Assembly (NCBI GenBank): GCA_019233695.1
Contig: JAFAME010000226.1
Location: 1 to 39,687 of the forward strand
Direction of reading: 5' to 3'
DNA: 39,687 nt
Origin: Methylobacteriaceae bacterium
GTDB taxonomy: Bacteria; Pseudomonadota; Alphaproteobacteria; Rhizobiales; Beijerinckiaceae
Of the stretch, positions 1-39,687 are shown piece after piece. Each line of letters starts with the position of its first letter. Positions within the stretch are counted from its first letter, which is position 1. The position numbers were made by a program, and so were the translations under genes. A model generated the notes under the pieces. The model saw only the letters and a program-made list of their open reading frames with translations. It had not been told where the DNA came from and made no database searches.

Positions 1-482
1 TTGACGAGGACGATGGGGACGCCACTGCGCGCCACCCTTTTCACCACCGGATCGTTGATGCTGGCGACCAGCACAAGCACGCCGTCGACGCGGCCCTCGA
101 AGACGAGACGATCCCAGCCGAGATCGGGCCGGCTCGATGGGCGGCCCTCGACGACGATGACATGCCAGCCGGCCTGGACCGTGGCTGCCTGAACCCCCTT
201 GAAGATTTCGGCAAACCCCGGGTTGGCGGCATCGGGAATGACAAGCGCGATGGCTTCGGTGCGGCGCGTGCGCAGGCTGCGCGCAACACCGTTCGGACGG
301 TAGCCGATGGTCTGGGCCACCTGGAGGATGCGGTCGCGGGTTTCGGCCTTGGCCGGCTTGCGATCATCGCCCCGCAGGACGCGCGAGACGGTCGAAGCGT
401 CGACGCCGGCAAGGCGGGCAACGTCCTTGAGCACACGCATGCGAGGCATTGCCGTGCGCCGCGTGGGCGCCTCATCGGTCAC
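1..482 (-). CDS. LacI-family transcriptional regulator (C-terminus beyond window)
   Basis: This is the N-terminal part of a LacI/GalR-type repressor that runs off the left edge of the window; about 160 residues are visible. I chose the GTG start because a GGAGG ribosome site lies 8 nt upstream; in-frame ATGs occur 11 and 14 codons later. The first ~60 residues hold the helix-turn-helix (LKDVARLAGVDASTVSRVL) and the hinge helix region (GYRPNGVARSLRTRRT). The start of the periplasmic-binding-protein-like core follows (IALVIPDAANPGFAEIFKGV). It is divergent from the aldolase gene, and a LacI-type dyad lies in the shared gap, so it probably controls that gene and itself. The effector cannot be deduced because the ligand pocket is mostly outside the window. 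Confidence 0.93.
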   Translation of the reverse strand, partial: MTDEAPTRRTAMPRMRVLKDVARLAGVDASTVSRVLRGDDRKPAKAETRDRILQVAQTIGYRPNGVARSLRTRRTEAIALVIPDAANPGFAEIFKGVQAATVQAGWHVIVVEGRPSSRPDLGWDRLVFEGRVDGVLVLVASINDPVVKRVARSGVPIVLV

Positions 483-612
483 GGCCCGTGCCTCCGTCGA
501 TGTTCACTTGCGGATCCTGCCCGTCGGGTGAAAGGGTTCGGCACTGTCGCGCTCATATCGTTCCCGTCGAGCTTGGGCAAGGACAAGGCCCACGCATGAT
601 GCTGCCCGAGTG

Positions 613-641
613 TTGACGGGCCAGATCGGCCTCCGCTATAT
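613..641 (+). promoter_or_regulatory. Sigma-70-type promoter of the aldolase gene
   Basis: TTGACG (613-618) and CTATAT (636-641) are separated by 17 bp, close to the consensus -35 and -10 elements. The element lies about 80 bp upstream of the aldolase start, in the gap shared with the divergent lacI-type gene. Confidence 0.6.
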
Positions 642-647
642 GGCAAT

Positions 648-669
648 CCAAACGATTGGCGCAATCGTT
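648..669. promoter_or_regulatory. Candidate LacI-family operator
   Basis: CCAAACGATTGG (648-659) is a 10-of-12 palindrome with the central CG typical of LacI-family operators. It overlaps a perfect dyad, AACGATT-N5-AATCGTT (651-669). The site starts 6 bp after the predicted -10 box, so a bound repressor would cover the transcription start. Binding by the neighbouring regulator is inferred. Confidence 0.5.
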
Positions 670-718
670 CCTGGCGGCGCCGAAGGACAGCACTCAGCCG
701 CGCGGAAAGGGCGAGGAT

Positions 719-1504
719 ATGGCGAACCTGCAATCGGTCGCTCCCCCTGCCGGAGTACGGATCGGTGGCTGGCTGTCGATCCCCGATCCACTGGTCGTCG
801 AGATCGTCGGGCGGACGGGCTATGATTGGGTCGGCATCGACCTGCAGCATGGCGCCTGGGATCTGGAACTCGCCTTTCGCGGCATCCAGCTTCTCGACGT
901 GCTCGGCGTGCCGGTGCTCGTGCGGGTCAGCGAGGACGACCTCTCCCTGATCCCGCGCGTATTGGATCAGGGCGCTTCCGGCGTCGTCATCGCGATGGTG
1001 TCGGGGCCGGACCTGGTCCACTCGGCGATCAAGCGTGCCCGCTATCAGCCGGAGGGGCTGCGGAGCTATGGCGGACAGCGCTACGGTATGCGCGTCGAGC
1101 CTGCCGATGTCGCCGAGATCCGGCCGGCCATCTATGCCATGATCGAAGACCGGCGCGGCTTGGCCTCGATCAACGAGATTGCGCACGTGCCCGGGCTCGC
1201 CGGGCTGCACGTCGGCCCGGTCGACCTCGGTCTCGGCATCGGCGTCGGCAAGGACCGCTCGCGGCCAGCCTTCGGCGAAGCCTTGGCAACGATTGTCGCC
1301 GCCGGCCACGCCGCTGGCCTGCCGGTCGCGCTCCACGCGGTCAAGGCCGGGGAAGCGGCGCGCTCGGTCGAACTCGGTTTCGATGAACTCGTCCTCACCG
1401 CCGATGTCGAGGTGCTGCGGGCAAACCTGCGCGACGACCTTGCTGCGGCGCGCCGCGCCTCGGCCATCGCCCCCGTCGCGACGAGCGCCGCCGCGACCTC
1501 CTGA
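719..1504 (+). CDS. HpcH/HpaI-family aldolase
   Basis: This 261-residue protein belongs to the HpcH/HpaI (class II, metal-dependent) aldolase family, whose members cleave 2-keto-3-deoxy sugar acids or related hydroxy-keto acids to pyruvate plus an aldehyde. Family landmarks seen are the catalytic-base region DLQHG (H44), the pyruvate-binding arginine in LVRV (R69), and metal ligands in MIED (E143) and GPVDLG (D169). The length is normal. I chose ATG 719 because the homologous fold begins there and a purine-rich AAAGGGCGAGG precedes it; an in-frame start at 656 would run through the operator. The physiological substrate is unknown. The divergent LacI regulator suggests induction by a sugar or sugar acid. 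It converges with the SDR gene at 1527. Confidence 0.88.
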   Translation: MANLQSVAPPAGVRIGGWLSIPDPLVVEIVGRTGYDWVGIDLQHGAWDLELAFRGIQLLDVLGVPVLVRVSEDDLSLIPRVLDQGASGVVIAMVSGPDLVHSAIKRARYQPEGLRSYGGQRYGMRVEPADVAEIRPAIYAMIEDRRGLASINEIAHVPGLAGLHVGPVDLGLGIGVGKDRSRPAFGEALATIVAAGHAAGLPVALHAVKAGEAARSVELGFDELVLTADVEVLRANLRDDLAAARRASAIAPVATSAAATS

Positions 1505-1508
1505 CGTC

Positions 1509-1522
1509 GAGCCGCCCGGCTC
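1509..1522. terminator. Possible short bidirectional hairpin between convergent genes
   Basis: GAGCC-GCCC-GGCTC forms a 5-bp stem with a 4-nt loop, directly between the convergent stop codons at 1504 and 1527. There is no clear T-run on either strand, so terminator activity is only possible. Confidence 0.25.
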
Positions 1523-1526
1523 TTGG

Positions 1527-2309
1527 TCAGCCTTGGCGGGCGACCATCGCCTCGATGGCTTTGGCCTGCGCCCGCACGTGGCGGTCGTCGGTCGGCAGCA
1601 GCACCACCTCAGTGGCGCAGGCGCGCGCCGGCAAGGTGACACAGAACAAGGCGGTCGCCGCCACGTCCTCGGGCTGCAGCATCTTTGCCCGTTCCTCCGC
1701 GCTCGGCGGCGAGGGGCGCGAATCGAGAATGGGCGTGGCGACCTCGCCAGGCGAGATGCAGATGCTGCGAATGCCGTGGATGCCCTCTTCCGCATTGAGC
1801 GTGGCGCTCATCGACACCACGCCGTGCTTGGCGGCGCTGTAGGTCGGCCCACTGACCGTCTGCAGCGATACTCCTGCCTGCGAGGCGATATGGACGATGC
1901 GCCCGTCCCCGCGCCCCCGCATGGCCGGGAGCACTGCGAGCGTGCACAGGAACATCGCCTTCAGATCGATGTCGATCACTTGCGACACGGCCTGCGGCGC
2001 CAAGTTGCCCCAGTGGCGCCTGGCGACGTTGCCGCCGGCGTTGTTGATCAGGATGTGCGGGTCGCCCCATGCCGCCACGATCGATTGGAGAGCTTTGTTG
2101 ACCTCCTGCGCGGCGGCAACATCAGCCTGCGCCAGCATGCACGTGCCGCCGTCCTTCCTGACGAGTTCCTCCGTTTCTTCGAGCGCGGCAAGCCGCCTGC
2201 CGGTCAAGGCAATCCGCGCGCCCTCCCTTGCAAATGCGACCGCGCAGGCCCGGCCGATGCCGCTGCCCCCGCCCGTGATCCAAACGATATTGCCGTCAAG
2301 CAATCCCAT
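1527..2309 (-). CDS. SDR-family NAD(P)-dependent oxidoreductase
   Basis: This is a 260-residue classical short-chain dehydrogenase/reductase. It shows the Rossmann glycine motif TGGGSGIG (12-19), NNAG (89-92), the catalytic Ser in IASQAG (143) and YSAAK (Y157, K161). The family interconverts alcohols and ketones on sugars, polyols, hydroxy acids or lipids; the substrate cannot be read from sequence. After the dinucleotide-binding strand there is GRR rather than an acidic residue, which would favour NADP(H), but this is a weak predictor. It is the last gene of the minus-strand block, 23 bp after the ABC ATPase gene, so it is probably co-transcribed with the transporter and acts on the imported compound or a breakdown product. 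Confidence 0.88.
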   Translation of the reverse strand: MGLLDGNIVWITGGGSGIGRACAVAFAREGARIALTGRRLAALEETEELVRKDGGTCMLAQADVAAAQEVNKALQSIVAAWGDPHILINNAGGNVARRHWGNLAPQAVSQVIDIDLKAMFLCTLAVLPAMRGRGDGRIVHIASQAGVSLQTVSGPTYSAAKHGVVSMSATLNAEEGIHGIRSICISPGEVATPILDSRPSPPSAEERAKMLQPEDVAATALFCVTLPARACATEVVLLPTDDRHVRAQAKAIEAMVARQG

Positions 2310-2332
2310 GAGAACCCCTCCGGATAGTCCGA

Positions 2333-3097
2333 TCAGCTGAGCCCGGTGATCATCGAGACGATTTCGTTGTTGCTCGTCGCGTTCGTCCGGCGCACTCCGA
2401 CCTGGACGCCGCGGCGCAGGACGCAGATGCGATCGGAGAGCCGAAACACCTGGTCGAGGCTGTGGCTGATGAGAAGGATCGCCAGATTGCGCTCCTTGAG
2501 CGAGCGGATATTGGCTTCGACCCGGGCCGTCTCGGCAACGCCAAGCGCCGCCGTCGGCTCATCCATGAGGACGAGCTTTCGCGCCCAATGGGTGGCCCGC
2601 GCGATGGCGACGCCCTGCCGCTGGCCGCCGGAGAGATCGCGAACACGGGCGCGGACGGAGGGGATGCGCACATCGAGGGCCTGCACGAGCTCGGCCGTCT
2701 CGGCGATCATGCCTCGTCGATCGAGGCGGCGGAGCGGCCCGATGACTCGCTCGCGGCCGAGAAACATGTTCATGTAGACCGGCTGCCCATCGGCAAGCGC
2801 GAGATCCTGGTAGACGACCTGGATGCCGCGCGCCTGCGACTCGCTCGGATCGGCAAAGGTGATATCCGCGCCGTCGAGCCGCAGGCGGCCGGAGGTCGGG
2901 TGCAGCATCCCTGCAATGATCTTCACGACGGTCGACTTGCCCGCCCCGTTGTCGCCGACGAGCGCCACGACCTCGCCCGCCTCGATCTCGAGATCGAACG
3001 ATTGCAGTGCCACGACCCCGCCAAATGTCTTGTGGATGCCCTCCAGGGCCAGCACGGGCGGCTGCGAATGTTCGGGTCTCTGGGCGGCGGCTGGCAT
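2333..3097 (-). CDS. Sugar-type ABC importer ATPase, single nucleotide-binding domain (FrcA-like)
   Basis: This 254-residue cytoplasmic ATPase has one nucleotide-binding domain of the carbohydrate uptake CUT2 type. All key motifs are intact: Walker A GDNGAGKS (48-55), Q-loop VVYQD, signature LSGGQ (155-159), Walker B LVLMDE (175-180) and switch His in LISH (210). Most CUT2 ATPases are two-domain proteins of about 500 residues. The single-domain form resembles FrcA of the rhizobial fructose importer and would work as a homodimer. Its permease (4322-5275) and binding protein (5466-6545) are in the same block, but a YhfX-type gene separates ATPase from permease. The gap to the YhfX gene is only 12 bp. 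Confidence 0.92.
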   Translation of the reverse strand: MPAAAQRPEHSQPPVLALEGIHKTFGGVVALQSFDLEIEAGEVVALVGDNGAGKSTVVKIIAGMLHPTSGRLRLDGADITFADPSESQARGIQVVYQDLALADGQPVYMNMFLGRERVIGPLRRLDRRGMIAETAELVQALDVRIPSVRARVRDLSGGQRQGVAIARATHWARKLVLMDEPTAALGVAETARVEANIRSLKERNLAILLISHSLDQVFRLSDRICVLRRGVQVGVRRTNATSNNEIVSMITGLS

Positions 3098-3109
3098 GGT
3101 GGCGTCCGG

Positions 3110-4303
3110 TCAGATCGGCCAGTCGACGGGATGCCCGAAGCCATCCGCGATCGCCTCGAGCGAAATCGGGCCGGACGCGATGCCGCGAACGCCCGCAAGC
3201 AAGGCGCGCGTCACGAACGCCTGCGGCCGAAACCCGAAGACCACGGTGTCTCCGACCCGCGGGCGAACCAGCGGCGCATCGATGATCCCATAGTAATCGA
3301 TGGCCGAGGGCGGGGGGATCTCGACCGAGGCCAAGGCCGAGGCCTGCACCGTCGGCTCACATGAGACGATCGCCTTGACCTCGTACGGCGGGAAGATGGG
3401 GTCGATGTAAAGCCCGCCACCGAAGCAATAGGCGCGGCCGCCGGCGAAATGCGACACTTCGCTGACATAGGCGACGGCAGGCGTTTCCGGAAGCTCCTCG
3501 AGCGCATGGAGCGGCGTCGTCCCGGTGAGCCCGTGGCCCGGCTCGATCTGTGTTGCCCCGGCACGGGCAAGCGCGTCGACGACGGTCGAGGACGTAGTGC
3601 CTGGCGCATTGATCTCGATGGAACGTCGCCCGGCCTTGGCGAGGGCCGAGGCCGCCCGCTCCAGGGTGAGGAGGTTCGGGGTCGGCTTGATGGCGCGGCT
3701 TTGCGCATCGAACAGCAGCGCAGGAAACGTCGTTATGCCGGCAAACCGCGCCCCCTCGATGGCATCGAGGGCGGCGGCGACCGAGACCACTTGTGCTGCA
3801 TCAAAGCCGCCCTCATGACCGAGGTAGAAGGTGTCACCCGGGGCCTGGATGCGCGCGAGCAGCGCCTGCCTGCGCCCCGCGGCCTTCGAGGCGCGACCGG
3901 CCTCTTCAGCTTTTTCCTGGTTGAATACCGTCCAATACTCCGGCGCGACCGAAGCCGCGGCACCCGCTTCCGCATGTGGGACCTGGACGAGATGGCCGAG
4001 ATGGCCGATCGCCATGCCGGCCCGGGAGCAGGCCCTGACGCAGGCCATGTCGACGGCGACCGCCTTGTCGATCCCGCCGCGCATGAGGGCGGCGCAGAGC
4101 GCGGCGTTGCGGCCCATCTGCTTGGTCATGGCAAAGACCTTGACGCCGGCGCGATCGGCCGCGGCGCGGATCAGGCGGGCATTCGCCTCGGCCGCATCGA
4201 GGTCGATGAGATAGGTGTTGGCAGGCAGGCGCCCGGTCTGGTGCAGCTCGATTGCCGTTTCGATGAGGCGCGGATTGCGGCGGCGAAGCGGTTCCAGAAA
4301 CAT
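3110..4303 (-). CDS. YhfX-family PLP-dependent protein (alanine-racemase-like fold)
   Basis: This 397-residue protein resembles E. coli YhfX along its length, from the start (MFLEPLRRRNPRLIE) through the PLP-lysine region (VFAMTKQMGRN, K61), GHLVQVP, the EPGHGLTGTTP segment and the C-terminal SIDYY-like region (AIDYYG). Family members carry the alanine-racemase N-terminal TIM-barrel fold, so a racemase or other PLP reaction on an amino acid or amine is plausible, but I know of no settled function. The gene sits between the permease and ATPase genes of a sugar-type ABC importer, 18 and 12 bp from its neighbours. This strongly suggests co-transcription and a role in metabolising the imported substrate. 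E. coli yhfX lies in a quite different operon. Confidence 0.85.
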   Translation of the reverse strand: MFLEPLRRRNPRLIETAIELHQTGRLPANTYLIDLDAAEANARLIRAAADRAGVKVFAMTKQMGRNAALCAALMRGGIDKAVAVDMACVRACSRAGMAIGHLGHLVQVPHAEAGAAASVAPEYWTVFNQEKAEEAGRASKAAGRRQALLARIQAPGDTFYLGHEGGFDAAQVVSVAAALDAIEGARFAGITTFPALLFDAQSRAIKPTPNLLTLERAASALAKAGRRSIEINAPGTTSSTVVDALARAGATQIEPGHGLTGTTPLHALEELPETPAVAYVSEVSHFAGGRAYCFGGGLYIDPIFPPYEVKAIVSCEPTVQASALASVEIPPPSAIDYYGIIDAPLVRPRVGDTVVFGFRPQAFVTRALLAGVRGIASGPISLEAIADGFGHPVDWPI

Positions 4304-4321
4304 GATGCGACCCCGAAAATT

Positions 4322-5275
4322 TCAGCGCGTCCGATCGCGCAGCGTGAGCGCGACAGCCGCCAGGATGATGAAGCCGCGCACGATCATCTGGTCGGAGACC
4401 GACAGCCCCATCAGGATGAGCCCGTTGTTGAGCATTCCCATGAGCAGCGAACCGATCAGGGCGCCCGGAACGCTGCCCGCCCCGCCGCTGAGCCGCGTGC
4501 CGCCGACAATCACGGCGGCGATCACGGTCAGCAGATCCGTCTCGCCGAGCGTGTAGCGGGCGCCATGCAGGCGCCCGGCGTAGAGGAGCCCTGCAAGGGC
4601 CGCGCAGGTCGAGCTCACGACGAGGCAGGCGAGGCGAATGCGCTCGACCTTGACGCCGCCGGCGCGCGCCGCGCCGGCATTGTCCCCGGTTGCATGGACG
4701 TGCGCGCCAAAGCGCGTTTCGCGGAAGACGAAATGGCCGATGCCGACGGCGGCGACGCTCCACAGCACCAGGGAGGGGATGCCGAGCAGCGCCGCCGAGC
4801 CGAAGAGCGCGTTGAACACATCGTCCTCGACCGGCACGGACTGCAGGTTGGTGAGCGATCGCGCCACGCCGGCAAGAAGTCCCATCGTCGCCAGCGTCAC
4901 CAGGAACGAGGGCAGGCGCACGTAGGCAACGAGCGCCCCGTTGACGAAGCCGATCGCAACTCCGGCCGCAAGTCCTGCCAGGACGCCGAGCGGCCACGGG
5001 AATTCGCGCATGGTCACGGCGGCAACCAGCGCCGCAATCGCCACCACCGAGCCGATCGAGAGATCGATCTCACCGACGGTCAAGACAAACACCGTGGCAA
5101 CCGCCATCACGGTCACCGACGTCGTCTGCTGGATGATGTTGAGGAGATTGGCCGTCGTCAGAAAGCCGCTGTCGCGCAGAGCCACGGCAAAAAGCGCGAA
5201 AATGGCCAAAAAGCCGACATAGATGACGTATTTGGCGGGCTCGGTCGCGCGCAGCGCCGACAGCATGGCAGGCAT
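4322..5275 (-). CDS. Sugar-type ABC importer permease (RbsC/FrcC-like)
   Basis: This integral membrane permease of the CUT2 family has many hydrophobic segments starting at YVIYVGFLAIFALFAVAL. Family hallmarks are VGEIDLSIGS near the first third, the ATPase-contact region ATGDNAGAARAGGVKV and IVGGTRLSGGAGSVPGALIG near the C-terminus. The start is uncertain: the frame is open to a GTG at 5413, with further candidates at GTG 5287, ATG 5275 and ATG 5266, none with a good ribosome site. I give 5275 (about 317 residues) because it begins just before the conserved region and lies after the intercistronic hairpin. It should pair with the binding protein encoded upstream and the single-domain ATPase encoded downstream. 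Confidence 0.9.
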   Translation of the reverse strand: MPAMLSALRATEPAKYVIYVGFLAIFALFAVALRDSGFLTTANLLNIIQQTTSVTVMAVATVFVLTVGEIDLSIGSVVAIAALVAAVTMREFPWPLGVLAGLAAGVAIGFVNGALVAYVRLPSFLVTLATMGLLAGVARSLTNLQSVPVEDDVFNALFGSAALLGIPSLVLWSVAAVGIGHFVFRETRFGAHVHATGDNAGAARAGGVKVERIRLACLVVSSTCAALAGLLYAGRLHGARYTLGETDLLTVIAAVIVGGTRLSGGAGSVPGALIGSLLMGMLNNGLILMGLSVSDQMIVRGFIILAAVALTLRDRTR

Positions 5276-5288
5276 GAGCCGCGTCACT

Positions 5289-5330
5289 GCCGGGCCCGGT
5301 GACCGGCGGTCATGGGCGGTCCGGCCCGGC
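5289..5330 (-). other. Intercistronic inverted repeat between binding-protein and permease genes
   Basis: GCCGGGCC (5289-5296) and GGCCCGGC (5323-5330) form a perfect 8-bp GC stem, with more pairing possible inside the loop. It lies in the longest gap of the operon, between the binding-protein stop and the permease start. Such hairpins often protect the upstream binding-protein message or limit permease expression; that role is inferred here. Confidence 0.4.
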
Positions 5331-5465
5331 GGCACGCCATCATGCGCACGATCCACCGTTGAGACGCAGCATGCCTCGTTGGCCCATGGGAGGCGGCCGG
5401 GGCGAGCGCGCACATGTAGAGGCGCAATTGTTCGCCCCTCCGCCTTCGACGAGCGCCGCGATGCG

Positions 5466-6545
5466 CTACTTGAGCGCCGCTGTCACGGACTTCGGCGCAT
5501 CGCGATGCAGCGAGTCCTGCCAGGCTTGAGCGACATTGGCCTTGGTCGCCGTGAGCGCGGGGGCGACGACGAAGGCGGGCGCCGCTTTGCCGATCAGGCC
5601 GTAGCCCGCCGCCGTCGCCATGGCCCGTCCAAGCTCGTAGGCCTTGTCCGCCGTGATGGCTGCGACATTGCCGCCCTTGACCATGTCGAGCGCAACCGGC
5701 TCGGAGAGATCGAGGGTGACGATCTTGGTCTTCGTATTGCCGGCCGCGCGCAGCGCGGCAAGCACGCCTTCGGCAGGCTCCGCCCAGGTCACATAGATGC
5801 CGTCGAGATCGGGGGTCTTGGTGAGCAGCGCCTGGGCGATGTCCTGCGCGCGGGCCGGATCGGTGATGCCGGCGGTCGCGACGATCTTCATGTCGGGATA
5901 GTCCTTCTCGATCGTCGTCTTGAAGGCGTTATCGCGCTGGTTGGTGACGTAGTATTGCGCATCGTGGAAGATCCAGGCGACCTTGCCCTTCTTGCCGAGC
6001 GCGGCGGCGAGCGCGTCGGCGGCCTGCTTGCCCATCTGGAAGAGATCATCGGTGACGATCGCGACGTAATCCTTCCCCTGAACATAGCCCTTCGGCACGT
6101 TCGAGAGCAGAACGAGCTTCGTCCCCGCCGCAACCGCCGGACGGAATGCTTCGGCGGAGGCCACCGGATCGAGCGGCAGCGCCAGGATGACGCTCGGCTT
6201 CTTGGCCATCACGGTCTCGACGTCGCTTTTCTGCTTGGCGGCATCGAAGCCCGCATCCGTCGTGGCAACGATCGTCACGCCGAGCCGCGAGAACTCGTCG
6301 GATGCGCCGGCCGTTACCGCGTTCACGAAGTCCGATGACGTATGCCAAAGCAGAGCCGCGCTGTATTTGCCCTCCTTGATCTTGGCGACCTCGGCATCGC
6401 TCAGCATAAGCGCGTTCGCTGGGGTTGCGGTCTCGCCCCCGGGCCCCTTGGTTTCCTGGGCACTTGCGCCTGTCAGCGGGAGCCCGGCGGCGAAGGCGAT
6501 CGTTCCGGCAAAGACGGCTGTCTTCGAGATGATCCGTTCCAGCAT
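5466..6545 (-). CDS. Sugar-type ABC importer substrate-binding protein
   Basis: This 359-residue periplasmic binding protein is of the ribose/xylose-binding type (Peripla_BP_4 fold). ATG 6545 is well supported: AAGGAGGAG lies about 8 nt upstream and a Sec signal peptide follows, with a hydrophobic core at residues 10-25 and predicted cleavage after ASA (27-29). The mature protein shows two-lobe features such as the SSDFVNAVTAGASDEFSRLG opening, a repeated VILALPLDP hinge and DGIYVTWAEPAEGVLAAL. It is followed by its cognate permease and ATPase. The ligand is unknown; the neighbouring M20 hydrolase and YhfX genes hint at an amino-substituted compound rather than a plain sugar. Confidence 0.9.
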   Translation of the reverse strand: MLERIISKTAVFAGTIAFAAGLPLTGASAQETKGPGGETATPANALMLSDAEVAKIKEGKYSAALLWHTSSDFVNAVTAGASDEFSRLGVTIVATTDAGFDAAKQKSDVETVMAKKPSVILALPLDPVASAEAFRPAVAAGTKLVLLSNVPKGYVQGKDYVAIVTDDLFQMGKQAADALAAALGKKGKVAWIFHDAQYYVTNQRDNAFKTTIEKDYPDMKIVATAGITDPARAQDIAQALLTKTPDLDGIYVTWAEPAEGVLAALRAAGNTKTKIVTLDLSEPVALDMVKGGNVAAITADKAYELGRAMATAAGYGLIGKAAPAFVVAPALTATKANVAQAWQDSLHRDAPKSVTAALK

Positions 6546-6579
6546 GCGGCTCTCCTCCTTGGTTCTTTGAAGTGGTGCG

Positions 6580-7836
6580 TCAGCGCAGTCGGTTGCAGTA
6601 GTCGGCGAGAAACGCCGCCAGCGCGACGGTCCCGTCGCAATATTCGTCGATTTCGATGCGCTCCTCCAGCGTGTGACAAACACGAATGTCGCCTGGCGCA
6701 CAATAGACCGTCGGAATGCCCAGCGCGACGAGGAACGGCGCCTCCGACCAGTACGGCGCGCCGGCGATGCGGCCCCGATCCGGCCGCAGCGCGCGCATGG
6801 CCTCGGCCAGTGCGATGATCGCGGGATGGCCGGGATCAACCGCACTCGGCGTGCCGCCGACCCGATGGTCGCGCCCCGCTGGATAGGCAAACTCGATATT
6901 GATGCCAGGATCGAGCACCGTGTCCCTGACCGCTTCTTCGAGCACCGATCGTGCCGCATCGAGCTCCTCGCCCGGCCGCAGCTTGCGGATGAGGCTCAGG
7001 CGGCATTCGCCGGGCACGGCGATGTAGCCGCCGCCGGTGATGGCGTTCACCAGGAGGAACGAGGCGCCGACGAGAGCGTGCGAACCTTGCGTCGCGAGCG
7101 CGCGAGAATGCGCCCAGAGCGCGGAGAGGACCGCATGGGTTGCCTTGAGCGCATCGATGCCTTCTTCCGGAACGCCGAAGTAGGCCGAGCGGCCGGTGAT
7201 TTTGAGATCGCAGATGAAAAACCCCATCTGCGCCGAGTAGACGTCGAGCGTCGTCGGTTCGAGGTAGATCGCGAAATCGGGCTTCGGAAACCGTCCGTCC
7301 CCGATGAGCCGGGCAAAATCCTTCATTCCGGCGCTGACGCCGGAGCCCGGCTCGCCGCTTTCCTCGTCCCCGACGAAGCCGAAGCCCACGTCGCCTGCCA
7401 GGGCGATGCCGGCGCGGTCGAGCGTTCGCACGGCTTCGATGGCAGCGCAAAGGCCGCCCTTCAGGTCGGCCGCGCCGCGCCCCCAAAGCGCCCCATCGAC
7501 GATGGCCCCGCCAAAGGGGGCGGCGCGCTCGGTGCCCGCCCAGCGCTCGCGCCAACCGCGGGCGTGCACGGTGTCAGTGTGTCCGATGAGAAGGACGCCG
7601 TTCCCGCCGCCCGTGCCCCGCCGAACGCCCCAGGCGTTGCCTCGACCAGGCAGAAAATCATGAACCTCGACATCGCTCGCGCCGAGCGCGCGCAGCTCGT
7701 CGGCGAGCAGCGCGGCAATTTCGCGCTCATTGCCGGTGACGCTCTCGCAGGCGACAGCGCGGCGCAGAAGGGCGATGGCGCCGTCGCGGTCGAAGGCGCC
7801 GCGCAGCCGCGGAATGGTTTCTGGAACCTGCGACAT
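6580..7836 (-). CDS. M20-family metallohydrolase (ArgE/DapE/ACY1 type)
   Basis: This is a 418-residue di-zinc amidohydrolase/peptidase. The M20 ligand set is visible: GHTDTV (H86, catalytic D88), GAADLKGG (D124), the catalytic and bridging pair GDEES (E158/E159), YLEPT (E193) and VCHTLEE (H388). The family hydrolyses N-acyl amino acids, dipeptides or related amides. The frame extends upstream to 8022, but that stretch overlaps the RpiR gene, so I start at ATG 7836; no strong ribosome site is visible. It ends 34 bp before the binding-protein gene. In this operon it could cleave an amide bond in the imported molecule and pass the amino product to the YhfX-type enzyme; that order is inferred. 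Confidence 0.9.
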   Translation of the reverse strand: MSQVPETIPRLRGAFDRDGAIALLRRAVACESVTGNEREIAALLADELRALGASDVEVHDFLPGRGNAWGVRRGTGGGNGVLLIGHTDTVHARGWRERWAGTERAAPFGGAIVDGALWGRGAADLKGGLCAAIEAVRTLDRAGIALAGDVGFGFVGDEESGEPGSGVSAGMKDFARLIGDGRFPKPDFAIYLEPTTLDVYSAQMGFFICDLKITGRSAYFGVPEEGIDALKATHAVLSALWAHSRALATQGSHALVGASFLLVNAITGGGYIAVPGECRLSLIRKLRPGEELDAARSVLEEAVRDTVLDPGINIEFAYPAGRDHRVGGTPSAVDPGHPAIIALAEAMRALRPDRGRIAGAPYWSEAPFLVALGIPTVYCAPGDIRVCHTLEERIEIDEYCDGTVALAAFLADYCNRLR

Positions 7837-7904
7837 CAACGTGGCAAAGCAGAGAGGACATCCGACAGATGGAGCGGCGCAGCGGCGGTTCTGGATCGCA
7901 TGTC

Positions 7905-8783
7905 TCAGTTCCTCGACGGGCGGTTGTTTTTCGCCACCGCCAGGACCACGGCCATGCCGACCGCGATGGTCGCGGCGATGGAGCGGAAGCCGCCGAATTC
8001 GCTTTCGATGACTTCTATCCACGCCGCCGACAGAGACACCAGGGGACTGAGGACGCTGTCGGTGATCGAGACAACGGGCGTGCCGCGCTCGGCCGCCGCC
8101 GCGGCGAGTTCGGGCGTGATCGAGTTGTATGGGCTGAAGCTGATCGCGAGCACCGCGTCGCGTGGCGTCGTGCAGCCGATCTGGGCGAAGGCCGTGGAAC
8201 CAACATTGTCGATGAGGATGTTGGTGATGCCAAGCTGCGCCAGAGCAAGCGACAGGTAGGTCGTGACCGGGAAGGCGCGCTTGCTGCCGATGAGATAGAT
8301 CACCTCGGCCTCGGCGAGCGCCTTCACGACGGCGGCAAAGCCCGCAAGATCGATCGTCTCGGCAACGCGCGCCAACGACTGCATCGAGGCATTCGCCAAG
8401 CCGACCACGAGATGGAAATTGGGATCCTTGCTTGCTGCCGCGTGATCGGGCGGGCTCAGCCGTTCGCGCTGCTCGGGCCAGCTTCCCGTGACGTATTGCT
8501 TGAAGATGCCTTGGAGATCGGAAAATCCCGAATAGCCGAGCGTCTGGGCAAAGCGCACCAGAGTTGAGGGTTTCACGCCCGATTTTTCCGCGATGCTGCT
8601 TACCGTGCCGACGGCCATTTCGCTCGGATGCTGTGCGAGGAAGGTCGCCACCTGCCGCAGCCGCTTGGGCAGGTGCATGGCGCCGGAGGCAAGGACGGCT
8701 CGCAGGTCCTCATAGGTCTTGGGCAAGCCATAGCCCACGGCCTCCCGCCGCCGGGCGCCGATCATGGCCTTCTGCGCCGCCAT
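7905..8783 (-). CDS. RpiR-family transcriptional regulator (HTH plus SIS domain)
   Basis: This 292-residue regulator has an N-terminal RpiR helix-turn-helix domain (about residues 25-100; recognition region SSIAEKSGVKPSTLVRFAQ) and a C-terminal SIS domain (about 120-285), which binds phosphosugars or related ligands. SIS features include IYLIGSKRAF and LAISFSPYNSITPELAAAA. The start ATG 8783 lies 14 bp after the SDR stop; an in-frame ATG six codons later is possible. The gene is second in the minus-strand operon, so it probably autoregulates that operon and may also control the divergent TIM-barrel/ABC genes through the AT-rich gap at about 9.6 kb. A SIS ligand that is a sugar phosphate or amino-sugar derivative would fit the pathway. 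Confidence 0.92.
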   Translation of the reverse strand: MAAQKAMIGARRREAVGYGLPKTYEDLRAVLASGAMHLPKRLRQVATFLAQHPSEMAVGTVSSIAEKSGVKPSTLVRFAQTLGYSGFSDLQGIFKQYVTGSWPEQRERLSPPDHAAASKDPNFHLVVGLANASMQSLARVAETIDLAGFAAVVKALAEAEVIYLIGSKRAFPVTTYLSLALAQLGITNILIDNVGSTAFAQIGCTTPRDAVLAISFSPYNSITPELAAAAAERGTPVVSITDSVLSPLVSLSAAWIEVIESEFGGFRSIAATIAVGMAVVLAVAKNNRPSRN

Positions 8784-8797
8784 CACTGGCCCGCCGC

Positions 8798-9580
8798 TCA
8801 GCCGGGCGCCCCGGCGACGCGCTGCTCCTGGTCGATCAGCGCGCCCGTCATCGGGCCGGCGGCATCGCTGAGAAGAAACACCGCGAGCCGCCCGACGTCG
8901 TCCGGCGAGAGAAGTCGCCCGAACGGCTGCACCCGGCTGGCCGCCTCGAGCCACCCCTCGCCTCTGCCGAGCGTCACCGCCTGCATCTGCCGCTCGGACG
9001 GCGTGTCGGTCCAGCCCAGAACGATGCCGTTGACGCGGATGCGATCCTCCTTGTGCGCGTTGGCGATATTCCTGGTGAGAACCGCCAGCGCCCCCTTCGA
9101 TGCCGAGTAGATGGCAAGCGAGGGCAGACCGCAGTGGATGTTGACCGACAGGACATTGACGATCGCGCCGGGGGCCCGCCGCCGCCGCATGTCGTTCACG
9201 CAATGCTGCATCAGGAAGAAGGGCGCCCGGGCATTGGCGATGAGCATCCGGTCCCAGAATTCCTGCGTGCCGTCGAGAAGCGAGGCCCGGTCGGTCAGCG
9301 CGGCCGCATTGACGAGGCCGTCGACGCGCCCGAAACGCTCGATGCATGCCGATACGATCGCCTGCGGGGCCGATGCATCGACAAGGTCGGCGGCGACAAA
9401 AGCCGCCGGCGCTCCGACTGCGACGATCCTCTCGACCACCGCCTTGCCGCGCTCAGGGTTGCGGCCGGTGACCATGATGCCCGCGGCGCCGCTTTCGGCC
9501 GCCAGGCGCGCGACTGCCTCGCCGACGCCTTGCGTCGCGCCGGTAACGATGATGACCTTGCCGTCGAGCCGAATGTCCAT
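8798..9580 (-). CDS. SDR-family oxidoreductase
   Basis: This is a 260-residue short-chain dehydrogenase/reductase with TGATQGVG (13-20), NAAA in place of the usual NNAG (91-94), Ser in VLSVN (145) and YSASK (Y158, K162). It is only distantly similar to the SDR at 1527-2309, so this is not a recent duplication. I chose ATG 9580 because a GGGGGG-containing ribosome site lies about 5 nt upstream; a TTG seven codons earlier is in frame. It is the first gene of the minus-strand operon and is probably transcribed from the AT-rich gap it shares with the divergent TIM-barrel gene. The substrate is unknown; sugar, polyol or hydroxy-acid oxidation is likely in context. Confidence 0.88.
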   Translation of the reverse strand: MDIRLDGKVIIVTGATQGVGEAVARLAAESGAAGIMVTGRNPERGKAVVERIVAVGAPAAFVAADLVDASAPQAIVSACIERFGRVDGLVNAAALTDRASLLDGTQEFWDRMLIANARAPFFLMQHCVNDMRRRRAPGAIVNVLSVNIHCGLPSLAIYSASKGALAVLTRNIANAHKEDRIRVNGIVLGWTDTPSERQMQAVTLGRGEGWLEAASRVQPFGRLLSPDDVGRLAVFLLSDAAGPMTGALIDQEQRVAGAPG

Positions 9581-9605
9581 GCCACCCCCCGATCCTGCCA
9601 AAGTA

Positions 9606-9650
9606 GAATGAAAATTCCATAATTGACAATCGGAACGTTTGTGCCATTTT
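9606..9650. promoter_or_regulatory. AT-rich divergent promoter/operator region
   Basis: This AT-rich island stands out in a GC-rich window, between the divergent SDR and TIM-barrel genes. A perfect -35 hexamer TTGACA (9623-9628) reads rightward with only a weak -10. A TTGTCA on the opposite strand overlaps it. Two short dyads are visible: GAAT-N4-ATTC (9606-9617) and TTCC-N13-GGAA (9615-9635). Either could bind the RpiR regulator encoded in the leftward operon; this is unproven. Confidence 0.4.
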
Positions 9651-9675
9651 CCGCGTCCGGGCCATCGACGTACCT

Positions 9676-10773
9676 ATGCCAAAATCCGTCGAGGCCAGGG
9701 TCGAGGAGGCGACGATCAAGACGCTCAAGGGGCCGGCCCTGTTTCTGGCGCAGTTCGCGCAGGATGCCCCGCCGCACAATTCGCTCGCCGGCATCGCCCG
9801 CTGGGCGCAAGCCTACGGCTACAAGGGCATCCAGATCCCGACATGGGACAGGCGCCTGTTCGATCTCGACAAGGCGGCCGAGAGCGCGACCTATTGCGAT
9901 GAGATCAAGGGCCGGCTCGCCGATATCGGAATCGCCATCAGCGAGCTCTCGACGCACTTCCAGGGCCAGATGGTGTCCGTGCATCCGGCCTATGACGCGA
10001 TGTTCGACGGCCAAGCGCCGCAGGCCGTCCGCGGCAATCCCGAGAAGCGCCGCCTGTGGGCGGCCGACCAGGTGCGCAAGGCGGCGGAGGTCTCCCATCG
10101 CCTCGGTCTCACCGAGCACGTGACGTTTTCAGGCTCGCTCGCCTGGCCCTACTTCTATCCCTATCCGCAGCGCCCGGCCGGCCTGATCGAGGAGTGCTTC
10201 GCGGAGCAGGCCCGCCGCTGGAAGCCGATCCTTGACGCCTACGATGCAGCCGGCGTCGACCTCTGCTACGAAATCCACCCGACCGAGGACATTTTCGATG
10301 GCGAGACTTTCGAGATGTTCCTTGCCGCCGTCGGCAATCATCCGCGCTGCCACATCAACTATGACGCCAGCCATTTCATCAAGCAGTGCATGGACTATCT
10401 CGGCTTCATCGATGCCTATCACGAACGCATCAGGATGTTTCATGTGAAGGACGCCGAGTTCAATCCGACCGCCCGGCAGGGCGTCTACGGCGGTTATCAG
10501 CCGTGGCTCAAGCGCGCCGGCCGCGATCGCTCCCTGGGTCACGGCCAAGTCGATTTTCGCGGCGTCTTCTCGCGCCTGGCCGCCTACGATTTCGGCGGAT
10601 GGGCGGTCTATGAATGGGAGTGCTGCCTCGAACATCCCGAGGTCGCCGCACGCAACGGCGCCAAGTTCATTGCTGACCACATCATCGAAGTCACCGATCG
10701 GGTGTTCGATGACTTCGCCGCCACCCATAGCGATCTCTCGGCAAATCGAGCGCTGCTTGGCATCAGGGCCTAG
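9676..10773 (+). CDS. Sugar isomerase/epimerase-like TIM-barrel protein (xylose-isomerase-like AP_endonuc_2 family)
   Basis: This 365-residue cytoplasmic protein belongs to the xylose-isomerase-like TIM-barrel superfamily. Likely metal ligands and catalytic acids lie on successive strands: CYEIHPTED (E199), HINYDASHF (D230, H233), MFHVKDAEF (H256, D259) and VYEWE (E313). Family members isomerise or epimerise sugars, inositols or sugar phosphates. ATG 9676 is the natural start. The first gene of the rightward block, it precedes the second binding-protein gene by 295 bp and is divergent from the RpiR-containing operon, so it probably acts on the sugar-like part of the imported compound. The exact reaction cannot be assigned. 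Confidence 0.87.
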
Positions 10774-10797
10774 CGCGATGGCAGGACGGCGGCGTTC

Positions 10798-10942
10798 CGT
10801 CATTGCGAGCGCAGCGAAACAATGCAGCCGCCGCGCGCACAACCGCCGCGATACGGCCATAGTGAACGCCGCGCATGGCAACAATCGAACCGCATTCGGA
10901 CCCGCGACGTCTGGATTGCCTCGCCTTCGGCTCGCAATGACG
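10798..10942. repeat. Intergenic palindromic repeat, family A
   Basis: CGTCATTGCGAG (10798-10809) and its exact reverse complement CTCGCAATGACG (10931-10942) bound a 145-bp imperfect inverted repeat. The arms continue with related CAAT/ATTG and CAG/CTG segments. I recall this CGTCATTGCGAGC pattern as a dispersed non-coding repeat in alphaproteobacterial genomes. It fills most of the 295-bp gap between the TIM-barrel and binding-protein genes; the rest shows no clear promoter. Confidence 0.65.
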
Positions 10943-11068
10943 TTGGCCGACGTTGCGCACGGCTGCAGGGCCCTGATATCGGTTGATTGTCCCTGGCGCA
11001 GCGTGCATCGAAGCACGCGAGGGCAGTTCGCACGTAAAGGCGGACGTGGCCAAAAATGGGAGGAGTCC

Positions 11069-12106
11069 ATGAAGCGTTCGGAAAAGCTCGCATATCTCTC
11101 ACTGGCGTCGGTGCTGTGTGCGCTCGCCGGTGCCGGCGCGGCATCGGCCGCCGACAAATATGTGGTCGGAGTGTCCAACACCCTGATCGGCAATGGCTGG
11201 CGCGAGGAGATGATCTGTTCGATCAAGGCGCAGGCCGAGGCCTCCGGCATCGTCTCCAAAGTGGTCGTCGCCAACCGCAACGGCGGTCCCGCCGAACAGA
11301 TCGCCGACCTGCGCAATCTGATTTCGGCCGGCGTCAACGCCATCATCGTCAATCCGTCGGACCGGGAGGCGCTGAACCCGGTGATCAAGCAGGCGGCCAC
11401 CAAGGGGATCGTCGTGGTGGCGGTCGACCAGGCCGTCTCTGCGCCCGAAGCCTATGTGCTCACCAACGACCAGGTGGCCTACGGCAAGGTCGGCGCGACC
11501 TGGCTCTTCGAGCATCTGAAAGGCAAGGGCAACGTGGTCGAGATGCGTGGCATCGACGGCGTGCCGGCCGATGCCGATCGCCACCAGGGCTTCACCGAGG
11601 CCCTGAAGAACTATCCCGACATCAAGGTGGTGGCATCGACCTTCACGGGCTGGGCCCTGAACAAGGGCGCCCAGCAAATGAAGGACCTCCTCGCTTCCGG
11701 CAAGGAGATCGACGGGGTGTGGACGTCCGGCATCGACTCCGTTGTCGTGGACGCCTTCAAGACCGCCCAGAAATCCTACGTGCCGGTCGTCGGCGCCGAC
11801 AACAACGGCTTTGTGGGCCAGCTGATCAACCTCAAGGGCGACGGCTTCAGCGGAGCGGCCGTCACCAATCCTCCGTCAGTCGGCGGGGCAGGCTTGGCCG
11901 TCGCCCTCGACGTCTTGCAGAAGAAGGATCATCCCCACCTGATCAAGATCACGCCGGAGGTGTGGGACAACACGACTGACGCCAACCTCGAAAACCTCAA
12001 GAAAGTCTACGACGCGAAGCTCGATCCGTTCTACAGCATAGACTTCGAGGTGAAGCCCTATACCACCTACACGATGCCGCAGATCCTTGCCTGCAAAGGG
12101 CCGTGA
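11069..12106 (+). CDS. Sugar-type ABC importer substrate-binding protein (second system)
   Basis: This is a 345-residue periplasmic binding protein of the ribose-binding type. ATG 11069 is supported by GGGAGGAG just upstream and a Sec signal peptide (core at residues 8-22, cleavage after ASA at about 27). The mature protein opens with the typical first strand [18 protein letters not shown] and shows [30 protein letters not shown] and a hinge near [16 protein letters not shown]. It heads a complete importer whose other genes are the ATPase at 12315 and permeases at 13811 and 14881. It differs clearly from the binding protein at 5466-6545, so the two systems probably take up different ligands. 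The ligand is not identifiable. Confidence 0.92.
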
Positions 12107-12144
12107 GCGGAGTTCTTTTGTGGTCGCCTCCCTGGAACGATCTT

Positions 12145-12254
12145 GTCATCCAGGGAGCCGCCCTTGCGGCGGTCTGGGATCCAAGGCGCCGCATGGCGGG
12201 TCGTGGAGCGCTGCACCGGATCCCGGCTCTCCGCTTCGCTTCCGGCGGGATGAC
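12145..12254. repeat. Intergenic palindromic repeat, family B (copy 1)
   Basis: GTCATC at the left end and GGGATGAC at the right bound a ~110-bp imperfect inverted repeat with internal GGGATCC/GGATCCC and CTCTCCGCTTCGCTTCC segments. A second copy of the same family lies at 36050-36129. This element fills the 208-bp gap between the binding-protein and ATPase genes and could form a stable RNA stem in their transcript. Confidence 0.6.
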
Positions 12255-12314
12255 GCCCGTTGTCGGCATTTGTGATTCCTGCCTTGGAGAGGCTGACCTA
12301 GGCCTGCTCTCGCC

Positions 12315-13814
12315 ATGACCGAAGCCTCTTCCCTGCTCGAGATTCGAGACGTGGGGAAGCGTTTCGGCTCGGTCGTGGCGCTGCGGGCGGCCTCCCTTAC
12401 GGTCCGCGCCGGCGAAGTCCACGCGCTCATGGGCGCCAACGGCGCGGGCAAGAGCACGCTCGTCAAGATTCTGACCGGCGTGTTTGCTGCGGATGGCGGA
12501 ACGGTAAGCCTCGACGGTAAGGCCAAGGCATTCCGCTCCCCCGCGGAGGCGCGCCGCGCCGGCATCGTCTCGGTCTACCAGGATCCGGCACTGGTGCCTG
12601 ACCTGACCGTTGCGCAGAACCTTCGCCTCGCCCGCGTGTCATTGCCGGCAGTCCTTGACCATCTCGCCGATCTCGGCGTCGGCCATCTCGATCATGCCTC
12701 CTTCATCCGCGACCTGCCCTATCCGATCCTGCGGCTGATCGACCTCGCTCGGGCGCTGGCTTCCGATCCAAAAATCCTCGTGCTCGACGAGATCACCGCA
12801 GCATTGCCGGCGGATCTCTCGGAAAAAGTCTTCCGGGTCGTCCACAGCTGGCGCGAGCGCGGCCGCTCGGTCATATTCATTTCCCATCGCATGGCCGAGG
12901 TCTCGGCGCTCTGCGACAGGGCGACGGTCTTGCGTGATGGGGTGACGGTCGGGGTGACCGATCCGGCGCGCGGCAGCGAGGAGCGGATCGTCTCACTGAT
13001 GCTCGGATCGGAGGTCGTGAAAGCAAGCGCCGAGGCACACCGGGCCGCAGAGCCGAGCCCGAGGTTTGCCGGCGTGCCGGCCCTCGAAGTGCGCGGCCTG
13101 CGCTATGGCCATCGGGTCAATGACGTGTCCTTCAGCATTCACCCCGGCGAGGTGCTGGGCGTTGCCGCGCTGGAAGGCCAGGGCCAGGACGAGCTGTTCG
13201 ATTGCATTGCGGGCGTGCGGCGCGCCGAGGCGGGCAGCATTCTTGCCGACGGCAAGCCGCTGCGCCTGCGCCACCCCGCCGATGCGATCCGGGCGGGCCT
13301 CGTGCTTGTCCCGGCCAATCGTATCCAGGCCTTGCTGCCGCAACGCTCGATCCGTGAGAATGTCGCCTTGCCCATGGTTCGGGGCATTGGCGCCTGGGGG
13401 CCGATTGCCATGACCGCCGAACGCCGGCGCGTCGACGAGGCCGTGCAGCGGCTGCGCGTCGACACGCGCGCCGAGTCCGAATTGCGCCGGTTGAGCGGCG
13501 GCAATCAGCAGAAGGTGGTCATTGCCCGCTGGCTGGCGAGCGGATTTCAGACCCTGCTGTGCTTTGATCCGACCCGCGGCATCGACATCGGCACCAAGCG
13601 CCAGATCTATGCGCTCATCCGGGACCTGGCTGCAGCCGGCTCGGCGGTCTTGCTCTTTACGTCCGAGCTCCCCGAGATTCCCCTCGCCTGCGACCGCACG
13701 ATCGTCCTCTTCGGCGGCCGGATCGTCGCCGAAATGCCGGCGAGCGCGGCCGACGAGGCAACGCTCCTGCGCGCCGCTCACGGCCTTGCGGCGCGCGCCG
13801 AGGCGCTGGCGTGA
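12315..13814 (+). CDS. Sugar-type ABC importer ATPase, two nucleotide-binding domains, one degenerate site
   Basis: This 499-residue CUT2-type ATPase (RbsA/LsrA-like) has two fused domains. Domain 1 has intact Walker A GANGAGKST (40-48), Q-loop VYQD, Walker B ILVLDE (154-159) and switch His (191), but no signature motif: DLPYPILRL stands where LSGGQ should be (about 133-141). Domain 2 has an intact signature LSGGNQQ (393-399) but a degenerate Walker A (LEGQGQDE, 286-293), and its Walker B reads LLCFDPT with the catalytic Glu missing (414-420). The degenerate second Walker A is normal for RbsA-type proteins; loss of the first signature and second Glu is less usual. In the folded pair, one composite site is fully canonical and the other is dead. 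The stop overlaps the next start (GTGA). Confidence 0.9.
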   Translation: MTEASSLLEIRDVGKRFGSVVALRAASLTVRAGEVHALMGANGAGKSTLVKILTGVFAADGGTVSLDGKAKAFRSPAEARRAGIVSVYQDPALVPDLTVAQNLRLARVSLPAVLDHLADLGVGHLDHASFIRDLPYPILRLIDLARALASDPKILVLDEITAALPADLSEKVFRVVHSWRERGRSVIFISHRMAEVSALCDRATVLRDGVTVGVTDPARGSEERIVSLMLGSEVVKASAEAHRAAEPSPRFAGVPALEVRGLRYGHRVNDVSFSIHPGEVLGVAALEGQGQDELFDCIAGVRRAEAGSILADGKPLRLRHPADAIRAGLVLVPANRIQALLPQRSIRENVALPMVRGIGAWGPIAMTAERRRVDEAVQRLRVDTRAESELRRLSGGNQQKVVIARWLASGFQTLLCFDPTRGIDIGTKRQIYALIRDLAAAGSAVLLFTSELPEIPLACDRTIVLFGGRIVAEMPASAADEATLLRAAHGLAARAEALA

Positions 13815-14884
13815 CCGCCGCACCGGGCAAGTCGCGCGCCTCGGAGAGGAATGGTGGCGCATCGGATGCCTCGGCGCCGCCGGAAGCGGATCAAAGGCCT
13901 TCGATTGCCGCCCGGCTGCACCGCTTCATGCGCCGCAACCCGGCGCTCGTCGGCATGCCGGCCCTGCTGGTCCTTGTTCTCGCGGTCACCATCCTTGTCC
14001 ATCCGGAATTCGGCGCCTTCGACCTGCAATCGCTGGCGCTCGGCGCGCTGCCGTTGGCGATGGCCGCCGCGGCACAGACCGTCGTCGTGTTGTCGGGCGG
14101 CATCGATCTCTCGATCGGCTCCCTGATGGCGGTCTCGAACGTCCTCGCCGCGAGCACCATGCAGCATGCGAGCTACCAGGAGGCGCTGCTGCTGGCGGTG
14201 CTGATCCTGATCGCGGGGGCCGTTCAGGGCGCGCTCAACGGCCTCATCGTCGTCCTCTCCCGCATCCCGGACGTGGTGGTCACGTTGACGACCGGCTTCA
14301 TCTGGGGCGGCGTTGCGCTCCTCATTCTGGAAAAGCCCGGCGGCGGCGCGCCGGAGGGATTCCTCAATCTGGCGACCGGCACGCTGTGCACGGACTGGCT
14401 GTGCAGCGCCTGGGTTCCGAATGCCTTGATCCTCCTCGTCACCTCCGTGCTGCTCGTCTGGCTTCCGGTGCGCAGGACCCGCATCGGCCTCTTGATCTAT
14501 GCCATCGGCAGCGATCGCATCGCCGCCTTCCGCAGCGGCGTCAATGTCGAGCTGACGCGCATTCTGGCCTATGTCTTCGGGGGCCTGTTCAGCGCCATCG
14601 GCGGGCTTGCCCTGACGATGACGACCGGCATCGGCGCGCCCCTCGCCGGCACCTACTACACCCTGAGCGGCTTGGCGGCGATCGTCATCGGCGGCGTCAG
14701 CCTGACCGGCGGCCGCGGCGGCATGCTGGGGCCGGTGATTGCCGCCCTTCTCCTCACCCTGATACCGACCGATCTGATCTATCTCGACATCGATCCCAAC
14801 TACGGCCAGGTGATCCAAGGCACCCTGATCGTGCTCGTCGTCATGATCGGCGGGTTTGCTGCCTTCCTGCAGAGCCGCAAGTGA
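13811..14884 (+). CDS. Sugar-type ABC importer permease 1 (second system)
   Basis: This is a 357-residue CUT2-family membrane permease (RbsC/LsrC-like). A ~40-residue polar N-terminus precedes the first membrane segment (ALVGMPALLVLVLAVTILV). Hallmarks are VVVLSGGIDLSIGSLMAV, the coupling region AIGSDRIAAFRSGVNV and IVIGGVSLTGGRGGMLGPVI. The start is a GTG that overlaps the ATPase stop as GTGA, implying translational coupling; the frame has no better start. With the next gene it should form a heterodimeric membrane channel, as in LsrC/LsrD-type systems, which suits the asymmetric two-domain ATPase encoded just upstream. Confidence 0.93.
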   Translation: MTAAPGKSRASERNGGASDASAPPEADQRPSIAARLHRFMRRNPALVGMPALLVLVLAVTILVHPEFGAFDLQSLALGALPLAMAAAAQTVVVLSGGIDLSIGSLMAVSNVLAASTMQHASYQEALLLAVLILIAGAVQGALNGLIVVLSRIPDVVVTLTTGFIWGGVALLILEKPGGGAPEGFLNLATGTLCTDWLCSAWVPNALILLVTSVLLVWLPVRRTRIGLLIYAIGSDRIAAFRSGVNVELTRILAYVFGGLFSAIGGLALTMTTGIGAPLAGTYYTLSGLAAIVIGGVSLTGGRGGMLGPVIAALLLTLIPTDLIYLDIDPNYGQVIQGTLIVLVVMIGGFAAFLQSRK

Positions 14885-15876
14885 GCCTCCCGGCCAAGAC
14901 CGGCGGACAGCGCTCGCGCTTCGGCCTTGGCGGGCCTGGGGGAATTCTGCCCTTCCTGCGCCGCAACACGATCCTCGCGCTGATCCTGCTGCTCATCGCG
15001 TTCGTCGCCGGCATCGAGGTGGCGCGACCGGGCACGGTGACCCCGATCTGGATTTCGAACGCGCTGCTCTTTGCCGCCCCGCTCGGCATTCTCGGCGCCG
15101 GCCAGACGCTCGTCATGCTGACCGGCGGCATCGACCTCTCCGTCGCCAGCGTCGCCACCGGCTCGGCCTATCTGTTGGCGACGAATGCCTCTCTCGGCAG
15201 CGTCGCCGCGGTTCTCATCGGGCTTGGGCTCGGCCTGGGTGTGGGTCTTCTCAACGGCGTCGGCATTGCCGTGCTGCGCGTCCAGCCGCTCGTCATGACG
15301 CTCGGCACCGGGCTCATGACCGAGGGAGTGATGGTCGTCTACAGCCAGAAGATGCTGGCAAGCGAGCCGCGCGTGCCGGAGTTCATCCAGGCGCTGGGCG
15401 CCGGCAAGGTGCTGGGCGCCGTGCCGCTCGACCTGTTCCTCTGGGCACCGATCGCCATTGCCATGATCTGGGGCCTGCGCCGGACCGGATTTGGCCGGCT
15501 CACCTACGCCGTCGGCGACAATCGCCAGGCGTGCGAGCTCGCCGGCGTCCGCGTCTGGCAGGTGCTGCTCGTCGACTATGTCCTGTGCGGATTTTTCGCC
15601 GCGCTCGCGGGCCTGGTTCTCGTCGGCAGCACCAACGCGGCCGACCTCAGCCTCGCCGACGTCTACCTCTTGCCCTCCGTCGCCGCCGTGATCATCGGAG
15701 GCACCTCGATCCTTGGCGGCCGCGGCGGCTATGCCGGAACCATCATCGGCGCGCTGATTCTTACGGTGCTGACCAGTCTCCTCACGCTGCTCGACGCCCC
15801 CGAACCGATCAAGCAGATCCTCTATGGCGCCATCATCCTTCTGCTTGCGGCGGCCTATGCCCGCCTGACCGACTGA
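14881..15876 (+). CDS. Sugar-type ABC importer permease 2 (second system)
   Basis: This 331-residue CUT2-family permease is paralogous to the preceding one. It shows TLVMLTGGIDLSVASVATGS, the coupling region AVGDNRQACELAGVRV and VIIGGTSILGGRGGYAGTII. GTG 14881 overlaps the previous stop as GTGA, repeating the coupling seen one gene earlier. The open frame continues far upstream, but that part overlaps the other permease and ATPase and is a shadow. Two different permease genes in a row imply a heterodimeric channel. A 126-bp gap without a recognised promoter separates it from the adenine deaminase gene. Confidence 0.93.
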   Translation: MSLPAKTGGQRSRFGLGGPGGILPFLRRNTILALILLLIAFVAGIEVARPGTVTPIWISNALLFAAPLGILGAGQTLVMLTGGIDLSVASVATGSAYLLATNASLGSVAAVLIGLGLGLGVGLLNGVGIAVLRVQPLVMTLGTGLMTEGVMVVYSQKMLASEPRVPEFIQALGAGKVLGAVPLDLFLWAPIAIAMIWGLRRTGFGRLTYAVGDNRQACELAGVRVWQVLLVDYVLCGFFAALAGLVLVGSTNAADLSLADVYLLPSVAAVIIGGTSILGGRGGYAGTIIGALILTVLTSLLTLLDAPEPIKQILYGAIILLLAAAYARLTD

Positions 15877-16002
15877 GTACGCGGCCCTCCTTCGCTCGGC
15901 GGGCGAAGGGCGTGGCCGCAGCTCGCGGCTCTGATGTGCTAAGTTGGGTGCACGCGACTTTGGCGCCGGCGCACCGCCCGGTGCGGAGGGGAATGGATCG
16001 AC

Positions 16003-17805
16003 GTGGCAATCCTGAAAACTTGGCAGGCCTCTGCAGCGCGGCTCATCGATGTGGCGATGGGGCGGACGGCGGCCGACCTCGTGCTGCGCAACGGGCGATG
16101 GGTCAACGTCTACTCGGGCGAAATCCTTGCCGGGACGGACGTCGCCATCGCGGACGGGCGCTTTGCCTTCGTGGGCGCCGGTGCCCCCCGTTGCATCGGC
16201 GAGGCGACCAAGGTCATCGATGCGGCGGGCGCCTATCTGGTGCCCGGTCTCTGCGACGGCCACATGCATGTGGAGAGTGGCATGGTAACCGCGACCGAGT
16301 TCGGGCGTGCCGTCATTCCGCATGGAACGACGAGCATGTTCGTCGATCCGCACGAGATCGCCAATGTGCTCGGCATGACCGGGGTGAAGCTCCTGCACGA
16401 CGAGGCCCAGGCGCTGCCGATCAACGTCTATGTCGAGATGCCGAGCTGCGTGCCGAGCGCCCCCAGCCTCGAACACGCCGGCGCCCGCCTCGGCGCCGAC
16501 GAGATCGCCGAGGCGATGGCTTGGCCCAACATCATCGGGCTCGGCGAGATGATGAATTTCCCCGGCGTCATCGCCAAGGACGCCACCATGCTCGCCGAGA
16601 TCGCCGCCACGCAGGGGGCGGGCAGGACCGTCGGTGGCCACTATGCCTCGCCCGATCTCGGGCCGCCGTTTCATGCCTATGCGGCTGCAGGTCCGGCCGA
16701 CGACCACGAAGGCACGCGCCTCGAAGACTGCCTGGCGCGCGTGCGCCAGGGGATGCGGGCGATGCTGCGGCTCGGCTCGGCCTGGTATGACGTTGCCGCC
16801 CAGATCAAGGCGGTGACCGAGCGCGGCATCGATCCGCGCAACCTGATCCTGTGCACCGACGACAGCCATTCGGGAACACTTGTCGAGGACGGCCACATGG
16901 ACCGCGTCGTCCGCCACGCCATCGCGCAAGGCGTGCGGCCGGTCACGGCGATCCAGATGGCAACCCTCAACACCGCCCAGCACTTCGGGCTCGAGCGGGA
17001 GATCGGCTCCATCGCGCCCGGCCGGCGGGCGGACCTGGTCGTCGCCTCGGATCTGGCGAACTTCGCCAGCGAGATCGTCATCGCGCGCGGCGAGATCCTC
17101 GCCGAGGGCGGTCGGCTCGTCGCCGACCTTGCGCCCTATCCCTATCCGGCCGCCGCCCGCAACACCGTGCACCTCGGCCGCCGGCTCGCCGCCGCCGATT
17201 TTGCCATCCCTGCCCCCGCCGGCGCACGCGAGGTCGCAGCCCGCGTCATCGGCGTCATCGAGAACCAGGCGCCGACGCGGGCGCTCGAACGCACCCTTGC
17301 CGTGCGCGACGGGATGGTTGCCATGGACCGGCAGGCCGACGTCTGCCAGGTCGCCGTCATCGAGCGGCACCGGGCAAGCGGCAACGTCATGAACGGCTTC
17401 GTGTCAGGGTTCGGCTACACGCGCGACTGCGCTGTGGCGAGCACGGTTGCCCACGACAGCCATCACCTGATCGTCGCCGGCACCGACAAAGCCGACATGG
17501 CGCAGGCGGCAAACCGCCTGGGCGAGGTCGGCGGCGGCATCGTCGTCATCAGCGCCGGCCGCGAGCTCGCCCTCGTCGAACTGCCGATCGCCGGCCTCAT
17601 GTCGGACGAGCGGGCCGAGCGCGTGGCGCAGAAGGCGGGCGCGGTGATGGCCGCGATGCGCCAGTGCGGCTGCACGCTCAACAACGCCTATATGCAGCAC
17701 TCGCTGCTTGCCCTCGTCGTCATTCCCCAGCTGCGCATCTCCGATGTCGGGCTCATCGATGTGACGCAATCGCGCCCCGTCGAGCTCTTTGCTGCGGCGA
17801 GGTGA
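16003..17805 (+). CDS. ade: Adenine deaminase
   Basis: This 600-residue enzyme of the amidohydrolase superfamily converts adenine to hypoxanthine plus ammonia, a purine-salvage or nitrogen-scavenging step. The Ade family pattern is clear: metal-binding CDGHMHVES (H87, H89, E91), VDPHEIANVLG, EMPSCVPS, GLGEMMNFPGV, LCTDDSHSG and the C-terminal domain with GFGYTRDCAVASTVAHDSHH. The start is GTG 16003, about 10 nt after GGAGGGGA; a nearby ATG is in another frame. It follows the second ABC importer by 126 bp on the same strand. A link between that importer and purine or nucleoside uptake is possible, but Ade genes also occur alone, so the link is only suggestive. Confidence 0.94.
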   Translation: MAILKTWQASAARLIDVAMGRTAADLVLRNGRWVNVYSGEILAGTDVAIADGRFAFVGAGAPRCIGEATKVIDAAGAYLVPGLCDGHMHVESGMVTATEFGRAVIPHGTTSMFVDPHEIANVLGMTGVKLLHDEAQALPINVYVEMPSCVPSAPSLEHAGARLGADEIAEAMAWPNIIGLGEMMNFPGVIAKDATMLAEIAATQGAGRTVGGHYASPDLGPPFHAYAAAGPADDHEGTRLEDCLARVRQGMRAMLRLGSAWYDVAAQIKAVTERGIDPRNLILCTDDSHSGTLVEDGHMDRVVRHAIAQGVRPVTAIQMATLNTAQHFGLEREIGSIAPGRRADLVVASDLANFASEIVIARGEILAEGGRLVADLAPYPYPAAARNTVHLGRRLAAADFAIPAPAGAREVAARVIGVIENQAPTRALERTLAVRDGMVAMDRQADVCQVAVIERHRASGNVMNGFVSGFGYTRDCAVASTVAHDSHHLIVAGTDKADMAQAANRLGEVGGGIVVISAGRELALVELPIAGLMSDERAERVAQKAGAVMAAMRQCGCTLNNAYMQHSLLALVVIPQLRISDVGLIDVTQSRPVELFAAAR

Positions 17806-17998
17806 GGCTTCGACCCAGAGCACGGTCGCGGCGCTTTTGGCGCCGGATTCGCCTGCCCCTCTGGTCTTGCTCGACTCCGATCCGCCCGTCCGTGCGGGAA
17901 TCGATCCCGACGTCGGCTGATAGACCGGCGCGCGGCAGAACTGTTACGATCATTGCGAACCAGCTGGCGAGAGCCCCTGCCGCCGACGAAAGGTCGCC

Positions 17999-19111
17999 AT
18001 GTCCATCCCGGACACGATCGCCGCTCCCCTGCCGGAGCCTGGGCCGCCCCTGCCGGCGGCCCGCCGGCCTGCGCCCTCGCCGGCCCGCGCGGCCTGGCGC
18101 GTCGCGCGGCAGGCGGGCGCCTTCATCGCCTCCCTGGCCCTCACCTTCCTCGGGCTTACCTGCGTCACCTTCGTCATCGGCCGGTTCATTCCGGCCGACC
18201 CGGTGCTCGCCGTCGTGGGCGACCGCGCCACGCGCGAGGTCTACGACAAGGCCCGCCTCGACATGGGCCTCGATCGCTCCATCCCCGAGCAATATTTCAT
18301 CTATCTCAAGAAGGTGCTGTCCGGCGATTTCGGCCACTCGGTCATCACCTCGCAGCCGGTGCTGTACGATCTCATGCGGTTCTTTCCCGCCACGTTCGAG
18401 CTTGCCACCATCGCCACCATCATCGGCGTTGCCGTCGGCATCCCGGCCGGGGTCGCCGCAGGCGCCAACCGCGGCCGCTGGCCGGACCATACCATCCGCA
18501 TCGTCGGCCTCTTCGGCTATTCCATGCCAGTGTTCTGGCTTGGCCTCGTCGGCCTCTTCGTCTTCTACGGCAGGCTCGGCTGGGTGTCGGGGCCGGGCCG
18601 GCTCGATGTCTTCTATGAAGACATCCTCGAGCCGAGAACGGGCGTCATCCTCATCGACAGCGCCCTTGCCGGGGAATGGGGCATCTTCTGGAACGCCTTC
18701 GGCCACCTCATCCTCCCGGCGGCGATCCTCGGCTATATTGCGCTTGCCTATATCGCGCGCATGACCCGCAGCTTCATGATCGACCAGCTGTCGCAGGAAT
18801 ATGTCACGGCGGCGCTCATCAAGGGGCGCTCGTTCCGCGGCGTCGTGTGGGGGCACGCCTTTCCCAACATCCTCGTGCCGCTGATCACGGTGATCGGCCT
18901 TGCCTATGCGGGGTTCCTCGAAGGGGCGGTCCTCACCGAGACCGTGTTCGCCTGGCCCGGCCTCGGGCGCTACATCACGCAATCCCTGTTCAACGCCGAC
19001 ATGAACGCGGTCCTCGGCGGCACGCTTGTCGTCGGCGCGGTGTTCATCGGTATCAACCTCAGTTGCGACTTCCTCTACAAGGTCGCGGACCCGCGGCTGA
19101 GGGCGCCGTGA
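17999..19111 (+). CDS. Oligopeptide/nickel-type ABC importer permease (DppB-like)
   Basis: This 370-residue inner-membrane permease is of the peptide/opine/nickel uptake family. A Pro/Ala/Arg-rich N-terminal tail of about 35 residues precedes the first membrane segment. Features are FVIGRFIPADPVLAVVGDRA, LGLDRSIPEQYFIYLKKVL-type spacing, GHLILPAAILGYIALAYIAR and the ATPase-coupling EAA-like region EYVTAALIKGRSFRGVVWGH. ATG 17999 has AAAGG about 6 nt upstream. The gene starts 193 bp after ade and opens a four-gene unit. No substrate-binding-protein gene precedes it, although that is the usual first gene of such operons. The stop overlaps the next start as GTGA. Confidence 0.93.
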   Translation: MSIPDTIAAPLPEPGPPLPAARRPAPSPARAAWRVARQAGAFIASLALTFLGLTCVTFVIGRFIPADPVLAVVGDRATREVYDKARLDMGLDRSIPEQYFIYLKKVLSGDFGHSVITSQPVLYDLMRFFPATFELATIATIIGVAVGIPAGVAAGANRGRWPDHTIRIVGLFGYSMPVFWLGLVGLFVFYGRLGWVSGPGRLDVFYEDILEPRTGVILIDSALAGEWGIFWNAFGHLILPAAILGYIALAYIARMTRSFMIDQLSQEYVTAALIKGRSFRGVVWGHAFPNILVPLITVIGLAYAGFLEGAVLTETVFAWPGLGRYITQSLFNADMNAVLGGTLVVGAVFIGINLSCDFLYKVADPRLRAP

Positions 19112-20037
19112 CGATTGCCAGCGCCGACCCCGGCGGGAAGATCTCGCTGCGCGCTTGGCTCGCCGACGAGACGCCCAAATCCCGCACCCAGGCCTTCCTT
19201 GCCAACCTGTGGCGCGGAGTGGTGGCGCTATGCTCCAACCCCGTCGCCTTCGGCGGCCTCGCCGTGGTCCTCGCCATCGTTCTCGTTGCGGCCCTTGCGC
19301 CGCTCTTTGCCTTCGGCATCTCGCCGATCGAGCAGGACCTTGCCCATCGCCTTGCCCCGCCGAGCCCCACCCACTGGTTCGGCACCGACGAACTCGGCCG
19401 CGACATCTATGCCCGCACCGTCTACGGCGCGCGGGTGACGCTGACGATCGTCGTGCTCGTCTCCGTGATCGTCGTGCCCATCGGGCTGACCGTCGGCACC
19501 GCAGCAGGCTATCTCGGCGGCATCGTCGACACCGTGCTGATGCGCATCACCGACATCTTTCTCGCCTTCCCGCGCCTCATCCTGGCGCTCGCCTTCGCGT
19601 CGGCGCTCGGCGCGGGCTTGCGCAACGCGGTCATTGCCATCGCCCTCACCGCCTGGCCGCCCTATGCGCGTCTCGCGCGGGCCGAGACCATCACCATCGC
19701 CAGAAGCGACTATATCGCCGCTGTCGTGCTGCAGGGCGCCTCGACCCCCCGCATCCTGTTGCGCCATGTCGTGCCGCTCTGCCTGTCCTCCGTCATCGTG
19801 CGGCTGACGCTCGACATGGCGGGCATCATTCTCACGGCCGCGGGCTTGGGCTTTCTCGGCCTCGGCCAGCAGCCCCCGACCCCCGAGTGGGGCGCCATGG
19901 TCTCCTCCGGCCGCGACCTCATTCTTGACCAATGGTGGGTCGCGACGATCCCGGGGCTTGCCATCTTCGTTGCAAGCCTCGGCTTCAATCTCCTCGGGGA
20001 CGGCTTGCGCGACGTGTTCGATCCGAAGGCGGCATGA
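19108..20037 (+). CDS. Oligopeptide/nickel-type ABC importer permease (DppC-like)
   Basis: This 309-residue second permease has the DppC/OppC signature: an N-terminal cytoplasmic stretch, the first membrane helix near VAFGGLAVVLAIVLVAALAP, HWFGTDELGRDIYARTVYGAR after it, and the EAA-type coupling loop (SDYIAAVVLQGASTPRILLRHVVP). The C-terminal LGFNLLGDGLRDVFDP is also typical. The GTG start overlaps the DppB-like stop, and its own stop overlaps the next start as ATGA, so the four genes are translationally coupled. It forms the membrane heterodimer with the preceding gene product. Confidence 0.94.
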   Translation: MTIASADPGGKISLRAWLADETPKSRTQAFLANLWRGVVALCSNPVAFGGLAVVLAIVLVAALAPLFAFGISPIEQDLAHRLAPPSPTHWFGTDELGRDIYARTVYGARVTLTIVVLVSVIVVPIGLTVGTAAGYLGGIVDTVLMRITDIFLAFPRLILALAFASALGAGLRNAVIAIALTAWPPYARLARAETITIARSDYIAAVVLQGASTPRILLRHVVPLCLSSVIVRLTLDMAGIILTAAGLGFLGLGQQPPTPEWGAMVSSGRDLILDQWWVATIPGLAIFVASLGFNLLGDGLRDVFDPKAA

Positions 20038-20873
20038 GCGCGGCGCCGCTCCTCGAAGTCGAGGCGCTCGACGTCGCCTTTCCTGGCCGCGGCCGGCTCA
20101 CGCACGCCGTGCGGGGCGTCAGCTTCGCCCTCGGCCGCGAGCGGCTCGGCATCGTCGGCGAATCGGGCTCGGGCAAATCGACGACCGGACGCGCCATCCT
20201 CGGCCTCGTGCCCTGGCCGGGCATGGTCAGCGCCAAGCGCCTCACGCTGGGGGGGATAGACCTCATGGCGCTGCGGCCGCACGAATGGCTCGGCATCCGC
20301 GGCCGGCGCATTTCGATGGTGATGCAGGACCCGAAATATTCGCTGAACCCGGTGGTCAAGATCGGCGAGCAGATCATGGAGACCTACCGCCTCCATCGCC
20401 GCGGCAGCCGCCGTGAGGCGCGCCGGCGCGCCCTCGACATGCTCGACGCCGTGCGCATCCGCGATCCCGACCTCGTCTTCCACCGTTATCCCCACCAGCT
20501 GTCGGGCGGCATGGGCCAGCGCGCCATGATTGCCATGATGCTCATCGCCGAGCCCGACCTCCTGATAGCCGACGAGCCGACCTCGGCGCTCGACGTGACG
20601 GTGCAGAACCACGTGCTGGGCATTCTCGACGAACTCGTCGCCGAGCGCGGCATGGGGCTCATCTTCATCAGCCACAACCTGACGATCGTCTCGAGCTTCT
20701 GCGATCGCGTGCTCGTCATGTATGGAGGACGGATCGTCGAGGAATGCGCGGCCAGCGGGCTTGCCGCGGCGCGCCATCCCTACACGCGGGCGCTGATTGC
20801 CGCAGCCCCAAGCATCGACCGGCCGAAGGCGGAGCTCACCACGATCACCCGCGATCCGGCATGGCTGCAATGA
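20034..20873 (+). CDS. Oligopeptide-type ABC importer ATPase (DppD-like)
   Basis: This 279-residue ATPase has Walker A GESGSGKST (42-50), Q-loop MVMQDP, signature LSGGM (156-160), Walker B LLIADEP (D180, E181) and the switch His in FISHN. The C-terminal HPYTRALIAAAPSI is the usual oligopeptide-ATPase tail region, but the protein ends soon after, so it is shorter than typical DppD (about 325 residues) and lacks the Cys-containing C-terminal extension seen in many homologues. Start and stop both overlap neighbours (ATGA). It pairs with the next gene product as a heterodimeric motor. Confidence 0.93.
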   Translation: MSAAPLLEVEALDVAFPGRGRLTHAVRGVSFALGRERLGIVGESGSGKSTTGRAILGLVPWPGMVSAKRLTLGGIDLMALRPHEWLGIRGRRISMVMQDPKYSLNPVVKIGEQIMETYRLHRRGSRREARRRALDMLDAVRIRDPDLVFHRYPHQLSGGMGQRAMIAMMLIAEPDLLIADEPTSALDVTVQNHVLGILDELVAERGMGLIFISHNLTIVSSFCDRVLVMYGGRIVEECAASGLAAARHPYTRALIAAAPSIDRPKAELTTITRDPAWLQ

Positions 20874-21646
20874 CCAGGCGAGCCATGATCGAAGTGGCGG
20901 CCCTCTCTGTGACATTTCACGTCGGACACGTTGCCGTGCGGGCGGTGCGCGAGGTCTCCTTTGCGGTCACCGAAGGCGAGACCTTCGGCATCGTCGGCGA
21001 ATCGGGGTCGGGCAAATCGACGGTGCTGCGGGCGATCGCCGGCCTGTTGCCGACGCCGCGCGACAGCGTCCGCATCGCCGGCCGCGCGGTCGGCGCCAGG
21101 CGCACCAGGAGCGAGCGGCGCCTCCTCCAATTCGTCTTCCAGGACCCCTACGCCTCCCTGCATCCGCGCCAGACCGTCGACCAGATTCTCAACGAGCCGC
21201 TCGCCATCCACAAGATCGCGGGCGCGGGCGCCCTGGTCGGGCGGGCGCTGGCCGATGTGGGGCTCGGGCCCGAGCACCGCTTCCGCTATCCGCACCAGCT
21301 CTCGGGCGGGCAGCGCCAGCGCGTCGCGATCGCCCGTGCGCTGATCCTCGACCCGCGCATCCTGCTTCTTGACGAGCCGACCTCGGCCTTGGACGTGTCG
21401 ATCCAGGCCGAGATCCTGAACCTCATCGCCCGGCTCAGGCGCGCGCACCGGCTGACGAGCATTCTCGTCAGCCACGATCTGGCCGTCGTCGCCCACCTTT
21501 GCGACCGCATCGCCATCATGCAGGAGGGGAGCCTCGTCGAGCTTCTCGACGTCGAGCGCCTGCGACGTGGCGAGGCGCGCGAGGCCTATACGCGCGAACT
21601 CCTGCGCGCCAGCCGCGGCTACAGCCGGGCGCAGGCGCCTGCCTGA
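20870..21646 (+). CDS. Oligopeptide-type ABC importer ATPase (DppF-like)
   Basis: This 258-residue ATPase has Walker A GESGSGKST (43-51), Q-loop FVFQDPYASLHPRQ, signature LSGGQRQR, Walker B ILLLDEP and switch His in LVSHD. I chose ATG 20870 because it overlaps the preceding stop as ATGA, matching the other junctions in this operon; an ATG three codons earlier is also in frame. The protein is shorter than typical DppF (about 330 residues) and ends without the extended C-terminal domain. It is the last gene of the importer operon and converges with the L,D-transpeptidase gene. Confidence 0.92.
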   Translation: MTRRAMIEVAALSVTFHVGHVAVRAVREVSFAVTEGETFGIVGESGSGKSTVLRAIAGLLPTPRDSVRIAGRAVGARRTRSERRLLQFVFQDPYASLHPRQTVDQILNEPLAIHKIAGAGALVGRALADVGLGPEHRFRYPHQLSGGQRQRVAIARALILDPRILLLDEPTSALDVSIQAEILNLIARLRRAHRLTSILVSHDLAVVAHLCDRIAIMQEGSLVELLDVERLRRGEAREAYTRELLRASRGYSRAQAPA

Positions 21647-21671
21647 GCCGGCCGCCGAGGCCTTGCCAGAC

Positions 21672-22220
21672 TCAACCGATCATCAGGACGGTGCGCCCCG
21701 ACAGTCGCGGCAGCAGACGGCGCATGTCGACGGCGCTTACGGCAACGCATCCGGCCGTCGGCGCCAAGTCCGGCTGGGCGATGTGGAGAAATACGGCGCT
21801 GCCGTAGCCGCGGCGGCAGGGCCGCACATTGTGATCGAGAACGATGACGACGTCATAGAGCCGATCGTCGCGCCACATCGCCTCGTGGCCGCCGCGAAAC
21901 GGCAGCCGGACAGGGCAATTGTAACGGCCGCTGCCGGGATCATCGCACCATCCCTCCCCGCGCCGCAGCCGCCCACGCGGCAGCAGCGTCTGCGGGCGCG
22001 GCCCCCGATCGGCGCGATACAAGACCCGCTGCAGGCGAAAGCGACCTGCGGGCGTCGCGCTGTCACCCTCGCGTTTGCGATGCGACACCCCCTGGCGGCC
22101 GAGGGCGCACGTGAGGCGCAGGCCGCCTGCCAGCAATCTGCCCAGGCTCTTGGCGCCGGGAAGGCGCGTCACCTTGATTTGGCCAAAAGAGGCGCGCTTC
22201 TCAGCACTGTGGCGCATCTT
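21672..22220 (-). CDS. L,D-transpeptidase (YkuD) catalytic-domain protein
   Basis: The protein carries the YkuD-type catalytic pattern: GSAVFLHIA with the conserved His and TAGCVAVS with the catalytic Cys, near the C-terminus. Other features of this alphaproteobacterial family are CALGRQGVSHRKREGDSATP, YRADRGPRP, GWCDDPGSGRYN and MWRDDRLYDVVIVLDHN. Enzymes of this fold form 3-3 cross-links in peptidoglycan or attach proteins to it, but this short subfamily is little characterised. No clear signal peptide is seen. The frame is open to ATG 22352 (226 residues); I use ATG 22220 (182 residues) because conservation begins there and it leaves room for promoters facing the divergent response-regulator gene. 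ATG 22247 is also possible. Confidence 0.8.
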   Translation of the reverse strand, partial: KMRHSAEKRASFGQIKVTRLPGAKSLGRLLAGGLRLTCALGRQGVSHRKREGDSATPAGRFRLQRVLYRADRGPRPQTLLPRGRLRRGEGWCDDPGSGRYNCPVRLPFRGGHEAMWRDDRLYDVVIVLDHNVRPCRRGYGSAVFLHIAQPDLAPTAGCVAVSAVDMRRLLPRLSGRTVLMIG

Positions 22221-22378
22221 TGGCACAGGCGTGATTTGCACAAGCATCGACGCCCCGGCGGCCGCAACCCCTTGCCAGAGGGGCGTTCCTTGCGCAATTT
22301 GCGTGGAATTGGACTGCCTCGCAAGCATCAGGTGCCGTCTTTGTTTGCTCATTGCCGTGTGAGTTCCGGAGACAGGTG

Positions 22379-23065
22379 ATGGCTCAGGTTCGCAAGATTC
22401 TGATCGCCGACGACGACGACGATCTGCGCACGGCCCTCGCCGAGCAGCTGGCCCTGCATGAGGAATTCTCGGCCGCCGAGGCCGACACCGCCGCCAAGGC
22501 TCTCGCCTGCACCCGCAGCGATCTTCCCGATCTCGTTCTGATGGACGTAGGCCTCCCCGACATGGACGGCAGGGAAGCCGTCAAGATCATGCGCAAGGAC
22601 GGTTTCAAGAACCCGATCATCATGCTGACCGGACACAATTCGGATGCCGATGCCGTGCTTGGGCTCGAATCGGGCGCCAACGACTATGTCGCCAAGCCGT
22701 TCCGGTTCGCCGTCCTGTTGGCCCGCATACGGGCCCATCTGCGCCAGCACGAGGCGAGCGATGAGGCGATGTTCCAGATCGGGCAATACACCTTCCGCCC
22801 CAGCTCCAAGCACCTCGTCAACCCGAAGGGCAACAAGCTGCGCTTGACCGAAAAGGAGACGGCCATCCTGAAATTCCTCTATCGGGCAGGCCAACAGGTC
22901 GTGACCCGCGATGTGCTGCTGCGCGAGGTGTGGGGATATAACGCCAACGTCACCACCCACACCCTCGAGACGCACATCTATCGCCTGCGCCAGAAGATCG
23001 AGCGCGACCCCGCCAACTCCCAGCTGCTGGTGACGGAAGCCGGCGGCTACAAGCTGATGCCGTAA
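22379..23065 (+). CDS. OmpR-type response regulator, CenR/OtpR-like
   Basis: This 228-residue regulator has an N-terminal receiver (ADDDDD at 10-15, phospho-acceptor D56 in LVLMDVGLPDMDG, LTGHN, VAKPFR) and a C-terminal winged-helix DNA-binding domain ending RLRQKIERDP and EAGGYKLMP. By memory it closely resembles CenR/OtpR, the envelope and cell-division regulator of Caulobacter and Brucella. The adjacent cyclic-nucleotide-binding gene supports this, since Brucella otpR has such a neighbour. ATG 22379 follows GGAGA by a suitable distance. No histidine kinase gene is nearby. The divergent L,D-transpeptidase and the downstream lolA fit an envelope role. Confidence 0.9.
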   Translation: MAQVRKILIADDDDDLRTALAEQLALHEEFSAAEADTAAKALACTRSDLPDLVLMDVGLPDMDGREAVKIMRKDGFKNPIIMLTGHNSDADAVLGLESGANDYVAKPFRFAVLLARIRAHLRQHEASDEAMFQIGQYTFRPSSKHLVNPKGNKLRLTEKETAILKFLYRAGQQVVTRDVLLREVWGYNANVTTHTLETHIYRLRQKIERDPANSQLLVTEAGGYKLMP

Positions 23066-23069
23066 CCCC

Positions 23070-23522
23070 ATGGCGCTCGACGACGACGTCCGGCGGCTTG
23101 CCCGCATTCCGCTCCTTGCCGAGCTTGAGCTCGAAGCGCTCCGGTTGATCGCCTTCTCGGCGGAGGCCCGCATCCTGCGCTCGGGCGATGTGGTCTTCCG
23201 CACTGGCGATGCGGCCGACGCAGGCTATTTCGTGATGACGGGCTCGATTGCCCTTGCAACCGGCGACGGGGGCGCCGCGCAGGTGGCGGGGCCCGATGCG
23301 CTGATCGGCGAGCTTGCACTCATTGCGTCGTCGCGACGCCCGGTCACGGCGACCGCCCGCGAACCGACGACCGTGCTGAAGATCAGCCGGGCGCTCTTCC
23401 ATCGGGTGCTGACGGAATTCCCGGCAAGCGCCGCGCGCATGCGCGACCTGCTCGCCAAGCGGCTGGCGACGTTCGTCGGCGAGTTGCAGAGGACCCGCGG
23501 CTTTTCGGTCGAGGCATCCTGA
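23070..23522 (+). CDS. Cyclic-nucleotide-binding-domain protein
   Basis: This 150-residue protein is essentially a single cNMP-binding domain of the CRP/PKA-regulatory-subunit type, with no DNA-binding or other output domain. Visible features are LRSGDVVFRTGDAADAGYFVMTGSIAL, the phosphate-binding-cassette region LIGELALIASSRRPVTATA with Glu and Arg, and a C-terminal helix. It starts 4 bp after the response-regulator stop, so the two are almost certainly co-transcribed. In Brucella the otpR regulator has a similar partner annotated as a cAMP-dependent kinase regulatory subunit. How a stand-alone domain signals is unclear; it may bind another protein in response to cAMP or cGMP. Confidence 0.88.
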   Translation: MALDDDVRRLARIPLLAELELEALRLIAFSAEARILRSGDVVFRTGDAADAGYFVMTGSIALATGDGGAAQVAGPDALIGELALIASSRRPVTATAREPTTVLKISRALFHRVLTEFPASAARMRDLLAKRLATFVGELQRTRGFSVEAS

Positions 23523-23561
23523 GCCGCTCACGGCGCTGCGCGACCGTACTTGACCGCGGGC

Positions 23562-24377
23562 TTACAGCTCCAGATCGACAATGACCGGCACGTGGTCGGA
23601 GGTGCGCTCCCAGCCCCGCGCTTCGCGCAGGACCTGCATGCCGGCAAGAGCGGGCGCGAGCGGTCGGCTCAGCCAGACATGATCGAGCCGACGGCCCTTG
23701 TTGACGAGCGCCCAGTTCGGCGAGCGATAGCTCCACCAGGTGAACAGTTTTTCCTCGTGCGCGACGATGCGGCGCATCGCATCGACCCACGGACCGGAAT
23801 TCTGGACGAGGGTCAGCTTTTCGACCTCGATCGGCGTATGGCTCACGACACGCAACAGCGCCTTGTGATTCCACACATCCGTCTCCAGCGGCGCCACGTT
23901 GAGGTCGCCGACGAGGATGGCGCGCTCGGACGCGATCCCGTCGGCCGCCATCCAGGCCGTCATCTCATCAAGGAAGGCGAGCTTGTGACCGAACTTCGGG
24001 TTGACGGCGGCATCCGGCTCGTCGCCGCCGGCGGGCACATAGAAGTTGTGAACCACGGCGCCGGCGGCCGCCCCGGCGCCGTCGTCAAAGCGCATCGAAA
24101 TATGGCGCGCATCGCCCTTGGCGCAAAAGTCCCGCCGCTTGATTTCGTGAAAGGGCAGGCGCGAGACGATGGCGACGCCATGGTAGCCCTTCTGGCCATG
24201 GACGGCGACATGGCGATAGCCGCGTCGGCGAAATTCCCGGGTCGGGAACTCGCCGTCGCGGCATTTCGTCTCCTGCAGGCACAACACGTCCGGCTGGGCC
24301 GACTTGAGGAACCGCATGACGAGCGGCAGCCGCAGCCGCACCGAATTGATGTTCCAGGTCGCAAGCTTCAGGAGCAC
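23562..24377 (-). CDS. xth: Exodeoxyribonuclease III
   Basis: This 271-residue enzyme of the ExoIII/AP-endonuclease family cleaves abasic sites and trims 3' ends in base-excision repair. Catalytic landmarks are the start LATWNINSVR, LQETK (E36, metal), GYHGVAIVSR, LVGDLNVAP (Asp/Asn pair), RLDHVWLS and TSDHVPV (D261, H262). It begins with a GTG without a clear ribosome site; no better in-frame start is visible before the conserved first strand. It converges with the cNMP-binding gene and lies downstream of lolA on the same strand, with a strong terminator between them, so it has its own transcript. Confidence 0.94.
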   Translation of the reverse strand: MLLKLATWNINSVRLRLPLVMRFLKSAQPDVLCLQETKCRDGEFPTREFRRRGYRHVAVHGQKGYHGVAIVSRLPFHEIKRRDFCAKGDARHISMRFDDGAGAAAGAVVHNFYVPAGGDEPDAAVNPKFGHKLAFLDEMTAWMAADGIASERAILVGDLNVAPLETDVWNHKALLRVVSHTPIEVEKLTLVQNSGPWVDAMRRIVAHEEKLFTWWSYRSPNWALVNKGRRLDHVWLSRPLAPALAGMQVLREARGWERTSDHVPVIVDLEL

Positions 24378-24450
24378 GGCAGTTGGCAGTCGGGAGTGGA
24401 GCAGTCGGGTCGGCTATATCACCGAGGCCAACGCGGTCGGCAATGGCCAA

Positions 24451-24471
24451 CCGATTGCCGATTGCCGATTG
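24451..24471. repeat. Three tandem CCGATTG heptamers
   Basis: Three perfect consecutive copies of CCGATTG, flanked by related GGCAATGG and GCCCACTGCC segments and, 60-80 bp left, by CAGTTGGCAGTCGGGAG. It lies in the 300-bp gap between xth and lolA. It looks like a simple-sequence slippage tract and no gene was seen here. Confidence 0.6.
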
Positions 24472-24484
24472 CCCACTGCCTTGG

Positions 24485-24527
24485 CGAAAAAATATGGCGC
24501 CCAACCCGGGGGGAGGGTTGGGCGCCA
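24485..24527 (-). terminator. Strong intrinsic terminator downstream of lolA
   Basis: TGGCGCCCAACCC (24495-24507) pairs perfectly with GGGTTGGGCGCCA (24515-24527), a 13-bp stem with a 7-nt loop. On the minus strand it is followed by TATTTTTTCGC, a classical U-tract. It lies about 155 nt after the lolA stop and would insulate xth from the ftsK-lolA unit. The remaining sequence between it and lolA shows no gene. Confidence 0.85.
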
Positions 24528-24680
24528 GCGCCTGACGACGCTTACGCCGGGAGGGGGCCGGCGGTGCATCCGATGCGGGCGGCACGGGGGACTGCCCAGC
24601 GACCGGTCCTGCACACGCCGAATGTGGGACTCAATCCGGGCGGATCAAGCCCCAATCCAAGCTATGCACAGGCGCAGCGT

Positions 24681-25388
24681 TCAATTTCTTGTGTCGAACC
24701 GGTCCTGGTTGATTTTGAAGAGCGCCGGATCGGGCCGCTTGGAATAGTCGACATTGAAGAGCGAGATCGTCGTCTCAAATCCCTGCGGGTCGAGCACGAT
24801 CCATTGCCTCAACTGGAACGTCGCCGTGTCGAAGACGAGCGTGATCCGCGAGGTGCCGCCGAAGGTGGCGCTGTCCTCGACGGCAATCGAGGTCGTCTTG
24901 GCGTTGCTGTCGACGTTGAGCACCTTGGTGTCGGTCGCAAGATCGATGTGATCCTGAAGCAGGAACTTCAGCGGCGTCTGGCCGATGAAATAGAGGTCCT
25001 GCTTGGCAAGCTTGATGTCGCGCACGGCAACCGAGGTGCCGTCCGCAACGATCTCGACGGGGGCGGGCGGATCATATTCAAAGCGCATGCGCCCCGGCTT
25101 CTCGATAAAGAGCCTGCCTTCGAGCCGCTTGCGGTCGGCGCCCAACTGGACGAAGTTGGCGACCATCGTGGTGGCCTTGTTGAAATAGGCATTGGCGCGC
25201 GCGATGGCCTCGTCCGCAGAGGCGGGAGCCGCGGTGGGCGCGGCCGCGGGGACAGGGGCCTTGGCGGCTGCGCCCTTTGCCGGTTTGGCGGCAGGCTGAG
25301 GAGCGTTGTCCTGCCCGAGCGCAGCACCGCCGATCAGGATCATCGCCAGCGCCAGGCTCGAAGCAACCGGCCATATCTTCATTCGCAT
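24681..25388 (-). CDS. lolA: Outer-membrane lipoprotein carrier protein LolA
   Basis: This 235-residue periplasmic chaperone ferries lipoproteins from the LolCDE transporter across the periplasm. A signal peptide (hydrophobic core SSLALAMILIGGAALG) is followed by an Ala/Pro/Lys-rich linker of about 40 residues. Then comes the LolA domain: FNKATTMVANFVQ, GRLFIEKPGRMRFEYDPP, DGTSVAVRD, FLLQ and a C-terminal VDYSKRPDPALF strand. The ribosome site GAGAGG lies just before the ATG pair at 25388 and 25382; the second ATG has the better spacing (9 nt). The gene follows ftsK by 172 bp on the same strand. Confidence 0.9.
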   Translation of the reverse strand: MRMKIWPVASSLALAMILIGGAALGQDNAPQPAAKPAKGAAAKAPVPAAAPTAAPASADEAIARANAYFNKATTMVANFVQLGADRKRLEGRLFIEKPGRMRFEYDPPAPVEIVADGTSVAVRDIKLAKQDLYFIGQTPLKFLLQDHIDLATDTKVLNVDSNAKTTSIAVEDSATFGGTSRITLVFDTATFQLRQWIVLDPQGFETTISLFNVDYSKRPDPALFKINQDRFDTRN

Positions 25389-25523
25389 CCACCTCTCGCC
25401 GCCGCGCCTGCCAGCCGATCGGCCGGCAAGCGCGCCAAGGCCGCGCGAATCAGCCGGCCGGCCGCGCCAGCCTCGCCGATACTGACGTGGTGTGGCGATA
25501 GTTGGACTGATGGTTCCAGGGGC

Positions 25524-25546
25524 GCCAGGGGCGAAAACGCCCTGGC
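25524..25546 (-). terminator. Hairpin after ftsK without a clear T-run
   Basis: GCCAGGGGCG-AAAA-CGCCCTGGC forms a 9-bp GC stem with one bulge and a tetraloop, 15 bp after the ftsK stop. The minus-strand sequence that follows is not T-rich. It may act as a weak terminator or a processing/stability stem between ftsK and lolA. Confidence 0.4.
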
Positions 25547-25560
25547 CGAGCTTGTCGGCG

Positions 25561-28173
25561 CTAGTCCTCGTCCGGATCGAAGGCGCCACGGTCGACGCCG
25601 CCGCCGACCAGGATCTCGCGCTTGCCGGCGTGATTGGCGGGGCCGACCACGCCCTCCTTCTCCATCCGCTCGACGAGCGAGGCCGCCTTGTTGTAGCCGA
25701 CCGACAGGCGGCGCTGGATGTAGCTTGTCGAGCATTTCTTGTCGCGCAGCACGATCGCCACCGCGCGTTCATAGAGATCGGCCGATTCCTCGGCATCCAT
25801 GGTGCCGAAGGCCGGCTCGCCACCGTCCTCGGTCGCGGCCGCCCCGCCATCGTCGTCGAGGATCACGTCGAGGTATTCGGGCTGCCCTTGCGTCTTCAGA
25901 TAGGCGACAACCTTCTCGACCTCCACGTCGGAGACGAACGGGCCGTGGACGCGCGAGATGCGCCCGCCGCCGGCCATGTAGAGCATGTCGCCCTGGCCGA
26001 GCAGCTGCTCGCCGCCCTGCTCGCCGAGAATGGTGCGGCTGTCGATCTTGGAGGTCACCTGGAACGAGATGCGGGTCGGGAAATTGGCTTTGATCGTGCC
26101 GGTGATGACGTCGACGGAGGGGCGCTGCGTTGCCATGATCAGATGGATGCCGGCGGCGCGCGCCATTTGCGCCAGGCGCTGGATCGCCCCCTCGATGTCC
26201 TTGCCTGCAACCATCATCAGGTCGGCCATCTCGTCGACCACCACGACAAGGTAGGGCAGGACCGCAAGATCCATTTCCTCCTGCTCGTAGATCGCCTCGC
26301 CGGTCTGCCTGTCGAACCCTGTCTGCACCGTGCGCGTGATCGTCTCGCCCTTGGCGGCGGCCTCGGCGACGCGGGCGTTGAAGCCGTCGATGTTGCGGAC
26401 GTTTAACTTCGACATCTTCTTGTAGCGGTCTTCCATCTCCCGGACCGCCCACTTCAGCGCCGTGACGGCCTTCTTGGGGTCGGTCACCACCGGCGTCAGG
26501 AGATGCGGGATGCCGTCGTAGACCGACAGTTCGAGCATCTTCGGATCGACCATGATCAGCCGACATTCCTCCGGCCGCAGCCGATACAGGATCGACAGGA
26601 TCATGGTGTTGATGGCGACCGACTTGCCCGATCCGGTCGTGCCCGCGACGAGGAGATGGGGCATGCGCGCGAGGTCGACGACGACGGGCTCGCCGCCGAT
26701 CGTCTTACCGAGCGCGATGGCGATCTTGTGCTTGGCCTTCTCGAAGTCCTCGGAGGCGACGATTTCGCGCAGATAAACGGTTTCGCGGCGCTGGTTCGGC
26801 AACTCGATGCCGATGGCATTGCGGCCCTGTACGACGGCGACGCGGGCCGAGACGGCCGACATCGAACGGGCGATGTCGTCGGCAAGCCCGATGACCCGCG
26901 ACGATTTGATTCCGGGGGCTGGCTCGAGTTCGTAGAGCGTCACCACCGGGCCGGGGCGCACATTGATGATCTCGCCCTTGATACCGAAATCCTCGAGCAC
27001 GCCTTCGAGGAGGCGCGCATTCTGCTCGAGCGCATCCTCGGAAATCTGTCCTGCCCAATGCCGCTTCGGCTCGGTCAGGATGGCAAGCGGCGGCAGCTGG
27101 TATTCTTCGCGATCGAGCAGCGACGGCTGCGCCTCGCGGGCGATCCGCTTGCCAAGCTTGGGCGGCGGCGCAGCAGCCGATACCCGCGGGAAGGCCTGGC
27201 CTTCGACGAGGCGGGCATCGGGTCCCCCCGCCGAGTTTGCGCCTGGCCGGGCGGCAGCCCCGCTGCCTTTGCCGAACACGGGCTCCTGCCGCTGCGACCT
27301 TGCTCGGCCCAAGCTGAAGTCCATCCCGTCGTCGTCGCTGTCGAAGGCCGTGTTCGCCGCGCGGGGAGCAAGCCATGGCGCCCGGGGAGGCGGGGCGGCC
27401 TGCGCCGCCGACCGCTTCCTGCGGGCCGCCCAGCGCCGCGCGATCGCTCCCTTGAGACTCAATCCGGCGTGAATCAGCGCGCCGATCGACACAAGCCCCA
27501 GTCCCGGCTCCCCGGCCGCATCGTCCTCGTCGGCCTCGCGCGGCGGCAGCGACCGGGCGACGCGCGGCTCGAAGGCGGGGAAATCTTCTTCCCCGTCGAG
27601 GCTCCCCGCCTCGTGCAGCCCAAAGCCCGCAGCGGCGGTCAGGGAGAGGATCGCGGTGCCGGCAAAAAAAACCGCGGTCAGTACCATGCCGGCGACGGTG
27701 CCGCCGAGCAGACGGCGCGGCAGCGCCAAGATCGCGTCTCCGGCAACCCCGCCAAGACCGGTCGGAAGCGGCCAGCGGTCCGTCACGGGAAGCAGAGAAG
27801 CGAGCGCTGCCGTTGCCGCCGCACCGACAAGCCAAAGCGCGACGCGCAGCTTGGGTTGGTTCAGGCGTCGCCGCGACAGCAGGCGCCATCCCCAAAAGGC
27901 CGGCGGAGTGAGCGCGGCGACGGAAGCCATGCCGATCATCTGCATCACCAGGTCGGCAACGATGGCACCTGGAAAGCCCAGGATGTTGCGAACCGGCCCG
28001 TCGGTTGCGTGATTGATGCTGGGGTCGCGGACCGACCAGGTGGCAAGAGCGAAGGCCATGGCGGCTGCGCCACCGAGCAGCGCCGCGCCGATAAGCTCGG
28101 CCGCACGTCGACGAAAGAATTCCCGCAGGGCTTCCGGGACGAACTCCCTGCCCGAGAATGTGGTGGTTCGCAT
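25561..28173 (-). CDS. ftsK: DNA translocase FtsK
   Basis: This 870-residue septal DNA pump clears and aligns chromosome ends at division. An N-terminal membrane domain (about residues 25-190, four or so hydrophobic segments) leads into an Ala/Pro/acidic linker of about 150 residues. The RecA-like motor follows, with Walker A GTTGSGKS (512-519), Walker B region [12 protein letters not shown] and [13 protein letters not shown]. The C-terminal gamma winged helix (about 800-865; [25 protein letters not shown]) reads polarity sequences. I chose ATG 28173; a GTG one codon upstream is also possible, with GGAAGG close by. Upstream is a CtrA-type box. The usual rhizobial neighbour amtB is absent. Confidence 0.95.
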
Positions 28174-28267
28174 CACCCTTCCGCCGCCTAGCGCAGAACC
28201 GATGGGCGGGGCGAATTCTGCCGGCGCGCCGCACGCGTTCCTGTCCGAACAGGCTATGGTGCCAGAG

Positions 28268-28282
28268 TTAATGCCGGTTTAA
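28268..28282. promoter_or_regulatory. CtrA-type box upstream of ftsK
   Basis: TTAA (28268-28271), a 7-nt spacer and TTAA (28279-28282) match the full CtrA consensus TTAA-N7-TTAA. It lies about 95 bp upstream of the ftsK start in GC-rich DNA. Direct control of ftsK by the cell-cycle regulator CtrA is inferred. Confidence 0.6.
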
Positions 28283-28309
28283 CCCTGCGGCGGCAGGATG
28301 GTCCTTCGG

Positions 28310-28420
28310 TTGAAAGAAAAGAGGCGGCCTCCGTGAGGATAGCCGCCAGTTTCGGGAGGAAGACCTCCGGTCCAAAGTTACCGGAGCCGGGGAAAGGAGC
28401 AAGCTTCCACAACGCTCCTT
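28310..28420 (-). ncRNA. Candidate structured RNA or attenuator ending in an intrinsic terminator
   Basis: Reading the minus strand, there are four hairpins in a row: AAGGAGC/GCTCCTT (28420-28394), CTCCGGT/ACCGGAG (28386-28365), GGAGG-TCTT-CCTCC (28368-28355, overlapping the previous stem and so exclusive with it), and GGCGGC/GCCGCC (28347-28323). The last is followed by TCTTTTCTTTC, a terminator-like T-rich tract. A TAGAAT -10-like hexamer precedes the first hairpin, with a poor -35. The rest of the 28177-28710 gap shows no convincing gene. It could be a small RNA, the terminator of glnK, or a leader controlling ftsK; the sequence cannot separate these. Confidence 0.45.
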
Positions 28421-28710
28421 AATTCTAGTCTATGAGAAACTGTGAGTGTTCGGCCGGTGCACCAACCACGCTCTTGCATTCCGTCCTTTTTCAGATGTTC
28501 TCCGTCGCCGTTGCTCGACAACGCGCCTCGCCTCGCTGCGTCCCAGTCGAGAGCGCCAGCGGCCCCCAAGTTCGCATCCAGGTGGGACCTTCTGCCCTGG
28601 CGCGCCGTTACCAGCTGCGCCATCAGTCGCCTGTGATAATTCTCGGCGACTTTGCCCACCTACATAACGAAGACTTCGCACAACAGTTCCAATCTTGATC
28701 GTAACATCAC

Positions 28711-29073
<363 letters not shown>

Positions 29074-29134
29074 TCAAAACGCTCATCGGGCGCCCGACCC
29101 GGCCGGCACAGGCGCGGTCGGCTTGAATGAGCAA

Positions 29135-29150
29135 ACAAAGGCCGTGCCAA
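29135..29150 (-). promoter_or_regulatory. Sigma-54 (RpoN) promoter of glnK
   Basis: On the minus strand TTGGCACGGCCTTTGT matches the -24/-12 consensus TTGGCACG-N4-TTGC at all but the last base (GT for GC). It lies about 86 bp upstream of glnK, a usual distance. Confidence 0.6.
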
Positions 29151-29262
29151 CCGGACGCCCTGCCCTAGACCGAGGCGCGTCTGCCGCCCGAGGCCCGCAA
29201 TGCATGGATTTTGGCTGCCGAATGGCCGGGTCTCGGCGAGGCCGCCCAGAGATCGACCAGGA

Positions 29263-29292
29263 TGCCCACCGCATTTGCATAAATATTAGGCA
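29263..29292. promoter_or_regulatory. Overlapping NtrC-type dyads upstream of glnK
   Basis: Two TGC-N11-GCA dyads, at 29263-29279 and 29276-29292, share bases and lie about 115-155 bp upstream of the sigma-54 promoter. This is the spacing expected of an NtrC enhancer. The core match is minimal (TGC/GCA), so confidence rests on the position. The rest of the 269-bp glnK-tesB gap shows nothing else. Confidence 0.4.
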
Positions 29293-29318
29293 GCATCCGT
29301 GCACGGACGCAACCGCAG

Positions 29319-30194
29319 TCAGGCTCGGGGCAGCCGCTCCCGAATGAGGCCCTCCTGGGCAACCGAAGCCACGAGCCCGCCGTCGCGGGCGTAGATGAGG
29401 CCGCGCGCCAGCCCGCGCGCTCCATAGGTGTTGGGGCTGTCCTGCGCGTAGAGAAGCCACTCATCGGCGCGAAACGGGCGATGAAACCAGAGCGCGTGAT
29501 CGAGGCTTGCGACCTGCAGGCTGCGATCGAAGATCGAACGCCCGTGCGCGATGAGGGCGGTGTCGAGGAGCGTCATGTCGGAAAGGTAGGCAAGGAAGGC
29601 GCGATGGATCGCCGGGTCGTCCGGCAGCCTGCCGCTGGCGCGAACCCAGACCCGTTGCACCGGTTCGTGCGGCTTGTCGCCGGACGGCTGGTAGTAGCGT
29701 GAGAAGTCAACGGGGCGCAGCTCGATCGGACGTTCGCGCTCGAAATAGCGGCGCACGGGTTCCGGCATCAGCGCGGCATAGCGGCGCCGGAGCTCCTCCT
29801 CGCTCGGCAGGGATTCAGGATCAGGGACCGTTGGAACCGTGACGGCATGGTCGAGCCCGCTTTCCTCCACCTGAAACGAGGCGGAGAGCGAGAAAATCGC
29901 CTGCCCGTGCTGGATGGCGTTGCAGCGCCGGGTGGCGAAACTCTTGCCGTCGCGGATGCGATCGACCTCGTAGACGATCGGGATCGAAGGATCGCCGGGA
30001 AGCATGAAATAGGCGTGCAGCGAGTGCGGCGGGCGGCCCTCGACCGTGCGCGCAGCTGCGACAAGGGCTTGCGAAATCACCAGGCCGCCGAAGACGCGCT
30101 GCCAGCCGACCTGCGGGCTGCGGCCGCGAAAGATGTTGTGCTCGATCCTTTCGAGATCGAGGAGAGCAAGAAGATCGGTGACGGCTGCGGACAT
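29319..30194 (-). CDS. tesB: Acyl-CoA thioesterase II (TesB)
   Basis: This 291-residue double-hotdog thioesterase hydrolyses acyl-CoA to free fatty acid and CoA. Features are FRGRSPQVGWQRVFGGLVISQAL, SLHAYFMLPGDP, the second-domain active-site Asp in LSDMTLLDTAL, SLDHALWFHRPFRADEWLLY and the C-terminal Gln in ASVAQEGLIRE. The length matches E. coli TesB (about 286). It lies just upstream of glnK, as I recall for several rhizobia, though the NtrC and sigma-54 elements between them suggest separate control. The 223-bp gap to the divergent hydroxylase gene shows no clear promoter pair. Confidence 0.93.
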   Translation of the reverse strand: MSAAVTDLLALLDLERIEHNIFRGRSPQVGWQRVFGGLVISQALVAAARTVEGRPPHSLHAYFMLPGDPSIPIVYEVDRIRDGKSFATRRCNAIQHGQAIFSLSASFQVEESGLDHAVTVPTVPDPESLPSEEELRRRYAALMPEPVRRYFERERPIELRPVDFSRYYQPSGDKPHEPVQRVWVRASGRLPDDPAIHRAFLAYLSDMTLLDTALIAHGRSIFDRSLQVASLDHALWFHRPFRADEWLLYAQDSPNTYGARGLARGLIYARDGGLVASVAQEGLIRERLPRA

Positions 30195-30417
30195 GGAACG
30201 GTCGATCGGATGATTGCGGCGCCACGTGAGGGGCTGCGGGCGTTCTCGTCAAGCCATCATCCGAACTCGGGCATCTCAACGGTCGTAGTCGCACGCAGGT
30301 CTGTCGGGCCAACCCTGGCCACGCTGTCGGCAACGAATTATTCTTCCTGCCATTGCAGGTGTGGTGCCACGCTGGTGCCGTCGCCGCATCAAGGCTCGAA
30401 CCCTCCGGAGGGCCGCC

Positions 30418-31662
30418 ATGACCGCCACACCGCCGGTATCCGACGTCATCATTGCGGGCGGCGGCCTCGCCGGCCTGTCGCTTGCGGTCGCGCTCAAGCA
30501 CGAAGTCGATTTCATCTCCGTCGCCGTCTGCGATCCCGGCTTCGGGCATCGCCAGCCGGGCACGCGCGCTTCGGCGATCGCCGCCGGGCCGCGGCGCATG
30601 TTCGAAAGGCTTGGCGTCTGGAGCGAGGTCGAGCCGAAGGCGCAGGCGATCCTCGACATGGTGATCACCGATTCGCGCGTCGCCGACCCGGTGCGGCCGG
30701 CGCTCCTCGGTTTCGCCGGCGACCTCGAGCCGGGCGAGCCTTTCGCGCACATGGTCTTCAACGACGATCTCACGCTGGCGCTCGAAACGGCGGCGCGCCG
30801 CAGCGGTGTCGAGATCATTGCGGCCGCGGCGGCGACCTACGTGCCCAGCGCGGATGCCGTCTGGATCGAGCTCTCCAACGAAGAGAGGCGCGATGCCAGG
30901 CTGCTGGTGGCGGCCGACGGGGCCCGCTCGCGGCTGCGCGAGCAGGCCCGCATCGGCATGGTCGGCTGGGACTATTCTCAATCGGGCATAGTCGCCACGC
31001 TTGCCCATGAGCGCGACCACGAGGGTCGGGCGGAGGAGCACTTCCTGCCCGCCGGACCGTTTGCCACGCTCCCCCTGCCCGGCCGGCGCTCCTCGATCGT
31101 CTGGACCGAACGGCACGAGGAAGCGGCCCGCCTCGTTGCGCTCGATCGCGACAGCTTCATGGCCGAGCTCGAACTGCGTTTCGGTCACAAGCTCGGCGCG
31201 TTGACGCTCATCGATCAGCCGCGCGCCTTTCGGCTCGGCCTGCATGTGGCACGCAGCTTCGTCGCTGACCGGCTCGCCCTTCTGGGCGATGCCGCCCACA
31301 TCATCCATCCCATTGCCGGCCAAGGTCTCAATCTCGGGCTGCGCGATGCCGCGGCGCTTGCCGAATGCATCGCCGATCACATGCACCTCGGGCTCGACCC
31401 CGGCGCGCCCGAGCCGCTTGCCGCCTACCAGCGCGCCCGCCGATTCGATACGGTGGCGATGGCCGCTTCGACCGATGCCTTGAACCGGCTGTTTTCGAAC
31501 GACGTGCTGCCGGTCCGCCTCGTACGCGACTTCGGGCTCGGCCTCGTCGATCGGCTGCCCGGCGCCAAGCGCTTCTTCATGCGCGAGGCGGCAGGCATCG
31601 TCGGCGCCACACCGCGGTTGATGCGCGGCGGCATAAGCGATCCCTTGCCCGACGCGATCTGA
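30418..31662 (+). CDS. UbiH/UbiF/COQ6-family FAD-dependent hydroxylase
   Basis: This 414-residue flavoprotein monooxygenase has an N-terminal GGGLAG dinucleotide motif (14-19), TRASAIAAGPRRMFERLGVW, the DG motif in LLVAADGARSRLR, and GDAAHIIHPIAGQGLNLGLRD near the C-terminus. These are the marks of the ubiquinone-ring hydroxylases. It is probably one of the ubiquinone biosynthesis hydroxylases of this organism; alphaproteobacteria vary in which ring positions each enzyme serves, so I give no specific symbol. ATG 30418 has GGAGG 6 nt upstream; the frame is open to 30361 but that part is not conserved. It is divergent from tesB. Confidence 0.9.
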   Translation: MTATPPVSDVIIAGGGLAGLSLAVALKHEVDFISVAVCDPGFGHRQPGTRASAIAAGPRRMFERLGVWSEVEPKAQAILDMVITDSRVADPVRPALLGFAGDLEPGEPFAHMVFNDDLTLALETAARRSGVEIIAAAAATYVPSADAVWIELSNEERRDARLLVAADGARSRLREQARIGMVGWDYSQSGIVATLAHERDHEGRAEEHFLPAGPFATLPLPGRRSSIVWTERHEEAARLVALDRDSFMAELELRFGHKLGALTLIDQPRAFRLGLHVARSFVADRLALLGDAAHIIHPIAGQGLNLGLRDAAALAECIADHMHLGLDPGAPEPLAAYQRARRFDTVAMAASTDALNRLFSNDVLPVRLVRDFGLGLVDRLPGAKRFFMREAAGIVGATPRLMRGGISDPLPDAI

Positions 31663-31698
31663 GGGGGCGAGAAGTTCGATGGTCGCGCGGCAGATCGC

Positions 31699-31932
31699 TC
31701 ATTCCTCGAGGGAGCGGGCCTCCTCCGGCAGCATGATCGGAATGCCGTCGCGGATCGGATAGGCCAGCTTGGCGGCGCGCGAGATCAGCTCCTGCTTCGC
31801 CGAATCATATTCAAGCGTGGACTTGGTGAGCGGGCATACGAGGATTTCGAGGAGCCGCGGGTCGATGCGCGTGCCCCGCGCCTCGGTCACCGGCGCTGCG
31901 ACAGGGCCTGCGGTATCGTCTTGCTTGCTCAT
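31699..31932 (-). CDS. Trm112-family small protein
   Basis: This is a 77-residue protein of the Trm112/UPF0434 (YcaR-like) family, with the core [17 protein letters not shown] and [17 protein letters not shown]. Eukaryotic Trm112 activates methyltransferases; bacterial members are mostly uncharacterised. Only one Cys (C33) remains of the zinc-binding set seen in some relatives. I chose ATG 31932, with GAGGG 6 nt upstream, rather than the in-frame ATG at 31962, which overlaps the neighbouring stop. It is 29 bp after the Lon-domain gene and is probably in one unit with it. Confidence 0.87.
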
Positions 31933-31961
31933 GCGTGACCCTCGCTCACCCGTCGGATGCA

Positions 31962-32627
31962 CTATTGGATCGAAGTCGGCGCACCGGCCGCGTGCGCGAG
32001 TTCCATCTCAGTGATGGCGATCAAGGTCTCGGCGCGCAATTTCAACGTTCTTGCCTCGAGCAGCGCCTGCTTTTCCTGCGGCCCGAACGGGCTCATCATC
32101 GAAAGCGCATTGACAAGCGCTTCATTGGGAGCTGCCTCGACGCTCTTCCAGTCGACTTCGAGCTCATTGGCGCTGGCATAGTCGCGCAGCGCGCTCAGCA
32201 CGCCCGCCCGGTCGACCTGATCCTCGCCCTCGCGCGCGCTGAAGTCGGCCACGAACTCGCGAAAGTCGGCGCGGCACTGGCGGTAGGGCGTCAGCACCGT
32301 CAATTCCTCGACGTTGCGGAAGCGGGCGACGCCAGAGAGCGTCATGAGATAGCGGCCGTCGCCGGTCTCGGCAAACTGGGTGATCCGGCCGACGCAACCG
32401 ATCCCGTAAAGCGCGGGCGCCGGCGCCTCGCCCGACCGGGCGTCGGGCTGGATCATGCCGATCAACCGCCGTGTCCGCAGCGCGTCATCGACCATGGCGA
32501 GATAGCGCGGCTCGAAGATGTTGAGCGGCAGCTCGGCGCGCGGCAGCAGCAGTGCGCCCGCAAGCGGGAACAGCGGCAGCGCGTCCGGCATTTGCGCAGG
32601 CCCCTGATAGGGGACATTGATGCTCAT
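31962..32627 (-). CDS. Lon-substrate-binding-domain protein
   Basis: This 221-residue protein consists of a Lon N-terminal (substrate-binding, PUA-like) domain without the ATPase or protease parts. The marks are [42 protein letters not shown] and LSGVARFR. It begins at ATG 32627 after GGGGCGG; upstream reading overlaps the thioredoxin gene. The gene lies between a CnoX-type thioredoxin-TPR gene and a Trm112-like gene on one strand, an order I recall from other alphaproteobacteria. A protein-quality-control role is plausible from the neighbours but unproven. Confidence 0.9.
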
Positions 32628-32652
32628 GGTCCGCCCCGACGACCTGCCGCCT

Positions 32653-33573
32653 CTACGAGAAAAGAAGCGAGGAAAGCCGCCGCCTGGCGGCGACCGTGGC
32701 CGGATCGGTCGGCCCCCATGCTTCGAAAAACTGCACGAGCTGCTTGCGTGCGCCGTCGTCGTTCCATTTGCGGTCGCGCTTGATGATCTCCAGCAGCTGA
32801 TCTGCGGCTTCCTGGCGCGCGCCGCGCCCGTTGAGCGCGGTGGCGAGGTCGAACCTTGCCTGATAATCGAGCGGATCCTTGGCGACTGCCTTCTGGAGCC
32901 CCGCAAGATCGCCCACGGAGGCCGCCTTCTCGGCAAGCTCAACCGCCGCCCGCGCTGCAGCGATGGCGGCGTCGTTCTCCTTGTCGGAGGGGACCATGGT
33001 CAGCACGCCCTTGGCCTGCTCGATCTCGCCTGCCTCGACATAAAGGCGCGCCAGTCCGGCGATTGCCTTGAGATTTGTCTCATCTTCGGCGAGTACTGTG
33101 GCGTAGAGTTCCATCGCCGTCTTCGGGTCGCCGTTGGCCGCGGCAGCCTCGGCCTCCGCCAGAATCTCTGCCGAGGCATCGGTCAGCGGCCCGGCAATGC
33201 GCTCGATGAAGCCACGCACCTGGCTCTCGGGCAGCGCGCCCATGAAGCCGTCGACGGCCTGTCCCCTCTGAAACGCGATCACCGCCGGAATCGATTGAAT
33301 GCCCAGCCGCTGCGCGATCTGTGGGTGGTCGTCGATGTTCATCTTGACGAGCTTGACCTTGCCGCCGCTCGCCTGCACCGCCTTTTCGAGAATCGGCGTC
33401 AGCTGCTTGCAGGGGCCGCACCAGGGCGCCCAAAAGTCCACGAGCACCGGCTGGCGTGCCGATTCGGCAATGACGTCAGCGGAAAATGTGGCCGTCGTCG
33501 TGTCCTTCACCGGAGTGCCGGGCGCATCCGCTCCCGCCCCCTTGATTCCAAGCTGACCGTTTCGGGCCGCCAT
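32653..33573 (-). CDS. CnoX/YbbN-type thioredoxin-TPR chaperone
   Basis: This is a 306-residue protein. An N-terminal thioredoxin domain (about residues 25-130) has an intact WCGPC active site (51-55) and the cis-Pro in IQSIPAVIAF. A C-terminal region of TPR-like helices follows (about 140-300). This is the architecture of CnoX/YbbN, which protects clients from over-oxidation and hands them to GroEL. The E. coli protein has lost the first active-site Cys; this one keeps both, so disulfide reductase activity is likely. I chose ATG 33573, 7 nt after AGGAG; ATG 33579 is closer to the ribosome site than usual. The Lon-domain gene follows within 26 bp. Confidence 0.92.
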   Translation of the reverse strand: MAARNGQLGIKGAGADAPGTPVKDTTTATFSADVIAESARQPVLVDFWAPWCGPCKQLTPILEKAVQASGGKVKLVKMNIDDHPQIAQRLGIQSIPAVIAFQRGQAVDGFMGALPESQVRGFIERIAGPLTDASAEILAEAEAAAANGDPKTAMELYATVLAEDETNLKAIAGLARLYVEAGEIEQAKGVLTMVPSDKENDAAIAAARAAVELAEKAASVGDLAGLQKAVAKDPLDYQARFDLATALNGRGARQEAADQLLEIIKRDRKWNDDGARKQLVQFFEAWGPTDPATVAARRRLSSLLFS

Positions 33574-33681
33574 CCCCATTCTCCTCAAGTCTCGTGTGCG
33601 ATCGCTCGCAATGTCGCGCTCAACATGGGGCGAATTGGGCTTGATCGCAATGACCGCGCTTTGGAGAGGGTGGGTGGAAAA

Positions 33682-34188
33682 CTAACTCTGTGCCGCAAAG
33701 CCCACGATCAGCGGCTCATGACCGGTGGCGCGCAGGAATTTCACGAGATCGGCGCCAGCAAGTCCGGTGGTGCGGGTGTTTACCAGCGGATGAAAGTTCA
33801 GCCTCGCCTCTTTCATCATGCTGGTATCGAGCACCACAGTGACACGCCCGTCCGCGTCATTGATGGCGCCGAACGGGGTCACGGCGCCCGGCTTGATGCC
33901 CAACGCCTCTTCGAGCAGCTCGGGCGAGCCGAACGATACCCTCCCTTGCGCGCCGATCGTCTCGTGCACGCGCTTGAGATCGATGACGGCGTCTTCCGCG
34001 GCCACCAGCAGAAACAGCCTGCCCTTCCGGTCCTTCACGAAAAGGTTCTTGGTGTGTCCGCCGGGGATGGTGCCGCGCAGCGCCTGCGATTGTTCGACGG
34101 TGAACAGCGCGGGGTGCTCGACGGTATGCGCCGGAATGTCAAACGAAGCCAGAAAAGCCAAAAGATCTTCGGGAGTGGCAGGCGGCAT
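33682..34188 (-). CDS. ProXp-ala-type aminoacyl-tRNA deacylase (YbaK/PrdX family)
   Basis: This 168-residue free-standing editing domain resembles the prolyl-tRNA synthetase insertion domain. Marks are GGHTKNLFVKD with the catalytic Lys (K47), FLLVAAEDAVIDLKRV, VTPFGAINDADGRVTVVLD and FHPLVNTRTTGL. The family removes alanine mischarged onto tRNA-Pro in species whose ProRS lacks its own editing domain, as is common in alphaproteobacteria. No strong ribosome site is visible. It is divergent from the glutaminyl-tRNA synthetase gene, a functional neighbour in translation accuracy, though this may be chance. Confidence 0.9.
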   Translation of the reverse strand: MPPATPEDLLAFLASFDIPAHTVEHPALFTVEQSQALRGTIPGGHTKNLFVKDRKGRLFLLVAAEDAVIDLKRVHETIGAQGRVSFGSPELLEEALGIKPGAVTPFGAINDADGRVTVVLDTSMMKEARLNFHPLVNTRTTGLAGADLVKFLRATGHEPLIVGFAAQS

Positions 34189-34350
34189 TCAGGGGCGTGC
34201 GGCACGGCTGGATGATGGGCTACTCGCGGCTTCTATCGAGCGTACGGCCCGACAGCAAGTCGCCCGGCCTTGGCGGGGGCGCCTGGATTTGCCACATAGA
34301 TGCGCACGACGCGGCTCGGCCGCGCATAAGTCATTGGAAGTTGAACTCGC

Positions 34351-36045
34351 ATGGTCGCAGTTGAAACGGCAGTAGCGGACGCAGGGCGCGACTTCATTCG
34401 CGATATCATTCAGGACGATCTCGACGCCAGGCGCTACACGGAAGTGGTCACCCGGTTCCCGCCGGAGCCGAACGGCTATCTTCACATCGGGCACGCCAAG
34501 TCGATCGGCGTCAATTTCGGCGTGGCGCAGGAATTTTCGGGCCGCTGCCACCTGCGTTTCGACGACACCAATCCGACCAAGGAGGAGCAGGAATACATCG
34601 ACGCGATCAAGCGCGACGTTCGCTGGCTCGGCTACGACTGGGGCGAGCACCTTCACCACGCCTCGGACTATTTCGAGCAGCTCTACGAATGGGCTGAGCA
34701 TCTGGTGCGCAGCGGCAACGCCTATGTCGATGATCAGTCGCCGGCAGAAATGCGCGCCGCGCGCGGCACGCTGACCGAGCCCGGACGCAACAGCCCGTAT
34801 CGCGACAGAAGTGTTGGCGAGAACCTCGACCTCCTGCGCCGCATGCGGGCCGGCGAATTCCCCAATGGGGCGCGGGTTCTGCGTGCCAAGATCGACATGG
34901 CTTCGGGCAACATCAACCTGCGCGACCCGGTGCTCTACCGCATCCTACACGCGGCCCATCCGCGCACGGGAAAAGCGTGGTGCATCTATCCGAGCTACGA
35001 CTTCGCGCACGGCCAGTCGGATGCGATCGAGGGCGTGACGCACTCGCTGTGCACGCTGGAATTCGAAGACCACCGGCCGCTTTACGACTGGCTTCTCGAA
35101 CACCTTCCCGTGCCGTCGCGGCCACGCCAGTACGAATTCGCGCGGTTGAACCTGACCTATACGGTGCTGTCCAAACGTGCGCTGACCGAGTTCGTTCGCC
35201 AGGGCCATGTCACCGGCTGGAACGACCCGCGCATGCCAACGCTTGCGGGCTTGCGCCGCCGCGGCGTCCCGCCGGAGGCGATCCGCGAATTCGTGCGCCG
35301 GATCGGCGTCGCCAAGGCCAACAGCACCGTCGATGTCGGCATGTTCGAGCATGCGGTCCGCGACACGCTGAACCGAACCGCCGAGCGCCGCATGGCGGTG
35401 CTGCGCCCGCTCAAGGTCGTGATCGAGAACTATCCGCAGACAAGCGAGGAGATCGACGCGGTCAACAACCCGGAAGACGCAGTGGCCGGCACGCGCAAGG
35501 TCGCTTTCGGCCGGGAGCTCTTCATCGAGCGCGACGATTTCATGGAAAGCCCGCCCAAAAAATTCTATCGCCTGTCGCCGGGGCGCGAAGTGCGGTTGCG
35601 CTATGCCTATCTCGTTACCTGCCGGGAGGCAGTGAGGAACGCCGCCGGCGAGGTCATCGAGCTTCGTTGCACCTACGATCCCGCGAGCCGCGGCGGCAGT
35701 GCGCCGGACGGCCGCAAGGTGCAGGCAACGCTGCACTGGGTGTCGGCCAAGGATGCGCTCAGCGCTGAGGTGCGCCTCTACCATCCGCTCTTCACGCGTC
35801 CCGATCCGGGGGCGAACGGCGATGTCTTTGCCGATCTCAATCCGAACTCGCTTGAAGTGCTGGCCGATTGCCGGCTGGAGCCGGCGCTCGCCGCCGCCGT
35901 CCCCGGCAAGCCCGTGCAGTTCGAGCGCCAGGGCTACTTTTGCCTCGACAGCACTGCAACGCCGGACCGTCTGGTCTTCAACCGCACGGTCGGCCTGCGC
36001 GACAGCTGGGCAAAGGTGCAGGCCGGCGGCGCGCCGAGCGGATGA
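34351..36045 (+). CDS. glnS: Glutaminyl-tRNA synthetase
   Basis: This 564-residue class I synthetase charges tRNA-Gln directly. It shows [16 protein letters not shown] (HIGH at 45-48), RFDDTNP, the [25 protein letters not shown]-type core, the KMSKS equivalent VLSKR, and the two C-terminal anticodon beta-barrels with [16 protein letters not shown] and LPNSLEVL-like segments. The length matches E. coli GlnS (about 554). Some alphaproteobacteria lack GlnRS and use GatCAB transamidation instead, so this gene is patchily distributed in the class. It is monocistronic here, with a repeat element just downstream. Confidence 0.95.
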
Positions 36046-36049
36046 CGGT

Positions 36050-36129
36050 GTCATCCCAACCGGAGCGAAGCGAGAGCCGGGCTCCGGCGCCGGATCCCGG
36101 ATAGCCGCAAGGGCGGATTCCGGGATGAC
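36050..36129. repeat. Intergenic palindromic repeat, family B (copy 2)
   Basis: GTCATCCC at the left and CGGGATGAC at the right bound an 80-bp imperfect palindrome with internal GGAGCGAAGCGAGAGCCGG and GGATCCCGG. It matches the family of 12145-12254. It lies 5 bp after the glnS stop, within the 154-bp gap to the next gene, and could act as a transcript-end stem. Confidence 0.65.
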
Positions 36130-36199
36130 GGGGATCCTTCGGAACGATCCATGGCGGTTCCCGGTTCTCACGGCGAGGCTTGCAGCCGGGAGACGAGCG

Positions 36200-36676
36200 A
36201 TGGCCGACACCGATGCCGATCGCGCTTGGGAGCTCATGGAAAAGCTCCGCTTTTGCATGTTTTCATCCTGGACGGGCGCGAGGATTCACTCGCGTCCGAT
36301 GGGCGCTTTCGTGGCCCGCGAGGAGAATGCAATCTACTTCTTCACCGATGTTCGGGCGCACAAGGACGAGGAGATCGCAAAGCACCCGCAGGTATGCCTC
36401 GGCTTCGCCGACAGCCGCGGCCAGAAATACGTGTCGGTCAACGGCACGGCCGAGGTCACTCCGGACCGAGGCAAGATCCACGACTTGTGGTCGATCCCGG
36501 CGAAAGCCTGGTGGAAGAGCCCGGACGATCCGAACATTCGCCTGATCAGGGTGACCCCGCACGAGGCCGAGTATTGGGACTCCCCGGGCAACATCATCAG
36601 CAGCATCAAATTTGCCTTCGCTGTTGCCACGGGGTCGCGCCCGGACGCCGGGCAGCACGAGAAGGTTGCGCTCTGA
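36200..36676 (+). CDS. Pyridoxamine-5'-phosphate-oxidase-fold general stress protein
   Basis: This 158-residue split-barrel flavin-binding protein resembles the general stress protein 26 group. Marks are MEKLRFCMFSSWTGARIHSRPMGAF, FFTDVRAHKDEEIAKHPQVCLGF and the final WDSPGN region. The family binds FMN or F420-like cofactors, and the biochemical role is poorly known. I chose ATG 36200, preceded by GGGAGA 6 nt upstream; the longer open frame upstream overlaps glnS. It converges with the cytochrome P450 gene, with 33 bp between stops and no visible terminator. Confidence 0.88.
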   Translation: MADTDADRAWELMEKLRFCMFSSWTGARIHSRPMGAFVAREENAIYFFTDVRAHKDEEIAKHPQVCLGFADSRGQKYVSVNGTAEVTPDRGKIHDLWSIPAKAWWKSPDDPNIRLIRVTPHEAEYWDSPGNIISSIKFAFAVATGSRPDAGQHEKVAL

Positions 36677-36709
36677 GCCCGTCGCAGCCGAGCGCTGACG
36701 TTGTGACCG

Positions 36710-38164
36710 CTAGGCCGACGGCCTCGCCATCTCGGATACCCTCTCTTGCCGGCCGGCTCGGCGCGGCGCCTTCCTGCGGCGCACGATCATCGCCAACCCG
36801 CCCTTCGGACGTAAGGTGATCCTGAGCAGCGGCTCGACATTGAAGCCCGGCGCCAAAGCAAGCTCGAAGTCCCGAACGAGGGCGGAGAGAACGAGCGTTG
36901 CTTCCTGGAGAGCGAAGGCCGCACCGACGCAGATGCGCGGGCCGGCGCCAAACGGCAGATAGGCGTAGCGGTCGATCTCTCTGCGCGCCTCGCCCAGGAA
37001 CCGGCGTGGGTCGAAGATGTCCGGCCGCTCCCACAAAAGCCGGTGGCGATGCAGCACGTATGGCGCGACGACCACCATGGCGCCGGCCCTGACGGGGGTG
37101 CCGGCAAGCTCGTCCGGCTCGATTGCGACGCGACTTGTGGCGACAATCGGCGGATAAAGCCGAAGCGCCTCCTCGATGACGGCGCGCGTCTCGACGAGGC
37201 GGTCGGCGAGGCCATCGATGTCGCCGCCGAACTCACGGTCGGCTTCTGCCGCCACACGCTCACGCCATTCCTCGGACTGCGACAGCAGGAACAGCGACCA
37301 GGCGAGCGCATTTGCCGTCGTCTCGTGACCGGCGGCGATCAACGTGATGATGTTGCCGCGCAGCTCGGCCTCGCTCAGACCGCGGCCGCTCTGCGGATCA
37401 TGTGCCTCGAGAAGCAGCGTCAGGATATCGCGCGGCACGGCGTCGGGCGTCTCGGCGAGGAGGCGGCGGCGGTGGGCGATGATATCATCGACGGCGGCAT
37501 CGAAGAACCGCAGCGTGGGCCGCGCCCGCCACCGGCTGAGCCGCGGCACGAATCCCGGCAAGCCGAGCACGTCCGCCGGATCGAGACGCCCGATGGCGTC
37601 GAAATAGCCGCGCATTGCGGTGCGGAATTCGGCCGGATCACGCTTCAGCCCGTCGGAAAAGATCGTCCGCTCGAGCACTTCGAGGGTCACCTGCGTCACT
37701 TCCGCCGCCACATCGAGGATGTCGCCGTCGGGATGGCGCAGCCAGCGCGCAACAAGCCTTTCGGCAACCTCCATCATCGCCGGCACGAAATTCTGGACGG
37801 CCTTGCGCGCAAGCATCGGCGCGATGGCGTGCCGCTGCACGCGCCATTGCTCGCCTTCGGCGGTGAGAAGGCCGTCGCTGAGCCCGGCCGACAGGATGCG
37901 CCGCTGCAGATCGGCGCGCCGATAGTTGCCGACATTGTCAAGAAGAATGTGCTGAACGGCGCGCGGATGGCTGACGACTGTCGCCTGAAAGAACGGCACC
38001 CGGCTCGTTACGATGGCGTTTTCGAAATGTTCCTTGGTCCAGACTTCGAGCGGATTGTGTTTCACGGCCCCGAGGAGGGCAATGAGGCTCAACGGCTTGG
38101 CGCGCGGCGCCGGCGCGGGCGGGCGAAACAGGCCCGGATTTTGGATCGAGCCGTCTAACATCAT
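36710..38164 (-). CDS. Cytochrome P450
   Basis: This 484-residue heme monooxygenase has an oxygen-activating I-helix AGHETT (278-283), the ExxR pair (E332, R335), the PERF-like FDPRRF and the heme loop FGAGPRICVG with Cys412. It is longer than soluble CYP101-type bacterial P450s and its AGHETT and heme loop look like the CYP102/CYP4-like fatty-acid-hydroxylase side of the family. No N-terminal membrane anchor is evident. No ferredoxin or reductase gene is nearby, so redox partners must be encoded elsewhere. The start is one of two tandem ATGs (38164 and 38161) without a clear ribosome site. The substrate is unknown. Confidence 0.92.
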   Translation of the reverse strand: MMLDGSIQNPGLFRPPAPAPRAKPLSLIALLGAVKHNPLEVWTKEHFENAIVTSRVPFFQATVVSHPRAVQHILLDNVGNYRRADLQRRILSAGLSDGLLTAEGEQWRVQRHAIAPMLARKAVQNFVPAMMEVAERLVARWLRHPDGDILDVAAEVTQVTLEVLERTIFSDGLKRDPAEFRTAMRGYFDAIGRLDPADVLGLPGFVPRLSRWRARPTLRFFDAAVDDIIAHRRRLLAETPDAVPRDILTLLLEAHDPQSGRGLSEAELRGNIITLIAAGHETTANALAWSLFLLSQSEEWRERVAAEADREFGGDIDGLADRLVETRAVIEEALRLYPPIVATSRVAIEPDELAGTPVRAGAMVVVAPYVLHRHRLLWERPDIFDPRRFLGEARREIDRYAYLPFGAGPRICVGAAFALQEATLVLSALVRDFELALAPGFNVEPLLRITLRPKGGLAMIVRRRKAPRRAGRQERVSEMARPSA

Positions 38165-38320
38165 GAATTCGCGGTAGGTTTGTCGCGTCGCGCTGTCGAT
38201 GGCACGCGATTAACGAAAAGAACTTGCCAATGGTTCCAGCTGCCACCGAGTCCCGTGCGCGTCCGCATGGGGTGTCTTCTTTCCGCCGCATCTGGTTTGC
38301 CGGCGGACCGACGGTCCGTC

Positions 38321-39367
38321 TCACGCGGTCGGGCGAGGAGGGGGGACCGCAGTACACTCGCGCGTGACGGCGCAATTTCTGCCAGCTCTTTTGGCCTCGT
38401 ACAAGGCCTTGTCGGCCGCATCGACCAACAAAAAGAACGACTGGCCCCGGTCCGGTACCGTCGTTGCTCCTCCGACGCTGATCGTCACATGTCCGGCGAC
38501 GTTGGACGCGGCGTGCGGAAGGTGCAAGTCTTGCACGGCCATACACAATTTTCTCGCGAGATACTCGGTATCAGCCGGCGGCGTCTCGGGAAGGATGACG
38601 ACGAACTCCTCGCCGCCGTAGCGCGCGGCGAGATCCGTCGAGCGCTTGAAGCTGTCGCCGACCGTCCTTGCGACCTGCTTGAGGACTTCGTCGCCCGCGA
38701 CGTGCCCATAGGTGTCGTTGTACTGCTTGAAATAATCGACATCGATCATCAGGAGCGACAGCGCGGTCTGTCCGCGCAGGGCGCGCTTCCACTCCGCTTC
38801 GATATATTCTTTGAAATAGCGCCGGTTGCTGAGGCCGGTCAGACCGTCGACATTGGTCAGCCGCTGCAATTCGCGGTTCGTTTCCATGAGCCGCTGCTGG
38901 CTTTCTCGAAGGGCCCGGTAGGCCGCGTCGCGCTGCAGGTGGTTCATGTAGGCCGCCGAGTGATAGCGGATGCGGGCGACGAGCTCGACCCGGTCGGGCA
39001 GCTTGACCAGGTAGTCGTTGGCCCCTGCCTTGAAGGCCTCGCTCTTGACCGTCGCCTCTTCCTTGGTCGAGAGCACGATGATCGGGATGGCAGCGGTCCC
39101 CGGCTCACCCCGATAGCGACGAACGAGATCAAGCCCGTTGACGCCCGGCATGACGAGGTCCTGCAGGATCACCGTCGGCTTCGTCTCATGCGCCAGCGCG
39201 ACGGCGCGCGATGGATCGCCGCAGTAGTGAAACGTCAGTTGCTGTTCGTCGAGCAAGGCGCGACGTACGGCCTCCCCGACAAGGGGCTGATCATCGATCA
39301 GAAGCACGACGACCCGGTATTCGGGCGCCGCCTCCGCGGCCGGCGTGCTGTGGCCGGCGATGCTCAT
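38321..39367 (-). CDS. wspR: Diguanylate cyclase response regulator WspR
   Basis: This 348-residue protein is a receiver plus GGDEF domain. Recalled similarity to Pseudomonas WspR is high across its length. The phospho-acceptor is D70 in VILQDLVMPG, the same number as in WspR. VLSTKEE, GANDYLVKLPD and the linker helix AYRALRESQQRLMETN are shared. The cyclase domain has DGLTGLSNRR, the metal site MIDVDYFK, the inhibitory I-site RSTD and active RYGGEEF. It makes cyclic-di-GMP from GTP when phosphorylated, promoting surface attachment. Its ATG overlaps the CheB/WspF stop (ATGA). The 156-bp gap to the P450 gene shows no clear signal. Confidence 0.93.
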   Translation of the reverse strand: MSIAGHSTPAAEAAPEYRVVVLLIDDQPLVGEAVRRALLDEQQLTFHYCGDPSRAVALAHETKPTVILQDLVMPGVNGLDLVRRYRGEPGTAAIPIIVLSTKEEATVKSEAFKAGANDYLVKLPDRVELVARIRYHSAAYMNHLQRDAAYRALRESQQRLMETNRELQRLTNVDGLTGLSNRRYFKEYIEAEWKRALRGQTALSLLMIDVDYFKQYNDTYGHVAGDEVLKQVARTVGDSFKRSTDLAARYGGEEFVVILPETPPADTEYLARKLCMAVQDLHLPHAASNVAGHVTISVGGATTVPDRGQSFFLLVDAADKALYEAKRAGRNCAVTRECTAVPPPRPTA

Positions 39368-39687
39368 CCGGCCGCCCCAAGCGTCGCTTTCGATCCGATG
39401 CCGCGCACCAGCCGCTGGGCGATGTTCTTCAACGGCAACACGTCAACCGCGGCCTGGAGCGCCACCGCGGCCTTCGGCATCCCATAGACCGCGCTCGTTG
39501 CCTGGTCCTGGGCGATGGTGTGATGGCCCTTGGCCCGCAGGCTTTTCAAGCCTCGCGCCCCGTCCGCCCCCATTCCGGTCAGGAGCACGCCGGTGACGTT
39601 GCCCGGCCAGCGGCTGCATACGCTGTTGAAGAACACATCAACTGACGGACGATAGGCGAATTCGCGCGGCTCGGACGTGTAGCCAAG
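39364..39687 (-). CDS. CheB/WspF-type chemoreceptor methylesterase (N-terminus beyond window)
   Basis: Only the last 107 residues are in the window. They are the C-terminal part of the CheB methylesterase domain: PSVDVFFNSV, GVLLTGMGADGARGL with the active-site Asp, AQDQATSAVYGMPKAA and a closing helix. CheB removes methyl groups from chemoreceptors to reset adaptation. The four-base overlap with wspR shows it is the WspF-like member of a Wsp surface-sensing operon, in which WspF demethylates the receptor and restrains WspR. The receiver domain and the rest of the operon lie to the right of the window. Confidence 0.92.
   Translation of the reverse strand, partial: LGYTSEPREFAYRPSVDVFFNSVCSRWPGNVTGVLLTGMGADGARGLKSLRAKGHHTIAQDQATSAVYGMPKAAVALQAAVDVLPLKNIAQRLVRGIGSKATLGAAG

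Follow-up and report, generated by a model that had tools for sequence, protein, structure and literature searches.

A putative suhB/AbcR-like anti-Shine-Dalgarno RNA element between glnK and ftsK in a Methylobacteriaceae bacterium

What is the role of a run of hairpins that lies between glnK and ftsK in the genome of a Methylobacteriaceae bacterium (GCA_019233695.1)? The window, i.e., the whole stretch of DNA analyzed here, covers 39,687 nucleotides (contig JAFAME010000226.1, positions 1–39,687), and the locus is read on its minus strand. The order on this strand is a sigma-54-type box, glnK, a 290-nt spacer, the hairpins (28420–28312), a CtrA-type box and ftsK. The glnK gene (28711–29049) encodes a PII protein of 112 aa (Pfam PF00543, 110 bits), while ftsK (25561–28176) matches PF01580, PF17854, PF09397 and PF13491. 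An earlier description made from the letters alone (the sequence-only reading) had placed a run of hairpins ending in a terminator between these two genes, and its position and coordinates were borne out by the sequence. The spacer (28421–28710) is probably non-coding, and no terminator was found in it; a search of it for an amtB remnant gave no amtB match. A 94-aa open reading frame (28430–28714) was rejected as a gene based on its GC3 of 0.48, compared to 0.78–0.84 in the adjoining genes, and the lack of a Pfam match.

Three hairpins and one anti-Shine-Dalgarno core could be identified in the element. SL1 (28394–28420, AAGGAGC...GCTCCTT) and SL2 (28365–28386, CTCCGGT...ACCGGAG) both have a predicted energy of −10.7 kcal/mol. 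They are followed by the core UUCCUCCC (28354–28361), by GAAACU (28353–28348) and by SL3 (28312–28347, GGCGGC...GCCGCC plus a U-rich tail), which is predicted to fold as an intrinsic terminator. The SL3 stem occupies 28347–28323 and the tail TCTTTTCTTTC 28322–28312; the tail 3' of SL3 can be written as UCUUUUCUUUC, and its T-run is interrupted. As only 2 terminator-like sites were found in 27600–29400 against 1.6 expected, the support for SL3 as a terminator comes from the comparison with relatives and not from the count of the scan. The succession of core UUCCUCCC, ACU and terminator is common to several elements found downstream of amtB and to the canonical suhB RNAs.

The promoters on both sides of the element were predicted by pattern matching. 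A sigma-54-type box, TTGGCACGGCCTTTGTT, is found ≈100 nt 5' of glnK (29130–29152), where a generic terminator scan had mislabelled it. Boxes of this type (TGGCAC-N5-TTG) precede the glnK of the window and 52 of 61 related copies, with 0 of 61 on the antisense strand, and control of glnK by NtrC and sigma-54 is therefore likely. The box lies before glnK, and immediately 5' of the element none was seen. The terminator scan found no terminator between glnK and SL3, and no sigma-70-like promoter was found in 27600–29400. A TAGAAT hexamer just before SL1 (28427–28422) was noted by eye as a weak candidate with no good −35. On the other side of the element, 3' of the terminator, ftsK is preceded by the only TTAA-N7-TTAA site in the window (28266–28284). 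The same pattern was found upstream of ftsK in 33 of 79 related loci, compared to 0–1 at spacings of 4–6 and 8–10, which suggests cell-cycle control of ftsK by a CtrA-type box. The earlier placement of the hairpins just upstream of the ftsK promoter region thus agrees with a promoter-like box downstream at 28268.

No Rfam family reached its cut-off in the window, and assignment to a tRNA or to any other family at gathering score was dropped. At relaxed thresholds RF00519 (suhB, MmgR/AbcR type) matched best, with 21.7 bits (E = 0.09 genome-wide). This match is on the correct strand and its end falls at the terminator, but it stays below the gathering score of 41 bits. As the element misses this cut-off, it is not assigned to RF00519. 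Three canonical suhB RNAs are present on other contigs of the same genome with RF00519 scores of 59.2–67.6 bits. Within the RF00519 core, UUUCCUCCCUAGACUU, the element keeps UUCCUCCC and differs in the flank (GAAACU). A similarity search at the DNA level found only the element itself among 60 genomes. Judged by its predicted structure and motifs, the element is a divergent suhB/AbcR-like, putatively anti-Shine-Dalgarno RNA element related to those downstream of amtB.

According to its FtsK the window belongs near the Beijerinckiaceae, and the closest of the 80 related loci kept is that of Methylocapsa sp. S129 (72% identical). The gene amtB is found upstream of ftsK in 59 of the 80 loci, 22 of which have it no more than 700 nt away, and a sequence search showed that it is absent from the window. 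The hairpins do in this sense sit where amtB would be, as had been proposed. In Methylocapsa sp. S129 an element lies between amtB and ftsK, with its first hairpin starting ≈14 nt past the amtB stop; it scores 35.0 bits with RF00519 (E = 4.6e-5 over that genome, 1.2e-5 in another run). The element in the window follows glnK by 290 nt, so it is not directly after amtB, and we infer that amtB has gone from this locus while the element stayed behind glnK. The sole amtB found in this genome is on another contig (C424, locus L127), beside a second glnK-like gene and with a tail that has no core. Its placement there suggests loss of amtB, or a rearrangement, at the locus in the window.

Related elements were searched with a covariance model, R1, built from 33 suhB-type RNAs including the Methylocapsa sp. 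S129 element. Run on 1.09 Mb comprising the window and the 80 loci, R1 gave 21 matches at E ≤ 10, with the window at 16.8 bits. Those with at least 16.5 bits were a canonical RNA (L046), the window and four matches just after amtB (L032, L054, L034, and L063), among which L032 was a training member. We then used 76 stretches downstream of amtB (amtB tails) from genomes of the same family, drawn from at least 150 amtB matches in at least 100 genomes; one partial gene, two copies already in the set and other families were left out. At E ≤ 2, R1 matched 17 of the 76 tails, and every one of these matches was on the strand of amtB.

The core motif itself is also enriched in these tails. TCCTCC is found within 60 nt of the amtB stop in 15 of the 75 readable tails, compared to 2.3 in shuffled sequences (SD 1.4, maximum 7 in 200); the opposite strand gave 1 and the reversed sequences 6. 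CCTCCC shows the same trend (13 tails; 3.5 shuffled, 3 on the opposite strand, 3 reversed), as does the weaker pattern CCTCC (19 tails; 10.7 shuffled, 7 on the opposite strand), for which the reversed control was not used because the pattern reads the same backwards. The other 60 of the 75 tails have no TCCTCC in these 60 nt, and the amtB of this genome is among those lacking the core. Just past the amtB stop of L033, L062, L183, and L205, a CUCCUCC-type sequence is located in a hairpin loop and not between hairpins; such a loop-borne sequence may be a second layout in some amtB tails, similar to the aSD1 reported for AbcR. A different RNA, BjrC68 (RF02353), was found directly after amtB in all four loci scanned, starting −2 to +34 nt from the amtB end: Rhodopseudomonas (L106, 3751–3832), Afipia (L105, 4474–4555), Xanthobacteraceae (L074, 4497–4580), and Pseudolabrys (L108, 3312–3396). 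The available part of the paper that names BjrC68 (PMC4842269) names no link to amtB or nitrogen.

For a second covariance model, R2, we used 15 amtB-downstream elements with the window excluded. Its members were picked by R1 score, which makes R2 lean towards suhB-like tails, and its alignment was obtained by fitting matches to R1, as MAFFT alignments of the amtB tails were poor; the core columns are gapped in a few rows. Although the window was absent from training, R2 recovered the element (28307–28393) with 30.8 bits (E = 5.6e-6), the next match in the window having 14.1 bits. The E-value was 1.5e-4 over 1.08 Mb (the window and 79 related ftsK loci) and 7.5e-4 over the 5.36-Mb genome, where the element ranked fourth of 12, below the three canonical suhB RNAs (43.9–49.8 bits) and above the next match at 23.3 bits. 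By R2 score the element thus falls within the amtB-downstream group, whereas by position it does not.

Among the other R2 matches in the 1.08 Mb, 35 of 57 are located −20 to +150 nt from the stop of an amtB gene on the same strand. This was the case for 6 of 7 matches with at least 30 bits, 9 of 11 at 25 bits and 19 of 23 at 20 bits; L054 and L034 in this group are training members, and many of the matches with low scores come from closely related loci of the Bradyrhizobium type, which have BjrC68 in this place. R2 gave no match at the amtB locus on contig C424 (L127). In 21 loci amtB is not found upstream of ftsK, and inspection by eye showed no R2 match close to the 5' side of ftsK in any of them. 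Among loci of this kind the window is exceptional in having retained the element, and glnK with it. A covariance check had been proposed for the hairpins, and here the pairs of the terminator stem were found to covary across the relatives. Pair counts on 24 aligned matches gave 93.8% paired, 13 of 13 pairs had double changes and the covariation score was 0.797 against 0.20 in shuffles, in an alignment (A6) that was fitted to its own model, which inflates the pair counts, and that is dominated by the terminator.

BjrC1505 (RF02356, 103.9 bits), another small RNA of this genome, sets a scale for these scores. It gets 22.4 bits from RF00519 and 27.2 bits from R2, and the margin to the element (30.8 bits) is not wide. 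Part of the signal is therefore common to any alphaproteobacterial RNA that combines CCUCCC with a terminator. BjrC1505 is found on contig C292 (L120, 1509–1647, minus strand) with a TTAA-N7-TTAA box just upstream, and DNA matches to it were seen in 31 of the 60 genomes searched, its own included. It is possibly a small RNA under cell-cycle control.

Several known small RNAs share features with the element, which is a variation on them. MmgR of Sinorhizobium meliloti (alpha-r8, RF00519) has the core UUUCCUCCC...ACU with a GC-rich terminator behind it, and its nitrogen-linked control resembles that expected for the element, where glnK upstream has a putative sigma-54 box. The conserved GCCC-UUCUU-GGGC hairpin of RF00519 is replaced in the element by the longer, unrelated SL2. 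In Ensifer sp. BR816 the single RF00519 match, which may be mmgR, is ≈0.42 Mb from the glnK-amtB-ftsK locus on the same contig. BjrC68 occupies the same place in the operon, directly after amtB, but has no CCUCCC core, a different conserved loop and no match in the window. GlnZ of E. coli is a small RNA derived from the 3' UTR of a nitrogen gene. Like the element, whose release is putative, it is a short RNA that ends a nitrogen-controlled message, though it differs in gene, sequence and lineage. AbcR1 and AbcR2 (alpha-r15) are 114–121 nt long, with three stem-loops and unpaired anti-Shine-Dalgarno motifs, according to the available parts of the sources (PMC8844928, PMC7143759). The element has SL1, SL2 and SL3 with one core, in which the CCUCC bases are each predicted to be only 31–50% unpaired. 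According to the same parts of the sources, a hairpin loop carries aSD1 of AbcR (CUCCUCCC) and the sequence of aSD2 reads UUCCCCUC, while UUCCUCCC of the element is just before the terminator. AbcR1 and AbcR2 form a tandem pair in another neighborhood, whereas the element is not part of a tandem pair. We found no paper joining small RNA, amtB, ftsK and intergenic region, and no evident report of a small RNA after amtB in Bradyrhizobium or of a nitrogen-related small RNA derived from the amtB UTR.

By analogy with these RNAs, among which AbcR represses mRNAs of ABC transporters in an Hfq-dependent manner, UUCCUCCC should pair with Shine-Dalgarno sequences. A 12-mer pattern matching the complement with at most one mismatch was found at 28 sites in the genome, one being the element itself. 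Of the remaining 27, five are at credible starts. Four of these belong to transporter genes (for an ABC membrane protein, an ABC ATPase, a DctQ and a periplasmic binding protein), and the fifth to the gene of a TPP enzyme resembling IolD. With a scrambled flank, 8 sites were obtained with one at a start, likewise of a solute-binding-like protein. As the control gave a similar type of gene, target prediction by the 12-mer is not specific, and complementarity at start sites is no evidence for specific targets.

Does the element then act on ftsK or on the transcript that it ends? It lies upstream of ftsK on the same strand, and its predicted fold includes alternative stems that could decide on read-through into ftsK, as in an attenuator or riboswitch-like leader. 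GGAGG (28355–28359, plus strand) and CCTCC (28328–28332, plus strand), pointed out earlier as able to pair, are present and complementary. A further stem, GGAGG-UCUU-CCUCC (28355–28368, −7.1 kcal/mol), would mask the core and shares GGAG (28368–28365) with SL2. The sequence-only reading was right that the two stems share bases but only partly right that they exclude each other, as in the best fold of 28420–28313 a shift in the register of SL2 lets it form alongside the alternative stem. This competing stem shows no conservation: of 16 core-bearing elements, 3 have a masking GGAGG or GGGAG 5' of the core, and upstream sequence that could mask it is no more frequent in them than in shuffles (mean longest run 4.19 versus 4.12). 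Moreover, the CtrA-type box lies 3' of SL3, and amtB-bearing relatives also have a terminator ahead of the same ftsK box. No riboswitch or leader was matched in Rfam, and the ftsK leader lacks the conserved, mutually exclusive stems of an attenuator. As ftsK has its own box, SL3 more likely ends the upstream transcript than gates ftsK, and we consider an attenuator highly improbable. Of the two functions proposed earlier, a regulated small RNA is the better one, given the relatives after amtB, the anti-Shine-Dalgarno core and the probably sigma-54-controlled glnK upstream.

A terminator is needed at this place, and a plain glnK terminator with an incidental UUCCUCCC and extra hairpins that merely stabilize the mRNA end would fit the lack of a core in most amtB tails and a whole-region fold (−46.2 kcal/mol, z = −1.81) that was equaled by 9 of 200 shuffles, a modest difference. 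We regard it as unlikely, as the core is enriched after amtB over shuffles and the strand control and as R2 ignores nearly all other terminators in the 1.08 Mb. A stand-alone small RNA of the suhB/AbcR/MmgR type would have a promoter to itself, would act in trans through the same core and would not be a 3' end of the glnK mRNA. It would account for the AbcR-like layout of three stems (PMC8844928 and PMC7143759, as far as available) and for an element that remains without amtB, 290 nt from glnK. The TAGAAT hexamer would offer a start, and MmgR is itself induced by NtrC according to the available part of PMC7143759. Against this stand the failure to find a sigma-70-like promoter in 27600–29400, the score below the RF00519 cut-off and the short gap in Methylocapsa sp. 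S129, which leaves little room for a promoter outside amtB, and such an RNA seems rather doubtful.

The reading we favor, at about even chances, is that a nitrogen-controlled glnK(-amtB) transcript has the element as its 3' end and that the element works as an AbcR-like anti-Shine-Dalgarno small RNA. Upon nitrogen limitation, NtrC and sigma-54 would switch on glnK from the conserved promoter box. The message would run through 28710–28420 and stop at SL3, as no terminator lies in between. Its last ≈110 nt (SL1-SL2-UUCCUCCC-SL3) may persist as a small RNA, either released by cleavage of the message or transcribed separately from a weak promoter, and the U-rich tail would be the likely Hfq site. 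Pairing of UUCCUCCC with Shine-Dalgarno sequences would then lower translation of nutrient-uptake and similar genes, as the resemblance to AbcR and MmgR suggests. Some relatives have an element of this kind at the close of glnK-amtB; here, with amtB lost from this place, it would have been left behind glnK.

More tentatively, and with less confidence than for the element itself, Beijerinckiaceae and their neighbors may possess undescribed anti-Shine-Dalgarno small RNAs from the 3' end of glnK-amtB under sigma-54/NtrC control, with BjrC68 in the same slot in Bradyrhizobium-type genomes and the RNA in the window outliving amtB. Nitrogen starvation would then be coupled to translational repression. 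The end of an ammonium-uptake operon would double as a source of regulatory RNA in a group to which methane oxidizers belong, giving a direct post-transcriptional link from PII/NtrC signaling to nutrient uptake. The slot after amtB would have been used repeatedly for small RNAs, suhB-like here and BjrC68 in Bradyrhizobium-type genomes, and this could hint at the origin of MmgR/AbcR-like RNAs.
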